DNA from: Agrococcus casei LMG 22410
GTDB taxonomy: Bacteria > Actinomycetota > Actinomycetes > Actinomycetales > Microbacteriaceae
Direction: 5' to 3'
Length of the DNA: 54,957 nt
NCBI RefSeq assembly: GCF_900163565.1
Contig: NZ_FUHU01000048.1
Coordinates: 1 to 54,957 of the forward strand
Below the pieces are notes generated by a model. The model made no database searches. It had not been told where the DNA came from and worked only from the letters and a program-made list of their open reading frames with translations. This document shows positions 1-54,957 of the stretch, in pieces (the stretch's first letter is position 1; every line of letters starts with the position of its first letter). The position numbers and the translations under genes were made by a program.

Positions 1-95
1 CCGTAGCGTGAATACCCGCCACAGCAGGGTCATTCACCACGAACCGCGAAGAGCCCATTTGGTCGAGTCTTGCCAATCGCCACAATCGCATCCGC

Positions 96-131
96 GAATG
101 CACCTCGGAATGCACCTCGGAATGCACCTCT
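96..131 (+). repeat. Three tandem 12-bp repeats in the promoter of the first gene
   Basis: Seen directly: the unit GAATGCACCTCG occurs three times head to tail (96-107, 108-119, 120-131; the last copy ends in T). The third copy covers the expected -35 position of the promoter whose -10 is TAGAAT at 143-148. Inference: an array of regulator sites for the copper/redox locus that follows. Confidence 0.6.
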
Positions 132-142
132 CGAAGCGACGG

Positions 143-158
143 TAGAATCGAGTCACCA
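143..158 (+). promoter_or_regulatory. Likely leaderless promoter -10 box
   Basis: TAGAAT at 143-148 lies 9 nt before the ATG at 158 and there is no Shine-Dalgarno sequence between them. Transcription would start at or next to the ATG, which is common in actinobacteria. Confidence 0.5.
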
Positions 159-778
159 TGCACCAGCACCGTCACTTGAAGGCACTGCGAGGCGCACTCA
201 CCGCCGCCTTCGCAGTCGTCGTCGCGCTGCTGTTCCACGTGCTCGCAGGAGGAGCCGTGCCGGGTGCTGCGGGCATCCTGATTCCACTCGCCCTGGCCCT
301 GCCTGTGTCAGTTGCCGTGTCTGCGAAACGGCTGTCGCTCATCCGTCTCAGCATCTCGGTGCTGGTGAGCCAGGCGCTGTTCCACACCCTCTTCGTGTTC
401 GGCACGGTGCCGTTCGCAAGCCACGAGGGCCACGCGAACCACGGTGCTCCCACGATGGCGGGCGCAGTGCTGCCGGCTGACGCCGCACACGTGCACGAGC
501 ACCTCATCGGCGGCCCAGTGATGCTCGCATCGCACCTCGTCGCAGCAGCCCTGACCATCGCGGCGCTGCACAGGGGAGAGGCGGCGGTCAAGACAGTGCT
601 CGCCGCAGCAGCCCGTGTGCTGGGCACCCGCAGAGCGCGCCTGATCGCGCGACTGCCGCATCCGCCGGTCGAGGCCCCGAAGACTCCTGTGCCCGATGCA
701 CAGGCCACCATCACGCCGCAGCTGTGCGTGATTCCTGCGCATGCCCGGCGCGGGCCACCGCTTGCACTCAGCATCTGA
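158..778 (+). CDS. Hypothetical multi-pass membrane protein with His-rich loop, copper locus
   Basis: A 206-residue protein that I do not recognise as a named family. It has about four hydrophobic segments (roughly residues 11-34, 38-54, 63-85 and 117-140). The loop between the third and fourth (about 87-116) is rich in His and Met (SHEGHANHGAPTM, HVHEHL), as expected of a metal-binding extracellular loop. The C-terminal 60 residues are Pro/Arg-rich and probably cytoplasmic. It is followed after 92 bp by a PCu(A)C copper chaperone and a DyP peroxidase on the same strand, so a role in copper handling or in supplying a metal/haem enzyme is plausible inference only. The ATG was chosen because a TAGAAT -10 box lies 9 nt upstream (leaderless start). 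Confidence 0.6.
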   Translation: MHQHRHLKALRGALTAAFAVVVALLFHVLAGGAVPGAAGILIPLALALPVSVAVSAKRLSLIRLSISVLVSQALFHTLFVFGTVPFASHEGHANHGAPTMAGAVLPADAAHVHEHLIGGPVMLASHLVAAALTIAALHRGEAAVKTVLAAAARVLGTRRARLIARLPHPPVEAPKTPVPDAQATITPQLCVIPAHARRGPPLALSI

Positions 779-870
779 ACCATCACTGAACGACACGTTC
801 GCGACCCGCTGCGCTCTGCAGCGGCGTCGCCGTCGCATCTGCGCGACAGAGACTGAGAAGGCGAAAACAC

Positions 871-1368
871 ATGAACAAGAAGACATTTGCGCGCACCGGC
901 GCGCTGCTGGGTGCTGCGGCACTGGCGCTCACAGGGTGCGCATCCGCTGCATCGGGCGACGGTCTGACCGTCACCGACCCGTGGGTGCGGGCCGAAGCAG
1001 GCGAGATGACCGCCATGTTCGGCGAGATCGTCAACGACACCGGCGAGGACATGCACATCGCGAGCATCGAGACCGACGTCGCGGCGACCGTCGAGATGCA
1101 CGAGATGATCATGGGCGATGACGGCAGCATGATCATGCAGGAGTACGAGGGCGGCTTCACGCTGCCCGACGATGAGACGTTCACCCTCGACCCGGGCGGC
1201 AACCACTTCATGCTCATCGGGCTGCAGCACGAGCTCAAAGCCGGTGAGGTCGTGACGATCACCGTCAACTTCGACGAGGGCGACCCGCTCGTGATCGAAG
1301 CGACCGTCAAGGACTTCGAGGGCGGCAACGAGCCGTACCACGAAGACGAAGGGCACGGCGATCACTGA
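871..1368 (+). CDS. PCu(A)C-family copper chaperone lipoprotein
   Basis: A 165-residue exported lipoprotein: n-region MNKKTFARTG, hydrophobic core, lipobox LTGC with lipidation Cys23. The rest is a cupredoxin-like PCu(A)C domain. Candidate Cu(I) ligands visible are His77/Met79 (MHEM), Met87/Met89 and His112/Met114 (NHFM). The tail EDEGHGDH is another His-rich patch. Known role of the family: delivers periplasmic or extracytoplasmic Cu(I), for example to cytochrome c oxidase. Its TGA shares one base with the ATG of the downstream DyP peroxidase gene (TGATG), so the two are translationally coupled. Family assignment is firm; the recipient of the copper is not shown here. Confidence 0.85.
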   Translation: MNKKTFARTGALLGAAALALTGCASAASGDGLTVTDPWVRAEAGEMTAMFGEIVNDTGEDMHIASIETDVAATVEMHEMIMGDDGSMIMQEYEGGFTLPDDETFTLDPGGNHFMLIGLQHELKAGEVVTITVNFDEGDPLVIEATVKDFEGGNEPYHEDEGHGDH

Positions 1369-2564
1369 TGGCTGACGCCCGACGGGGCGCCAGCAGGCGG
1401 CAGTTCCTCTTCGGAGGGGCTGTCGCCGCAGCTGGCGTCGCAGCAGGATTCACAGCAGACAGGGCGATCGTCGAATACACCGAGGCGAATGCTCCTGCAC
1501 ACGGTCTGTCGACGGTGCCGTTCCACGGAGTGCACCAGGCGGGCATCGCAACCGATGCCCAAGCAAACGCCACGCTCATCGCATTCGACCTGCACGACGA
1601 CACCGACCGCGAGGCGCTGGGGCGCATGATGCGCATCCTGAGCGATGACGCGGCCAGGCTCACACAGGGGCAGCCGGCTCTGGCCGACACCGAGCCCGAG
1701 CTTGCCCTCGAGCCCGCACGGCTGACGGTCACGTTCGGCTTCGGGCCGAGGCTCGTCGAGCGAGCGGGCGGCACGACACCTGGCTGGCTGCGGCCGCTGC
1801 CGGCATTCGCGATCGACAAGCTCGAAGCGCGCTACAGCGACGGCGACCTGCTCATCCAGGTGGCCAGCGACGACGCCACTTCAATGGCACACGCAGTGCG
1901 GATGTTCGTCAAAGACGCAAGGGGGTTCGGCACCCTGCGCTGGCAGCAGCGAGGCTTCAGGCATGCCCATGGCACACGCAAGCCGGGCGTGACGATGCGC
2001 AACCTGTTCGGCCAGGTCGACGGCACGACCAATGCGACGCCCGAGACTGACGACTTCAACGAGCTCGTCTGGATCAGGGACGGATGGCTTGCGGGAGGCA
2101 CCTCGTTCGTGCTGCGCCGCATCGCGATGGACCTCGAGACGTGGGATCTGGTCGGGCGCAAGGAGCGCGAGGACTCCGTCGGCCGCACGCTCGACACAGG
2201 AGCACCGCAGACCGGTGGCGGGGAGTTCGACGAACCCGACTTCGACGAACTCCAGCCGAGCGGGCATCCGGTCATTGCACGGCACGCGCACATGCGCCGT
2301 GCCCGCAGCGACGACCCTCGCGAGCGATTCTTCAGACGTGCCTACAACTACGACGAAGCGCCTGTGGGCGAGGCGTCGTCGAACTCGGGGCTGCTGTTCA
2401 TCGCACTGCAGGCTGACGTCGACCGGCAGTTTCTACCGATTCAGGAGCGGCTGGCCGAGCTCGACATCCTCAACATCTGGACGACGCCGACGGGCTCAGC
2501 GGTCTTCGCGATCCCGCCTGGGTGCGCCGAGGGCGGCTTCATCGGGGAGACCCTGCTCGGCTAA
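1368..2564 (+). CDS. DyP-type haem peroxidase, Tat-exported
   Basis: A 398-residue protein with a twin-arginine signal (SRRQFLFGG, residues 9-17, then a hydrophobic stretch to about 29). The DyP signature GQVDGT places the catalytic Asp at residue 218; HAH at 306-308 lies in the region of the proximal haem ligand. Length and layout match the EfeB/DyP-A group of Tat-secreted peroxidases, which oxidise dyes or phenolics or act on haem. The start overlaps the PCu(A)C stop by one base, so both are made from one transcript. There is no efeU or efeO beside it, so I do not assign efeB. The 3' end overlaps the convergent dehydratase gene by 69 bp. Confidence 0.88.
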   Translation: MADARRGASRRQFLFGGAVAAAGVAAGFTADRAIVEYTEANAPAHGLSTVPFHGVHQAGIATDAQANATLIAFDLHDDTDREALGRMMRILSDDAARLTQGQPALADTEPELALEPARLTVTFGFGPRLVERAGGTTPGWLRPLPAFAIDKLEARYSDGDLLIQVASDDATSMAHAVRMFVKDARGFGTLRWQQRGFRHAHGTRKPGVTMRNLFGQVDGTTNATPETDDFNELVWIRDGWLAGGTSFVLRRIAMDLETWDLVGRKEREDSVGRTLDTGAPQTGGGEFDEPDFDELQPSGHPVIARHAHMRRARSDDPRERFFRRAYNYDEAPVGEASSNSGLLFIALQADVDRQFLPIQERLAELDILNIWTTPTGSAVFAIPPGCAEGGFIGETLLG

Positions 2565-3524
2565 GAGCGACTCGAGCGTCGACCGATCGACGTTGCGACC
2601 GGTGACGACGACTGCCGCGGTGCTGCCGGGCTCAGGTGTGATGAGCCCGTGCAGCATCGCACCGAGCCCAACGGCCGCAGCGCCTTCTGTGACGATGCCC
2701 TGGTGCAGGAGCGCGTGGCGCATGCCGTCGCGCACCTGCTCGTCTGACACCTGCACGATCTCGTCGACGTGCTGCTGCACAGCTCTCAGCGTGTGCTGAT
2801 TCTGCAGGCCGATGCCGCCGCGCAGGGAGTCTGCGATCGTGGCGGTCTCTCTGCTGGCAACAGGCCTGCCAGCCCTGACGCTGTCGACCATGGCGGGTGC
2901 GCGATCCGAGCTCACGCCGATGACGCGAATCTGCGGGTCGACCGCTTTGGCTGCCAGTGCGATGCCAGCCAGGAGGCCGCCGCCGCTGAGGGGAACCATG
3001 ACAGTGCTCACTGCTGGATTCTGCTCGAGCAGCTCGAGGCCGATGGTGCCCTGGCCGGCGATGATCCGCAGATCGTCGAACGGCTCGACGATCAGCAGCC
3101 CCTTGCTGCGGGCGAGGGAGGTCGCGACGTCTGCGGCATCGTCTTGCGTGTCTCCCTGCACCACCAGGTCGACGCCGGCCTCACGGAGCAGGTCGATCTT
3201 CGTCTGCGACACGCTCTCGGCGACGCACACCGTCACCGGGATGCCGAGCCGCTGGCCCATGGCCGCGACCGCACGACCGTGGTTGCCGGTCGAGTACGTC
3301 ACGACTCCGGGCATCGTGGGGTCTTCTTCGCGCATCGAGAGCAGCGTGTTTGCGGCGCCTCGCACCTTGAAGCTGCCCGTGGGCTGCAGGCTCTCGAGCT
3401 TGAGCACGACCTCGGCGCCCGTCTGCTCGCTGAGCCGATCGGCGCGCACGAGGGGAGTGTGTGCGACGAAGCCCTCGACCCGCTGCTGTGCCTGCCTGAG
3501 ATCTGCGAGTGTGGGGAGGCTCAT
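2496..3524 (-). CDS. PLP-dependent threonine/serine dehydratase-family protein
   Basis: A 342-residue fold-type II PLP enzyme. The PLP lysine is in GSFKVRGA (residues about 51-58), the phosphate loop is SGGGLLAG, and STGNHGRA is the substrate loop. The length fits single-domain threonine dehydratases, serine racemases and the EutB-type dehydratases; the roughly 80-residue ACT regulatory domain of biosynthetic IlvA is absent, which suggests a catabolic or racemase-like role. It converges on the DyP gene and is divergent from the acyltransferase gene, so it stands alone and context gives no substrate. Exact substrate unresolved. Confidence 0.82.
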   Translation of the reverse strand: MSLPTLADLRQAQQRVEGFVAHTPLVRADRLSEQTGAEVVLKLESLQPTGSFKVRGAANTLLSMREEDPTMPGVVTYSTGNHGRAVAAMGQRLGIPVTVCVAESVSQTKIDLLREAGVDLVVQGDTQDDAADVATSLARSKGLLIVEPFDDLRIIAGQGTIGLELLEQNPAVSTVMVPLSGGGLLAGIALAAKAVDPQIRVIGVSSDRAPAMVDSVRAGRPVASRETATIADSLRGGIGLQNQHTLRAVQQHVDEIVQVSDEQVRDGMRHALLHQGIVTEGAAAVGLGAMLHGLITPEPGSTAAVVVTGRNVDRSTLESLLAEQGLPDEAALGAPRRDREDR

Positions 3525-3600
3525 GCCAGCGACGCTATCGACCGCGACGAATCAGCGTCAATGGCTGTGAGTACCTGAGCATTCATGCAGACTTGACAGA

Positions 3601-3614
3601 TACTGTGGCGCGCG
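3601..3614 (+). promoter_or_regulatory. Leaderless-type -10 box before the acyltransferase gene
   Basis: TACTGT at 3601-3606 precedes the GTG at 3614 by 7 nt, without a Shine-Dalgarno sequence. It favours GTG 3614 over the in-frame GTG at 3605, which lies inside the hexamer. Confidence 0.4.
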
Positions 3615-4873
3615 TGAAAGAACCCGACACCGCCGCCAGAGTGCCCGCGGGCCGCGACCTCTCGATCGACTTCGTGCGGGCCATCTGCCTGCCCATCGTC
3701 GTCGTGCTGCACGCACTGCAGATGGGCATCGGCGGAGACCCGCTCGAGACCTTCAACGCACTCGACGGCTACCCGCCGCTCGCCACCGTGACCTGGGGCG
3801 GCATGATCATGCCGATGTTCTTCATCGCAGGCGGCTTCGCCGGGCTGATCACGTGGCGACGCATCCGCGAACGACAGGGGAGCGCATCCGACTACATCCG
3901 CACCCGAACGCTGCGACTGCTGCGACCGACGCTGCTTGCTGTTGCCGCAACCGGAGCACTGCTGGCGGTGTTCGCGGTGTTCGGAGCAGACGACGGATTC
4001 CTCGGCGGATTCGCGCATCGACTGGCAGAGCCGCTCTGGTTCATCGTGGTGTACTTGGCGCTGACAGCGGCCGTGCCCGCCATGGCGTGGCTCTACGAGC
4101 GGCACCGCTGGTCGACATTCGCAGGGCTCGCTGCCGGAGCAGTCGTGGTCGACGTCGTGGTGCGGCTCACCGGCTGGCCGATCGGCTACCTCAACTGGGC
4201 CTTCATCTGGCTGTTCGTGCAGTCGCTCGGGTTTCTGGTGCTCGACGGCTGGCTCGCGAAGCGGCCGTTGTGGTGGCACGTGCTCGTGATCGCCTGCAGC
4301 TATGCGGGCATCGGCGCACTCGTAGTCTTCGCCGGATACTCGGGCGACATGCTCGGCAACCTTAACCCGCCGACTCTGGTGATCCTGCTGCTCGGGTTTG
4401 CGCAGGCGTCGATCCTCACGCTGCTGCAGCCGGCCTTCAGGCGGCTCATGCAGATTCAGGGCGTGCTCGTCGGGATCGGGGCGCTCGGCATCTACGGCTT
4501 CGTCATCTACCTCTGGCACACCTTTGCGATGGGTCTCGTGGCCGGCGTGCAGCAGGCTGTAGGACTGCCGTTCCCTGAGCCTCTGAGCAGTGGCTGGTGG
4601 ATCACTCGTCCGTTCTGGATCCTGGCGGTCGCAGCAGTCGTGGTGCTCTGCTGCGTGGTCGTGCCGAAGCTCGAGGGCATCCTGTGGCGAGAGCCAGAGG
4701 GCAGCGTCTCGATCTGGCTTGCCTGGATCATGACGGTCGTCGGCTCGATCGGCGTCGGCGTCGTGCTGCTGTTCGGCTATGTTCCGTTCTGGCAGACGGC
4801 CGCTGGGCTCGCCCTCATGACCATGGCCTGTGTGGCGCTCGAGCTGAACTTCCGCTCGCGCAAGGTGGAATAG
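3614..4873 (+). CDS. Acyltransferase-3 family integral membrane protein
   Basis: About 419 residues with ten or so membrane segments. The start carries the acyltransferase-3 pattern: RDLSIDFVRAICLPIVVVLH (Arg-Asp then the catalytic-type His at the end of the first helix), followed by FFIAGGFAG. The family (OafA/YrhL-like) moves acyl groups from the cytoplasm to surface sugars or lipids. Substrate unknown. I start at GTG 3614 because of the -10 box TACTGT just before it; GTG 3605 is possible. It is divergent from the dehydratase gene, and its TAG stop is the first half of the -10 box of the next gene. Confidence 0.8.
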   Translation: MKEPDTAARVPAGRDLSIDFVRAICLPIVVVLHALQMGIGGDPLETFNALDGYPPLATVTWGGMIMPMFFIAGGFAGLITWRRIRERQGSASDYIRTRTLRLLRPTLLAVAATGALLAVFAVFGADDGFLGGFAHRLAEPLWFIVVYLALTAAVPAMAWLYERHRWSTFAGLAAGAVVVDVVVRLTGWPIGYLNWAFIWLFVQSLGFLVLDGWLAKRPLWWHVLVIACSYAGIGALVVFAGYSGDMLGNLNPPTLVILLLGFAQASILTLLQPAFRRLMQIQGVLVGIGALGIYGFVIYLWHTFAMGLVAGVQQAVGLPFPEPLSSGWWITRPFWILAVAAVVVLCCVVVPKLEGILWREPEGSVSIWLAWIMTVVGSIGVGVVLLFGYVPFWQTAAGLALMTMACVALELNFRSRKVE

Positions 4874-4883
4874 ACTGGTGCCA
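4871..4883 (+). promoter_or_regulatory. Leaderless -10 box overlapping the upstream stop codon
   Basis: TAGACT at 4871-4876 is exactly 6 nt before the ATG at 4883. Its first three bases are the TAG stop codon of the acyltransferase gene. Confidence 0.5.
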
Positions 4884-5167
4884 TGGGTGACTTCGCCAAC
4901 GGACTTGTCATTGCGATGCTTGTCGTCGCAGCAATCGTCTTCATCGGGCTCTGGCTGCAGGCCGTCGTCGGCATCATCGGCGCCGATCTCGATCCCTTTG
5001 CGAAGATCATCTGGCTGGGCGTCGTCACGCTGCTCGGCCCCGTGGGCCTGATCATCTGGATCACCTTCGGCAAGCGCGACTCGGGCACCGAACGCGAGCT
5101 GCGCCGTCTGCGCCGCTGGAGCCGCGACCGTCAGGTCGACTCCACCGTCGACGCCGACATGGCTTGA
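4883..5167 (+). CDS. Small membrane protein, PLDc_N (phospholipase D nuclease N-terminal) type
   Basis: A 94-residue protein with two hydrophobic helices (about 7-28 and 43-62), the second being GVVTLLGPVGLIIWITFGKR, followed by a basic tail. The pattern with the short WL..V...GP.G...W...GKR motif is that of the PLDc_N domain, found alone or fused to cardiolipin synthases; here no catalytic domain follows. Function unknown; a membrane-associated accessory role is inference. Expected to be translated from a leaderless mRNA (TAGACT, 6 nt, ATG). The last bases of the gene form the start of the first palindrome of the next regulatory region. Confidence 0.7.
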   Translation: MGDFANGLVIAMLVVAAIVFIGLWLQAVVGIIGADLDPFAKIIWLGVVTLLGPVGLIIWITFGKRDSGTERELRRLRRWSRDRQVDSTVDADMA

Positions 5168-5201
5168 CATCAAGCAAACTGACATGGCTTGAGATCAAGC
5201 C
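5162..5201. promoter_or_regulatory. Two tandem palindromic operators upstream of the flavoprotein gene
   Basis: GCTTGACATCAAGC (5162-5175) and GGCTTGAGATCAAGCC (5186-5201) are both perfect palindromes around a 2-bp centre, with centres 25 bp apart. They lie upstream of the -35 box at 5211. The shared half site is GGCTTGA. The position suits binding by an activator, or by a repressor acting through DNA looping. The regulator is not recognisable in the window. Confidence 0.65.
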
Positions 5202-5210
5202 ACATCACCA

Positions 5211-5239
5211 TTGCCTGACGGGCTGCACGAGCCTACGTT
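5211..5239 (+). promoter_or_regulatory. Promoter of the flavoprotein gene
   Basis: TTGCCT (5211-5216), 17 bp, TACGTT (5234-5239). This fits a housekeeping sigma promoter with a start near 5246. Confidence 0.5.
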
Positions 5240-5250
5240 GAGGGATTGCA

Positions 5251-5269
5251 CCCCTGCTGATCGCAGGGG
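5251..5269 (+). promoter_or_regulatory. 5' leader hairpin before the flavoprotein gene
   Basis: CCCCTGC-TGATC-GCAGGGG forms a 7-bp hairpin in the predicted 5' leader, 9 nt upstream of the AAAGGA ribosome binding site and 21 nt upstream of the ATG. No known riboswitch class is recognised; it may simply stabilise the mRNA. Confidence 0.4.
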
Positions 5270-5290
5270 GCTTCATCCGAAAGGAATCCC

Positions 5291-7036
5291 ATGACTTCGG
5301 CAACCGTCCGCAGTGAGCGCCGCATAGCGACGTCCGTTCTCGTCATCGGCTCAGGAGGCTCGGGGTTGCGCGCAGCCATCGAGCTCGCAGAGTCGGGGGT
5401 CGACGTGGTCGTCGTCGGCAAACGACCCCGCAGCGATGCCCACACCTCGCTCGCAGCGGGCGGCATCAACGCAGCGCTCAGCACGATGGACGACGGCGAC
5501 ACCTGGCAGCAGCACGCCGCCGACACGATCAAGGAGAGCTACGGGCTCGCCGACCCGCGAACGGTGCAGGTGGTCACTGAGGGAGCAGCTCGCGGCATCG
5601 ACGACCTCGACCGCTACGGCATGCAGTTCGCCCGTGAAGAGGACGGCCGCATCTCGCAGCGCTTCTTCGGCGCCCACACCTTCAGGCGCACCGCATTCGC
5701 CGGCGACTACACAGGTCTCGAGATCCAGCGCACTCTGGTGCGCCGCGCAGAGCAGCTCGAGATCCCGATCGTCGACACTGTGTACATCACTCGCATTCTG
5801 ACGGGTGCAGACGGTGCCGTGTTCGGCGCCTACGGCTTCGACCTGCGCGACGGCACGCGCGTGCTGGTGCACGCCGACTCGGTGATTCTCGCTGCCGGAG
5901 GGCACACGCGCATCTGGCGCCGCACATCCTCTCGTCGTGACGAGAACACCGGTGATTCGTTCAGGCTTGCAGTCGAGGCGGGCGCCCGGCTGCGCGACCC
6001 CGAGCTCGTGCAGTTTCACCCCAGCGGCATCATCGAGCCCGAGAACGCCGCCGGCACGCTGGTGTCAGAGGCCGCTCGCGGCGAGGGCGGCATCCTGCGC
6101 AACGGACTGGGCGAGCGGTTCATGCAGCAGTATGACCCCGAGCGCATGGAGCTCTCGACCCGCGACCGAGTCGCTCTGGCCTGCTTCACCGAGATCAAGG
6201 AGGGGCGTGGCACAGCGAACGGCGGCGTCTGGCTCGACGTGTCGCACCTGCCGCGCGAGCAGATCCTGAGCCGCCTGCCGCGGGTCTACCAGACCATGCT
6301 CGAGCTGCAGATGCTCGACATCACTCGCGAGCCGATCGAGATCGCGCCGACAGCGCACTACTCGATGGGCGGCGTGTGGGTCCGGCCAGACGACCACTCG
6401 ACCGACGTGCCGGGGCTCTACGCGATCGGCGAGGCCTCGAGCGGGCTGCACGGGGCGAACCGGCTCGGCGGAAACTCGCTCATCGAGCTGCTCGTGTTCG
6501 GTCGCATCGTCGGCCAGGCAGCTGCCGAGTATTCGAGGGAGCTGGATGCGCAAGTGCGGTCGGCAGACGCCGTCGCGACTGCGCGTGCAGAGATCGACCG
6601 TCTGCTCGACTCTGACGGCGGAGAGAACGTGCGGGCGCTGCAGCGTGAGATTCGCAACATCATGACGGAGCACGCCGGAGTGGTGCGCGATGAAGCCGGG
6701 CTGCTTGCTGGGCTCGCGGCACTCGATGCCGTGGAGGCGCGCATGGCTGATGTCGGCGTGCACCCAGACATCGCGGGCTTTCAGGATCTCGCCCACGCAT
6801 TCGACCTGAAGTCGGCAGCGCTGGCTGCTCGGGCGACGCTGCAGGCTGCGCTGGAGCGACGCGAGACCCGCGGCTGCCACAACCGAGCCGACTATCCCGA
6901 GACAGACCCGGCGATGCAGGTCAATCTCGTGTGGTCAGCTGATGGCACGGTTGCTCGTGAGCAGATTCCTCCGGTGCCCGAAGAGATCGCGGTGCTCATC
7001 CGCGAGGTGTCGCAGGACGGCAAGCTGGTGGAGTAG
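5291..7036 (+). CDS. Orphan SdhA/fumarate reductase-like FAD flavoprotein
   Basis: A 581-residue protein of the succinate dehydrogenase/fumarate reductase/L-aspartate oxidase flavoprotein family. The FAD P-loop is GSGGSG (20-25). The segment DAHTSLAAGG has His51 at the place where SdhA/FrdA attach FAD covalently (SHT.AAQGG in SdhA); L-aspartate oxidase lacks that His. FHPSGI, RGEGG and TAHYSMGG carry the substrate-binding and proton-transfer residues. No iron-sulfur (SdhB) or membrane subunit is adjacent, so the electron acceptor is unknown. It converges on hpaI, and its own promoter and two palindromes show separate control. Annotation as L-aspartate oxidase is less likely because nadA/nadC are absent and the His is present. 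Confidence 0.75.
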   Translation: MTSATVRSERRIATSVLVIGSGGSGLRAAIELAESGVDVVVVGKRPRSDAHTSLAAGGINAALSTMDDGDTWQQHAADTIKESYGLADPRTVQVVTEGAARGIDDLDRYGMQFAREEDGRISQRFFGAHTFRRTAFAGDYTGLEIQRTLVRRAEQLEIPIVDTVYITRILTGADGAVFGAYGFDLRDGTRVLVHADSVILAAGGHTRIWRRTSSRRDENTGDSFRLAVEAGARLRDPELVQFHPSGIIEPENAAGTLVSEAARGEGGILRNGLGERFMQQYDPERMELSTRDRVALACFTEIKEGRGTANGGVWLDVSHLPREQILSRLPRVYQTMLELQMLDITREPIEIAPTAHYSMGGVWVRPDDHSTDVPGLYAIGEASSGLHGANRLGGNSLIELLVFGRIVGQAAAEYSRELDAQVRSADAVATARAEIDRLLDSDGGENVRALQREIRNIMTEHAGVVRDEAGLLAGLAALDAVEARMADVGVHPDIAGFQDLAHAFDLKSAALAARATLQAALERRETRGCHNRADYPETDPAMQVNLVWSADGTVAREQIPPVPEEIAVLIREVSQDGKLVE

Positions 7037-7066
7037 TTTGCCGTTGCCCGCAGAGCACCCGGCAGA

Positions 7067-7891
7067 TCAGTAGCTGTCAGCCTCCTGCTGAGCAGCCTCG
7101 CCGCCGGTGCGCTCGCGGAACGACGCCACCGCCGCATCCGACCCCTGCACCATGAGCGTGACATCGGCCGACACGAACGCGAACTGCGCACCTCGCGCGA
7201 TCACTCGATCGGCGTCCGACTCGGCGAACGCATTGACACCGACAGCCACTCCGGCAGCACGCGCGGCATCGATCACACCGTCAACAGCCGTCACGACATC
7301 GGGATGCCCAGGTTTGCCCGGGTGCCCCATCGAGCCAGCGAGATCGGCAGGCCCGATGAACAGCGCATCGACACCGTCGACCGCAGCAATCGCTGCGGCA
7401 TTCGCAGCTCCCTCAGCAGTCTCGATCTGCACCGTCAGCGAGACGAAGTCGTCAGCCGCGCCGACGTATCCGGGTACGCGTCCCCAGCGAGCAGAGCGCG
7501 CGAGAGCCGAGCCGATGCCACGACCGCCCTCGCGCTCGCCAGCCGGGCCAGGGTACCGAACCGCACGCACCGCATCCGTCGCCTGCTCGGGCGTGGAGAC
7601 CATCGGCACGAGCAGGTTCTGCACGCCGGCGTCGAGAAACTGCTTCACGAGCACGTGGTCGTTCCACGGGATGCGCACGAGCGGCGTCACGGGGTACGCC
7701 GACACTGCCTGCAGCAGCGGCACGATGCCGTCGATTCCTACTGGCCCGTGCTCGCCGTCAATCAGCAGGAGGTCAGCGCCAGAGCCAGCCATGATCTCGG
7801 CCGCGACCGGTGACCCGGAAGCCGCCCAGAGGCCGACGAGCGGCCCTTCGGCGCTCGCGAGCACATCGCGAAACGTGGGGGAGAGCTTCAT
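7067..7891 (-). CDS. hpaI: 4-hydroxy-2-oxoheptanedioate aldolase (HpaI)
   Basis: A 274-residue class II aldolase of the HpcH/HpaI family, the last step of homoprotocatechuate meta-cleavage: it splits 4-hydroxy-2-oxo-heptanedioate into pyruvate and succinate semialdehyde. Visible residues: Arg73 (LVRIP), His48 in DGEHGP, metal-ligand Glu157 in QIETAEG and Asp183 in GPADLAGS. It is the last gene of the minus-strand hpa operon, 10 bp after hpaH. The product enters central metabolism through a succinate semialdehyde dehydrogenase that is not in the window. Confidence 0.9.
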   Translation of the reverse strand: MKLSPTFRDVLASAEGPLVGLWAASGSPVAAEIMAGSGADLLLIDGEHGPVGIDGIVPLLQAVSAYPVTPLVRIPWNDHVLVKQFLDAGVQNLLVPMVSTPEQATDAVRAVRYPGPAGEREGGRGIGSALARSARWGRVPGYVGAADDFVSLTVQIETAEGAANAAAIAAVDGVDALFIGPADLAGSMGHPGKPGHPDVVTAVDGVIDAARAAGVAVGVNAFAESDADRVIARGAQFAFVSADVTLMVQGSDAAVASFRERTGGEAAQQEADSY

Positions 7892-7901
7892 GAATACCTC
7901 G

Positions 7902-8720
7902 CTACTCGAAGGTGACTTCTACGGTGCCGAAGTGCTGGTACTCAGCACGCACAGTGTCGCCGGGGTGCGCCCAGACGGGTCGCGTGAATGAGCCTGCCAG
8001 CAGAATGCTGCCGGGTTCGAGCGCCTGGCCGTGCTCGCCGAACCGGTTCGCAAGCCATGCCGCGCTTTCAGCAGGGTTGCCGAGCACACCAGCCGAGACA
8101 CCTGTCTCGATCACTGCGTCGTTGACGGTGCAGACCGCGCCGATCCAGGCGAGGTCATGGTCGCGGGGGCCGGCGACGTGCTCGCCCACGACGACGGCGC
8201 CGAGCGCTGCGTTGTCTGCGATGGTGTCGATGATCGTGCGCCCCTGCATCTCGACGTGGGCGTCGAGGATCTCGAGCGCGGGAAAGACGCGTTCGGTGGC
8301 ATTCAGGATGTCGTCAGCGGTGACGTTCGTGCCTTCGATGCGATCCTTCAGCACGAACGCCAGCTCGACCTCGACGCGCACGTTCGACCACCGCGAGTGC
8401 TCGACGGTCTCGCCCGAGTGCACCAGCTGGTCGGCGAAGATGACGCCGAAGTCAGGTTCGTCGATTCCGGTCGCCTGCTGCATGGCATAGCTCGTGAGGC
8501 CGATCTTGTAGCCGACGACCTTGCCGCCCGCCTCTTCACGACGCTTGCGCCACACCGACTGCACGGCATACGAGTCTTCGACGCTCATGCCGGGGTACTG
8601 CGGGCTGATGAGCGGAAGTGTGCGGCCCTCGGATGCGGCCGACATCAGCTGGTCGGCCACCTCCTCGACCTGCGCACCCGTGAGGACGCGGCCTGTCTTC
8701 GGAACGGATGCAGTGCTCAT
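7902..8720 (-). CDS. hpaH: 2-oxo-hept-3-ene-1,7-dioate hydratase (HpaH)
   Basis: A 272-residue member of the FAH superfamily, hydratase branch (MhpD/HpaH). The acidic metal site appears as Glu117/Glu119 in VEVELAFVLKD; VGYKIGLTS and LDAHVE are family motifs. The reaction adds water to 2-oxo-hept-3-ene-1,7-dioate, giving the substrate of HpaI encoded next to it. Its ATG shares one base with the hpaD stop (TGATG), showing a single transcription unit. The assignment as HpaH rather than MhpD rests on the flanking hpaD and hpaI. Confidence 0.88.
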   Translation of the reverse strand: MSTASVPKTGRVLTGAQVEEVADQLMSAASEGRTLPLISPQYPGMSVEDSYAVQSVWRKRREEAGGKVVGYKIGLTSYAMQQATGIDEPDFGVIFADQLVHSGETVEHSRWSNVRVEVELAFVLKDRIEGTNVTADDILNATERVFPALEILDAHVEMQGRTIIDTIADNAALGAVVVGEHVAGPRDHDLAWIGAVCTVNDAVIETGVSAGVLGNPAESAAWLANRFGEHGQALEPGSILLAGSFTRPVWAHPGDTVRAEYQHFGTVEVTFE

Positions 8721-9886
8721 CAGAGCTGGTTGCCGATCTTGAAGCCCTTCGAAGCCTGTCCGCGATAGGTGCCGTCTTCGTCACCGGCCCGCGTGTACGA
8801 GAAGCCGTCGGCACCGATCGTGACATCCATCTCGCTGTCGTCGGTGCGCGCCACGACCTCGCGAGGGTTTCCGTCGAGATCGAGCACGAGCGAGCCGTCG
8901 GTGTACCAGGAGGGCACAACGGGGTTGCCCCACCAGTCCCGACGCTGGTTGTCGTGCACGTCCCACGTGACAACGGGATTGTCGGGGTCACCGGTGTAGT
9001 AGTCCTGCGTGTAGATCTCGATGCGGTGACCGTCCGGGTCGCGAAGGTAGAGGTAGAACGCGTTCGAGACGCCGTGGCGGCCGGGGCCGCGCTCGATGTG
9101 GTCCGAGAGCCGCAGCGCACCCAGCTTGTCGCAGATCGCCAGGATGTTGTGCTTCTCGTGGGTCGAGAATGCAACATGGTGCATGCGGGGTCCGTCGCCG
9201 CCGGTCATGGCCGTGTCATGCACAGTCGGCTTGCGGCGCATCCAGGCCGCGTAGACCGTTCCCTGTTCGTCTTGGATGTCTTCTGTCACACGGAAGCCCA
9301 GATCCTGCATGAACTTGACCGCACGCGGCACGTCCGGCGTGATCTGGTTGAAGTGGTCGAGACGCACGAGCGAACCGGGCGTGTACAGGTCGTAGCGCCA
9401 GGCCAGTCGCTCGACGTGCTCGACGTCGTAGAAGAACTCGTACGGGAAGCCGAGAGGGTCTTCGACGCGCACCGAATCTCCGATGCCCTTTGTGAAGCCC
9501 TCCTCGCGACGCTCGACCCGGCAGCCGAGCTCCTCGTAGAAGGCAACGGCCTTGTCGAGCTCTTCGGGGCTGCGCACGCGGTAGCTGAAGGCAGCCACTG
9601 CCGCGACGTCGCCCTGACGAAGCACCAGGTTGTGGTGGATGAACTCCTCGAGCGATCGCAGGTAGACGGTGTTCTCGTCTTCTTCTGTCACGGTGAGCCC
9701 GAGCACGTCGACGTAGAAGTCGCGCGAGCGCTTGATGTCGGTCACCACGAGCTCCATGTACGCACACCGCAGGATGTCGGGTGCCGGTGCGGAGGGAGTG
9801 GGGATGGGGTTGTCAGAGCGGATGGGCGCCTCCTGGCTCACATAGAAGCCTGAGGAGGTCATCGTTCGGTCTTTCATCTCGGTCAT
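8720..9886 (-). CDS. hpaD: 3,4-dihydroxyphenylacetate (homoprotocatechuate) 2,3-dioxygenase
   Basis: A 388-residue extradiol dioxygenase of the vicinal-oxygen-chelate fold, the type known from Arthrobacter MndD and Brevibacterium HPCD, not the LigB-type HpaD of E. coli. The 2-His-1-Glu metal site is at His178 (LDHFNQ), His237 (MHHVAF) and Glu290 (RIEIYT). These are each shifted by 23 from His155/His214/Glu267 of the characterised enzymes, so the spacing is identical and this copy has a longer N-terminus. It opens the ring to 5-carboxymethyl-2-hydroxymuconate semialdehyde, using Fe(II) or Mn(II). The start could also be Met4 or Met9. A 33-bp gap separates it from hpaE. Confidence 0.93.
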   Translation of the reverse strand: MTEMKDRTMTSSGFYVSQEAPIRSDNPIPTPSAPAPDILRCAYMELVVTDIKRSRDFYVDVLGLTVTEEDENTVYLRSLEEFIHHNLVLRQGDVAAVAAFSYRVRSPEELDKAVAFYEELGCRVERREEGFTKGIGDSVRVEDPLGFPYEFFYDVEHVERLAWRYDLYTPGSLVRLDHFNQITPDVPRAVKFMQDLGFRVTEDIQDEQGTVYAAWMRRKPTVHDTAMTGGDGPRMHHVAFSTHEKHNILAICDKLGALRLSDHIERGPGRHGVSNAFYLYLRDPDGHRIEIYTQDYYTGDPDNPVVTWDVHDNQRRDWWGNPVVPSWYTDGSLVLDLDGNPREVVARTDDSEMDVTIGADGFSYTRAGDEDGTYRGQASKGFKIGNQL

Positions 9887-9919
9887 GTCAGCGTCCTTGC
9901 CTAGTTGTGACTGTCGTTG

Positions 9920-11416
9920 TCAGTTCTTGCCGAACTTGGGATTGTGCACTTCACCGAGGTTGATGTGAACAGCTTGCTGGTCGGTGTAGAAGTCGATCGA
10001 TCGGTAGCCGCCCTCGTGGCCGAGGCCCGAGGCCTTGACGCCGCCGAAGGGGGTGCGCAGGTCGCGCACGTTGTTCGAGTTGAGCCAGACCATTCCGGCC
10101 TCGACGTTCTGCGCGAAGTTGTGCGAGCGCTTGAGGTCGTTGGTCCAGATGTATGCCGCGAGACCGTACTTCGTGTTGTTCGCGAGCTCGAGTGCCTCTT
10201 CGTCGGTGTCGAACGGTGTGATCGAGACGACAGGACCGAAGATCTCCTCCTGGAAGATGCGCGCATCCGGCTTGACGTCTGCAAACACCGTGGGGGCCAC
10301 GAAGTTGCCCTCTTCGAAGCCTTCGGGGCGGCCTCCGCCAGCAGTCAGGCGAGCCTCGGACTTGCCGATCTCGACGTACGACATGACCTTCTCGAAGTGC
10401 TCGGGGTGCACGAGTGCGCCGACTTCAGTCGAGGGGTCGTCGGGCATGCCGACCTTGACCCGCTTGGCCTGGGCCGAGTAGCGCTCGACGAACTCGTCGT
10501 AGATGCCGCGCTGCACGAGGATGCGGCTGCCAGCGGTGCAGCGCTCGCCGTTCAGCGAGAACACACCGAAGATCGTCGCGTCGATCGCGTCTTCGAGGTT
10601 GGCGTCGTCGAACACGACAGCGGGCGACTTGCCGCCGAGCTCCATCGAGAGCCCCTTCAGGAACGGCGCAGCGTTGCCGAAGATGATCTGGCCGGTGCGC
10701 GACTCTCCCGTGAACGAGATGAGCGGCACATCGGGGTGCTTGACGAGCGAGTCGCCTGCGAAGCCCTCTTCGCCATAGCCGTTGACGAGGTTGAACACGC
10801 CGTTCGGCACCCCGGCCTCTTCGAAGATGCCTCCCCACAGCGATGCCGAGAGCGGCGTGAACTCGGCCGGCTTCAGCACGACCGTGTTGCCGGTCGCCAG
10901 TGCCGGGCCGAGCTTCCAGGATTCGAGCATGAACGGCGTGTTCCACGGCGTGATGAGACCGGCGACGCCGATCGGCTTGCGGTTGACGTAGTTCACCTGG
11001 CGGCCGGGCACCTTGTAGGTGTCATCGGCCTGCGCGACGATCAGGTCAGCGAAGAATCTGAAGTTCTCGGCTGCGCGGCGAGCCTGGCCGAGCGCCTGGG
11101 TGATCGGCAGACCCGAGTCGAACGATTCCATCTGCGCCAGCTGGTCGCCACGGCTCTCGACGATGTCTGCGATCTTGTGCAGGATGCGCGAGCGCTCGCG
11201 AGGGAGCATCTTCGGCCAGGGGCCATTCTCGAAAGCGTTCTTTGCGGCAGCGACTGCGGCGTCGATGTCGGCGGGCTTGCCGCTGGCGGCCTTCGTGTAC
11301 GGCTCGTTGGTGACCGGGTCGAGAACATCGAAGGTGTCGCCGTCGATCGAGCCGACGCGCTCGCCGTTGATGTAGTGGGGGATGAGCTCTGGAATGCCTT
11401 CGGGCCTGCGAGTCAT
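9920..11416 (-). CDS. hpaE: 5-carboxymethyl-2-hydroxymuconate semialdehyde dehydrogenase (HpaE)
   Basis: A 498-residue NAD-dependent aldehyde dehydrogenase. Catalytic Cys293 is in GERCTAGSR, general base Glu259 in MELGGKSP, and the oxyanion Asn in TPWNTPFM. It oxidises the ring-cleavage semialdehyde made by HpaD, and gene order supports hpaE over other aldehyde dehydrogenases. Its ATG overlaps the stop of the gntR gene (ATGA), so regulator and enzymes are co-transcribed. Confidence 0.9.
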   Translation of the reverse strand: MTRRPEGIPELIPHYINGERVGSIDGDTFDVLDPVTNEPYTKAASGKPADIDAAVAAAKNAFENGPWPKMLPRERSRILHKIADIVESRGDQLAQMESFDSGLPITQALGQARRAAENFRFFADLIVAQADDTYKVPGRQVNYVNRKPIGVAGLITPWNTPFMLESWKLGPALATGNTVVLKPAEFTPLSASLWGGIFEEAGVPNGVFNLVNGYGEEGFAGDSLVKHPDVPLISFTGESRTGQIIFGNAAPFLKGLSMELGGKSPAVVFDDANLEDAIDATIFGVFSLNGERCTAGSRILVQRGIYDEFVERYSAQAKRVKVGMPDDPSTEVGALVHPEHFEKVMSYVEIGKSEARLTAGGGRPEGFEEGNFVAPTVFADVKPDARIFQEEIFGPVVSITPFDTDEEALELANNTKYGLAAYIWTNDLKRSHNFAQNVEAGMVWLNSNNVRDLRTPFGGVKASGLGHEGGYRSIDFYTDQQAVHINLGEVHNPKFGKN

Positions 11417-12099
11417 GGTTGCTCCTTGCGGTTGGCGGATTCGTTGTGTGTCTTCTGCAGGTATGCCTGCGGTGTTGCCAGCCTGTGTTCGCGCACTGCC
11501 ATCTCGACCTCGCGAGCGTCAGCATCTGACTCGATCAGCTGGACGATGCGATCGTGCTCGTCGGTCGAAGCGAGAGCGCGCTCGGGCACGAAGCCGAAGG
11601 TCGAGCTGCGCAGATGGGCGAGGCGGGTCCAGCCGCGATCGACCATGTCGAGCAGGTGCGCATTGGGGCATGAGTCAGAGAGGATGCGGTGGAAGCGCTC
11701 GTTGAGACGCGAGAATTCCTGCGCATCGAGGTGGTCAGACGTCGCCATCTCTCGCATCTGCGCATTGATGCCGCGTGCTTCGCTGATTGCCTCGGGGGTC
11801 ACCAGCGCTGCGCCAAGTGAGATCGCTGCTCCCTCTATATAGGAGAGCGCCTCGACCGTGACGAAGAACTCACGCGGGTCGATGCGCGCTACGCGGGCTC
11901 CGACGTTGCGCTCGAACGTGACGAGTCCCTCAGCCTCGAGTCGTCTGATGGCCTCGCGCACCGGCACGACGGAGACGCCCAGCTCTTTGCTGATCCCCTC
12001 GAGCACCAGCCGCTGGCCAGGGTCGAATCGGCCATTCTGGATGCTCTCGCGCACGGCTTCGTACGCAAGCTGAGACTTTGACGTCGCGGCAAGTGTCAC
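11413..12099 (-). CDS. GntR/FadR-family regulator of the hpa operon
   Basis: A 228-residue protein with an N-terminal winged HTH (SQLAYEAVRES...LGVSVVPVREAIRRLEAEGL) and a C-terminal FCD effector domain with the helix RLNERFHRILSD. The start is GTG at 12099, which overlaps the hpaG stop as GTGA and has GAGG 8 nt upstream; an in-frame ATG at 12126 lies inside hpaG. It sits inside the hpa operon, so it controls its own synthesis. Inference: it binds the two TCGTATACGA palindromes at 13582-13593 and 13635-13646, which resemble known FadR/VanR-type GntR sites, and is released by a pathway intermediate. Confidence 0.85.
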   Translation of the reverse strand: MTLAATSKSQLAYEAVRESIQNGRFDPGQRLVLEGISKELGVSVVPVREAIRRLEAEGLVTFERNVGARVARIDPREFFVTVEALSYIEGAAISLGAALVTPEAISEARGINAQMREMATSDHLDAQEFSRLNERFHRILSDSCPNAHLLDMVDRGWTRLAHLRSSTFGFVPERALASTDEHDRIVQLIESDADAREVEMAVREHRLATPQAYLQKTHNESANRKEQP

Positions 12100-13574
12100 T
12101 GCTGGGCCTCGAACTTCTGGCGCCATTCGGCGTTCATCGGAAACAGGCCGTCGACTGGGTGACCCTCGTCGACCATCCGTGCAATGAACTCCTCTGCCGC
12201 TTCCTGCGTCTCGGCCTCTGCGACTACCTCTTCTGCCATCGCCGGAGGAATCACCAGGACACCGTCGGGGCCGCCGTAGATGATGTCGCCGGGCTGCACT
12301 GCAGCGCCGCCGCAAGAGATGGTCTCGTCGACAGCCCAGGGAACATGCAGTCGTCCGAGCACTGCCGGGTGGCCGCCGCCGTGGAATGTCGGAACACCGA
12401 TCTCCGTGACCTCCTCGAGGTCGCGCACGCCGCCGTCGGTGACGATGCCGGCCGCCCCGAGACTGCGGGCGCGGAGGGCGAGGATGTCGCCGAGGGTTCC
12501 TGAGCGGGCGTCTCGGCGAGCGTCCATGACGAGGACGTCGCCTTCGTTCAGGGAGTCGAACAGGCGCTTCTGTGCGTTGTACCCGCCGCCGTGCTGCTTG
12601 AAGAGGTCTTCGCGATTCGCGATGTATCGCAGCGTGCGAGCAGTGCCGATCATCTTCTGGCCGGGCACGGTCGGCACGAGGCCTTCGATCGTCACGTTGT
12701 TGAGGCCACGCTTGCGCAGCACGCTCGACAGCGTTGCCTGCGCCACGCCCTCGAGTCGCTGCTTGAGCTCGGGCGTGAGGCTCGGCGTCTTGGGCACGAA
12801 ATCAGTCAGCGGACGACCAGATGCATCAGCCCACTGTTCAGGCGTCGCCTTTGGCTGTGCGCTGTACTCGGCGACGTGGTGTGTGCCCTGCACGGCTGTT
12901 GTCATGAGCTTGCCGCTGGTGAAGCCGTTCGCCGTGACCTCGACCGTGACGGTCTCGCCTGGCGCGAATGTCGATGCGCCGGCAGGCGTGCCTGTGAGGA
13001 TGACATCGCCCGCCTCGAGCGTGATCAGCTGTGAGAGGTCAGAGACGATCTGGGGAAGCGAGAACAGCAGAGTGTCGCTGCTGTCGGCCTGCACGAGCTC
13101 TTCGCCGTGCCACACGCGGATCTCGACAGCCTCGGGGTCGATCTCGGCTGCGGGAATGAGCTCGGGACCGATCGGGGTGAAGCCGTCGCCGCCCTTCGAG
13201 CGCACGTTTGCACCCTTGTCGGCCCAGCGGAAGTCGAAGACGCCGAGGTCGTTCGAAGCTGTCACCGAGGCGACCTTCGACCATGCCTGTTCTACGCTCA
13301 CTGCACGGCAGGTCTCGCCCATGACGAGGGCGATCTCGCCTTCGAAGCCGAGGATCTCGGCCCCAGCGGGCAGCTCGACTTCACCGGCCGGCGACAGGGA
13401 TGTGCTCGGCTTCAGGAAGTAGCCAGGAGCCTCGGGCATGCGGCCCTTCTGCTCGGCTCTTGAGCGGTAGCCGATGTGCATGGCGAACACCTTGCCGGGC
13501 TTGGCGCCCAGCAGCTGCCATGCCTCGGCGGCTGAATGATCTGACAGTGAAGACTGCTTCGTCGCGTTGTCCAT
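12096..13574 (-). CDS. Fusion protein: FAH-domain HpaG-like isomerase/decarboxylase plus RraA-like domain
   Basis: A 492-residue two-domain enzyme. Residues about 30-235 form one fumarylacetoacetate hydrolase (FAH) domain with metal site Glu78/Glu80 (GFEGEIAL) and Asp109 (SNDLGVFD), as in 5-oxopent-3-ene-1,2,5-tricarboxylate decarboxylase/isomerase HpaG. Residues about 268-480 form an RraA/HMG-aldolase-like domain with DGGVRD at 380-385, the Asp...Arg-Asp metal/substrate motif of that family. Classical HpaG has two FAH domains, one isomerase and one decarboxylase; here the second is replaced by RraA. It is the first gene of the operon. Its ATG lies 7 nt after the -10 box TACGAT, so the mRNA is probably leaderless. 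Which domain does which step is unknown. Confidence 0.85.
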   Translation of the reverse strand: MDNATKQSSLSDHSAAEAWQLLGAKPGKVFAMHIGYRSRAEQKGRMPEAPGYFLKPSTSLSPAGEVELPAGAEILGFEGEIALVMGETCRAVSVEQAWSKVASVTASNDLGVFDFRWADKGANVRSKGGDGFTPIGPELIPAAEIDPEAVEIRVWHGEELVQADSSDTLLFSLPQIVSDLSQLITLEAGDVILTGTPAGASTFAPGETVTVEVTANGFTSGKLMTTAVQGTHHVAEYSAQPKATPEQWADASGRPLTDFVPKTPSLTPELKQRLEGVAQATLSSVLRKRGLNNVTIEGLVPTVPGQKMIGTARTLRYIANREDLFKQHGGGYNAQKRLFDSLNEGDVLVMDARRDARSGTLGDILALRARSLGAAGIVTDGGVRDLEEVTEIGVPTFHGGGHPAVLGRLHVPWAVDETISCGGAAVQPGDIIYGGPDGVLVIPPAMAEEVVAEAETQEAAEEFIARMVDEGHPVDGLFPMNAEWRQKFEAQQ

Positions 13575-13581
13575 ATGGCAT

Positions 13582-13610
13582 ATCGTATACGATCAGCGTG
13601 TCGTCGACAA
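13582..13610 (-). promoter_or_regulatory. hpa operon promoter with GntR-type operator
   Basis: Reading the minus strand: TTGTCG (13610-13605), 17 bp, TACGAT (13587-13582), then 7 nt to the ATG at 13574. The -10 box is the right half of the perfect 12-bp palindrome ATCGTATACGAT (13582-13593). A repressor bound there would block polymerase directly. Confidence 0.65.
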
Positions 13611-13614
13611 GAGG

Positions 13615-13646
13615 TTGACGGCGTGGGGGGTCAGGTCGTATACGAT
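13615..13646 (+). promoter_or_regulatory. Transporter promoter with a second GntR-type operator
   Basis: TTGACG (13615-13620) and a -10 region inside GTCGTATACGAT (13635-13646), with an 18-bp spacer if TATACG is the -10. The palindrome repeats the core TCGTATACGATC of the divergent hpa operator; the centres are 53 bp apart, about five helical turns. Confidence 0.6.
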
Positions 13647-13699
13647 CTGGGTGTCACGCATCGACAGTGACCGATTGATCAGGGACAAGGGAGTCTGTT

Positions 13700-15070
13700 T
13701 TGACCAGCACAGCAAGCAAAGCGGCAGCGGAGCGACGCAGGATCGTCGCCGCCACCGTGGTCGGCACCACTGTCGAGTGGTACGACTTCTTCATCTACGC
13801 CTTCGCTGCGAATCTCGTGTTCCAGCAGCTCTTCTTCGCACCGGCCGGCCCCGAGGTCGGGCAGTTGGCCGCACTGGCCTCGATCGGACTCTCGTTCCTG
13901 TTCCGACCGCTCGGTGCTTTCCTCGCGGGCCACTTCGGTGACCGCCTCGGACGTCGCCCCATGCTCGTCATCACGCTGCTGCTCATGGGCACGGCGACGG
14001 TGGCAGTCGGCCTGCTGCCGACCTTCGAGACCATCGGCATCGCGGCTCCCGTGCTGCTCATTCTCTGCCGCATCCTGCAGGGCATCTCCGCCGGCGGCGA
14101 GTGGGGCGGCGCGATCCTCATGGCTGTCGAGCACGCACCCGAGGGTCGACGAGGCCTCTTCGGGCAGTTCCCGCAGCTCGGTGTTCCGTTCGGCATGCTC
14201 ATCGCCTCGGGAGTGCTCGCGATCATGCAGGCCGTCACGACGGACGAGCAGTGGCTGTCGTGGGGATGGCGCGTGCCGTTCCTCGGTTCGATCGTGCTCA
14301 TCCTGGTCGGCTTCTGGGTGCGTCGCACTGTCGAAGAGTCGCCTGTCTTCGAAGAGATGCAGTCGCTCAAGGTTCGCGAATCTGCGCCTATCGCGGTGCT
14401 GTTCAAGACAGCCCTCCCGATCGTGATCTTCGCTGCGCTCATCTTCGCGGGCAACAACGGCGTCGGCTACATGATCACCGGCGGATTCGTGCAGGGCTAC
14501 GCATCGAGGCCGACGGACGCACCGGTTCCCGGGCTCGGGTTCGACGGACCTGCCGTGCAGATAGCGGTGCTCTGCGCCGCCGCGATGTGGGCGATATTCA
14601 CCGCCGTCGGAGGCTGGCTCTCTGACATCATCGGTCGCAAGAACACGTACCTCATCGGCTACGGAGTGCTTGCCGCCGCGACGATTCCGCTGTTCGAGCT
14701 CGTCAAGCAGGGCCCGCTCATGATCGGTGTCGCAGGGTGCCTGCTGGCAATCGGCCTCGGCCTCACCTACGGACCCCAGGCGGCTTGGTACGCCGAAGCG
14801 TTCCCCGCTTCTGTGCGCTTCTCGGGCGTCTCGATCTCTTATGCGATCGGTGCCGTCATCGGCGGTGCGTTCTCGCCGCTGATCGCACAGTGGATCATGA
14901 ACACGTTCGACGGCAACACCTGGGCGGTCATTCCGTACCTGCTGCTGCTCATCGTGGTCGCCGTGTTCGGCACGCTCATGATGAAGGATCGAAAGGACAT
15001 CCCGCTCACGAGCCAGATCGAGATCGACGGCACGTGGCAGAAGATCATGGACGAGCCCGCCAAGAAGTAG
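13700..15070 (+). CDS. MFS transporter, metabolite:H+ symporter (MHS) family
   Basis: A 456-residue, 12-helix permease. TTVEWYDFFIYAF in helix 1, GDRLGRRPML in loop 2-3 and ILQGISAGGEWGGA in helix 4 are MHS-family signatures (relatives of ShiA, ProP, KgtP). It is divergent from the hpa operon with a matching operator, so uptake of 4-hydroxyphenylacetate or a related aromatic acid is a reasonable inference; the well-known HpaX belongs to a different MFS family. The start is TTG at 13700 with AAGGGAG 6 nt upstream; no ATG or GTG is suitably placed. Confidence 0.85.
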   Translation: MTSTASKAAAERRRIVAATVVGTTVEWYDFFIYAFAANLVFQQLFFAPAGPEVGQLAALASIGLSFLFRPLGAFLAGHFGDRLGRRPMLVITLLLMGTATVAVGLLPTFETIGIAAPVLLILCRILQGISAGGEWGGAILMAVEHAPEGRRGLFGQFPQLGVPFGMLIASGVLAIMQAVTTDEQWLSWGWRVPFLGSIVLILVGFWVRRTVEESPVFEEMQSLKVRESAPIAVLFKTALPIVIFAALIFAGNNGVGYMITGGFVQGYASRPTDAPVPGLGFDGPAVQIAVLCAAAMWAIFTAVGGWLSDIIGRKNTYLIGYGVLAAATIPLFELVKQGPLMIGVAGCLLAIGLGLTYGPQAAWYAEAFPASVRFSGVSISYAIGAVIGGAFSPLIAQWIMNTFDGNTWAVIPYLLLLIVVAVFGTLMMKDRKDIPLTSQIEIDGTWQKIMDEPAKK

Positions 15071-15076
15071 GTCAGC

Positions 15077-15469
15077 TCACGCAGGTGCCCCGGCTATCGC
15101 AATGAAGTCGGGGCATTTTGCGAAGTCCGAATTCTGGCAGACGCGCAGGTGCTCGAGGGCTGCGATCGAGAGTTCGAGGTCGCTGCGACGCTGCTCGAGC
15201 AGCACGAGCTGATCCGAGAGGATCGCATGGCGGTCGTGTCCCGAGTCGGTGCTGAACACCGAGCGGATGCCCGCCAGGGTCATTCCCGCCTCCTTCGCCG
15301 CGAGAATGGTGCGAATGCGTGCACGTGCGCTGCTGTCGTACCGCCGCTTTCCGCCGACGCGCGTGACCGGCTCGAGCAGCCCCTCCGTCTCCCAATGCCG
15401 CAGCACGTGCGCCTCGAGACCGAATTCGGCTGCCAACACGCCGATGGAGAGCTGCTCACTTGACCTCAT
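15077..15469 (-). CDS. MerR-family transcriptional regulator
   Basis: A 130-residue protein. The N-terminal winged HTH reads IGVLAAEFGLEAHVLRHWE followed by EGLL and the GGKRRYD wing; a coiled-coil dimer helix spans about 85-112. Two Cys (CQNSDFAKC) lie in the short C-terminal region, which may be redox- or metal-sensing. It is divergent from a thioredoxin-reductase-like gene with only 19 bp between, and an inverted repeat spans the two starts, so it probably controls both. It converges on the MFS gene (6 bp apart). Confidence 0.85.
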   Translation of the reverse strand: MRSSEQLSIGVLAAEFGLEAHVLRHWETEGLLEPVTRVGGKRRYDSSARARIRTILAAKEAGMTLAGIRSVFSTDSGHDRHAILSDQLVLLEQRRSDLELSIAALEHLRVCQNSDFAKCPDFIAIAGAPA

Positions 15470-15484
15470 GTGAACATTAGGTCA
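15461..15484. promoter_or_regulatory. Inverted repeat between merR and the reductase-like gene
   Basis: TGACCT (15461-15466) and AGGTCA (15479-15484) are perfect 6-bp arms with 12 bp between, spanning the merR start codon and the 5' side of the next gene. This is a probable MerR operator. Confidence 0.5.
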
Positions 15485-15488
15485 CAGA

Positions 15489-16430
15489 ATGGCGAGCATG
15501 GCAAATACAGCACAGTACGAAAGCGCCGTGATCGGCGGAGGACCAGCGGGGCTGCAGGCCGCGCTCACGATGTCGCGGGTGGGCATTCGCGTAGCACTCA
15601 TCGATGCGGGAGCGGGCCGAAACGCACGCACCTCGCACATCCACAACGTCGTCACGCGCGACGGCACGCCGCCGGAGGAGTTCCGCCGAATCGCTCGCGA
15701 AGAGCTTGCGGGATACGGCGTCGACCTGATCGACGACAGCGTCGCTCGTGCCACTGCCGAGCCCTCAGGCGGCACGCTGTTCACGCTTGACCTCGGCTCC
15801 GGCAGGCAGGTGTCGACCGAGCGCATCGTGCTCGCGACCGGCATTCGCGACGATCTCGATGCGCTGCCGGCAGGGCTCGCACGACACTGGGGCGGCGCAG
15901 TCTTTCACTGTCCGTTCTGCCACGGCCGCGAATCCGGTCAGGCTGTCGTCGTGGCAGGCGACCTGCCGCACCTCAGCGGACCCGCGCAGATGCTCGCCCG
16001 CCTCGGCCGCGACGTGACGTGGCTGACCGACCAGCTGGTTCCTGAGCCTGCACTCGTCGAGCGGCTGCGATCCGACGGCATCGCGTGGCAGCAGGGCACA
16101 GTGACTGAGACGATCGAGACGGATGGGCAGCTGACGGCCCTGCGCCTGGCCGACGGTTCCGAAGTCGCCTGCGACAGTGTGCTCACGCATGCGCCGACAC
16201 TCGTGAACGATGACCTCGCCCGGCAACTCGGTGTGGCATTCGGCGACGCGATGCCACTCGAAGGCGTCATGCTCGCCGATGCATTCGGCCACACCTCGGT
16301 GCCGGGCGTCTGGGCTGTCGGCGAAGCAGCTGGCGACCCTGCAACGGGAATGCGCCCCATGAGCGTCGTCGACGTGATGTCGGGCGGCCAGCGGGCGGCT
16401 GCTGCGATCGTGCGCAGCGTGCTGGCCTGA
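15489..16430 (+). CDS. Thioredoxin reductase-like FAD disulfide oxidoreductase
   Basis: A 313-residue protein (304-310 if it starts at ATG 15498). The FAD motif GGGPAGLQAA is at 16-25 and the redox pair is Cys141-Pro-Phe-Cys144 in FHCPFCHG. GVWAVGEA near the C-terminus binds the FAD ribityl. The second nucleotide-binding loop, normally GGG.SA, reads VVVAGDLPHLSG, so NADPH binding may be altered. The CPxCHG form resembles dithiol oxidases that close disulfides in natural products, as well as TrxR-like proteins of unknown role. No thioredoxin gene is adjacent. Control by the divergent MerR is likely. Confidence 0.8.
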   Translation: MASMANTAQYESAVIGGGPAGLQAALTMSRVGIRVALIDAGAGRNARTSHIHNVVTRDGTPPEEFRRIAREELAGYGVDLIDDSVARATAEPSGGTLFTLDLGSGRQVSTERIVLATGIRDDLDALPAGLARHWGGAVFHCPFCHGRESGQAVVVAGDLPHLSGPAQMLARLGRDVTWLTDQLVPEPALVERLRSDGIAWQQGTVTETIETDGQLTALRLADGSEVACDSVLTHAPTLVNDDLARQLGVAFGDAMPLEGVMLADAFGHTSVPGVWAVGEAAGDPATGMRPMSVVDVMSGGQRAAAAIVRSVLA

Positions 16431-16548
16431 TCGGGAGGTTTCGCTGCGTGTGAGCGCCATGTGAGCGTGCCCGAGTAGATGTTGGGGTGGCGAAAGCGGG
16501 CTGACAGTCTGCGCGCCGTCATGCACCAGCAACAGCAGGGAAGTCACC

Positions 16549-18237
16549 GTGGACAATCACAATGCATCGGGCGCACTCGCGTCACGACTGAAATCGAGCC
16601 ATAGATGGATCGCGATGATGGCGGCGGCCGCCCTCGCACTCGGCGGCACGCTGACGATGGCACCCGGTGCGAACGCCGCACCGGCCGATGTGGTCGTCTT
16701 CGACGACGTGAACCTCGAGAACGCTGTCAATGACGAGCTGGGCAACCCTCATGGCACTCCCATTACCGAAGCTGATGCCGCGAGCGTGGTCGAACTTCAC
16801 GCTCCTTCTGAAGGAATTCGCGACCTGACGGGGCTTGAGGCGATGGTCGGACTCACAGGGCTGTGGCTCTATGGCAACAGCATCCGTGACTTCTCGCCGT
16901 TGTCGAACCTTCCTGCGCTCAAGCAGCTCGATCTGTCGGCAACGGGCATTGGCGACCTCGCGCCGCTCGCTGGGCTATCGACACTGGAGATCCTCTCGTT
17001 GTTCGACAACAGACGGGTAGATGACCTGACGCCGTTGTCAGGCCTGACTTCGCTGGCGCATCTGAGCCTGTACAACTGCAGCATCGAGGATGTCGCGCCG
17101 TTGTCGGGCTTGACCGGCCTCGAGTATCTGTCTCTGAGCAAGAACAGCGTTGCTGATGTCTTGCCGCTGGGAAGCCTGGCGTCTCTGACGCGTCTGGACC
17201 TCGCCGACAACAGCATTGCCGACCTCTCACCGATAGGCGCTCTGACTGGGCTGACAGAGCTGAAGGCATTTCGGCAGACAGTGACGCCCCCGCCCGCTGC
17301 CATCGGAGTCCCGACACCCAACCCCGTGATCGATGCCTTGGGGAACGCGGTGCCGGTGGCTTCAGTCGATCAGGGGTTCTCGTATGACGCCGCCCTCAAC
17401 GAATGGGTGTTCACTGAGACCGGCACCGCGACGATGACCTGGGACTCGCAGATCACATTGGCCAACGGCACACTGGTGGAGTTCACCGGCACGATCAGTC
17501 AGAGAGTCCGACCTGCACAGGTGGCGCCTGAAGACCCCGTGGTGCAGCAGGCAACCTGTATGGGCCCCGAGGTCATCGATCCGATGATCACGCTGCCCGA
17601 CACCACCGGCATCGCGTATTCGATCGTCGGCGACGTCGTTCCTGGCAACACCGTCACCATCGAGGCAGTCCCCGCTGACGACAACCACGCCATCTATGTC
17701 GACCCGGCAAGCGACTGGGTCGATCGATCGGGCGACCACATCTACGCCACACTCGAGATCACCCTCGACGCCATCGACTGCAGTGATGAGCCGATCGTCA
17801 TCGATGCTCCCAACGGCGACCTGCCGGTCGACGACAAGTGCGGCCCCGATAACGCCACCTGGATCCTGCCGACCGGTGACGATGCCCCTGTCGGCTTCAC
17901 CTGGATGGTCGAGGAAGACGGCCGGCTGATCGCGGTGGCCGATGACGGCTACGCCTTCAGCGACCCGACTGGCGAGCTCGGCACCGATACTCGAGAGTAC
18001 GGCTACGCACCCGACACCGGCGAGCCGTGCCCGACGGATCCGGAAGATCCCGTCGTGACCGACGACCCGATTGAAGCCGACGATCCGATCGTTGCCCCCG
18101 ACCCTGTTGCAACGGACGCCCCGACGCTTCCGAAGACGGGCAGTGAAGCTTCGCTGACTGTCGCTGGGGCAGCGCTCTCGCTGCTCGCGCTCGGTGGATT
18201 CCTGCTCATACCCACAAGAAAGGCCGACAATGTCTGA
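16549..18237 (+). CDS. LPXTG-anchored leucine-rich repeat surface protein (internalin-like)
   Basis: A 562-residue wall-anchored protein. Signal peptide about 1-44, cap region 45-90, then seven 21-23 residue leucine-rich repeats at about 91-240 (pattern L..L..L.L..N.I.D..PL..L). A beta-rich stalk follows (about 245-480), then an acidic Asp/Pro-rich linker, the sortase motif LPKTG at 527-531, a hydrophobic helix and the tail PTRKADNV. Internalin-type LRR proteins bind partner proteins; the ligand here is unknown. GTG start at 16549. Its 3' end overlaps the next start by 8 bp. No sortase gene is in the window. Confidence 0.85.
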   Translation: MDNHNASGALASRLKSSHRWIAMMAAAALALGGTLTMAPGANAAPADVVVFDDVNLENAVNDELGNPHGTPITEADAASVVELHAPSEGIRDLTGLEAMVGLTGLWLYGNSIRDFSPLSNLPALKQLDLSATGIGDLAPLAGLSTLEILSLFDNRRVDDLTPLSGLTSLAHLSLYNCSIEDVAPLSGLTGLEYLSLSKNSVADVLPLGSLASLTRLDLADNSIADLSPIGALTGLTELKAFRQTVTPPPAAIGVPTPNPVIDALGNAVPVASVDQGFSYDAALNEWVFTETGTATMTWDSQITLANGTLVEFTGTISQRVRPAQVAPEDPVVQQATCMGPEVIDPMITLPDTTGIAYSIVGDVVPGNTVTIEAVPADDNHAIYVDPASDWVDRSGDHIYATLEITLDAIDCSDEPIVIDAPNGDLPVDDKCGPDNATWILPTGDDAPVGFTWMVEEDGRLIAVADDGYAFSDPTGELGTDTREYGYAPDTGEPCPTDPEDPVVTDDPIEADDPIVAPDPVATDAPTLPKTGSEASLTVAGAALSLLALGGFLLIPTRKADNV

Positions 18238-18652
18238 CCCAACCGCACACCCGACTCAGGGGCAACAGCACCACCAGCCCGCGGGATCACCGCCGATGAG
18301 CCCGGCTGAAGACGCCAACATGGCAAGCCTGGTGCACTTCCTCAACATCATCTTGGTGATTCCGGCAGTCATCATCTACATCATGTTCAAGGATCGCGGC
18401 CAGCGGGTCGCGGTCGAGAGCAAGGAGGCCCTGAACTGGACGATCAACGTCGCCGCAGTGGTCATCGTGCTCAATGTGCTGAACGTGATCCTCGCCATGA
18501 TCCCAGTAATCGGAGCCGTCGCATGGATTCTGATCACGCTGCTGATCTGGGCCGTGCTCATCGCCAACCTCGCGTTCGCCATCATGGGCGGACTCAAGGT
18601 GAAGAACGGCGGTTCGTACCGGTACCCGATGAACTACCGCTGGATCAAGTAG
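18230..18652 (+). CDS. DUF4870-like small membrane protein
   Basis: A 140-residue protein: a Gln/Pro-rich N-terminus (about 1-24), then SPAEDANMASLVHFL, and three to four membrane segments with KEALNWTIN and the ending GGSYRYPMNYRWIK. These match the DUF4870 (Tic20-like fold) pattern of small Firmicute and actinobacterial membrane proteins of unknown function. ATG 18230 lies within the LRR gene's last codons (8-bp overlap), so the two are translationally coupled. That suggests a role linked to the surface protein, which is inference only. Confidence 0.75.
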   Translation: MSDPTAHPTQGQQHHQPAGSPPMSPAEDANMASLVHFLNIILVIPAVIIYIMFKDRGQRVAVESKEALNWTINVAAVVIVLNVLNVILAMIPVIGAVAWILITLLIWAVLIANLAFAIMGGLKVKNGGSYRYPMNYRWIK

Positions 18653-18665
18653 ACAGCAGCATCAG

Positions 18666-18704
18666 GGCAGAGCTCAGGCATCGATGACGGTGCCGGGCTC
18701 TGCC
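18666..18704. terminator. Possible bidirectional terminator hairpin
   Basis: GGCAGAGC (18666-18673) and GCTCTGCC (18697-18704) with an inner GGCA/TGCC pair lie just after the DUF4870 stop and over the 3' end of the convergent hydrolase gene. There is no T-tract, so this is weak. Confidence 0.3.
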
Positions 18705-19306
18705 ATGATGTGGGTCCCGCCCACGTGTTCGACAGCACCGCGGATGCGCGCGTTCGACATCGCGAGACCGGCTTCTGAGAGCGACATCACATGGGTCGCG
18801 AACGTGCGCTTCGGGGCAACGGCCACGACGAAGTCCATGACCTCTGAGATCTTGAGCCAGGGCGCTCCGGCAGGAGTAGCCAGCACGTCGACGGTTGCAT
18901 CGGGCACCGCGAACGAGTCGCCCGGATAGTAGAGCATGCCGTTCACGAGCACGCCGACATTGTCGACGACCGGGATCGACTCGTGGATGACGGCGTGAAC
19001 GCCGCCGAAGAACTGCAGCTCGAACGGGCCGACAGTGTGGGTCTCGCCCGCGTGCACGGGCACGAGCTCGAACTCCTCAGCAGCTTCGAGCACACCGGGA
19101 GGGCCGAAGATCGGTGCTTCAGGAAACCGCTCTCGAATGGCACTGAGATGCGCGGCATCCCAGTGGTCGGGGTGCTCGTGCGTGATGACGACAGCCACCA
19201 GGTCAGACGGGTCGAGGGCCTCGGTGTGGTCGCCCGGATCGATGATGAGGGTCTTGCCGGACTCGGTGACTTCGAGGCACGCGTGTCCGCGCTTCACAAT
19301 GCGCAT
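18674..19306 (-). CDS. MBL-fold metal-dependent hydrolase (UlaG/YtkL-like)
   Basis: A 210-residue metallo-beta-lactamase-fold protein. It starts MRIVKRGHACLEV; the zinc motif is HEHPDHWD (His-x-His-x-Asp-His), followed by GGVHAVIH, YYPGDS and THVMSLSEAG. The small size and these motifs fit the UlaG/L-ascorbate-6-P lactonase-like group of beta-lactamase superfamily hydrolases with mostly unknown substrates. The ATG at 19306 lies inside a strong 15-bp hairpin; GTG at 19297 is an alternative start. It lies downstream of a secreted protein gene on the same strand. Confidence 0.78.
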   Translation of the reverse strand: MRIVKRGHACLEVTESGKTLIIDPGDHTEALDPSDLVAVVITHEHPDHWDAAHLSAIRERFPEAPIFGPPGVLEAAEEFELVPVHAGETHTVGPFELQFFGGVHAVIHESIPVVDNVGVLVNGMLYYPGDSFAVPDATVDVLATPAGAPWLKISEVMDFVVAVAPKRTFATHVMSLSEAGLAMSNARIRGAVEHVGGTHIMAEPGTVIDA

Positions 19307-19335
19307 GCCCCCCAGCGTAACGCTGAGGGGCATGC
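19303..19335 (-). promoter_or_regulatory. Strong hairpin enclosing the hydrolase start codon
   Basis: GCATGCCCCCCAGCG (19303-19317) pairs with CGCTGAGGGGCATGC (19321-19335): 14 of 15 positions match around a TAA loop. The ATG of the hydrolase and the G-run before it lie in the stem. It may end transcription of the secreted-protein gene upstream (no T-tract) or control translation of the hydrolase. Confidence 0.55.
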
Positions 19336-19355
19336 GGGTGGTCGGCTGAATCAGA

Positions 19356-19826
19356 TCAGTCGTTGCTGTCTGCCGAAGGCGCGCTCCAGCCGCTGTCGGC
19401 TGAGGGTGCGCTCCAGCCGCTGTCGGGCGAGTTGGGCGAGTCAGGCTGCGGGTTGTTCGGCACAACGGGGTTGTTGTAGGTGGGCTCGGGTGCCGGGTTG
19501 TTGTAAGCAGGCTGCTGCGGCGCCGGTGCCGAGGGAGCCGAGGGTGCGCTGTACGAGTCAGACACCGAGGCAGCGCTCTTGGCGCTCGCCGGCGAATCGG
19601 CGCTCTGTACCGACACGAGCTTCATGTTGGTGTGAGCGCCAACGGTGAAGCGCTTGTTCTCGTGCACCTCTGCCTGCTGGACTGCGCCCCCCTGCGCCGA
19701 AGCCAGGGCCTCGCCCTGTGCATCCTGCAGTCCGGTTGCGTTCGCTGCTGCGATCGCGCCTGATGCCACAAGACCGAGGCTCATGGTGCCTGCGGCTGTG
19801 AGGGCGATCCACTTCTGCTTGTTCAT
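19356..19826 (-). CDS. Secreted low-complexity protein, paralogue A
   Basis: A 156-residue protein of unknown function. Signal peptide about 1-30 (MNKQKWIALTAAGTMSLGLV, ending AAANA). Residues 31-75 are the only ordered-looking part (GLQDAQGEAL...HENKRFTVGAHTNMKLVSVQS). Residues 76-156 are Ser/Ala/Pro/Asn-rich, with YNNP repeats and two copies of SGWSAPSAD at the end. There is no lipobox and no LPXTG. It shares its signal peptide and the LQDAQG core with the next gene upstream (paralogue B), so the two arose by duplication. The Ser/Pro tail could be a target for O-glycosylation or a cell-wall spacer, which is inference. Confidence 0.7.
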   Translation of the reverse strand: MNKQKWIALTAAGTMSLGLVASGAIAAANATGLQDAQGEALASAQGGAVQQAEVHENKRFTVGAHTNMKLVSVQSADSPASAKSAASVSDSYSAPSAPSAPAPQQPAYNNPAPEPTYNNPVVPNNPQPDSPNSPDSGWSAPSADSGWSAPSADSND

Positions 19827-19950
19827 GGTGTACTCCTGTTTCGATGCTGTTCTTCGAGGGATTCTGCTGCCGGTCTGCCCGGCTGACTATTACTTAACCG
19901 AGCCAGGGTGAGGCCACTGGGAGAGGCGCATGAAAGCCGTCTCATATGGG

Positions 19951-19964
19951 TGAGAGTCGCCTCA
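19951..19964. promoter_or_regulatory. TGAG-N6-CTCA element upstream of paralogue A
   Basis: TGAGAGTCGCCTCA at 19951-19964, with an overlapping TCTCA/TGAGA repeat at 19940-19955, lies about 125 bp upstream of the paralogue A start. A matching element precedes paralogue B (20640-20657), so a shared regulator is likely. Confidence 0.45.
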
Positions 19965-19992
19965 GCCTGCCGAACGGGCTGGAACACGAAGA

Positions 19993-20023
19993 AACGCGGA
20001 TGCGCGCTGGGCACATCCGCGTT
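19993..20023 (-). terminator. Intrinsic terminator of paralogue B
   Basis: AACGCGGATG (19993-20002) and CATCCGCGTT (20014-20023) form a perfect 10-bp stem. On the minus strand the stem begins 29 nt after the paralogue B stop and runs into TTTCTTCG. Confidence 0.7.
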
Positions 20024-20052
20024 CCGTTCGGCCTGTTGAGGGCCTGTCGATG

Positions 20053-20538
20053 TCAGTCGTTGCTGGCCGGCGAGTCAGGGCTGTCAGGCGAGTTCGGGCT
20101 GTCGGGCGAGTTGGCGCTCGCGGGCGAAGCCGGGCTCTGCGGTGACTGCGGCGACGGCACCGAGACCGGCGACTGTGCCGACTGCGGCGACTGCGCCGAG
20201 ATCGGGCTCTGTGCCGACTGTGGTGACTGTGCCGACTGCGGTGACTGGGCGCTCTGGGGCGACTGCGCCGAGACGGGGCTCTGCGTCGAGTGCGTCGACT
20301 GAGCCGAGACGGTCGTGTTGGCGCTCTGCACCGAGTTGATCGAGGGCGTGTCTGATGCGGAGGCGACGTAGCGCTTGCCGAGGTCGACGCTCTGGCCAGA
20401 GGCTGCGCCCTGCTCGAGGGTCGTGCCCTGTGCATCCTGCAGCTGCAGCGCGTTGGCGGTGCTGACTGCGCCTGCGGCGACGAGGCCGAGGCTGAGGGTT
20501 CCGGCTGCTGTGAGTGCGATCCACTTCTGCTTGTTCAT
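20053..20538 (-). CDS. Secreted Ser/Pro/Gln repeat protein, paralogue B
   Basis: A 161-residue protein of unknown function. The signal peptide (1-30) is nearly identical to that of paralogue A. Then LQLQDAQGTTL and DLGKRYVASASDTPSINSVQS correspond to the ordered core of A. From residue 78 on the protein is repeat only: SAQSPQ/SAQSPV hexads to about 128, then SPQSPA and SPDSPN to the end. There is no anchor motif. It has its own terminator and promoter region, unlike an operon. Expected to be secreted and disordered. Confidence 0.7.
   Translation of the reverse strand: MNKQKWIALTAAGTLSLGLVAAGAVSTANALQLQDAQGTTLEQGAASGQSVDLGKRYVASASDTPSINSVQSANTTVSAQSTHSTQSPVSAQSPQSAQSPQSAQSPQSAQSPISAQSPQSAQSPVSVPSPQSPQSPASPASANSPDSPNSPDSPDSPASND
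20059..20307 (-). repeat. Coding tandem repeats for SAQSPQ / SPxSPx
   Basis: Degenerate 9-18 bp repeats (units such as GACTGTGCC and GACTGCGGC on the plus strand) encode residues 78-160 of paralogue B. They lie in frame within one gene and have no spacers, so this is not a CRISPR array. Copy number may vary between strains. Confidence 0.7.
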
Positions 20539-20639
20539 GATTTCCTCCTGGTCTTGTGCCGTCTGACCGGCTGGTCGTGCCGTGTCTTCCGGCTTGTCAC
20601 CAAGTAAACGACCTGGCCATGAGGCACGCGGGAGAACAG

Positions 20640-20657
20640 GATGAGGAGCGTCTCATC
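20640..20657. promoter_or_regulatory. Palindrome upstream of paralogue B
   Basis: GATGAG-GAGCGT-CTCATC, 6-bp perfect arms, overlaps the 3' end of the lrp-like gene. It shares TGAG-N6-CTCA with the element at 19951-19964 before paralogue A. Confidence 0.5.
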
Positions 20658-21135
20658 TTTGCTTTCCGGCCTCCTGGTCGCGCTGCAGCAGGGGAGAGAG
20701 CCTGAACGGAATCAGCTCGCCCATCGACAGCCAGGTCTCGGTGCGGATGACGCCCTCTGTCGCGAGCACTGCCTGGTTCACGCGGTAGAGATCGTCGGTG
20801 TCCTTGCAGACCAAGCGCAGCAGTATGTCGGCCTGGCCCGAGAGCCCGTGGGCCTGCACGACCTCGGGAATCGCGGCCAGCGCCTCGACGACGGCGTTGA
20901 CGTGCGGCTGATCGACATGCGTCGCCATGAACACCGTGAGCGGGTAGCCGATCGATGCCGCGTGCAGCCGCCGGTCGTAGTTGCGCAGCACCTCGTTCTG
21001 CTCGAGCGCTGCGACGCGAGACTGCACGGTGTTGCGGGCGAGTCCGAGCTTCTCTGCGATGCCCGCATTCGATGCTCGGGGCTCTTCGACGAGGCTGAGC
21101 AGAATGCGACGATCGGTGTTGTCAACGTTGGTCAT
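20653..21135 (-). CDS. Lrp/AsnC-family regulator (BkdR-like by position)
   Basis: A 160-residue protein. N-terminal HTH: DNTDRRILLSLVEEPRASNAGIAEKLGLARNTVQSRVAAL. C-terminal RAM (ligand-binding alpha/beta) domain from about 65, with GQADILLRLVCKDTDDL. It is divergent from the branched-chain keto acid dehydrogenase operon, the position of BkdR in many bacteria, where Lrp-type proteins activate bkd genes in response to branched-chain amino acids. I start at ATG 21135, not 21144, because the -10 box TATACT (21149-21144) covers the earlier ATG and gives a leaderless start at 21135. Confidence 0.85.
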   Translation of the reverse strand: MTNVDNTDRRILLSLVEEPRASNAGIAEKLGLARNTVQSRVAALEQNEVLRNYDRRLHAASIGYPLTVFMATHVDQPHVNAVVEALAAIPEVVQAHGLSGQADILLRLVCKDTDDLYRVNQAVLATEGVIRTETWLSMGELIPFRLSPLLQRDQEAGKQR

Positions 21136-21149
21136 ACTGCTCAAGTATA
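21134..21149 (-). promoter_or_regulatory. Promoter/autoregulatory site of the lrp-like gene
   Basis: On the minus strand TATACT (21149-21144) is a near-consensus -10, 8 nt from ATG 21135. The same bases form the inverted repeat ATACT-GCTCA-AGTAT (21134-21148), which suggests autoregulation. Confidence 0.5.
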
Positions 21150-21202
21150 AGCAGGCTCTGCATCTCGAGCGTTGTCACACTGATCATTCAAATCAATGTC
21201 TC

Positions 21203-21231
21203 TTGTGCGAGGTGCCAATCTCGGGTAGTTT
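21203..21231 (+). promoter_or_regulatory. Promoter of the bkd/leucine operon
   Basis: TTGTGC (21203-21208), 17 bp, TAGTTT (21226-21231). A strong ribosome binding site AAGGAGG lies about 8 nt before the ATG at 21286. Confidence 0.45.
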
Positions 21232-21285
21232 CTGGGCAACTGTGGCTCTCATGAGGGGCCGCACGGAGAACAAGGAGGTTCGCCG

Positions 21286-22404
21286 ATGTCGATCACAACT
21301 TCGACCACCGAGCAGCTTGCAGACGAATTCGACAGTCCTGCTCGACTGCTGACCGCTGAGGGCGTCCGAGTGCGCCACGAGATCCTCGATGAGCACGTCG
21401 CAGACCTTGATCTGCAGCAGCTCGCCGACCTCTACACAGACATGGTGCTGGTGCGCCGCTTCGACACCGAGGCGTTCTCGCTCACACGCCAGGGCGAGCT
21501 CGCGCTGTGGCCGCCGCTGCTCGGTCAGGAGGCCGCTCAGGTGGGCTCCGCACGCGCACTCGAAGACCGCGACTGGTCGTTCGGAAGCTACCGCGAGCAC
21601 GCGCTGCCGATTCTTCGCGGCGTCGACATCGACCGCTGGCTCAAGGTCTGGAAGACCACGTCGAACACGGCGTGGGATCCGCACGAGCACAACATCGGCC
21701 TGAACCAGATCATCATCGGAGCACAGACCCTGCACGCGGTCGGCTACGCGATGGGTGCCCAGTTCAAGCAGGACGACTCCTGCTCGATCGCCTACTTCGG
21801 CGACGGCGCGACCACTGAGGGCGACGTGAGCGAGGCCATGGTCTTCGCGAGCACCTACAACGCGCCGGTTGTGTTCTTCTGCCAGAACAACGGCTACGCG
21901 ATCTCTGAGCCGACGAGCGTGCAGGCCAAGCACGTGCTGGCTCGCCGCGCATCCGGATTCGACATCCCCGCCTACCGCGTCGACGGCAACGACATCCTTG
22001 CGGTGCTCGCTGCCACACGCCTCGCAATGCACCGTGCTCGCACGGGCCACGGCCCCAGCTTCATCGAGGCAGTGACCTACCGCATGGGCCCGCACACCAC
22101 GACCGATGACCCCTCGCGCTACCGCGAGAACGACGAAGTCGAGTCGTGGAAGGAGCGCGACCCGCTGCTGCGCGTCGAGCGCTTCCTCGAGTCAGAGGGC
22201 TTCAACGTCGAGCAGCTTCGTGCTGACGCCAAGACGAACGCGGATGCGCTTGCCAAGCAGCTGCGCGCAGGTGCGATCGCCATCCAGCCCGACCCGGCAG
22301 AGCAGATGTTCGACAATGTGTACTCCTCGCCCCACGCGCGCATCGAGCGCCAGCGTGCTGAGTACAAGGCATTCGCCGCCAGCTACGAGAAGGCAGCTTC
22401 ATGA
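21286..22404 (+). CDS. bkdA: Branched-chain 2-oxoacid dehydrogenase E1 alpha
   Basis: A 372-residue thiamine-diphosphate subunit. The ThDP motif runs from GDG (172-174) to NN (201-202). HNIGLNQIIIGAQ and the phosphorylation-loop-like MGPHTTTDDPSRYR (about 267-280) are E1-alpha features. With E1 beta it decarboxylates the 2-oxoacids of Leu, Ile and Val and transfers the acyl group to the lipoyl of E2. Pyruvate dehydrogenase E1 is the alternative; the downstream leucine genes and divergent Lrp favour the branched-chain enzyme. Strong Shine-Dalgarno AAGGAGG. Its stop overlaps the next ATG by 4 bp. Confidence 0.88.
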   Translation: MSITTSTTEQLADEFDSPARLLTAEGVRVRHEILDEHVADLDLQQLADLYTDMVLVRRFDTEAFSLTRQGELALWPPLLGQEAAQVGSARALEDRDWSFGSYREHALPILRGVDIDRWLKVWKTTSNTAWDPHEHNIGLNQIIIGAQTLHAVGYAMGAQFKQDDSCSIAYFGDGATTEGDVSEAMVFASTYNAPVVFFCQNNGYAISEPTSVQAKHVLARRASGFDIPAYRVDGNDILAVLAATRLAMHRARTGHGPSFIEAVTYRMGPHTTTDDPSRYRENDEVESWKERDPLLRVERFLESEGFNVEQLRADAKTNADALAKQLRAGAIAIQPDPAEQMFDNVYSSPHARIERQRAEYKAFAASYEKAAS

Positions 22405-23426
22405 GCGCCGCACAGACCGAGACGATGGCAATGGGCAAGGCGATCAACGCCGCCCTCGCCGACTCGCTCGAAGAAGACCCCTCGATCATCCTCTCGGGTG
22501 AGGACATCGGGCAGCTCGGAGGCGTCTTCCGCGTCACCGACGGCCTGCAGGACCGCTTCGGCAAAGACCGCGTGCTCGACTCGCCGCTTGCCGAGTCGGC
22601 CATCGTCGGCACCGCAGTGGGCATGACCTACGCAGGCCTTCGCCCCGTCGTCGAGATCCAGTTCGACGGCTTCATCTACCCGGCGTTCGACCAGATCGTC
22701 GCGCAGGTCGCCAAGCTGCAGTACCGCACAGGGGGCCTGCACCGCATGCCGATCACGATCCGAGTGCCGTTCGGCGGGCACATCGGCTCGGTCGAGCACC
22801 ACTCCGAGTCGCCTGAGGCCTACTTCGCGCACACCGCTGGCCTTCGAGTCGTGACCGCTTCGAGCTCGCAGGAGGCCTACTCGACCCTGCGCGCAGCGAT
22901 CAAGAGCGACGACCCCGTGCTGTTCTTCGAGCCCAAGGCCAAGTACTGGTCGAAGGGCGAGGTCGACCGCACCGTCGTGCGGGACCTCGAGACTGCCGCT
23001 GTTCTGCAGTCAGGCCGTGACGTGACGCTGGCGACCTACGGGCCGACGGTCGAGCTCGCCATGGGCGCTGCGGCGGCGGCAGCCGACGAGGGCATCGAGA
23101 TCGAGGTCATCGACCTGCGGTCGATCTCACCGCTCGACGTCGACACCGTCGCGGCCAGCGTGCGCCGCACCGGCCGCCTCGTCGTCGCACACGAGTCACA
23201 GGCCGAGTGCGGCATCGGCAGTGAGCTGATCACCTCGATCTGCGAGACCGCGTTCACATCGCTCGAGGCCGCTCCTGAGCGCGTCACGGGCTATGACATT
23301 CCATATCCGCCGGCCGCGTGGGAGGGCGAGTTCCTTCCCGGTGTCGACCGACTGCTTGACGCCGTCGACCGTACGCTCGGCCGCAAGAACTCGCGCGACT
23401 TCATGCGCGGAGGTGCAGCAGCATGA
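22401..23426 (+). CDS. bkdB: Branched-chain 2-oxoacid dehydrogenase E1 beta
   Basis: A 341-residue transketolase-type subunit. GEDIGQLGGVFRVTDGL, the switch DSPLAESAIVG, GLRPVVEIQF and RVPFGGHIGSVEHHSES are diagnostic of E1 beta of BCKDH/PDH. It forms the alpha2beta2 E1 with the preceding product. ATGA overlap with E1 alpha and a 4-bp overlap with E2 show strict co-translation. Confidence 0.9.
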   Translation: MSAAQTETMAMGKAINAALADSLEEDPSIILSGEDIGQLGGVFRVTDGLQDRFGKDRVLDSPLAESAIVGTAVGMTYAGLRPVVEIQFDGFIYPAFDQIVAQVAKLQYRTGGLHRMPITIRVPFGGHIGSVEHHSESPEAYFAHTAGLRVVTASSSQEAYSTLRAAIKSDDPVLFFEPKAKYWSKGEVDRTVVRDLETAAVLQSGRDVTLATYGPTVELAMGAAAAAADEGIEIEVIDLRSISPLDVDTVAASVRRTGRLVVAHESQAECGIGSELITSICETAFTSLEAAPERVTGYDIPYPPAAWEGEFLPGVDRLLDAVDRTLGRKNSRDFMRGGAAA

Positions 23427-24712
23427 CCGTCTTCAAGCTTCCTGACCTCGGCGAAGGCCTTACCGAGAGCGAGATCGTCTCGTGGCAGGTCGCCGTTGGC
23501 GATCACGTCGAGCTCAACCAGACGCTGGCTGAGGTCGAGACCGCCAAGGCGACCGTCGACCTGCCGAGCCCGTTCGCGGGCATCGTCACCAAGCTGCACG
23601 CCGAGCCCGGCACGACTGTCGATGTCGGCGCGCCGATCATCGAGTTCCAGCTCGAGGGCGAAGCGGCAGCAGACGAGCCCGAGGCGGCACCTGCTGCTGA
23701 GGCGCCCACTGCAGCACCTGCTGCCGCTGAAGCACCCGTCGAAGACGCGCCCGTAGAAGACGAGCGCATCGAGACCCTCGTGGGCGCCGTCACCATCTCG
23801 AAGAACCGTCCGAAGCGCTCGAAGCGCTCGTACGAGGTCTCGGCATACGAGCGCGAAGAGCGCCCGGCCGACGGCCCGGTTCGCGCAACGCCGCCCGTGC
23901 GCAAGTATGCGAAGGACCGCGGTGTCGAGCTCGCTCACGTGCGGGTGGCCGGTGACGACCGCACCGTTCGCCGCTCGGATGTCGATGCGCACCTCACCGG
24001 CGCTGCCACCGCATCCGCCCCCGCTGCCAAGTCGCGCACAGAGCGCGTCGCAGGACTCCGCAAGCACACTGCCGCCGCAATGGTGAAGAGCGCTTTCGAA
24101 GTGCCGCACGCCGCTGTCATGCACGAAGTCGACGTCACCGAGACGCTCGAACTCATGCGCGACATGAAGGCAGCAGGCACGAAGGTGTCGTTCCTGAGCC
24201 TCGTGGCTCGGGCTGTCGTGCGCGCAGCACGCCGCACGCCGTCTGTGAACGCGACCTTCAAGGCAGATGCTGGCGAGATCGAGTACTACGACTACGTCAA
24301 CCTCGGCATCGCAGTCGCGACGCCGAAGGGGCTCGTCGTGGCGAGCATCGACGACGCTCAGGAGCAGAGTGCGACCGAGCTGACGGCGAACATCGCCGAG
24401 ACCGCGCAGCAGGCGCGCGACGGCCAGCTCACGCATGAGCAGCTGACCAGCTCGACCCTCACGATCTCGAACGTCGGCGTGTTCGGCGTCGAGACGGGCA
24501 TCCCGATCATCAACCCCGGTGAGTCGGCGATCCTGGCGCTCGGTGCCATTCGCAAGAAGCCGTGGGCTGTCGGCGACGACATCCAGCTGCGCAGCATCGT
24601 GAAGCTGGCTGTCTCGTTCGACCACAGGCTGATCGACGGTGCCGAGGCGAGCACGTTCGTGCGCGACATCGCAGATGTGCTCGAGCGGCCCGGCATCGCT
24701 CTGGTCGACTAG
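23423..24712 (+). CDS. bkdC: Branched-chain 2-oxoacid dehydrogenase E2 (dihydrolipoamide acyltransferase)
   Basis: A 429-residue acyltransferase. One N-terminal lipoyl domain with Lys42 in ETAKATVD, an Ala/Pro/Glu-rich hinge (about 75-115), a peripheral-subunit-binding domain around 155-190 ([15 protein letters not shown]), and a catalytic domain from about 200 with the active-site motif DHRLIDG (His401, Asp405). One lipoyl domain fits BCKDH E2. The E3 subunit (lipoamide dehydrogenase) is not in the window and is probably shared with other complexes. Confidence 0.9.
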
Positions 24713-24729
24713 AACATAGGGTTGTGACG

Positions 24730-26334
24730 ATGGCACGACTTCAGAGCCGCACGGATGCGGCGAGTGACGAATTCATGGCAGCACGTGCAGGGATGCGCGG
24801 GCTGGTCGACGAGCTGCGCGAGCGGCTTGCAGAGGCGAGCAAGGGCGGCAGCGAGAAGTCTCGTGAGCGTCACCTCTCGCGCGGCAAGCTGCTGCCGAGG
24901 CAGCGCGTCGATGCGCTGCTCGACCCGGGCAGCCCCTTTCTCGAAGTCGCTCCGCTGGCAGCCAACGGCATGTACGGCGGCGAGGTGCCGTCGGCTGGCG
25001 TGATTGCCGGCATCGGCCTCGTCGAAGGACGCCACTGCATGATCGTCGCGAATGACGCGACGGTGAAGGGCGGCACGTACTTTCCGCTGACGGTGAAGAA
25101 GCACCTGCGTGCGCAGGAGATCGCGCTCGAGCAGCGGCTGCCGTGCATCTACCTCGTCGACTCGGGCGGCGCCTTCCTGCCGATGCAGGACGAGGTGTTT
25201 CCTGATCGCGACCACTTCGGCCGCATCTTCTACAACCAGGCGAACCTCTCGAAGGCCGGCATCCCGCAGCTCTCGGCAGTCATGGGGTCGTCGACCGCAG
25301 GCGGCGCGTATGTGCCTGCCATGAGCGACGAGACCGTGATCGTACGAAACCAGGGCACGATCTTCCTCGGCGGGCCGCCGCTGGTCAAAGCCGCGACAGG
25401 CGAGATCGTCAGCGCCGAGGACCTCGGCGGCGGAAAGCTGCACACCGAGGTCTCTGGAGTTGCCGACCACCTGGCCGACGACGACGAAGACGCGCTGCGC
25501 ATCCTGCGCGAGATCGTCGCGACCCTGCCCGAGCCGACCATGCATGAGCTCGAGCACATGATCGAGCGGCCGCGGGTCGACCCCGACGAGCTCGAAGGCG
25601 CTGTTCCGGTCGAGCTGACGACGCCGTACGACGTGCGCGAGATCATCGCACGCATCGTCGACGGCAGCGAGTTCAGCGAGTTCAAGGCCGGCTACGGTGC
25701 GACGCTCGTCACCGGCTTCGCCAAGATCGAGGGGCACCGCGTCGGCATCGTCGCCAATAACGGCGTGCTGTTCTCAGAGAGCGCCATGAAGGGTGCCCAC
25801 TTCATTCAGCTGTGCGACCAACGCGGCATTCCGCTGGTGTTCCTGCAGAACATCGCCGGCTTCATGGTCGGCTCCGAGTACGAGCGCGGCGGCATCGCCA
25901 AGCACGGCGCGAAGATGGTCAATGCTGTTGCCACCTGCTCGGTGCCGAAGCTGACCGTCGTGGTCGGCGGCTCGTTCGGCGCCGGCACCTATTCGATGTG
26001 CGGCCGCGCATACAGCCCGGCATTCCTGTGGCTCTGGCCCAACGCGCGCGTGTCGGTCATGGGCGGCGCCCAGGCGGCAAGCGTGCTCTCGACGGTCAAG
26101 CGCGACCAGATCGAAGGCGCCGGCGGCACCTGGAGCGCCGAAGAGCAGACCGAATTCGAAGCGCCGATCCGCCAGCAGTATGAAGAGGCCGGAAGCCCGT
26201 ACTACTCGACCGCTCGCCTCTGGGACGACGGCGTGATCCCGCCGACCGAGACCAGGCGCGTGCTCGGCATGGCGCTCGACGTGATCGACCGCGGTGAGGC
26301 TGCAGAGCCCCGCTACGGCGTCTTCAGGATGTGA
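24730..26334 (+). CDS. Methylcrotonyl-CoA carboxylase carboxyltransferase (beta) subunit
   Basis: A 534-residue biotin-dependent carboxyltransferase with N- and C-terminal crotonase-like halves. [12 protein letters not shown]-type and [19 protein letters not shown] motifs lie in the N half; [15 protein letters not shown] and [15 protein letters not shown] in the C half. The length and the order carboxyltransferase-biotin carboxylase after bkd match methylcrotonyl-CoA carboxylase of leucine breakdown (LiuB; AccD1 in mycobacteria) rather than propionyl-CoA carboxylase. ATG 24730 was chosen; GTG 24724 is too close to the AGGG site. It starts 17 bp after bkdC. Confidence 0.87.
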
Positions 26335-28313
26335 TGCAGGTGTTCGACAAGATTCTGATTGCAAACCGCGGCGAGATCGCCGTGCGCATCGCACGCACGC
26401 TCGGCGACATGGGCATCAAGACGGTTGCCGTGTACTCCGACGCTGACGCGAAGGCGCCGCACGTGGGCTTCTGCGACGAGGCTGTGCGGCTCGGGCCGGC
26501 GGATGCTCGCGAGAGCTACCTGAAGATCGATGCGGTTGTGCAGGCGGCCGTCGGCACGGGTGCGCAGGCGATTCACCCGGGCTACGGATTCCTCTCTGAG
26601 AATCCGGCATTCGCCAGGGCGTGCGCGGATGCGGGCATCGAGTTCGTGGGGCCGAGTGCAGAGGCCATCGAGATCATGGGCGACAAGATCGCTGCTCGAA
26701 AGGCCGTCGAAGCGCGAGGCGTGCCGACGGTGCCGGGCATCGTGGGCGCAAGCGACGACGAGATCCTGGCGCGCGCCGAGGACATCGGGTTTCCGATGAT
26801 CGTGAAGCCCGCAATGGGCGGCGGCGGCAAGGGCATGCACGTTGCTCGCACGCTCGACGAGCTGCGCGATGCGCTGCCGACGGCGAGGCGCGAGTCGGGC
26901 AAGGCCTTCGGCGACGAGACCGTGTTCGTCGAGCGCTTCATCGAGCGCCCCCGGCACATCGAGGTGCAGGTGATGGCCGACAAGCACGGCAATGTCGTGC
27001 ACCTGGGCGAGCGCGAGTGCTCGCTGCAGCGCCGCCACCAGAAGGTCATTGAAGAGGCGCCCAGCGCATTCCTCAGCCCCGAGCAGCGCGAGCGCTACGG
27101 GCAGATCGCGATCGAGACCGCCAGGAGCGTCGACTACGTCGGTGCCGGCACGGTCGAGTTCATCGTCGCTTCAGACGCCCCTGACGAGCCCTACTTTCTT
27201 GAGATGAACACCCGACTGCAGGTCGAGCATCCGGTCACAGAAGAAGTGACAGGCCTCGACCTCGTCGAGCTCATGACGACGATCGCCGCCGGGCAGCCGC
27301 TGCCGCTGGAGCAGACAGATGTCGTGCTCACGGGGCACTCGATCGAGGCGCGGATCTATGCAGAGGACCCCAACGAGGGGTTCCTGCCGACGGGCGGCAC
27401 GATTGTTCGGCTGCGTCAGCCGCACTATGACGATCCCAGAATTCGGTTCGACAGCGGAGTCGAAGAGGGCAGCGTCGTCTCGTCGAACTACGACCCGATG
27501 CTGGCAAAGGTCATCGCCACGGGTGAGACGCGCGACGAAGCGCTTGCGACGCTGCAGGAGGGCCTTGCGCACCTGTTCATCGCGGGAGTCGTCACGAACG
27601 TCGGCTTCCTGACCACGCTGCTTGCACGCGACGAGGTGGTGGCAGGCGAGATCGACACCGAGTTCATCGACCGCAATGTCGAGAGCCTGACCGATTCCCG
27701 CGTGCCGACAGCGGCGTATGCGAAGGCTGCGCTCGCGGTCTCAGGTCCGTCGAGCAATCGCATCGGCACCGCGTGGCAGGCAGACGGCTGGCGCATCGGC
27801 GGTCCGGCAGAAATCCGCTCACGGTTGGCCGATGCGACTGTATTCATCGACCCGCGCACAATGCAGACGCGCGTCGTCGCCGACGACCCCGCGACGCTGA
27901 TGCCCGACACTGACAATGAGCCGTCTGGATTCGCGACCTTTGGGTGGACGAGTTACGAAGACCGCCACCCGACAGGCACGCATGTCGACGATGACGCTGT
28001 GTGGGTGCAGCTGCATGGCCACACGTACCGCGTCGAGAGGCACCGTGCTGCCGAAGCCGCTCTTGCCGAGGGCGAGGCTGCGATCACTGCACCCATGCCC
28101 GGTGCCGTGGTGGCCATCGCAGTTGCTGACGGCGACACCGTCGAGGTCGGGCAGCACGTGCTCTCGGTCGAGGCGATGAAGATGGAGCACAAGCTCATGG
28201 CGACACAGGCTGGCGTCGTGCGGCTCGAAGTCGCCGAGGGCGAGCAGGTCACGCGCGGGCAGCTGCTCGCGCACATCGAGGCTGCCGAGTCAGCAAATGG
28301 GGGGATGCAGTGA
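26334..28313 (+). CDS. Methylcrotonyl-CoA carboxylase biotin-carrying (alpha) subunit
   Basis: A 659-residue protein: biotin carboxylase (about 1-445) with the ATP-grasp glycine loop GGGGKGM, the ERDCS-like GERECSLQRRHQK and EMNTRLQVEHPVTEEVTG; a middle region; and a C-terminal biotinyl domain with the biotin Lys at 616 in EAMKMEH. It loads CO2 on biotin for the beta subunit just upstream. The ATG at 26334 shares a base with the upstream TGA; a GTG codon immediately before it (26331) is also in frame. AccA1 of M. tuberculosis has the same layout. Confidence 0.9.
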   Translation: MQVFDKILIANRGEIAVRIARTLGDMGIKTVAVYSDADAKAPHVGFCDEAVRLGPADARESYLKIDAVVQAAVGTGAQAIHPGYGFLSENPAFARACADAGIEFVGPSAEAIEIMGDKIAARKAVEARGVPTVPGIVGASDDEILARAEDIGFPMIVKPAMGGGGKGMHVARTLDELRDALPTARRESGKAFGDETVFVERFIERPRHIEVQVMADKHGNVVHLGERECSLQRRHQKVIEEAPSAFLSPEQRERYGQIAIETARSVDYVGAGTVEFIVASDAPDEPYFLEMNTRLQVEHPVTEEVTGLDLVELMTTIAAGQPLPLEQTDVVLTGHSIEARIYAEDPNEGFLPTGGTIVRLRQPHYDDPRIRFDSGVEEGSVVSSNYDPMLAKVIATGETRDEALATLQEGLAHLFIAGVVTNVGFLTTLLARDEVVAGEIDTEFIDRNVESLTDSRVPTAAYAKAALAVSGPSSNRIGTAWQADGWRIGGPAEIRSRLADATVFIDPRTMQTRVVADDPATLMPDTDNEPSGFATFGWTSYEDRHPTGTHVDDDAVWVQLHGHTYRVERHRAAEAALAEGEAAITAPMPGAVVAIAVADGDTVEVGQHVLSVEAMKMEHKLMATQAGVVRLEVAEGEQVTRGQLLAHIEAAESANGGMQ

Positions 28314-28786
28314 GCGACGAGCGCGAGATCACACAGCGCGGACTCTGGTTCGGCGAGTTCGAGACGGGTGTCGTCTACCGGCATTCGCCCGGTCGCACGA
28401 TGACCGAGACCGACAACGTGCTGTTCACGACCCTCACGATGAACCCGCAGCCGCTGCACCTCGACGCCGCGTGGAGCGAGAGCAGCGAGTTCGGCGAGCG
28501 TCTCGTCAACTCGATGCACACACTCGCGACCCTCGTCGGGCTGTCAGTGGGGCAGCTCACCATGAACACCATCGTCGCGAATCTCGGCTTCAGCGAGATC
28601 AGCTTTCCGGCGCCCATGAAGCACGGCGACACGCTCTACGCCGAGACCCGCATCCTCGACAAGCGCGAGTCGAAGTCGCGCCCCGGCCAGGGCATCGTCA
28701 CCATGGAGCACATCGGCCGCAACCAGCACGGCGATGTCGTCGCCAAGGCTGTGCGCAAGGCGCTCATGCAGGGGGAGCCCGCATGA
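28310..28786 (+). CDS. MaoC-type acyl-CoA dehydratase/hydratase
   Basis: A 158-residue single hot-dog-fold protein with the MaoC pattern: FTTLTMNPQPLHLD (hydratase motif with Asn/His), SMHTLATLVGLSVGQLT and FPAPMKHGDTLYAET. GTG start overlaps the upstream TGA (GTGA). In M. tuberculosis the corresponding gene Rv2499c acts in itaconate and leucine breakdown with the CitE-like lyase encoded next door; the same gene pair here supports the same role, such as hydration of methylglutaconyl- or mesaconyl-type CoA. Exact substrate is inference. Confidence 0.83.
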   Translation: MSDEREITQRGLWFGEFETGVVYRHSPGRTMTETDNVLFTTLTMNPQPLHLDAAWSESSEFGERLVNSMHTLATLVGLSVGQLTMNTIVANLGFSEISFPAPMKHGDTLYAETRILDKRESKSRPGQGIVTMEHIGRNQHGDVVAKAVRKALMQGEPA

Positions 28787-29595
28787 GCGACTTCACCTTC
28801 GGGCCGGCAATGCTGTTCTGCCCCGGCGACCGCCCCGACCGCTTCGAGAAGGCGGCCGAGCGCTCAGACACGGTCATTCTCGACCTCGAAGACGCAGTGG
28901 GTCCCGACAAGAAGGCGGATGCCCGCAGCGCTATTGCGAGCGCCGCGCTCGACCCAGCACGCACCGTGGTGCGCATCAACGCGATCGAAGCGGGCATGCT
29001 CGCCGACGACCTCGAGGCGGCCCGGGCATTCGGCGCGACCACGATCATGCTGCCGAAGGCAGAGCGCGTCGCAGACATCGACCTGTGCGAGGGGTTCAGC
29101 GTCATCGCACTCGTCGAGACGGCACTCGGTGTCGCCGACGTGCGTGCGATTGCCGCGCATCCGTCTGTCGTCGCCCTCATGTGGGGTGCCGAAGACCTCG
29201 TGGCATCGCTCGGCGGAACATCGAGCCGCAACAAAGCAGGGGAGTACCGCGACATCGCGAGGTTCGCCCGCGCATCGATGCTGCTCGGCGCCAAGGCGCA
29301 GGGCAAGGCTGCGATCGACTCGATCCGCACCGACATCGCAGACACCGACGGAGCACTCGCCGAAGCTCAGGACGCCGCAGCGAGCGGCTTCGATGCAAAG
29401 GCCTGCATCCACCCGTCTCACGTCGCGCCCTACCGCGAGGCATTCGCACCGAGCGCTGACGACGTGGCCTGGGCCGTGAGCGTGCTCGAGGCTGCCGAAG
29501 CCCACGCCGGAGGAGTCTTCAACCACCAGGGCCGCATGATCGATGAACCGATCCTGCGGCATGCACGTGCGGTCATGAGCCGCGCATCCAACTGA
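28783..29595 (+). CDS. CitE-like beta-hydroxyacyl-CoA lyase
   Basis: A 270-residue HpcH/HpaI-superfamily lyase. MLFCPGDRPDRFEKA, DTVILDLEDAVGP (metal Glu/Asp), VRINAIE, TTIMLPKAE and SVIALVETALG follow the CitE/malyl-CoA-lyase order. No citrate lyase alpha or gamma genes are present, so it is a stand-alone CitE-like enzyme. The M. tuberculosis homologue at the same place (Rv2498c) cleaves (R)-hydroxymethylglutaryl-CoA and (S)-citramalyl-CoA. This would end leucine breakdown here, since no classical HMG-CoA lyase is seen. ATG 28783 overlaps the MaoC stop. Confidence 0.85.
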   Translation: MSDFTFGPAMLFCPGDRPDRFEKAAERSDTVILDLEDAVGPDKKADARSAIASAALDPARTVVRINAIEAGMLADDLEAARAFGATTIMLPKAERVADIDLCEGFSVIALVETALGVADVRAIAAHPSVVALMWGAEDLVASLGGTSSRNKAGEYRDIARFARASMLLGAKAQGKAAIDSIRTDIADTDGALAEAQDAAASGFDAKACIHPSHVAPYREAFAPSADDVAWAVSVLEAAEAHAGGVFNHQGRMIDEPILRHARAVMSRASN

Positions 29596-29634
29596 CAGTG
29601 AACACACTGACTGCAACCCAACAGAGGAGTGACT

Positions 29635-30834
29635 GTGACTGAAACCATCGTCGATGGCACCGAGATGCTGCCGGAGTACCACCAGCAGCTCGCACGCGAA
29701 GTGCGCGAATTCGCCGACACCGTTGTCGCGCCCGCCAGCTACGAGTACGACACCGAGCGTCGTCTGCCGATCGAGATCATCAACAAGATGGGCGACATGG
29801 GCCTGTTCGGCCTGCCGCTGCCGAAGGACCACGGCGGACAGGGCCGCGACTACCTCGCGCTCTGCGTCGCAGTCGAGCAGCTCGCACGCGTCGACCAGTC
29901 GATCGCAGTGACGCTCGAAGCAGGCCTCGGGCTCGGCGCCATGCCGATCTTCCACTACGGCACCGACGAGCAGCGCGCTGCATGGTTGCCCGACCTTGCT
30001 GCCGGCCGTGCGCTCGCGGCATTCGGCCTCACCGAGGCCGACGCCGGCTCTGACGCCGGTGGCACCAAGACCACAGCAGAGCTCGTCGACGGCGAATGGG
30101 TCATCAACGGCACGAAGGAGTTCATCACGAACTCCGGAACCCCCATCACCTCGGTCGTGACGGTCACCGCCGTCACCGGCACCAAGGTCGGTCGCGACGG
30201 CAAGGAGAAGCCCGAGCTGACCACGATCATCGTGCCGACCGACACCCCCGGATTCAAGGCGCTGCCCCAGTACGACAAGGTCGGCTGGCACACCTCAGAC
30301 ACGCACCCGCTCGTGTTCGAGAACGTGCGTGTTCCCGAGGCGAACATCCTCGGCGAGCGCGGCAAGGGCTTCTCGAACTTCCTGAAGATCCTCGACGAGG
30401 GCCGCGTCGCATTCGCAGCGCTCTGCGTCGGCGCTGCTCAGGGCTGCCTCGAGCAGGCCATCGAGCGTGCCAAGACGCGTGTCGTGTTCGGACGCCCGCT
30501 CGGCGACAACCAGGACGTCGCATTCAAGATCGCACGGATGCAGGCACGAGTGCACGCAGCACGCGCAGTCATGCACGACGCGGCACGTCGCATCGACCAG
30601 GGCCTGCCGTTCACGCAGCAGGCATCGCTCGCAAAGCTGATCGGCTCAGAGGCTGCAGTCGACAACGCACTCGACGCCACGCAGATCTGGGGCGGCAACG
30701 GATTCCTCAACAAGAATGTCGTCGCACGCCACTACCGTGACGCTCGAATTCTGACGCTCGGCGAAGGCTCAACCGAAGTTCAGCTGGCGATCATCGCCCG
30801 TGCACTCGGCTTTGAGAAGTCATTCGGCGCCTGA
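29635..30834 (+). CDS. Acyl-CoA dehydrogenase (isovaleryl-CoA dehydrogenase-like by context)
   Basis: About 399 residues. FGLTEADAGSDAGGTKTTAEL is the FAD/substrate signature, and the C-terminal signature is QIWGGNGFLNKNVVARHYRD...LGEGSTEVQ with a Glu in the usual catalytic place of short-chain dehydrogenases. As the last gene of the bkd-MCC operon it should oxidise isovaleryl-CoA and/or other branched acyl-CoAs made by BCKDH. GTG 29635 has AGAGGAG 5 nt upstream; the GTG at 29629 overlaps that site and is less likely. A 39-bp gap from the lyase gene, the longest in this operon. Confidence 0.85.
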   Translation: MTETIVDGTEMLPEYHQQLAREVREFADTVVAPASYEYDTERRLPIEIINKMGDMGLFGLPLPKDHGGQGRDYLALCVAVEQLARVDQSIAVTLEAGLGLGAMPIFHYGTDEQRAAWLPDLAAGRALAAFGLTEADAGSDAGGTKTTAELVDGEWVINGTKEFITNSGTPITSVVTVTAVTGTKVGRDGKEKPELTTIIVPTDTPGFKALPQYDKVGWHTSDTHPLVFENVRVPEANILGERGKGFSNFLKILDEGRVAFAALCVGAAQGCLEQAIERAKTRVVFGRPLGDNQDVAFKIARMQARVHAARAVMHDAARRIDQGLPFTQQASLAKLIGSEAAVDNALDATQIWGGNGFLNKNVVARHYRDARILTLGEGSTEVQLAIIARALGFEKSFGA

Positions 30835-30835
30835 G

Positions 30836-30865
30836 TTGCACATAGGGTTCAGCGTGTGGCACAAT
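30836..30865 (+). promoter_or_regulatory. Promoter of tRNA-Glu
   Basis: TTGCAC (30836-30841), 18 bp, CACAAT (30860-30865), about 36 nt before the mature tRNA 5' end. Confidence 0.45.
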
Positions 30866-30897
30866 ATTCAAGTTGCCCGAAAGGGCGACACACGCTG
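30850..30897 (+). other. Nested inverted repeat in the tRNA-Glu leader
   Basis: Outer arms CAGCGTGTG (30850-30858) and CACACGCTG (30889-30897) are perfect. Inside, GTTGCCC-GAAA-GGGCGAC (30872-30889) makes a 7-bp hairpin with a GNRA tetraloop. The -10 box of the tRNA lies in the left spacer. It could be a precursor-processing element or the end of the upstream operon; there is no T-tract. Confidence 0.45.
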
Positions 30898-30901
30898 ATC
30901 T

Positions 30902-30974
30902 GGCCCCATCGTATAGCGGCCTAGTACGCCGCCCTCTCACGGCGGTAACGCGGGTTCGAATCCCGCTGGGGTCA
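30902..30974 (+). tRNA. tRNA-Glu (anticodon CTC)
   Basis: Full cloverleaf: acceptor GGCCCCA pairs with TGGGGTC (one G-T pair), anticodon stem CCGCC/GGCGG with loop CTCTCAC (anticodon CTC), and T arm GCGGGTTCGAATCCCGC. CCA is not encoded. A strong hairpin terminator follows at 30981. Confidence 0.95.
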
Positions 30975-30980
30975 CGTTTG

Positions 30981-31006
30981 AAACCCCCTCCTCACGGAGG
31001 GGGTTT
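30981..31006. terminator. Terminator between tRNA-Glu and mdh
   Basis: AAACCCCCTCC-TCAC-GGAGGGGGTTT, an 11-bp perfect stem ending in TTT. The A-run on the other side makes it usable for the convergent mdh transcript as well. Confidence 0.85.
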
Positions 31007-31016
31007 CGTCGTTCAG

Positions 31017-32000
31017 TCAGAGCAGCCCTAGCTCCTGCACCGCAGCCCGCTCAGCGACGAGCTCGTCGGCGGATGCGCGAATCGCCTCGCGCGTGGCGTC
31101 GTCGAGTTCCAGCCCCTGCACGATCTCCCACTCGCCATTCGAGCAGCGCACAGGGAACGACGACACAAGCCCAGCAGGAACGTCGTACGACCCGTCGGAG
31201 ACCACGGCCATCGAGACCCAGTCGTCGCCGGTGCCGCGCATCCAGTCACGAACGTGCGACAGCGTCGCGTTCGCCGCAGACGCAGCTGACGATGCCCCGC
31301 GTGCCGCGATGATCGAAGCCCCTCGAGACGCGACCGTCGGCTGAAAGGTGTCGCGAATCCAGTCCGCATCGACGAGCTCAGCTGCCGGTCGCCCCGACAC
31401 GAGTGCATGCGAGAGGTCGGGCACCTGTGTGTCAGAGTGGTTGCCCCAGATGATCATGCGGCGCACCTCGCCGGCGGTGACGCCAGCGCGAGCAGCGAGC
31501 TGAGCAACAGCACGGTCGTGGTCGAGCCTGGTCAAGGCAGTGATGTGACGGGGGTCGATGCTCTCGCCGACAGCCGACACGGTGAGCGCGTTCGTGTTCG
31601 CAGGATTGCCCGTGACCGTCACTCGCACATCCGCCGACGCATGCGCAGCCAGCGCTCGGCCCTGACCTGCGAAGATTGCCGCATTCGCCTTCAGCAGATC
31701 GCCACGGGTCTCGCCCTGACCACGCGGCTTCGAGCCGACCAGCAGAGCGTGCTGGGCGCCGTCGAATGCCTCCGCGGGATCTGCTGTCGTGACGACTCCC
31801 TCGAGCAGGGGATAGGCGCAGTCGGCAAGCTCCATTGCCACGCCCTTCAGCTTGTCGAGGGCCTGCGGCACTTCGAGCACTCGAAGCTGCACGGGCACGT
31901 CAGAGCCCAGCATCTCGCCGCTGGCGATGCGGAAGAGCAGGGAGTAGCCGATTGCGCCGGCGCCGCCGGTCACGGTGATGCGAACGGGGGAGTCAGTCAT
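31017..32000 (-). CDS. mdh: Malate dehydrogenase
   Basis: A 327-residue NAD-dependent enzyme of the actinobacterial/cytosolic MDH group. Nucleotide loop [20 protein letters not shown]; substrate arginines in [23 protein letters not shown]; catalytic Asp in LTRLDHDRA and His in [11 protein letters not shown]. It converts malate to oxaloacetate in the TCA cycle. The ATG at 32000 gives the usual family length; the reading frame stays open upstream but is antisense to leuC and not coding. Convergent with the tRNA, divergent from leuC. Confidence 0.93.
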
Positions 32001-32105
32001 GCCTCCATCCAACACCCGACCGCTGCCCTGCACCAGGGGCTCGGGCCAGTCGGGAATGCCTGAGCGATCTACGGCGTAGACTTGAAAGACAGTTTGGAGG
32101 CACTC

Positions 32106-33539
32106 ATGGGCAAAACGCTTGCAGAAAAAGTGTGGCAGGACCACGTAGTCGTGAAGGGCGAAGACGGTGCACCCGATCTTCTCTACATTGACCTGCAGCT
32201 CATTCATGAGGTGACGAGTCCCCAGGCGTTCGACGGCCTTCGCCAGGCGGGTCGGCCGCTGCGCCGCCGCGACCTCACGATCGCGACCGAAGACCACAAC
32301 ACCCCGACGATCGACATCCACAAGCCGATCAAAGACCCCACGAGCGCAAAGCAGATCTCGACGCTGCGCGACAACGTGGCTGAATTCGGTGTTCGCATCC
32401 ACTCGCTCGGCGACAAAGAGCAGGGGATCGTGCACATCGTCGGGCCCCAGCTCGGCCTCACGATGCCGGGCATCACGGTCGTGTGCGGCGACTCGCACAC
32501 ATCCACGCACGGTGCGTTCGGCGCAATGGCGTTCGGCATCGGCACCAGCGAGGTCGAGCACGTCATGGCAACGCAGACGCTGCCGCTCAAGCCTTTCAAG
32601 ACCATGGCGATCAACGTCGAGGGCGAGCTGCGTCCCGGCGTGACTGCAAAAGACATCATCCTGGCGGTCATCGCCAAGATCGGCACCGGCGGCGGAGCGG
32701 GCTACGTGCTCGAATACCGCGGCAGCGCCATCCGCGCACTCTCGGTCGAGGGCCGCATGACGATCTGCAACATGTCGATCGAGGCAGGCGCCCGCGCCGG
32801 AATGGTCGCCCCCGACCAGACCACCTACGACTACATCAAGGGCCGCGACCACGCCCCAACCGGCGACGACTGGAACACGGCCGTCGAGTACTGGGAGACC
32901 CTGCGCACCGACGACGACGCAGTGTTCGACGCCGAGGTGTCGATCGACGCCAACGAGCTCGAGCCGTTCGTCACGTGGGGCACCAACCCGGGCCAGGGCG
33001 TGTCGCTGAGCGACGAGATCCCCGCACCCGACAGCTTCTCCGACCCCGACGACCGCTCGGCGGCCAAGCGTGCGCTCGAGTACATGGACCTCGCGCCGGG
33101 CACCAAGCTCAAAGACATCAGGGTCGACACGGTCTTCATCGGCTCGTGCACCAACTCGCGCATGGAAGACCTCCGTGCGGCAGCCGACATCATCAGGGGC
33201 AAGAAGAAGGCGGATGGGCTGCGCGTCATGGTCGTTCCGGGCTCGGCTCGGGTGCGCCTCGAGGCAGAGGCTGAGGGCCTCGACAAGGTGTTCACCGACT
33301 TCGGTGCCGAATGGCGGTTCGCCGGCTGCTCGATGTGCCTCGGCATGAACCCCGACCAGCTGCAGCCGGGCGAGCGCTGTGCGTCGACCTCGAACCGCAA
33401 CTTCGAAGGACGCCAGGGCAAGGGCGGTCGCACGCACCTCGTCTCGCCGCTCGTCGCCGCTGCCACGGCCATCCGCGGCACCCTCTCGAGCCCATGGGAC
33501 CTCGAGAACCAGAACGACCAGATCGCGAAGGAGGCATAG
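32106..33539 (+). CDS. leuC: 3-isopropylmalate dehydratase large subunit
   Basis: A 477-residue aconitase-superfamily subunit of leucine synthesis (2-isopropylmalate to 3-isopropylmalate). The 4Fe-4S cluster cysteines lie in GSCTNSR and [22 protein letters not shown] is the aconitase signature. ATG 32106 has GGAGG 6 nt upstream, and a -10-like TAGACT sits at 32077-32082. Followed after 2 bp by leuD. Confidence 0.95.
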
Positions 33540-33541
33540 CC

Positions 33542-34150
33542 ATGGAGAAGATCAGCACGCTGACCGGGCCCATCATCCCGCTGCGCTATTCGAACGTCGA
33601 CACCGACCAGATCATCCCGGCGAAGTTCCTCAAGCGAGTCACGAAGACCGGCTACGAAGACGCGCTGTTCCACGGATGGCGTCAAGACCCCGACTTCATC
33701 CTGAACCGGCCCGAGTACGCGAACGGCGGCATCCTCGTCACCGGCGCCGACTTCGGCACCGGATCGAGCCGTGAGCACGCCGTCTGGGCGCTGCGAGACT
33801 TCGGCATCACGGCTGTTCTGAGCCCTCGCTTCGGCGAGATCTTCAAGGGCAACTCCGGCAAGCAGGGGCTGCTGACCGCACAGGTCCCAGAGGATGCGAT
33901 CGAGCAGCTCTGGGCAGCAGCCGAGGCCGCACCCGGCACCGAGATCACTGTCGACCTGAATGAGAAGAGCGTCGTGAGCGGTGAGCTTCGCTTCGGGTTC
34001 GACATCGACGACTACACTCGCTGGCGACTGCGTGAGGGGCTCGACGACATCGCCCTCACGCTGCAGCACGAAGACGCAATCACCGAGTTCGAGAAGCGAC
34101 GCCCAAGCTGGATGCCCACAACGCTCCCAGCTGTCGCATCGGACGCCTGA
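33542..34150 (+). CDS. leuD: 3-isopropylmalate dehydratase small subunit
   Basis: A 202-residue swivel-domain subunit that completes the LeuCD dehydratase. [15 protein letters not shown] and [17 protein letters not shown] are family signatures. The ribosome binding site GGAGG lies within the last codons of leuC, so translation is coupled. Confidence 0.95.
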
Positions 34151-34167
34151 CACCTTTAGGACATCGA

Positions 34168-35529
34168 GTGGACAACAACGACTTCTCTTCACGCGCAGGC
34201 GCATCCGTGGGCATGACCGCCGACGCCATCCGTGTGCGCGGCGGCAAGCCCATTCAGGGGCGCCTCAAGATGAAGGGCGCCAAGAACCTCGTCACCAAGG
34301 CGATGGTCGCAGCACTGCTCGGCCAGACGCCCAGCGAGCTGCGCAGCGTGCCCGAGATCAGCGATGTGCAGGTCGTCCGCGGTCTGCTCGAGGTCTACGG
34401 CGTCGTCGTCGAGAGCGACGGCGACACGCTGCGGCTTGACCCCGCAAACGTCGAGCGCGCACACGAGACCTCGATCAACGCGCACGCTGGCTCGAGCCGC
34501 ATCCCGATCCTGTTCTGCGGCCCGCTGCTGCACCGCCTCGGCGAAGCGTTCATTCCCGACCTCGGCGGCTGCCACATCGGCGATCGCCCCATCGACTTCC
34601 ACCTCGACGTGCTGCGCAACTTCGGTGCCGTCGTCGACAAGCTGCCCACGGGCATCCGCATGTCTGCTCCCGAAGGGCTGCACGGCGCGAAGATCAACCT
34701 GCCCTACCCGTCGGTCGGCGCAACCGAGCAGGTGCTGCTGACCGCGGTCATGGCCAAGGGACGCACTGAGCTCAGCGGAGCAGCAGTCGAGCCCGAGATC
34801 ATGGATCTCATCAACATCCTGCAGAAGATGGGCGCAGTCATCTCGGTCGACACCGACCGCACGATCCGCATCGAGGGCGTCGACTCGCTCGACGGATACA
34901 GCCACACCGCGCTCTTCGACCGCAACGAGGCTGCGAGCTGGGCCTGTGCGGCACTCGCGACCGGCGGCGACGTGTTCCTCGAGGGCGCACAGCAGCCCGA
35001 GATGATCACCTTCCTCAACGTCTTCCGCAAGGCCGGAGGCGCGTTCGAGGTACAGGACGACGGCATTCGCTTCTGGCACCCCGGCGGCGATCTCAAGCCC
35101 GTCGTCGTCGAGACGGATGTGCACCCCGGGTTCATGACCGACTGGCAGCAGCCGCTCGTGGTCGCCCTGGCGAAGGCCAACGGCATCTCGATCGTGCACG
35201 AGACGGTCTACGAGCAGCGGTTCGGATTCACGGAGGCCCTCGTGAAGATGGGCGCGTACATCCAGATCCACACCGAGTGCCTGGGCAGCCACGCGTGCCG
35301 CTTCGGCCAGCGCAACTACCAGCACTCTGCTGTCATCGCGGGCCCGGTCGAGCTGCACGGAGCAGACATCACGGTTCCCGACCTTCGCGGAGGATTCAGC
35401 CACTTCGTCGCCGCGCTGACGGCTGAGGGCGAGTCCACGATCAAGAACGTCGGCATCATCGCACGCGGCTATGAGCACTTCCTCGAGAAGATGCAGACGC
35501 TCGGTGTCGACTTCGAGGTGATCGGCTAG
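34168..35529 (+). CDS. murA: UDP-N-acetylglucosamine 1-carboxyvinyltransferase
   Basis: A 453-residue enolpyruvyl transferase, the first committed step of peptidoglycan synthesis. The substrate Lys-Asn pair is in KGAKNLVTKA; the PEP-loop residue is Cys135 in GGCHIGDRP. That Cys is the fosfomycin target; mycobacteria carry Asp at this position, so this organism's enzyme should be fosfomycin-sensitive at the target level. GTG 34168 is the assigned start; ATG 34213 would remove a non-conserved 15-residue extension. It is 17 bp after leuD. Confidence 0.93.
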   Translation: MDNNDFSSRAGASVGMTADAIRVRGGKPIQGRLKMKGAKNLVTKAMVAALLGQTPSELRSVPEISDVQVVRGLLEVYGVVVESDGDTLRLDPANVERAHETSINAHAGSSRIPILFCGPLLHRLGEAFIPDLGGCHIGDRPIDFHLDVLRNFGAVVDKLPTGIRMSAPEGLHGAKINLPYPSVGATEQVLLTAVMAKGRTELSGAAVEPEIMDLINILQKMGAVISVDTDRTIRIEGVDSLDGYSHTALFDRNEAASWACAALATGGDVFLEGAQQPEMITFLNVFRKAGGAFEVQDDGIRFWHPGGDLKPVVVETDVHPGFMTDWQQPLVVALAKANGISIVHETVYEQRFGFTEALVKMGAYIQIHTECLGSHACRFGQRNYQHSAVIAGPVELHGADITVPDLRGGFSHFVAALTAEGESTIKNVGIIARGYEHFLEKMQTLGVDFEVIG

Positions 35530-35533
35530 ACCC

Positions 35534-36274
35534 GTGGCCAAGTCACGTGAGAAGACCGCGGCATTCCACGCAACTGCCGCGGTGACCCTGCCCGTGTTCG
35601 GTGCGATGGCCAGAGTGCGCGTCCGCAACCCTGAGGCTCTGCCGCAGGAGGGGCCGTTCATCCTGGCCCCCAACCACTACTCCGAGATCGACCCGATCGT
35701 CATGGGTGTCGCGGTCTGGAAGTCGGGGCGTGCTCCGCACTTCATGGCCAAGGCGTCACTCTGGAAGATCCCGGTGGTGAAGCAGATCCTCAACGGGCTC
35801 AAGCAGATTCCGGTCGAGCGAAGCCGCACCAAGACCAGCGGATCAGCACCGATGGATGCCGCAGCGCAGATCATCGAAGACCAGGCCGGGGTCATTGTGT
35901 ACCCCGAGGGCACGCTGACCCGCGACCCTGAGATGTGGCCCATGCGCGGCAAGAACGGCGCCGTCAGGCTTGCCGTCGACGCGGGCATCCCGCTGATTCC
36001 CGCTGCCCACTGGGGAACCCACCGGCTCATGCCCCGCTACGGCCGCGGCATCCGGCCGTTTCCGCGCAAGCGCATCGACGTCGTGTTCGGTGCGCCGATC
36101 GACCTGTCTGGTGTCACGAGCAGCCACAGCAACAAGCAGGTGACTGCGGCGACGGCCGAGCTGATGAACAGCATCTCGGCTCTGGTCGGCGAGCTTCGCG
36201 GACTCGAGCCTCCCAAGGAACGCTGGGACCCTGCCCGGGCTGGTCAGAGCGAGACCGGGCGGTTCAGTGAATAG
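35534..36274 (+). CDS. plsC: 1-acyl-sn-glycerol-3-phosphate acyltransferase
   Basis: A 246-residue LPLAT-family enzyme. The catalytic HX4D is His48...Asp53 in NHYSEID; the acceptor motif PEGTLTR lies near 124. It makes phosphatidic acid from lysophosphatidic acid at the inner membrane face. GTG start 4 bp after murA. Its end overlaps gpsA by 8 bp, so phospholipid precursor genes are coupled (gpsA makes the glycerol-3-phosphate). Confidence 0.88.
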   Translation: MAKSREKTAAFHATAAVTLPVFGAMARVRVRNPEALPQEGPFILAPNHYSEIDPIVMGVAVWKSGRAPHFMAKASLWKIPVVKQILNGLKQIPVERSRTKTSGSAPMDAAAQIIEDQAGVIVYPEGTLTRDPEMWPMRGKNGAVRLAVDAGIPLIPAAHWGTHRLMPRYGRGIRPFPRKRIDVVFGAPIDLSGVTSSHSNKQVTAATAELMNSISALVGELRGLEPPKERWDPARAGQSETGRFSE

Positions 36275-37266
36275 GGTCGCAGTTCTCGGAGCCGGGAGCT
36301 GGGGCACGACCTTCGCCAAGGTTCTGGCAGACGGCGGTGCCGACACGAGGCTGTGGGCGCGTCGAGCCGAGCTCGCGCACGAGATCAACGAGTCGCGACG
36401 CAACACGCAGTACCTGCAGGGCGTGACGCTGCCCGAGGGCCTCCGTGCCGACAGCGATGCCAGGAGCGTGCTCGAAGGCGCAGACCAGGTGTTCCTGTGC
36501 GTGCCGAGCCAGCAGCTGCGCGCACTGCTCGACGACGTCAGCGAGAGCATCCCGGCTGGTGTGCCGGTCGTGAGCCTCATGAAGGGCGTCGAGGCGAGCA
36601 CGATGATGCGCATGAGCGAGGTCATCGCCGAGGCTGGGGGCATCGACAGCGACCGCATCGCGGTTGTCAGCGGGCCCAACCTCGCACTCGAGATCGCCCG
36701 CGAAGAGCCCACGGCGGCGGTGGTCGCGAGCGACTCCTCCGAGACCGCGATGGCTGTGGCTCGCACAGCGCGCAACAGCTACTTCACGTCGTTCGTCAAC
36801 ACCGATGTCGTCGGAACCGAATACGGCGGCGTGCTGAAGAACCTCGTCGCCCTGGCCATCGGCATCGTCGACGGCGTCGGCTATGGCGAGAACACGAAGG
36901 CGTCGATCCTCACACGAGGGCTTGCCGAGGTCACCGAGTTCGCCGTTGCACACGGTGCCGAGCGCACCACGATGCATGGTCTCGCAGGGCTCGGCGACCT
37001 GATCGCGACCTGCAACTCTCCGCTGTCGCGCAACTTCTCGGCCGGCCGGCTCCTCGGCATGGGCTACAGCCGCGACGACGTCGTCGAGCGCATGCAGCAG
37101 GTGGCCGAGGGTCTCGCATCTGTCGAGCCGATTGCCTCGCTTGCCGAACTGCGCGACGTGCGCATGCCCATCCTCGACCAGGTGCGTGCCGTTCTGCTGG
37201 GTCGCATGCTGCCGCGCGAGATCGCACCTCACCTGACCACCGGCAATGAGCCTGAGGGAGAGACCC

Positions 37267-37277
<11 letters not shown>
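36267..37277 (+). CDS. gpsA: Glycerol-3-phosphate dehydrogenase [NAD(P)+]
   Basis: A 336-residue enzyme. The NAD loop is GAGSWGTTFA (8-17). SGPNLALEIA, the catalytic Lys in EYGGVLKNLVALAIGI, and GLAGLGDLIATC are GpsA signatures. It reduces dihydroxyacetone phosphate to sn-glycerol-3-phosphate for phospholipids. GTG start inside the plsC end; it overlaps ddl by 11 bp. Confidence 0.94.
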
Positions 37278-38385
<1,108 letters not shown>

Positions 38386-39153
38386 ATGCGCGGGTACGCG
38401 CTCTCGTTCGTCATCTTCGTAGTCGTCACGATCGCGTCGACGTTCGGCCTCCGGCTTCTCGAAGAGGTCTACGGGCTCGCAGGCGAGGCCTTTCAGCTGC
38501 ATCAGCTGGGGCCACTGATCGGTGCGATCGCAGCCGCTCTGCTGGTCTCAGCGTCGTCGATGCCGAACGGGCCGTCGCCGGTCGCTCGCAAGCAGTGGAT
38601 CGCGCACACGATCCTGGGCGTTGCAGCCGCGCTGGTCTTCGCACTGATCGTCTGGGCGGGGCTGACGCTGTTCGGTGTTCCGGGCGTCGACCTCTCTCGC
38701 ACAGGTGCTGGCACCGTCATCGTTGCGCTGCTCGGCGGTCTCGCCGGTGCTGTCGTGCAGGAGATCGGCTGGCGCGGCTACCTGCAGCCGCTGCTCGAGA
38801 GCCGCATGCCGAGGATCGGGGCAGCCGTCATCGTCGGCATGCTGTGGTCGCTGTGGCATGTGTCGGCACTCACCGATCTGCTGACCGGACTGCTGCTGTT
38901 CGCAACGTACGTGCCGCTGGGCATCTTGCTGGGCCACCTCGGCAACGGCGCCGCCTGGCAGCGCGTCGCAACCACGGCGCTCGTGCACTGGCTGCTCACG
39001 CTGCCGGTGATGTTCATGGCAGGCATCGGGGGAGTCCAGGTGCAGATCGCAGTCGCCATCGCTGCCGTGGTCGTCACAGCTGTGTTCATGGCGATGTTCG
39101 TCGTCGCGACCAAGCGCCGAACGGCGAGAGCGGCCGAAATATCCACCTCTTGA
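38386..39153 (+). CDS. CPBP-family (CAAX-protease-like) intramembrane protein
   Basis: A 255-residue protein with about eight membrane segments. The family motif region reads VVQEIGWRGYL (residues 123-133) and WSLWHVSAL (154-162, His158), with a further His in ALVHWLL. Canonical CPBP/Abi proteases have EExxxR; here the first Glu is Gln125, Glu126 and Arg130 being kept, so activity is uncertain. It starts directly after the ddl stop (same transcript). Substrate unknown. Confidence 0.78.
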   Translation: MRGYALSFVIFVVVTIASTFGLRLLEEVYGLAGEAFQLHQLGPLIGAIAAALLVSASSMPNGPSPVARKQWIAHTILGVAAALVFALIVWAGLTLFGVPGVDLSRTGAGTVIVALLGGLAGAVVQEIGWRGYLQPLLESRMPRIGAAVIVGMLWSLWHVSALTDLLTGLLLFATYVPLGILLGHLGNGAAWQRVATTALVHWLLTLPVMFMAGIGGVQVQIAVAIAAVVVTAVFMAMFVVATKRRTARAAEISTS

Positions 39154-39180
39154 CGGATGCGCGGCGCGGCTGAGGCCTGT

Positions 39181-39193
39181 TAGCCTCAGTTTA
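39181..39193 (+). promoter_or_regulatory. Leaderless -10 box
   Basis: TAGCCT at 39181-39186, then exactly 6 nt to ATG 39193, with no Shine-Dalgarno sequence. Confidence 0.5.
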
Positions 39194-40089
39194 TGATTCC
39201 TCATCAGGCGACAGAAGAGCGTGCTGCTGTGCGCGGCGGCCAGGTGAGGGTGCTTCGCAGAACGGCAGCCGCGCCCGGGCGAACGCCGCTGGTGCTGGTG
39301 CACGGCGGCGGCACCGACAATGCCGCGATCTCGTGGCACTTCGCGTTCTCGGACTTCGGCGACGACCGCGATGTCATCGCCTTCGACCTTCCCGGCTTCG
39401 GTGAGACAGCGAACATCGATCCGCTCGGCGGGCCAGCGGCCATGGCCGAGTTCACGATCGAGGTGCTGGATGCGCTCGGCCTCGACCGGGTGCTGATGGC
39501 TGGGGTCTCGATGGGCGGCGACGTCGTGCTGAACGTGGCGCTCCTGCATCCCGAACGCCTCGCCGGGATTGTGCTGGTCGCACCCGGCGGACTCTCGCCG
39601 GTGCTGCGCGGCAAGGCGGTGCAGTTCTCGTCATGGGCTGCGGGCAAGCTGCCCGATGCTGTGCTGTTCGGGCTCTCGCGCATGGTGACGACACAGGCCG
39701 AGCGCATGGTTCGCGGCATCATCCACGAGTCGAGCACGCTTCCTGATGCCGTGCTGCGCGAGTTCGTCGCAGAACAGCAACGACCCGGCGCGAACGTCGG
39801 CTACGCCCGCTACAACCAGGCGACCCTCGGGCCGTGGGGCATGAAGAACGACCTCCGTTCGCGAGTGCACGAGATTGAGACGCCCACCCTGTTCTTCCAC
39901 GGTGCCGAAGACCCCATGGTCTGCCCGCAGGACTCGCAGGTCGCGGCTGCGCTGATGCCCGATGCGCGCATCCATCTGATTCCGAGCTGCGGACACTGGG
40001 CGCAGCTCGAGAAGCCGACCATCTTCAAGAACGCGCTCGAGGGGTTCTTCGCCGAGATCGAGGCGAGGCGAACCGCGCAGGGCAGCTAG
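39193..40089 (+). CDS. Alpha/beta hydrolase
   Basis: A 298-residue alpha/beta-hydrolase-fold enzyme. Oxyanion HGGGTDN, nucleophile elbow GVSMGGD (Ser about 110), acid Asp in GAEDPMVCP, and catalytic His in SCGHWAQLEKP. The layout resembles C-C hydrolases (MhpC-like) and haloperoxidase-like esterases. No aromatic genes adjoin it, so the substrate is not assigned. Leaderless promoter TAGCCT-N6-ATG. Confidence 0.82.
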   Translation: MIPHQATEERAAVRGGQVRVLRRTAAAPGRTPLVLVHGGGTDNAAISWHFAFSDFGDDRDVIAFDLPGFGETANIDPLGGPAAMAEFTIEVLDALGLDRVLMAGVSMGGDVVLNVALLHPERLAGIVLVAPGGLSPVLRGKAVQFSSWAAGKLPDAVLFGLSRMVTTQAERMVRGIIHESSTLPDAVLREFVAEQQRPGANVGYARYNQATLGPWGMKNDLRSRVHEIETPTLFFHGAEDPMVCPQDSQVAAALMPDARIHLIPSCGHWAQLEKPTIFKNALEGFFAEIEARRTAQGS

Positions 40090-40099
40090 CATGCTGGCA
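40087..40099 (+). promoter_or_regulatory. Leaderless -10 box overlapping a stop codon
   Basis: TAGCAT at 40087-40092, exactly 6 nt before ATG 40099. Its TAG is the stop codon of the preceding hydrolase gene. Confidence 0.5.
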
Positions 40100-41349
40100 T
40101 GCAGACCAGTTCGAACAGCCTCGGATCCCTGTCGCTCGATGACGTCGAGATTCGTGTTTCCCTCACGGCGGATGCGTCAGACTCTCGTGAGATCACCGTG
40201 TTCGCCCGTGTGGTCGCGCGTGAGGGCGGCGGCGATCTTCCGCTGCTCGTGTATCTGCAGGGCGGCCCGGGCGTTGAGTCGCCTCGGCCATCACTCGATC
40301 CGCACTCGCCGCCCTGGCTGCGCACGGCGCTCGAGCACCATCGCGTCGTGTTCCTCGACCAGCGCGGCACCGGCGCTTCGTCGGCGATTGACGACCGGTC
40401 GCTGGCCGGTGGCGCCGACCACCTCGCCGAATACATGCAGCACTTTCGCGCTGACGCGATCGTGCGCGACTGCGAAGCGCTGCGCGAGCATCTCGGCGTC
40501 GAGCGCTGGAGCCTGCTGGGGCAGTCATTCGGCGGCTTCACCGCGCTTCGGTATGTGAGCGAGCACTCCGAGTCGCTCGATCGCGTCTTCTTCACGGGCG
40601 GGCTGCCGAACGTCGGCGGCTCGATCGACGACGCCTACAGCACCACGTACGAGAAGATGCGCCGCGCATCCGAGCAATACTACCGGCGGTTCCCGGCGCA
40701 CAGAGAGCGGATGCGCGCATTGCTGCAGCAGGCCGCGTCCGGGTCGGTCGTGCTGCCCGACGGTGAGGTTGTGAGCCCCTCGCGCGTGCGCAGCCTCGGG
40801 CATCTGCTCGGCAGCAACGACGCGTGGCTGCAGCTGCACACGCTGCTCGACGCCGACTTCGCGTCGAATCGCTTTCTGCATGATCTCGCGCAGGCCCTGC
40901 CGTTCTCCGGTCGCAACCCCGTCTACGCGGTGCTGCACGAGTCGTGCTGGGCCGACGGGGGAGCAACGCGCTGGGCTGCCGAGCGGGTCATGCCGCAGGA
41001 CTTCGTCGACGACGGGACCCTGTTCACCGGCGAGCATGTGCGACGCGAATGGTTTGACACAGTGCCGTCGCTGCAGGAGTGGGCCGAGGTGGCAGATCTG
41101 CTTGCCGACCACGACTGGCCCGCGCTCTACGACGCTGAGGCGATTCGCGCATCCGATGTCGCTGGAGCAGCCGCGGTCTACGTCAACGACGTGTTCGTGC
41201 CCATGGAGCACTCGCTTGCGACCGCCGAGCTGATGCCTGGTCTGCGGCTGCTGGTGACGAGTGAGCACGAGCACTCGGGGCTGCGGTCGAGCGGGGGAGA
41301 CGTGCTCGAGCACCTCTTCGATCTGGCCTCAGGTAAGCGTCTGCGCTAG
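40099..41349 (+). CDS. Alpha/beta hydrolase, prolyl aminopeptidase-like (S33 family)
   Basis: A 416-residue protein with the S33 layout: LQGGPGVESPR (oxyanion), FLDQRGTGASS, nucleophile LLGQSFGGF (Ser about 141), a long helical cap (about 165-290) and a C-terminal SEHEHSGLRSSGG with the catalytic His. Likely a proline iminopeptidase or related N-terminal exopeptidase acting in the cytoplasm. It has its own leaderless promoter. Confidence 0.82.
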   Translation: MQTSSNSLGSLSLDDVEIRVSLTADASDSREITVFARVVAREGGGDLPLLVYLQGGPGVESPRPSLDPHSPPWLRTALEHHRVVFLDQRGTGASSAIDDRSLAGGADHLAEYMQHFRADAIVRDCEALREHLGVERWSLLGQSFGGFTALRYVSEHSESLDRVFFTGGLPNVGGSIDDAYSTTYEKMRRASEQYYRRFPAHRERMRALLQQAASGSVVLPDGEVVSPSRVRSLGHLLGSNDAWLQLHTLLDADFASNRFLHDLAQALPFSGRNPVYAVLHESCWADGGATRWAAERVMPQDFVDDGTLFTGEHVRREWFDTVPSLQEWAEVADLLADHDWPALYDAEAIRASDVAGAAAVYVNDVFVPMEHSLATAELMPGLRLLVTSEHEHSGLRSSGGDVLEHLFDLASGKRLR

Positions 41350-41367
41350 CAGCGCGAGAACGCCAAG

Positions 41368-41382
41368 TAGACTGGTCGACTG
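41368..41382 (+). promoter_or_regulatory. Leaderless -10 box of ychF
   Basis: TAGACT at 41368-41373, 8 nt before GTG 41382, with no Shine-Dalgarno sequence. Confidence 0.45.
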
Positions 41383-42455
41383 TGGCACTGACTATCGGAA
41401 TCGTGGGACTCCCCAATGTGGGCAAGTCGACCCTCTTTAACGCACTGACCAAGAACACGGTTCTCGCAGCGAACTACCCGTTCGCGACGATCGAGCCCAA
41501 CATCGGAGTCGTCGAGCTGCCGGATGCGCGGCTCGACCGGCTTGCAGAGATCTTCGGATCCGCACGACTGCTGCCAGCTCCAGTGTCGTTCGTCGACATC
41601 GCCGGCATCGTGCGCGGCGCGAGCGAGGGCGAGGGGCTCGGCAACAAGTTTCTGGCGAACATTCGCGAGGCAGATGCCATTGCTCAGGTCGTGCGCGGAT
41701 TCGCGGATGAAGACGTCACGCACGTCGACGGTCGCGTCGACCCGGCGGCCGACATGGACACGATCAACACCGAGCTGATCATCGCCGATGTCGACACCCT
41801 CGAGAAGGCGATCACGCGTCTCGAGAAAGAGGTCAAGGGCAAGAAGGCCGACCCCGCGACGCTGCAGGCAGCAAAGGATGCACTTGAGATCCTGAACACG
41901 GGTGAGACGCTCACGCAGGCCGGGTTCGACGTCGCGCCGATTCGCGAGCTCGGGCTGCTGACGGCGAAGCCGGTGCTGTTTGTCTTCAACGTCGACGAGG
42001 CAGTGCTCTCTGACCCGGCGAAGAAGCAGGAGCTTGCTGATCTTGTGGCGCCGGCCAAGGCTGTGTTCCTCGACGCGCAGGTCGAGTCGGAGCTCATCGA
42101 CCTTGAGGCTGACGAAGCGCTCGAACTGCTGCAGTCACTCGGCCAGGACGAGTCTGGTCTCGATCAACTTGCGCGCGTTGGGTTTGAGACTCTTGGTCTG
42201 CAGACGTATCTCACGGCGGGGCCCAAGGAGGCTCGTGCCTGGACGATTCGCAAGGGTGCGACGGCTCCGCAGGCGGCCGGTGTGATCCACACCGACTTCG
42301 AGCGCGGCTTCATCAAGGCCGAGATCGTGTCGTTCGAGGATCTCGACAAGCACGGATCGATGGCGGATGCGAAGGCTGCCGGCCGTGTGCGCATGGAGGG
42401 CAAGGACTACGTCATGGTTGATGGTGACGTGGTTGAATTCAGGTTCAATGTCTAA
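41382..42455 (+). CDS. ychF: Ribosome-binding ATPase YchF
   Basis: A 357-residue Obg-related P-loop ATPase. Walker A GLPNVGKST (9-17), NYPFATIEPN, DIAGIVRGASEGEGLGNKFL, an NVDE nucleotide motif in place of NKxD as expected for an ATPase, a coiled-coil hairpin near 130-200, and a C-terminal TGS domain ending KDYVMVDGDVVEFRFNV. Conserved core gene that marks the last housekeeping position before the accessory island. Confidence 0.95.
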   Translation: MALTIGIVGLPNVGKSTLFNALTKNTVLAANYPFATIEPNIGVVELPDARLDRLAEIFGSARLLPAPVSFVDIAGIVRGASEGEGLGNKFLANIREADAIAQVVRGFADEDVTHVDGRVDPAADMDTINTELIIADVDTLEKAITRLEKEVKGKKADPATLQAAKDALEILNTGETLTQAGFDVAPIRELGLLTAKPVLFVFNVDEAVLSDPAKKQELADLVAPAKAVFLDAQVESELIDLEADEALELLQSLGQDESGLDQLARVGFETLGLQTYLTAGPKEARAWTIRKGATAPQAAGVIHTDFERGFIKAEIVSFEDLDKHGSMADAKAAGRVRMEGKDYVMVDGDVVEFRFNV

Positions 42456-42982
42456 AAAGGGCCTCTGACCAGGGGTTTTATCTTCTCGGCCTCCGGTTGG
42501 GTTCGATGGACAGGTTCCGCTTTACCATCAGTTGCTAAGCGTTTGTCGCGCTGACCTGCTCTTTTGATCGTCCCCTGCGGAAGTTCCGCAGGGGACGATT
42601 CTCTTTGCGTGGGTGCATGAGCGTCGATGGCAAGCGGCCTCGGTTGGCCTGTTCCGGATCGGGTTCGAGTCGTTCGACGGGCGGCCTTTCGGCGCGAGCG
42701 CTGATTCAAAAATCACTCCGACTCAATATTCAATGCTTGGGAGATCAGCCTTCATTGACATACCGTCCATGCTTCCGAGCGTAACCAGCGGAGGCCGCAG
42801 GCACTGGTCGAGTCACCAGTGTTTGCGGGTGCTTGGCGGAGACGCTGGCGACGGCGAGAGCGAGCCGTGACCGGGGCTAGATGCCATAGGCGGTCAGGCC
42901 ACGCCAGCTCCTGCGGCTGCTCGGGATACGCCATGTGGAGCAGTTCGGAGACTCCTTCACAGGTCATCGATAGCCTCGAGGT
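42456..42982. other. Intergenic region at the island border
   Basis: 527 bp without a convincing gene. It holds the perfect hairpin at 42567-42599 and, further right, an AT-richer stretch (about 42700-42765) unlike the flanks. No tRNA, integrase remnant or long direct repeat was recognised. Confidence 0.5.
42567..42599. terminator. Perfect 16-bp hairpin terminator after ychF
   Basis: ATCGTCCCCTGCGGAA (42567-42582), one base, TTCCGCAGGGGACGAT (42584-42599), followed by TCTCTTT. This is the expected end of the ychF transcript, 111 bp downstream of its stop, and the last feature before the island. Confidence 0.75.
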
Positions 42983-42983
42983 A
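42971..42983 (+). promoter_or_regulatory. Leaderless -10 box of the kinase gene
   Basis: TAGCCT at 42971-42976, exactly 6 nt before ATG 42983. A GAGG lies in the 6-nt gap, so leadered translation from another promoter is also possible. Confidence 0.45.
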
Positions 42984-44170
42984 TGAAGACCATGGAGCAG
43001 GAGCGGGTGGAGCGCTTTGAGCGCACGTTCTATGAGAGAGACATCGACTCGACCTACCTCGAGTTGTACCGCCGGGAGCAGGTCCTGCCCCGGGCCTTCG
43101 CCTACATCCACGCTGGCCTCGATATCGAGTTCAAGCACATGAACTACAAGGCCCGTGGTGGTAGCAGCGGGCACTTCAATGCTGACAACTCGAGGAACTT
43201 ACTAGGTCTCATCGACCTCTTGACCGAAGCCCGCACGATGCTCAACAAGGCCGGTCACTCGCTGACCATGGCTCCCGAGTACCAGCGGGTCATCGAGAAC
43301 GCGCCGGCATGGCTCGTTGATAGTGGAGGGAGCCCCATCCCAGAAGGCTTCACTCCCGTCGAGGTCGAAAGCTACGCGCCAGTCTTCAGCCTTGGTGACC
43401 AAGCCGTACCAGTGTCCGATTCCCGCATTGTGAAGCTGACGCCCATCGGTGAGGGTGCATTCGCCTTGGTTCATCGGTTCACTGATCCGAACTACGGCAT
43501 GACCCTGGCAAGGAAGAAGCTCAAACCAGGGGCTGATGATCGGGAGAAGGAGCGCTTCCGCCGGGAGTTCGAGCTGATGAAAGAGCTTCAGTTCCCGTAT
43601 GTCCTTGAGGTCTTCAACTTCAAGGAGTCGGACTGGTCGTACACCATGGAACACTGCGACACCTCGCTGGAGGAGTACGTTGCGAAACGCAACAATCAGC
43701 CAGGCTTCGGCCCGACCACCCGCAAGCGAATCGCGCTGCAGTTCCTCTACGGCCTTAACTTCATCCACTCCAAGGGGCACTTCCACCGGGATCTGAGCAC
43801 CAAGAACGTCTTGCTCCGCACCTTCGGCGGTTCAGCTGTGCTGGTTAAACTGTCCGACTTCGGCCTGGCCAAGCTCAAAGGGTCCGAGTTCACGATGACG
43901 GAGACCGAACTCAAGGGTACGAAGATCGATCCAGCTCTCGGCTCGTTCAAGGACTTCACTGCTGTCCATGACATCTTCGCGGCTGGCTTCGTACTGCTGT
44001 ACATCTTCACTGGGCGGAAAAGCACCGGGCGGAACGATGCAACTCCGATCGAGCAGATCATCCACAAGTGCGTCGATTCTCAGCCTGGCCGGCGCTACCA
44101 GTCGGTGATGGACCTGATCGCTGACGTTGAGGCACTGGACACGACCGTGACTGGCGAAGCCCCAGCGTAG
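42983..44170 (+). CDS. Protein kinase with an unrecognised N-terminal domain
   Basis: A 395-residue protein. Residues 150-385 form a eukaryotic-type Ser/Thr kinase: glycine loop IGEGAFALV (155-163), ATP Lys in ARKKL (178 or 179), catalytic loop HRDLSTKN (268-275), DFGLA (292-296), and VHDIFAAGFVLLYIFTG (helix F Asp330). All catalytic residues are present. Residues 1-145 are a mostly helical, soluble domain that I do not recognise; no membrane segment or PASTA repeats follow, unlike PknB. First gene of the accessory island, convergent with a TIR-like gene 62 bp away. A defence or toxin role is inference from this context. Confidence 0.85.
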   Translation: MKTMEQERVERFERTFYERDIDSTYLELYRREQVLPRAFAYIHAGLDIEFKHMNYKARGGSSGHFNADNSRNLLGLIDLLTEARTMLNKAGHSLTMAPEYQRVIENAPAWLVDSGGSPIPEGFTPVEVESYAPVFSLGDQAVPVSDSRIVKLTPIGEGAFALVHRFTDPNYGMTLARKKLKPGADDREKERFRREFELMKELQFPYVLEVFNFKESDWSYTMEHCDTSLEEYVAKRNNQPGFGPTTRKRIALQFLYGLNFIHSKGHFHRDLSTKNVLLRTFGGSAVLVKLSDFGLAKLKGSEFTMTETELKGTKIDPALGSFKDFTAVHDIFAAGFVLLYIFTGRKSTGRNDATPIEQIIHKCVDSQPGRRYQSVMDLIADVEALDTTVTGEAPA

Positions 44171-44232
44171 ACTTCCACGCTTCGCGCCGGCCACGGACGG
44201 CGATATGAGCTCCTTCGTGTGCGGAGTGACGG

Positions 44233-45156
44233 TCAGGACGATTCGACGACTCTCCAGCGGAAGTCGACGAAGGGTGGGACGTATTGACTGCCGTTGGTGT
44301 CCTCGTGCTGTACCCGGAGGATTTCGACGACGGCCAGTCGCCCGTGCGCATTCATGAGCACGACGCTGTGGCCAACCTGTGGAGTGACAGATCGTCCGGG
44401 CGTGAGGTGCTGTGCGAGATCGGCGTCGTCGACGTCGTTGCCTCGGATCAGGCCGACGGACTTGATTGGGTCCTTGTGCACGTACACCGAGTCGTACGAG
44501 CGTCCGCTGATATCGAGCGCGAACTCAGAAGCTCCACAGCCCCAATGGAACCTGTTACCGGGCGCGTCTTCGTACATGAAGTGGGTCTCGCCGACGAGAT
44601 GTGGACTTCTCCATTGGGCTGGGGAACTGCTCAGGTCCTGCCGCTCGAGCCGTGTGGCTCGCTCACGTAGAGTCGCGATAGGTGTAGCGCTGTCGCGGTT
44701 GGCCGGCAGCCCTGCGACCCAGCGCCACAGATCCTCGATCTGCCCTGCCCCGGGGAACTCCTGCTGGCTGCCGGGGGAGTGATTGAAATCGAAGCCCTTG
44801 GGCATCCGGTCGCCGAACCATGCTGGCAGGGCGCACGAGGCGTTGTCGACGAAGAGGGTGGAGAGCCAGGCAGGGGCGCGGTCCTCGTAGACCTCGGCTA
44901 TCCAGCGGCTCTCTTTGCCCACACCTGACTCGGGCTTGGTGTCGGCTCGTTCGACGTAGTTCTGGTCCACGACTAGCAGAACGTGCTCGCAGTCCGCGAC
45001 TCGGCGCATGAATCCGCTCAGGTCGTCGCCGTAGTCGACGTCGGCATCAACCAGGACGTCGAACCCCAGTGCCTTGAGCTGCGCAGCGAGCAGGCGCACC
45101 CACTCGCGGTGCCTCTCCGACGTCCAGGCGTACGAGATGAACAGGTCAGCGCCCAT
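44233..45156 (-). CDS. TIR/SEFIR-like domain protein with an unrecognised C-terminal domain
   Basis: About 307 residues. Residues 4-125 look like a TIR/SEFIR domain: LFISYAWTSERHREWV at the first strand, LKALGFDVLVDADVDYG, DCEHVLLVVDQNYVERAD, and SRWIAEVYE, where Glu88 sits in the S-x-W-x-x-E arrangement of NAD-cleaving TIR enzymes. After a Trp-containing linker, residues about 170-307 are a beta-rich domain (FHWGCGASEFALDISG, VTPQVGHSVVLMNAHGRLAV) of unknown type, perhaps a sensor. I start at ATG 45156 because GAGGA lies 6 nt before it; ATG 45168 is possible. Likely an abortive-infection NADase, by inference. Confidence 0.75.
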   Translation of the reverse strand: MGADLFISYAWTSERHREWVRLLAAQLKALGFDVLVDADVDYGDDLSGFMRRVADCEHVLLVVDQNYVERADTKPESGVGKESRWIAEVYEDRAPAWLSTLFVDNASCALPAWFGDRMPKGFDFNHSPGSQQEFPGAGQIEDLWRWVAGLPANRDSATPIATLRERATRLERQDLSSSPAQWRSPHLVGETHFMYEDAPGNRFHWGCGASEFALDISGRSYDSVYVHKDPIKSVGLIRGNDVDDADLAQHLTPGRSVTPQVGHSVVLMNAHGRLAVVEILRVQHEDTNGSQYVPPFVDFRWRVVESS

Positions 45157-45183
45157 GGGTTTCCTCATTCCGATCGGCTGAGT

Positions 45184-45203
45184 GCTGCTCGCACGTGAGC
45201 AGC
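45184..45203. promoter_or_regulatory. Palindrome upstream of the TIR-like gene
   Basis: GCTGCTC-GCACGT-GAGCAGC: 7-bp perfect arms, 28 bp before ATG 45156. A possible operator or attenuator hairpin. The rest of 45204-45323 holds no recognisable feature. Confidence 0.45.
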
Positions 45204-45323
45204 TGTCATCAGGAGACTACGGTCGGCGACGGACAAATTGGGGCCATGGCCAGACTCGGCACCGTATTGGCGACACCGGGAGCGACCTGTCGGCGTGGAG
45301 TAGGGCCTGGACGACCTCATTCA

Positions 45324-46208
45324 CTAGGGCAGGTCTCGTTCCGTCAGAGTGCGAGTGATCTCGTCCCACTGGGAGCTTGCGATCAATTCGCGGTGCCGGC
45401 GTGAGGCGGTCTGCCATGACCCGAACTCTGCGGGGAGCTCGCGCCACGTGATGCCGGTGCGGGTCTTGTAGAGAGCCGCGTCGACGATCGTGCGTACGTC
45501 AGTGCGTGGACGCCCGCGGCGAGGGCCCTCTTCTGAATGAACGATGTGCTTGATCCAGCTCCATTGTTCATCCGTGAGTCGTTGATAGCCAGGCTGGAGT
45601 CTCTCGATGTCGGTGCTGTCGTCACCGTTCTTCGCCTGGTCATCGAGTCGCACGGCTTTGACCACGCCGCGGATGACAGCGCATTCGGTGCATTGGACGG
45701 TTGGTTCCACGTAGCGAGGGGAGTGCCCGACCAAGGTCTCGACGTGCTGGCAGGTCAGTTCCACTCGCCAGGTGGCGCTGCGGTCGATGTGCAATGAGGG
45801 CGGGTACAGGAGCTGTCGGAGCTCATCGCGCTGAGCCGGCGAAAGCGGCGGGAACGGGCAGCACAGATGACAGTGCTCCACCCTGTTGTTCTCGAGACGC
45901 CAAACACCCATCTTGCATGCCGTGTGCTCGACTCGGAACTCGGCATTATCGGCGTCGATCCGCGCAAGGCTCTCTTCGTCCGTGCCCAGGGCCGGCTCAC
46001 CGAGAAGGGCACGCCCACACGCGCGGCATGGTTCGCCCGCCGCATAGGCTTCATACGGCAACTGGGGGTCGTTGCCTGCCCACTCCTCTCGCTTTGCCTC
46101 CTCCGCTTGGGCCCACGATTCCGAGAGCAGTGCCCTGCTGCGTGGTGTGTGCAGGACGCGGGGGAGGGCGTTCGGGCCGTCCTCTGGGATCTGTTGTGGG
46201 TCGGGCAT
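45324..46208 (-). CDS. Cys-rich zinc-knuckle protein fused to an IS402-type DNA-binding domain (DUF4096)
   Basis: A 294-residue protein. Residues 1-60 acidic helical; 61-176 contain CxxC pairs (C61/C64, H112-C113/C116-C117, C173/C176) plus C98 and C153, probably two or more zinc sites. Residues 205-290 match the N-terminal part of IS5/IS402 transposases (LTDEQWSWIKHIV, GRPRTDVRTIVDAALY, GITWRELPAEFGSWQT). The DDE catalytic part is absent and the ORF ends cleanly; no terminal repeats flank it. So it looks like a DNA-binding protein built from a transposase domain, not a working transposase. ATG 46208 with AAGGAG upstream; GTG 46214 possible. Divergent from an Xre gene. Confidence 0.7.
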   Translation of the reverse strand: MPDPQQIPEDGPNALPRVLHTPRSRALLSESWAQAEEAKREEWAGNDPQLPYEAYAAGEPCRACGRALLGEPALGTDEESLARIDADNAEFRVEHTACKMGVWRLENNRVEHCHLCCPFPPLSPAQRDELRQLLYPPSLHIDRSATWRVELTCQHVETLVGHSPRYVEPTVQCTECAVIRGVVKAVRLDDQAKNGDDSTDIERLQPGYQRLTDEQWSWIKHIVHSEEGPRRGRPRTDVRTIVDAALYKTRTGITWRELPAEFGSWQTASRRHRELIASSQWDEITRTLTERDLP

Positions 46209-46277
46209 CGTCACGCTCTCCTTCGAGGTCTGATGCGGGCGCGGGGCGAGTCGTGCGCGAACACCCGGGCCGCAACT

Positions 46278-46307
46278 GGAAGCGATAACTTCCTGGAAGT
46301 CATGACT
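46278..46307. promoter_or_regulatory. Xre operator region
   Basis: GGAAG-CGATAA-CTTCC (46278-46293) and the palindrome AGTCATGACT (46298-46307), the latter centred on the xre start codon. It lies in the 93-bp region shared by the divergent genes and is a candidate autoregulatory site. Confidence 0.45.
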
Positions 46308-46544
46308 ACCAGGCATGAGGCTGGATGTGTGACAGAACCGCTGAAGAAGGTGCTCGGAGCGCAGGTGCGCGACCTGCGTCTTGTGCGCCACCTGTCGCAG
46401 GAAGGTCTTGCCGAAGAACTCGGAGTGTCGACTCGGTACCTTGCCGGCATCGAGCGTGGCGAGCGCAACCTCACGCTGGATTCGGTCGACGCCCTCGCCG
46501 AGCAACTCGGCGTCGAGGCGCACGCACTAATCGTTCGTCGGTGA
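46302..46544 (+). CDS. Xre-family HTH transcriptional regulator
   Basis: An 80-residue protein, essentially one Cro/C1-type HTH: LGAQVRDLRLVRHLSQEGLA...LGVSTRYLAGIERGERNLTLDSVDALAEQLGVE. The size matches the controller (C) proteins of restriction-modification systems and other small island regulators. ATG 46302; GTG 46329 would remove nine residues outside the HTH. It is upstream of hsdMSR on the same strand, and divergent from the Cys-rich/DUF4096 gene, so it could control either or both. Confidence 0.85.
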   Translation: MTTRHEAGCVTEPLKKVLGAQVRDLRLVRHLSQEGLAEELGVSTRYLAGIERGERNLTLDSVDALAEQLGVEAHALIVRR

Positions 46545-46550
46545 TGCTCG

Positions 46551-46694
46551 TTGCGTGAGCTGGAGGGCCACGGCATCACGCCTGAGACCGACGCACTGCT
46601 CGATTGCCGGGTCACGATCCCGATGAGTGGCCGCGTCGACTCGTTGAACATGACGGCCGCAGCGGCTGTGGCGTTCAACGAGTCGACGCGGTGA
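46551..46694 (+). pseudogene. 3' remnant of a SpoU/TrmH-type rRNA methyltransferase gene
   Basis: Directly after the xre stop and in the same frame, 47 codons read LEGHGITPETDALLD...VTIPMSGRVDSLNMTAAAAVAFNESTR and stop. The IPM.G.VDSLN...AAAV pattern is the conserved C-terminal knot end of SpoU-family 2'-O-methyltransferases. No 5' part of such a gene is present, so this is debris left by rearrangement. Its last third is part of a perfect inverted repeat. Confidence 0.65.
46631..46691. repeat. 19-bp perfect inverted repeat upstream of hsdM
   Basis: CCGCGTCGACTCGTTGAAC (46631-46649) and its exact complement GTTCAACGAGTCGACGCGG (46673-46691), 23 bp apart, with an inner GCCG/CGGC stem. About 97 bp before the hsdM ATG. 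It may act as a terminator/attenuator or protein site, or mark a recombination event. Confidence 0.75.
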
Positions 46695-46788
46695 TGATGC
46701 GGGAAGCCCGAGTGTCAGTGGCACCCGATATCGTGAGAGCAAATACCCCAACACCGTGATTGCGCAGTGGCGCGGAGGAGCACGACCT

Positions 46789-48357
46789 ATGGCACCGACC
46801 ACCAAAGAGGCGCAGCGAGCTGAGTTGCACAAGACGATCTGGCGCATCGCGAACGACCTGCGTGGCAGCGTCGACGGGTGGGACTTCAAGTCCTACGTGC
46901 TGGGCATGCTGTTTTATCGCTTCATCTCCGAGAACCTCACGGCGTACCTCAACAAGCACGAGCACGATGCGGGCGACGTGTCGTTCGACTACCGGCTGGT
47001 GGCGGATTCCGACGCGGAGTTCGCTCGCGACGAGGTCGTCGCGGAGAAGGGGTTCTATATCCTGCCGTCCGACCTGTTCGCCAATGTGCGCGATCGTGCC
47101 TCGGGCGACGAGAATCTCAACGAGACGCTCGAGCGGGTTTTTAAGAACATCGAAGCGTCGGCGATGGGTACGGACAGTGAGGATGACATCAAGGGTCTGT
47201 TCGACGACTTGGATGTCAACAGCAACAAGCTGGGCTCAACTGTTGCCAAGCGCAATCAGAAGATGGTGAAGCTGCTCGACGCGATCGGTGATCTGCCGCT
47301 GGCGCGGTGGGAGGACAACTCGATCGATCTGTTCGGTGATGCCTACGAGTACCTGATGCAGATGTATGCGGCCAACGCGGGTAAGTCCGGTGGTGAGTAC
47401 TACACGCCGCAGGAGGTTTCGGAGCTGCTGGCGCGCATCACTGTGGTCGGCAAGAAGCAGGTCAACAAGGTCTACGACCCGGCCGTCGGATCGGGGTCGC
47501 TGCTGCTGAAGTTCGACAAGGTGCTCGGGAAGAACAACGTCCGCCAGGGGTTCTACGGTCAGGAGATCAATCTGACCACGTACAACCTCGCGCGGATCAA
47601 CATGTTCCTGCACGACGTGAACTACGCGGACTTCAACCTCGCGCACGGCGACACACTACTCGACCCCGCCCACTGGGACGACGAGCCGTTCGAGGCGATC
47701 GTCTCCAACCCGCCCTACTCGATCAAGTGGGAAGGCGACGCCAACCCGCTCCTGATCAACGACGAGCGATTCTCGCCAGCCGGCGTCCTCGCGCCGAAAT
47801 CGAAGGCCGACCTCGCCTTCACGATGCACATGCTCAGCTGGCTCGCCGTCAACGGCACGGCGGCGATTGTCGAGTTCCCCGGCGTGCTGTACCGCGGGGG
47901 AGCTGAGCAGAAGATTCGCCAGTACCTGGTCGACAACAACTACATCGATGCGGTCATTCAGTTGCCGCCGGACCTGTTCTTCGGCACGACGATCGCGACC
48001 TGCATCCTCGTGCTGAAGAAGTCGAAGAAGTCCGGCGACGTGCTATTCATCGACGCGTCGGCCGAGTTCAAGCGCGTCGGCAACAAGAACAAGCTGCTCG
48101 AGGAGCACCAGGCGAGGATCCTCGAGGCGTTCACGACGCGCGAGCCCCAGGCTCACTTCGCCACGATCGTAGGCAACGAGCACATTGCGGCGAATGACTA
48201 CAATATCGCGGTGTCGTCGTATGTCGAGGCCGAGGACACTCGCGAGGAAGTCGACATCGCGGAGCTGAACGCCGAGATCGCGCGCATCGTCGAGCGCCAG
48301 GCCGAGCTCCGCACGGCGATCGATGAGATCGTGACGGACTTGGAGGGCTCCAGGTGA
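46789..48357 (+). CDS. hsdM: Type I restriction-modification DNA methyltransferase subunit M
   Basis: A 522-residue N6-adenine methyltransferase subunit. An N-terminal helical HsdM_N domain (about 1-160), SAM motif I DPAVGSGSLL (230-239), and the catalytic NPPY at 307-310 (SNPPYSIKWEGD). With HsdS it forms M2S1, methylating a bipartite site; with HsdR it restricts. ATG 46789 with GGAGGAG about 9 nt upstream; GTG 46756 is in frame but less likely. A 4-bp GTGA overlap with hsdS. Confidence 0.93.
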   Translation: MAPTTKEAQRAELHKTIWRIANDLRGSVDGWDFKSYVLGMLFYRFISENLTAYLNKHEHDAGDVSFDYRLVADSDAEFARDEVVAEKGFYILPSDLFANVRDRASGDENLNETLERVFKNIEASAMGTDSEDDIKGLFDDLDVNSNKLGSTVAKRNQKMVKLLDAIGDLPLARWEDNSIDLFGDAYEYLMQMYAANAGKSGGEYYTPQEVSELLARITVVGKKQVNKVYDPAVGSGSLLLKFDKVLGKNNVRQGFYGQEINLTTYNLARINMFLHDVNYADFNLAHGDTLLDPAHWDDEPFEAIVSNPPYSIKWEGDANPLLINDERFSPAGVLAPKSKADLAFTMHMLSWLAVNGTAAIVEFPGVLYRGGAEQKIRQYLVDNNYIDAVIQLPPDLFFGTTIATCILVLKKSKKSGDVLFIDASAEFKRVGNKNKLLEEHQARILEAFTTREPQAHFATIVGNEHIAANDYNIAVSSYVEAEDTREEVDIAELNAEIARIVERQAELRTAIDEIVTDLEGSR

Positions 48358-49517
48358 GCCGCATCGACGAACTGATTCAGGACCTGTGTCCGTCCGGTGT
48401 GGAGTACGAGGCGATCGCGGAACTCATCACTCGTAGTGAGAAGGTGCATTGGGACGACCTCGATCAGACCGACGAATTTCGTTACATCGACCTCAGCACG
48501 GTTGACCGTGTCACGCATTCAATCAACGGCACAGAGACGATCACGAAAGAGAACGCTCCGAGTCGAGCGCAGCAAGTGGTGCGCGAAGGCGACGTTCTGT
48601 TCGGGACGACGCGGCCGATGCTCAAGCGATACTGCATCGTTCCGGCGGATTACGACGGGCAGGTAGCGAGTACCGGATTTTGTGTGCTTCGCGCGAACAC
48701 CGATCGCATTCTGACGAACTTCCTCTTCCATCTTCTCGGAACGGCCACGTTCTACGAATACGTCCAAACGAACGAACGCGGTGCTAGCTATCCGGCTATT
48801 CCTGACAACGTGGTGAAGAAGTTCCGCATCCCCGTGCCACCTCTCGAGGTGCAACGCGAGATCGTGCGAGTATTGGATAAGTTCACTCAGCTGGAAGCGG
48901 AGCTGGAAGCGGAGCTGGAAGCGGAGCTGGAAGCTCGACGCGCCCAGTACGAGCTTTATCGCCGAGCGCTCCTGGGTGCTGAAGAACGCGATTCTCTCCA
49001 GCCGCTCGGGAAGTTGCTGATCTCAGTTCGAGTTCCGAAAGGCGTCAAGCGGGGCGCTTACGGAGACGGGAGCGCGATCCCAATTGTCGACCAAGGGAAG
49101 TCTGCGATCGCCGGTTTCACGGATGACGATTCCTTCCGCGTTCCGGCCGGCGAGCATATCGTTTTTGGTGACCACACTCGTGCCGTCAAGTGGGTCGATC
49201 ACGATTTTGCTCCCGGCGCGGACGGCACACGAGTCTTTCGTGCTCGAGAGGGGGTACTACCTCGATACGCATTCTTTGCTTTCCAGCAACTAGAGATTCC
49301 GAGTCGTGGGTACAACCGGCACTGGACTGTTGCAAGGGAGATGACGGTCCCGGTTCCGAGTTTGAAGCGCCAGCGCGAGATTGTCACAATCCTGGACCAA
49401 TTCGACGCCCTCGTCAACGACATCAGCATCGGCCTCCCGGCCGAGCTCACGGCACGTCGCAAGCAGTACGAGTACTACCGTGACCGGCTCCTGACGTTCA
49501 AGGAGCTGACGGCATGA
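48354..49517 (+). CDS. hsdS: Type I restriction-modification specificity subunit S
   Basis: A 387-residue subunit with two target recognition domains (about 20-165 and 215-345), each followed by a conserved helical spacer (PVPPLEVQREIVRVLDKF and PVPSLKRQREIVTILDQF). The central spacer holds the repeat LEAE x3 plus LEAR from Leu180, followed by RRAQYELYRRALL; the C-terminal spacer has the parallel LTARRKQYEYYRDRLL. In EcoR124I/EcoDXXI the number of TAEL repeats at this place sets the length of the non-specific gap in the recognition sequence. TRD specificities cannot be told from sequence alone. Confidence 0.92.
   Translation: MSRIDELIQDLCPSGVEYEAIAELITRSEKVHWDDLDQTDEFRYIDLSTVDRVTHSINGTETITKENAPSRAQQVVREGDVLFGTTRPMLKRYCIVPADYDGQVASTGFCVLRANTDRILTNFLFHLLGTATFYEYVQTNERGASYPAIPDNVVKKFRIPVPPLEVQREIVRVLDKFTQLEAELEAELEAELEARRAQYELYRRALLGAEERDSLQPLGKLLISVRVPKGVKRGAYGDGSAIPIVDQGKSAIAGFTDDDSFRVPAGEHIVFGDHTRAVKWVDHDFAPGADGTRVFRAREGVLPRYAFFAFQQLEIPSRGYNRHWTVAREMTVPVPSLKRQREIVTILDQFDALVNDISIGLPAELTARRKQYEYYRDRLLTFKELTA
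48891..48935 (+). repeat. 12-bp tandem repeats in the hsdS central spacer
   Basis: CTGGAAGCGGAG occurs three times without change (48891-48902, 48903-48914, 48915-48926) and is followed by a partial copy CTGGAAGCT. Each unit adds four residues (LEAE). Perfect in-frame repeats like these are prone to gain or lose copies by slippage or recombination. Confidence 0.85.
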
Positions 49518-52500
49518 GCGATGTTCCGGCGCGTGCGTACGATCCGATCGCTGTCTCGTCGGAGAGCACGGTCGTCGCGGAGTACGTTCACGACCCGTCG
49601 CAGGCTGATGCGTATCAGTCGGAGTCCGCGCTCGAGAAGGAGATTGTCCGACTCCTTCAGGGGCAGGCCTACGACTACCTGCCGTTCACCTCCGAGGCGG
49701 AGCTGGTCGCGAATCTTCGCGTGCAGCTCGAGAAGGTCAACAGGATCACCTTTTCGGATGCCGAGTGGGAGCAGTTCTTTACGACGAAGATCGCAGGTGC
49801 TAACGACGGCATCGTCGAGAAGACGGTGCGTGTGCAGGAGGATCACGTCCAGATCCTCAGGCGCGACGATGGTACGACGAAGAACATCGCGCTGATCGAC
49901 AAGACGAATATCCACAACAATCGGCTGCAGGTCATCAATCAGTACGAGATCGGACGCGGTGAGGGCGACGCTGGCGAGGGCGGTGCGAGGTACGCCAATC
50001 GCTACGACGTGACCGTGCTCGTCAACGGGCTGCCGATGGTGCACATCGAGCTGAAGCGTCGCGGTGTGGATATCCGGGAGGCCTTCAACCAGATCAATCG
50101 CTATCGGCGCGATAGCTTCTGGGCGGGGTCGGGCCTGTTCGAGTACGTGCAGTTGTTCGTGATCAGCAACGGCACTCTCACGAAGTATTACTCCAACAGC
50201 ACTCGCAACAGGCACCTGGCCGAGCAGAAGAATTCTGGTGGTGCTGGCGGGGGTAGGAAGACGAGTAACTCATTCGAGTTCACCAGTTGGTGGGCCGATG
50301 CGAACAACAAGCCGATCACCGAGCTGACGGCGTTCGTGAAGACGTTCTTCGCGAAGCACTCGCTGTTGAACATCCTGACGAAGTACTGCGTGCTCACCGC
50401 GGATCGGGACCTGCTTGTGATGCGGCCGTACCAGATCGTCGCGACCGAGCGGATCTTGCAGAAGATCCAGATCTCGACGAACTACAAGACGCTCGGCACA
50501 CTCGACGCCGGAGGATATGTCTGGCACACCACTGGTTCGGGTAAGACGCTCACCTCGTTCAAGGCGGCGCAGCTCGCATCAAAGATGCCGAGTGTGGACA
50601 AGGTGCTGTTCGTCGTGGACCGCAAGGACCTCGACTATCAGACAATGCGCGAGTACGACCGGTTTGAGAAGGGCGCGGCGAACTCGAACACGTCCACTGC
50701 GGTGCTGAAGAAGCAGCTCGAGGACCCCGGTGCGCGGATCATCATCACGACGATTCAGAAGTTGTCGACGTTCATCAAGGCGAACAAGGGTCACGAAGTC
50801 TTCTCGGGCCACGCTGTGATCATCTTCGATGAGTGCCACCGGTCGCAATTCGGCGACATGCACACAGACATCACCCGTGCGTTCAAGAAGTACAACGTGT
50901 TCGGGTTCACTGGCACGCCGATCTTCGCCGCGAACGCCGGCAGCGGTGGCAACCCACAGTTGCGCACGACTGAGCAGGCGTTCGGCGACAAACTGCACAC
51001 CTACACGATCGTCGACGCCATCACCGATAAGAACGTGCTGCCGTTCCGGATCGACTACATCAACACCATCAAGGTCGGGAACCCCGACGACTCGCAGGTG
51101 TCAGCGATCGACCGTGAGCGAGCTCTCCTGGACGTGCGTCGGATCCGCGACGTCGTGGCGTACACCCTGGAGCACTTCGATCAGAAGACGAAGCGCTCAT
51201 CGAGCTACGAGCATGGCGTCGTGACGAACGTCGCCGACTCGGTGCGGGGCCGTCGTCAGGCGGAGGGACTCAAGGAGCGGAAACGAGTTCGCGGATTCAA
51301 CGCGCTGTTCGCGACGGCGTCGATCGATGCCGCACGCCGTTACTACAACCAGTTCCAACTACAGATGGAGGAGCTGCCACCGGACAAGCGGCTGAAGGTC
51401 GGGTTGATCTTCAGTTACGGCGCGAACGAGGCCGAAGCCGACGGAATCCTCGATGATGAAGCGTTCGACACCGATGCGCTCGACCTTGACGCGCGCTCGT
51501 TCCTGGAAGATGCGATCCAGGACTACAACGACATGTTCGGGACCAGCTACGACACGAGCGCCGACCGGTTCCAGAACTACTACAAGGACCTGTCGCAGCG
51601 GATGAAGAACCGCGAGATCGACCTGGTCATCGTGGTGAACATGTTCCTCACCGGCTTCGACGCGACGACGCTGAACACGCTGTTCGTCGACAAGAACCTG
51701 CGCGCCCACGGACTGATCCAGGCGTACTCGCGCACGAACCGCATCCTCAACTCGGTGAAGACCTACGGCAACATCGTCGCCTTCCGCGATCTCGAGGAAG
51801 AGACGAACGCCGCGCTGGAGCTGTTCGGCAACAAGGATGCCCGAGGCGTCGTCCTGTTGAAACCGTACGGCGACTACTACGGCGAGTATGTCGACAAGGT
51901 CACCGAACTGCTCACGCACTTCCCAATTGGGCAGCAGATCGTGGGGGAGCAGGCGCAGAAGGACTTCATCCAGCTGTTCGGCACGATCCTGCGGCTGCAG
52001 AACATCCTCACGTCCTTCGACGACTTCGACGGCAACGACCCACTGACCGAGCGACAGCGGCAGGACTACACCAGCATCTACCTGCGGCTCCGCGATGAGT
52101 TCACGCGCGATCGTGACGGCGACAGAGAAGTCATCAACGAGGACGTCGTGTTCGAGATCGAGCTCGTCAAGCAGGTCGAGATCAACGTCGACTACATCCT
52201 CATGCTCGTCGAGAAGCTCCGCGCCGAGAAGGGCGACGGAGAGGACAAGGAAGTCCGCGCCGAGATCACGCGCGCTGTCGATGCGAGCCCGACCCTGCGA
52301 AGCAAGCGCGATCTCGTCGAGGACTTCGTCGAGTCGGTGTCGCTGCTGGGCGCGGTCGATGCGCAGTGGCAGGCGTATATCGCCGCGAAGCGCGAGGCTG
52401 AGCTTCAGGAGCTCATCGAAGCGCACAAGCTCAAGCTGGAGGAGACGCAGTCGTTCGTGGATGAGGCGTTCCGGGACGGACAGCTGCGCACGGCGGGAAC

Positions 52501-52648
52501 TGAGATCACCCGCATCTTGCAGCCAGTGTCACGGTTCAACCGCGAGTCCAACCACGGCGACAAGAAGAAGCGGGTCATCGAAGCGCTCTCCAGATTCTTC
52601 GAGCGGTTCCGCGGGCTTGCCTCGGGGGATGAAGAGTCTAGGGACTGA
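49514..52648 (+). CDS. hsdR: Type I restriction endonuclease subunit R
   Basis: A 1044-residue EcoR124I-type HsdR. N-terminal PD-(D/E)xK nuclease: Asp165 (RYDVTVLV), then Glu179 and Lys181 (HIELKRRG). Helicase motor: Walker A GSGKT (341-345), DECH (439-442), GFTGTP, and NMFLTGFD plus QAYSRTNR in the second RecA domain. A C-terminal helical domain binds the methylase. It cleaves unmodified DNA far from the site after ATP-driven translocation. It overlaps hsdS by 4 bp (ATGA). Intact, with all motifs present. Confidence 0.94.
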   Translation: MSDVPARAYDPIAVSSESTVVAEYVHDPSQADAYQSESALEKEIVRLLQGQAYDYLPFTSEAELVANLRVQLEKVNRITFSDAEWEQFFTTKIAGANDGIVEKTVRVQEDHVQILRRDDGTTKNIALIDKTNIHNNRLQVINQYEIGRGEGDAGEGGARYANRYDVTVLVNGLPMVHIELKRRGVDIREAFNQINRYRRDSFWAGSGLFEYVQLFVISNGTLTKYYSNSTRNRHLAEQKNSGGAGGGRKTSNSFEFTSWWADANNKPITELTAFVKTFFAKHSLLNILTKYCVLTADRDLLVMRPYQIVATERILQKIQISTNYKTLGTLDAGGYVWHTTGSGKTLTSFKAAQLASKMPSVDKVLFVVDRKDLDYQTMREYDRFEKGAANSNTSTAVLKKQLEDPGARIIITTIQKLSTFIKANKGHEVFSGHAVIIFDECHRSQFGDMHTDITRAFKKYNVFGFTGTPIFAANAGSGGNPQLRTTEQAFGDKLHTYTIVDAITDKNVLPFRIDYINTIKVGNPDDSQVSAIDRERALLDVRRIRDVVAYTLEHFDQKTKRSSSYEHGVVTNVADSVRGRRQAEGLKERKRVRGFNALFATASIDAARRYYNQFQLQMEELPPDKRLKVGLIFSYGANEAEADGILDDEAFDTDALDLDARSFLEDAIQDYNDMFGTSYDTSADRFQNYYKDLSQRMKNREIDLVIVVNMFLTGFDATTLNTLFVDKNLRAHGLIQAYSRTNRILNSVKTYGNIVAFRDLEEETNAALELFGNKDARGVVLLKPYGDYYGEYVDKVTELLTHFPIGQQIVGEQAQKDFIQLFGTILRLQNILTSFDDFDGNDPLTERQRQDYTSIYLRLRDEFTRDRDGDREVINEDVVFEIELVKQVEINVDYILMLVEKLRAEKGDGEDKEVRAEITRAVDASPTLRSKRDLVEDFVESVSLLGAVDAQWQAYIAAKREAELQELIEAHKLKLEETQSFVDEAFRDGQLRTAGTEITRILQPVSRFNRESNHGDKKKRVIEALSRFFERFRGLASGDEESRD

Positions 52649-52676
52649 GGCCAGCAATGAGTGGGATCATGGGCTC

Positions 52677-52862
52677 ATGACCGAGGACAACCCCGAGCGC
52701 GCGCCGAAGGTCATCCGCTGTGAGCACTGGTCTGAGGAGCTTGGTCGCTTCGGCGGCTGGCACCACCACGAGGGCCCTCACGCTTGCGACTGGGGGAACC
52801 ACGATGGCGAGTGTCCGTACTGGGTCAGCGTTGGCGGTAGGCCAAACCTCCCATCTCGGTAG
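52677..52862 (+). CDS. Small His/Cys-rich protein, uncharacterised
   Basis: A possible 61-residue protein starting MTEDNPERAPKVIRCEHW. Residues 15-48 hold Cys15, HHH at 29-31, and the segment PHACDWGNHDGECPYW, which together could bind one zinc ion. No family recognised. Start ATG 52677 has GATCAT exactly 6 nt upstream, like the leaderless -10 boxes elsewhere in the window but lacking the first T. It sits 28 bp after hsdR on the same strand. Coding is not certain; the ordered His/Cys spacing is the main argument. Confidence 0.4.
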   Translation: MTEDNPERAPKVIRCEHWSEELGRFGGWHHHEGPHACDWGNHDGECPYWVSVGGRPNLPSR

Positions 52863-53095
52863 AGGGAGTCGGGTAGCCATGCCAAGCCGTCCAGTGGCGC
52901 GCCGGCTGGCACCCTCGCGACTCTGCCAGAACCCTGGGTGATAGCTTGGTTTCAGGTCATATGGCGGCAAAGGGACAGCCTTAGCGCCAAAGGTTCCGAA
53001 ATCACCGGAATGCGGTGGAGTTCCGGACGGGACTTACGTCGGGAAGTAAGAAATAGCCCGGACGCGCTACGGATGATGACGAAGGAGCCCTATCC
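52863..53095. other. Intergenic region before the methyltransferase gene
   Basis: 233 bp without a supported gene. It contains a short inverted repeat CTTAC/GTAAG (53033-53050) and the ribosome binding site GAAGGAG 8 nt before GTG 53096. Confidence 0.5.
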
Positions 53096-54199
53096 GTGTC
53101 GAGACTGACGGAACTGCTGCGGCAGGTGCGCAAGGCGGACGCGCAACTTGGTACTGACCTGGAAGCCGAGGTCGCTGCGCTGACCAAGCGTCGCACCTTC
53201 GGGCTCGTCTTTGAGCAGCATCAGCCTGAGGCTGTCGAGCTGCCCGGCAGGGTCGTCCGTCGCGGCGACAAGGTGCGGGTGCTGCCTCCGCGAGGGGGGA
53301 CAAAGGCAGGTGACCAACGGCTGTGGTGGACAACTCGGATCGAGTGCGTCGACGGGCAGCGTGTGGCTCATCTCGCGGAGCTCGACGTCGAAGAACCCGA
53401 GACTCGGGCAGTGCTTGCCGACGACGTGGTGGTCGTCGCGGAGTTCCGGGATCGCATCTACCCCGGCCTGGTGGAGACAGGCAGGGTTGAGCGGGGCGGC
53501 GACAAGCCGTTCCACACGGTCGTCAACGCTGAGAACTACCACGCGCTGGAGATGCTGACCTATACGCACCGGCATTCCATCGACGCCATCTACATCGACC
53601 CGCCGTACAACACCGGGGCGAGGGACTGGAAGTACGACAACGATTACGTCGCGAGTGATGACGACTATCGACACTCGAAATGGCTGGCGTTCATGGAGCG
53701 ACGGTTGAAGATCTGTCGGGAGCTCATGCGTAGCGATGCTACTCTTGTGGCAACTATCGATGAGCATGAAGTAAACCGTTTGGGCGTGTTGCTAGATCAG
53801 CTCTTCCCGGAATCTACGCGGCAACTCGTCACAATTGTCAACAACCCTAAAGGCGTTACTCAGGGATATCTTTCGAGGGTCGAAGAGTATGCGTTCTTTG
53901 TATTTGGTCCTGACGCGCGAATCGGTTCGGTCGATGACGACCTTCTGACGCATCGAGACATGGCCGATGCTGAAGGGGAACTGCAGAGGCCTCGATGGAA
54001 GGGGCTCTTGCGGTCGGGCGACGACTCGCTTCGAGCTGACCGTAAAGATATGTTCTATCCGGTGTGGTTCGATGAGTCGACTGGGCGACTCAGCCACGCG
54101 GGCGAAGCATTGCCACTTGACGAAACTCCTGACTTCAGTCCGCAGGATGGCCTGACGCCGATCTGGCCTATTAGGGGCTCTTCACAATTCGGGGTGTAG
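53096..54199 (+). pseudogene. Site-specific DNA (adenine) methyltransferase, truncated by an ISL3 element
   Basis: Residues 1-110 are an N-terminal domain with a coiled start and beta-rich part; 140-230 is the start of a Mod-like (type III or related) methyltransferase with DPPYNTG at 168-174, after which SAM motif I would follow. After codon 360 the frame enters the terminal repeat of an insertion sequence at 54176; seven IS-encoded residues (GSSQFGV) and a TAG end it. Most of the methyltransferase and any partner gene lie beyond the element or are lost. GTG start with GAAGGAG. Likely from a second R-M or related defence system next to hsdMSR. Confidence 0.8.
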
Positions 54200-54957
54200 G
54201 TGTGGTCTGAATCCGCCGGCTTCGAGGAGTGCGCGGGCGATGTAGTTGGTGGGGTTGCGGAAGCCGAGGGCCAGGCCACGCAGGTGCTCGAGGCGACCGT
54301 TCACGGCTTCGGTAGGTCCGTTGCTCGTGCGCGGCCGGTCGAAGTAGGCCAGGACGTCGCAGGCGCGTCTGGTCAGGGTGCGGCCGAGCTTGCGCAGTTC
54401 TACCAACGCCTCAGGCACACTGTCGGCGAGGGCGTCGATCACGGAGCTCATCTCGACGCGGCCGGCTGCCCGGTCGGGGTGACGGTAGGCGGAGATCATG
54501 CGCTGGTAGATCCCCCAGGTGCACTCGACTTGCACGTGCCGGTCCCCAGCGAAGAGCTTGTCAAGGCGCTCGTGCTGGCGGTCGGTGAGCAGGTCAGCCC
54601 CGGTGTGCAGGGTCCGCCGCGCGGTGTAGAGCGGGTCGCCCTTGCGTCCGCGGTGTCCGTGCAGTTCCTGCTGGACTCGGCGGCGGCACTCATCGAGAGC
54701 GTCCCCGGCCAACCGGATGACGTGGAAGGGATCCATAACCGTGACGGCGTCCGGCAGCTCCTCGGTAGTGGCGGTCTTGAAGCCCGCGAACCCATCCATG
54801 GCCACGACCTCGATCCCATCGCGCCAAGCCTGGTCCCGCTCGGCCAGCCAGTCCTTGAACGCCTTCTTCGACCGACCTTCGACCACGTCCAGCAGGCGTG
54901 AGGGGTCTGCTGAGGGTTTGGTTGAGTCGGGGGGTTTATGCCGCCAGTGTGACGGCT
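54176..54957 (-). mobile_element. ISL3-family insertion sequence (partial at window edge)
   Basis: The boundary is the terminal repeat GGCTCTTCACAATTCGGGGT starting at 54176, typical of ISL3-family ends (GGCTCTTC...). The transposase stop lies within this repeat. The other end is outside the window, so target duplication cannot be checked. Confidence 0.85.
54182..54957 (-). CDS. ISL3-family transposase (5' part beyond window)
   Basis: At least 258 codons open to the window edge. The C-terminal DDE_Tnp_ISL3 domain is seen: VVAMDGFAGFKTA (catalytic Asp), AVTVMDPFHVIRLAGDALDECRRRVQQ (second Asp, His), a helical insertion, and RTSNGPTEAVNGRLEHLRGLALGFRN with the final Glu and the typical NGxxEAxNG-like motif. 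The protein ends RPHLHPEL. The codons upstream of a GTG at 54886 continue in frame (DSTKPSADPSRLLD), so that GTG is not the true start. Confidence 0.9.
   Translation of the reverse strand, partial: PSHWRHKPPDSTKPSADPSRLLDVVEGRSKKAFKDWLAERDQAWRDGIEVVAMDGFAGFKTATTEELPDAVTVMDPFHVIRLAGDALDECRRRVQQELHGHRGRKGDPLYTARRTLHTGADLLTDRQHERLDKLFAGDRHVQVECTWGIYQRMISAYRHPDRAAGRVEMSSVIDALADSVPEALVELRKLGRTLTRRACDVLAYFDRPRTSNGPTEAVNGRLEHLRGLALGFRNPTNYIARALLEAGGFRPHLHPEL

Follow-up and report, generated by a model that had tools for sequence, protein, structure and literature searches.

A candidate integrase-placed defence cassette in the end of ychF in Agrococcus casei, and proposed integron-like cassette arrays behind ychF in its family

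The defence genes that follow ychF in Agrococcus casei LMG 22410 probably make up a site-specific cassette that sits in the last codons of that gene and was placed there by an integrase of the large serine type (LSI), as carried by phages and elements that integrate at ychF. The window, that is, the whole stretch of DNA analysed here, is 54,957 nucleotides long and stops at 54957 because the contig itself ends there. A preliminary description had proposed a defence island running from 42600 to 54957. Profile matches and an ORF check bore out its gene list from ychF to 54957 (kinase, TIR-like protein, Cys-rich/DUF4096 protein, Xre, type I R-M, a second methyltransferase and an ISL3 transposase), and a change of composition was also found, GC being 0.58-0.64 from 42 kb onward against 0.62-0.68 to the left. 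The region is an accessory defence island and lies behind ychF as claimed, but judged from its junctions it is one bounded cassette of 10.6 kb (42432-53014) inserted in the 3' end of ychF, not a loose island reaching 54957. Its features and immediate surroundings are as follows.

41382..42455, + strand: ychF, the target gene (protein identity 81-87% in 20 genus relatives)
42432..42455, + strand: last 8 ychF codons, which come from the cassette; left junction (codon comparison)
42456..42732, no strand: conserved left block with a perfect 16-bp-arm hairpin at 42567-42599 (locus comparison)
42983..44170, + strand: Ser/Thr protein kinase with an N-terminal domain of its own (Pkinase 2.6e-27)
44233..45168, - strand: SEFIR/TIR-domain protein (TIR_2 3e-11, SEFIR 2.3e-7, PADLOC bSEFIR 1e-39 over residues 8-160)
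45324..46208, - strand: Cys/His-rich protein with C-terminal DUF4096 (1.7e-19), constant in cassettes of this type
~46329..46544, + strand: Xre-type regulator, divergent from the Cys-DUF4096 gene (HTH_3 3.8e-12)
46789..48357, + strand: hsdM, type I R-M methylase (profile matches)
48354..49517, + strand: hsdS, the R-M specificity subunit; 12-bp repeats lie around 48889-48934 (profile matches)
49514..52648, + strand: hsdR, type I restriction subunit (EcoR124_C 2.2e-70)
52657..53014, no strand: conserved right block that ends in the 30-bp right arm (52985-53014; arm score 10.7)
53015..53026, + strand: displaced ychF-end piece GTGGAGTTCCGG; right junction (match to ychF end)
53096..54199, + strand: truncated type III mod (PADLOC type III MTase 8.8e-130, profile positions 1-363 of 709)
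54174..54957, - strand: ISL3 element, incomplete because the contig stops here, left edge approximate (transposase 8e-55)

The left junction falls within ychF itself. The window gene ends GTT GAA TTC AGG TTC AAT GTC TAA, the genus relatives have GTG/GTC GAG TTC CGC/CGG in 20 of 20 cases, and last codons of the cassette type recur in most of the loci that carry a Cys-DUF4096 gene. Since the left end of the cassette carries replacement last codons, ychF would survive the insertion. The left block stands behind ychF in 11 of 12 Cys-DUF4096 loci (it is missing from L111) and once more in L055; the hairpin after which the island was previously said to begin is indeed present, but belongs to this block and travels with the cassette. 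At the right junction the arm score of 10.7 compares with a random 99.9th percentile of 5.4 and with ychF's own arms (mean 2.9, maximum 10.2), and the core beyond it matches the ychF end over 12 bp only. With that short right core, the cassette has left and right att sites at a single target, as a CIME does.

Because the right edge lies at 53014, the second methyltransferase and the ISL3 element drop out of the island; both are neighbouring material. A search of the genome for the remainder of mod returned the window piece alone, and ISL3 copies stand on the right side of the window and on contig C46. That contig is likely to hold the other border of the variable stretch, the C1-C46 join being putative; the CinA-like gene that anchors the right border in relatives had no match in the genome. 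The same genes do not occupy this place in all close relatives: the SEFIR gene and the kinase N-terminus are rare, and the DNA directly 3' of ychF differs among the 20 genus relatives, save for a few with a common cassette. Greedy longest-ORF synteny, which is unreliable in DNA as GC-rich as this, served as a lead only. The stretch at 46545-46790, earlier called a gene fragment, contained no long frame; going by a motif, it presumably resembles the end of a SpoU methylase.

The cargo combines known defence domains with uncovered portions. The kinase domain matches the PADLOC Stk2, PD-T4-6 and mad6 models at 1e-25 to 1e-31, but the Stk2 match spans only kinase residues 152-384 (model positions 129-353 of 500), and the N-terminus (1-150) is not covered by these models. 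That N-terminus was found in the genome itself plus one weak match among 396 genomes. Full-length relatives lie on Bacillota plasmids, and the DNA of the kinase gene recurs in two other cassettes (L102 and L107). The neighbouring protein shares its SEFIR domain with bSEFIR, a defence that acts by NAD+ depletion and protects against phage, while its C-terminus (161-311) lies outside the model. Among 199 genomes it was found in its own plus one weak match; relatives at 61-66% occur on Rhodococcus and Tsukamurella plasmids, and a broken copy of the gene stands in the array of G923. Kinase and SEFIR protein were considered as a conserved pair and rejected as such: the annotated neighbours of SEFIR relatives L088 and L089 include no kinase, and those of kinase relatives L090-L092 and L095-L097 no SEFIR. 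The R-M genes carry HsdM, HsdS and HsdR family domains in one overlapping operon, as in EcoR124-like type I systems.

The Cys-rich gene is the constant member of its cassette type. In each of the 12 other-genus loci whose stretch includes ychF, it lies 0.3-4.1 kb past that gene, and its cassettes share a 1.2-kb core conserved across distant genera. As the full 294 aa recur at 85-89% identity in 8 loci, DUF4096 is, by this comparison, a fixed part of one conserved protein, which rules out a chance IS5 remnant or stray piece of transposase. The idea of a remnant had come from plasmids, where none of 290 records covered at least 80% of the protein. Its relatives adjoin other defence genes, in keeping with the earlier suggestion that an uncharacterised gene in such company is a defence candidate. 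The zinc-site/DUF4096 protein and the divergent Xre may together regulate the R-M genes that usually follow the pair.

Comparable cassettes occur in many relatives. A strict ychF-end motif was found in 218 of 388 genomes, with at least two sites in about 40, and its reversed pattern gave 0 in every row listed. From 28 loci we delimited 46 cassettes of 432-12,829 bp (median about 1.15 kb, mostly under 2 kb), in which 88 of 112 ORFs lie on the ychF strand and many of which carry toxin-antitoxin, abortive-infection, R-M, CBASS, TIR or kinase genes. Displaced copies of the ychF end, at 0-1 mismatch, were present in 4 of the 20 relatives from the genus and in 5 of the 12 Cys-DUF4096 loci; 915,020 shuffled bases contained none at up to 3 mismatches. 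In a control, exact ychF 24-mers set the genus loci apart (3-4 of 20 against a mean of 0.045, but with a maximum of 3 elsewhere); they occurred in just 1 of 12 Cys-DUF4096 loci, where the copies use other codons. Several sites are degenerate, and not all arms fit well, the leave-one-out minimum being -26.8. Searches with an LSI profile and three tyrosine integrases (E<=1e-3; the positive control worked) detected no integrase in the 46 cassettes or in that of the window, so that, like CIMEs, they are devoid of integration genes of these kinds.

What ties these cassettes to LSIs is the arm, of about 30 bp and joined to the displaced ychF end, with the approximate consensus GAxGTTxxTCxGxxxCGxAACGTG. 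Of 11 viral contigs, 5 have an arm of this type with its core 34-77 bp from the LSI start. Among 30 genomic loci, 6 show arm and core 25-60 bp from an LSI, and these make up 6 of the 7 loci that score best; two of these six genomic arms (1.6 and 7.9) do not exceed the maximum of ychF's own upstream arms (10.2). All five viral proteins and that of G1125 have the Resolvase N-terminal and Recombinase domains and a length of about 450 aa expected of LSIs, and relatives of the integrase at 40-44% include some from Microbacterium phages. In G1125 the order is ychF, LSI element, site, PIN cassette without integrase, site. Only in G1121 and G1125, among the roughly 40 multi-site genomes, was an LSI placed by ychF; the A. 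casei LSI, on contig C25, has no such site within 1.5 kb. Read side by side, the sequences make the boundaries, the replaced codons, the displaced copies, the common arm and the position of LSIs next to that arm and its core plain.

We propose that an LSI from a ychF-integrating phage or element inserts an integrase-less cassette in the last ychF codons, the left end giving the replacement codons and the right end consisting of the integrase arm and the displaced ychF end. Cassettes would then pile up in tandem behind ychF, in the family and in other Actinomycetota, while the LSI, acting in trans, may capture and exchange them, and the array may work as a library of anti-phage genes. LSI phages likewise have their integrase gene adjoining the attachment site, but most ychF cassettes lack phage genes and integrase. 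Pneumococcal prophages and satellites also use the ychF region as an integration target (PMC8637289, PMC10383233); as described there, they differ in inserting upstream of ychF, in other att sequences and in belonging to a different phylum. Among the best-ranked open-access matches listed, none described a ychF 3'-end site in Actinomycetota or serine-integrase cassette arrays.

A possible, though doubtful, alternative is that decay of phages or mobile elements left the cassettes as CIME-type remnants, still with att sites, that were stacked by tandem accretion and are never captured or exchanged as cassettes. Tandem accretion of CIMEs has been described (PMC5704250); CIMEs too are integrase-less, att-bounded and piled up where a single gene has its 3' end. 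The degenerate sites would fit such decay, as would the presence at the same site of elements that carry an LSI, of 7 kb in G1125 and of tens of kb in G111 and G1121. Compared with CIMEs, the ychF cassettes are mostly one- or two-gene units near 1 kb; their arms belong to a serine-integrase clade, they target ychF, and they carry much toxin and abortive-infection cargo. Their small size and largely shared ORF orientation suggest units travelling alone, and near-identical cassettes in different genomes (L048/L054), together with the 1.2-kb core in distant genera, suggest independent travel.

That a tyrosine rather than a serine integrase moves the cassettes is improbable. Tyrosine integrases also occur at the ychF site: a 246-aa frame directly behind ychF in G018, with a relative in G012; a fragment in G1125 (72% over 46 aa); one adjoining the site in L205; and one near the LSI in G1121. 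An imperfect inverted repeat flanks the core at some sites. Yet G018 has no displaced ychF end in about 78 kb behind ychF, the cassette arm is mostly beside serine integrases, and in G004, with four sites, both PF00589 matches are far from ychF. An ordinary defence island, put together by IS elements and homologous recombination where insertions are tolerated, would accommodate the ISL3 copies on the right side and C46 and the R-M, kinase and SEFIR genes found on plasmids elsewhere; it is very improbable, as it predicts neither the replacement of ychF codons nor displaced ends that are exact nor a common arm. Least credible is the Cys-DUF4096 protein as the recombinase of the element. Its gene is constant in this cassette type and Pfam describes DUF4096 as a putative IS4/5 transposase domain, but by Pfam it has no catalytic transposase domain, the gene occurs in only a few of the 46 cassettes, those of this type, and relatives without DUF4096 are located away from ychF.

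With an LSI as the probable agent, the best reading of the arrays is an integron-like one in which phage serine integrases would work in trans and the cargo would serve defence. In integrons, small cassettes with mostly the same orientation are lined up at a single capture site and served by an integrase in trans. The ychF arrays resemble them in this layout and, putatively, in the supply in trans; they differ in that no intI-type gene adjoins the array, that recombination uses an end of ychF carrying a serine-integrase arm where integrons have attC, and that the target gene is kept intact. More tentatively, though as a real possibility, the system may be a serine-integrase counterpart of the integron, with ychF as fixed capture site, phage integrases in trans and, shared in Actinomycetota, a pool of small cassettes with toxin and anti-phage genes that are stacked at that site.

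The cassette reading would explain why a kinase, a SEFIR protein, an R-M system and an uncharacterised zinc-site/DUF4096 protein stand side by side, and it suggests a search rule, by which candidate defence and toxin genes are whatever stands between repeats of the ychF end. The LSIs and their sites are candidate tools for site-specific insertion in Actinomycetota. The ychF arrays offer a testable case in which a phage serine integrase, and not the tyrosine integrase of an integron, would move the cassettes; if this is true, phages would provide the enzyme by which the defence library of their own hosts is put together.

The cassette at 42432-53014 of the window is inserted in the 3' end of ychF, and its boundaries and the ychF codons that it replaces can be read directly from the sequence. 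At the near junction, the last codons of ychF are of the cassette type (GTT GAA TTC AGG ... TAA in the window), as against GTG/GTC GAG TTC CGC/CGG in 20 of 20 relatives from the window's genus. On the far side, positions 53015-53026 read GTGGAGTTCCGG and are preceded by a fitting arm, the conserved stretch of about 30 bp beside the core. A profile of 41 distinct arms, out of 53 displaced sites (copies of the ychF 3' end), gave leave-one-out scores with a mean of 12.5 and a minimum of -26.8, against a random mean of -19.4; the window's right arm scores 10.7, compared with a random 99.9th percentile of 5.4 and a mean of 2.9 (maximum 10.2) for the arms of ychF itself. The ychF-end match at the right junction ends after 12 bp, and the neighbouring mod stretch is therefore not a plain empty site. 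In L101, one of the loci from other genera that carry the window's Cys-rich/DUF4096 gene (Cys-DUF4096 loci), the element end reads ...CACCGGAACGCG / GTGGAATTCCGGTTTAACGTCTGA, the slash marking the boundary; this is a complete ychF 3' end, 8.4 kb from ychF, and the element ends in L102, L106 and L111 resemble it.

All genes named in the preliminary description were found in the window, and G+C drops at the island from 0.62-0.68 to 0.58-0.64. The second methyltransferase proved to be a type III mod gene cut to about half its length at the end of the ISL3 element; the window, which is all of contig C1, stops inside that element because the contig stops there. Presence of the same genes in all close relatives, which would have spoken against an insertion, was not what we found: of the 199 genomes closest to that of the window, only its own and, weakly, one other hold a match to the SEFIR protein. 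The kinase query found matches in all 199, the listed non-self matches beginning at query residue 109 at the earliest, i.e., in the kinase domain, and the N-terminal domain alone matched its own genome and, weakly, one other entry among 396 genomes of the phylum. The near-confinement of the SEFIR protein and this N-terminal domain to the own genome marks the island as foreign to the window's genus. The same domain (about 150 aa; window 42983-43432) occurs in kinases encoded on plasmids from Lactococcus, Geobacillus, Priestia, Sarcina and Paenibacillus (26 records), with a recombinase gene immediately upstream in two of these relatives (L090 and L092). A broken SEFIR copy lies inside a ychF array of G923 (L190 4858-5261; 81% identity over residues 3-77). 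A 30-bp inverted repeat (87%) at window 46631-46691, within the remnant lying between xre and hsdM, is found again, inverted, in L102, and a Cys/His/Trp-rich small frame of about 60 aa (window 52677-52862), near the right end of the cassette, recurs in L102, L106 and L111.

The search for the other border led to contig C46 of the same genome, which holds one more exact site at 71078-71101 (minus strand) and two degenerate sites at about 70118 and 69217, in the vicinity of copies of ISL3. Past about 67704, reversed C46 aligns with the DNA that follows ychF in L054, L059, L065 and L066, and part of its array matches that of G1179 (81% over 701 bp). The C46 sites and the match to relatives' ychF-downstream DNA suggest that C1 and C46 are neighbours separated by an IS-rich gap, with the likely other border on C46; the join itself was not seen.

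Four of 20 genus relatives (L048, L053, L054 and, three times, L055) and 5 of 12 Cys-DUF4096 loci carry further copies of the degenerate 24-bp ychF-end motif at 0-1 mismatch; another genus relative, L050, has decayed copies. Base shuffling of 10 loci, 5 times each and on one strand, produced 915,020 bases without a match at 3 or fewer mismatches. Two controls searched each locus with exact 24-mers taken from its own ychF. With up to 3 mismatches allowed, the 24-mers at the end of ychF reappear in 3-4 of the 20 genus loci, compared with 0.045 on average and 3 at most for the rest of the gene; among the Cys-DUF4096 loci, in which the near and the far copy use different codons, they do so in only 1 of 12. 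With up to 4 mismatches, across 45 loci partly chosen for arrays, they reappear in 17-19 loci, compared with 0.395 on average and 8 at most. The strict motif is present in 218 of 388 Microbacteriaceae genomes, 40 of which, counted from the table, have two or more sites, in a few cases split between strands or contigs. Part of these 40 were examined and 19 multi-site regions retrieved; the first site is at the ychF end in 14, those with ychF in the stretch. After extension, ychF was located 2.7 kb from the G1010 sites and, in G1121, 36 kb upstream; in G1179 it lies at the end of a different contig, and in G1067 and G1102 the extended stretches did not reach it. The 46 intervals between neighbouring sites (up to 2 mismatches; 28 loci), two of them near-identical, span 432 to 12,829 bp with a median of about 1.15 kb, and 88 of their 112 ORFs, predicted with a codon score for which the window served as training set, share the orientation of ychF.

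A shared arm beside serine integrases is likewise a direct observation. A pattern scan of IMG/VR returned 11 contigs. Five of them (L198, L199, L201, L203 and L205) have the site 34-77 bp away from where a Resolvase + Recombinase protein of 449-459 aa starts; the arm scores range from 6.5 to 22.0 and exceed that of the best ychF arm in four of the five. The other six hold a whole ychF (L204), a ychF end (L197, L200, L202 and L206) or a ychF-like stretch (L207). At E<=1e-60, a profile built from the five viral integrases picked out 59 of 386 family genomes. In 6 of the 30 genomic loci returned, which are six of the seven best-scoring, a site lies 25-60 bp from the integrase, with arms scoring 1.6, 7.9, 11.2, 15.0, 16.5 and 24.7. 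In the remaining one of the seven, G1121, sites lie 3 and 7 kb past the integrase and ychF 32 kb on the opposite side. The 23 weaker loci, including that on contig C25 of the window's own genome, have no site within 1.5 kb either side. In G111, 40.5 kb (an interval sampled in part) separate ychF from the integrase-side site. In G1125, ychF is followed by an integrase-bearing element of 7 kb, then by a site, a PIN cassette of 817 bp and another site. Tyrosine integrases are rival candidates as movers of the cassettes, and they or their fragments do occur at the ychF place in G018, G012, G1121, G1125 and L205. The 46 cassettes and the window cassette gave no match to the large serine integrase profile or to three tyrosine integrases (E<=1e-3), with the positive control matched.

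The middle of the Cys-DUF4096 cassettes is exchangeable. Among 14 close loci, ychF is within the stretch in 12 (L110 and L114 are short contigs); in all 12 the Cys-DUF4096 gene or its remnant starts 0.3-4.1 kb behind ychF, and in 11, the exception being L111, the left block follows ychF. Kinase DNA is common to the window, L102 and L107, the latter two having a 579-590-aa frame at the place of the window's SEFIR gene; a single member of the protein set containing the L102 frame, presumably that frame, matches AAA_15 and PADLOC Old (3e-44). Behind Xre, as assigned for loci other than L109, L112 and L114, there are EcoR124-type genes in the window, L102, L103, L110 and L111, a different type I set in L101, L104, L105, L107, L108 and L113 (assigned by reading the frames) and no R-M genes in L106. 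The window, L102, L103 and L111 are closely alike in HsdM (93-96% identity) and in HsdR (94-96%). In HsdS, by contrast, the window is only 35-37% identical to the other three (L103 versus L111, 69%): specificity is the varying part of these EcoR124-type cassettes. The LEAE-type units in hsdS (12-bp repeats, window 48889-48934) number 4 in the window versus 3, 4 and 3 in L102, L103 and L111.

Leaving aside Cys-DUF4096, Xre and R-M genes, 93 predicted cassette frames remain, 81 of which were compared with Pfam in sets of 24, 22 and 35. Among the families listed (the best 25 of 45, 28 and 30 per set) are the toxin-antitoxin pairs HigB + HTH, HepT + nucleotidyltransferase, PIN + FitA-like antitoxin and ParE + Phd, as well as Abi_2, AbiEi/AbiEii, AbiJ/Abi_C, AIPR, TIR, AAA, Cap15 and DUF6119, together with glyoxalases, hydrolases, acetyltransferases and regulators. 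PADLOC, run on two of the three sets (59 proteins), returned a CBASS cyclase (3e-121), AbiU (2e-157), AbiEii (2e-71) and Old (3e-44). In a Brevibacterium cassette (L106 5345-11867, reversed locus), the left block and a second, incomplete copy of it flank a CBASS pair made up of a cyclase and a Cap15 effector. Whole or partial HigBA-like cassettes lie behind ychF in L048, L053, L054, L055, L181, L183, L184, L185 and L192; several of them open with TAGCGTTAATGACG-type DNA immediately behind the end of ychF.

The Cys-rich/DUF4096 protein was found in 28 loci in a scan of named genome contigs: complete (294 aa, 85-89% identity) in 8, from Gulosibacter, Kocuria, Propioniciclava, Brachybacterium (two), Microbacterium and Brevibacterium (two); partial in 6 (80-91%); and as distant relatives in 14 (28-38%). 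Twelve Cys/His columns are invariant across 22 aligned rows (C61, C64, H95, C98, H112, C113, C116, C153, H155, H162, C173 and C176), and DUF4096 is absent from the full frames of three distant relatives, the remaining distant rows ending at the match. Plasmid relatives of the Cys-rich part adjoin a TIR gene together with type I R-M (L093), AbiE (L099 and L100) and a Wadjet JetD gene (L098), in keeping with the earlier proposal that the island's unknown genes are good defence candidates. The Cys/His conservation, full-length copies and defence neighbours together mark this as a real, defence-associated gene, whose product is probably zinc-binding and may regulate the R-M genes.

Among the best-ranked open-access literature matches there was no published account of a ychF 3'-end site in Actinomycetota or of serine-integrase cassette arrays. 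The closest kind of element is the tandem CIME (PMC5704250), and in unit size and arrangement the ychF cassettes are integron-like. It is plausible that they are captured from a shared pool, moved in trans and active in defence.
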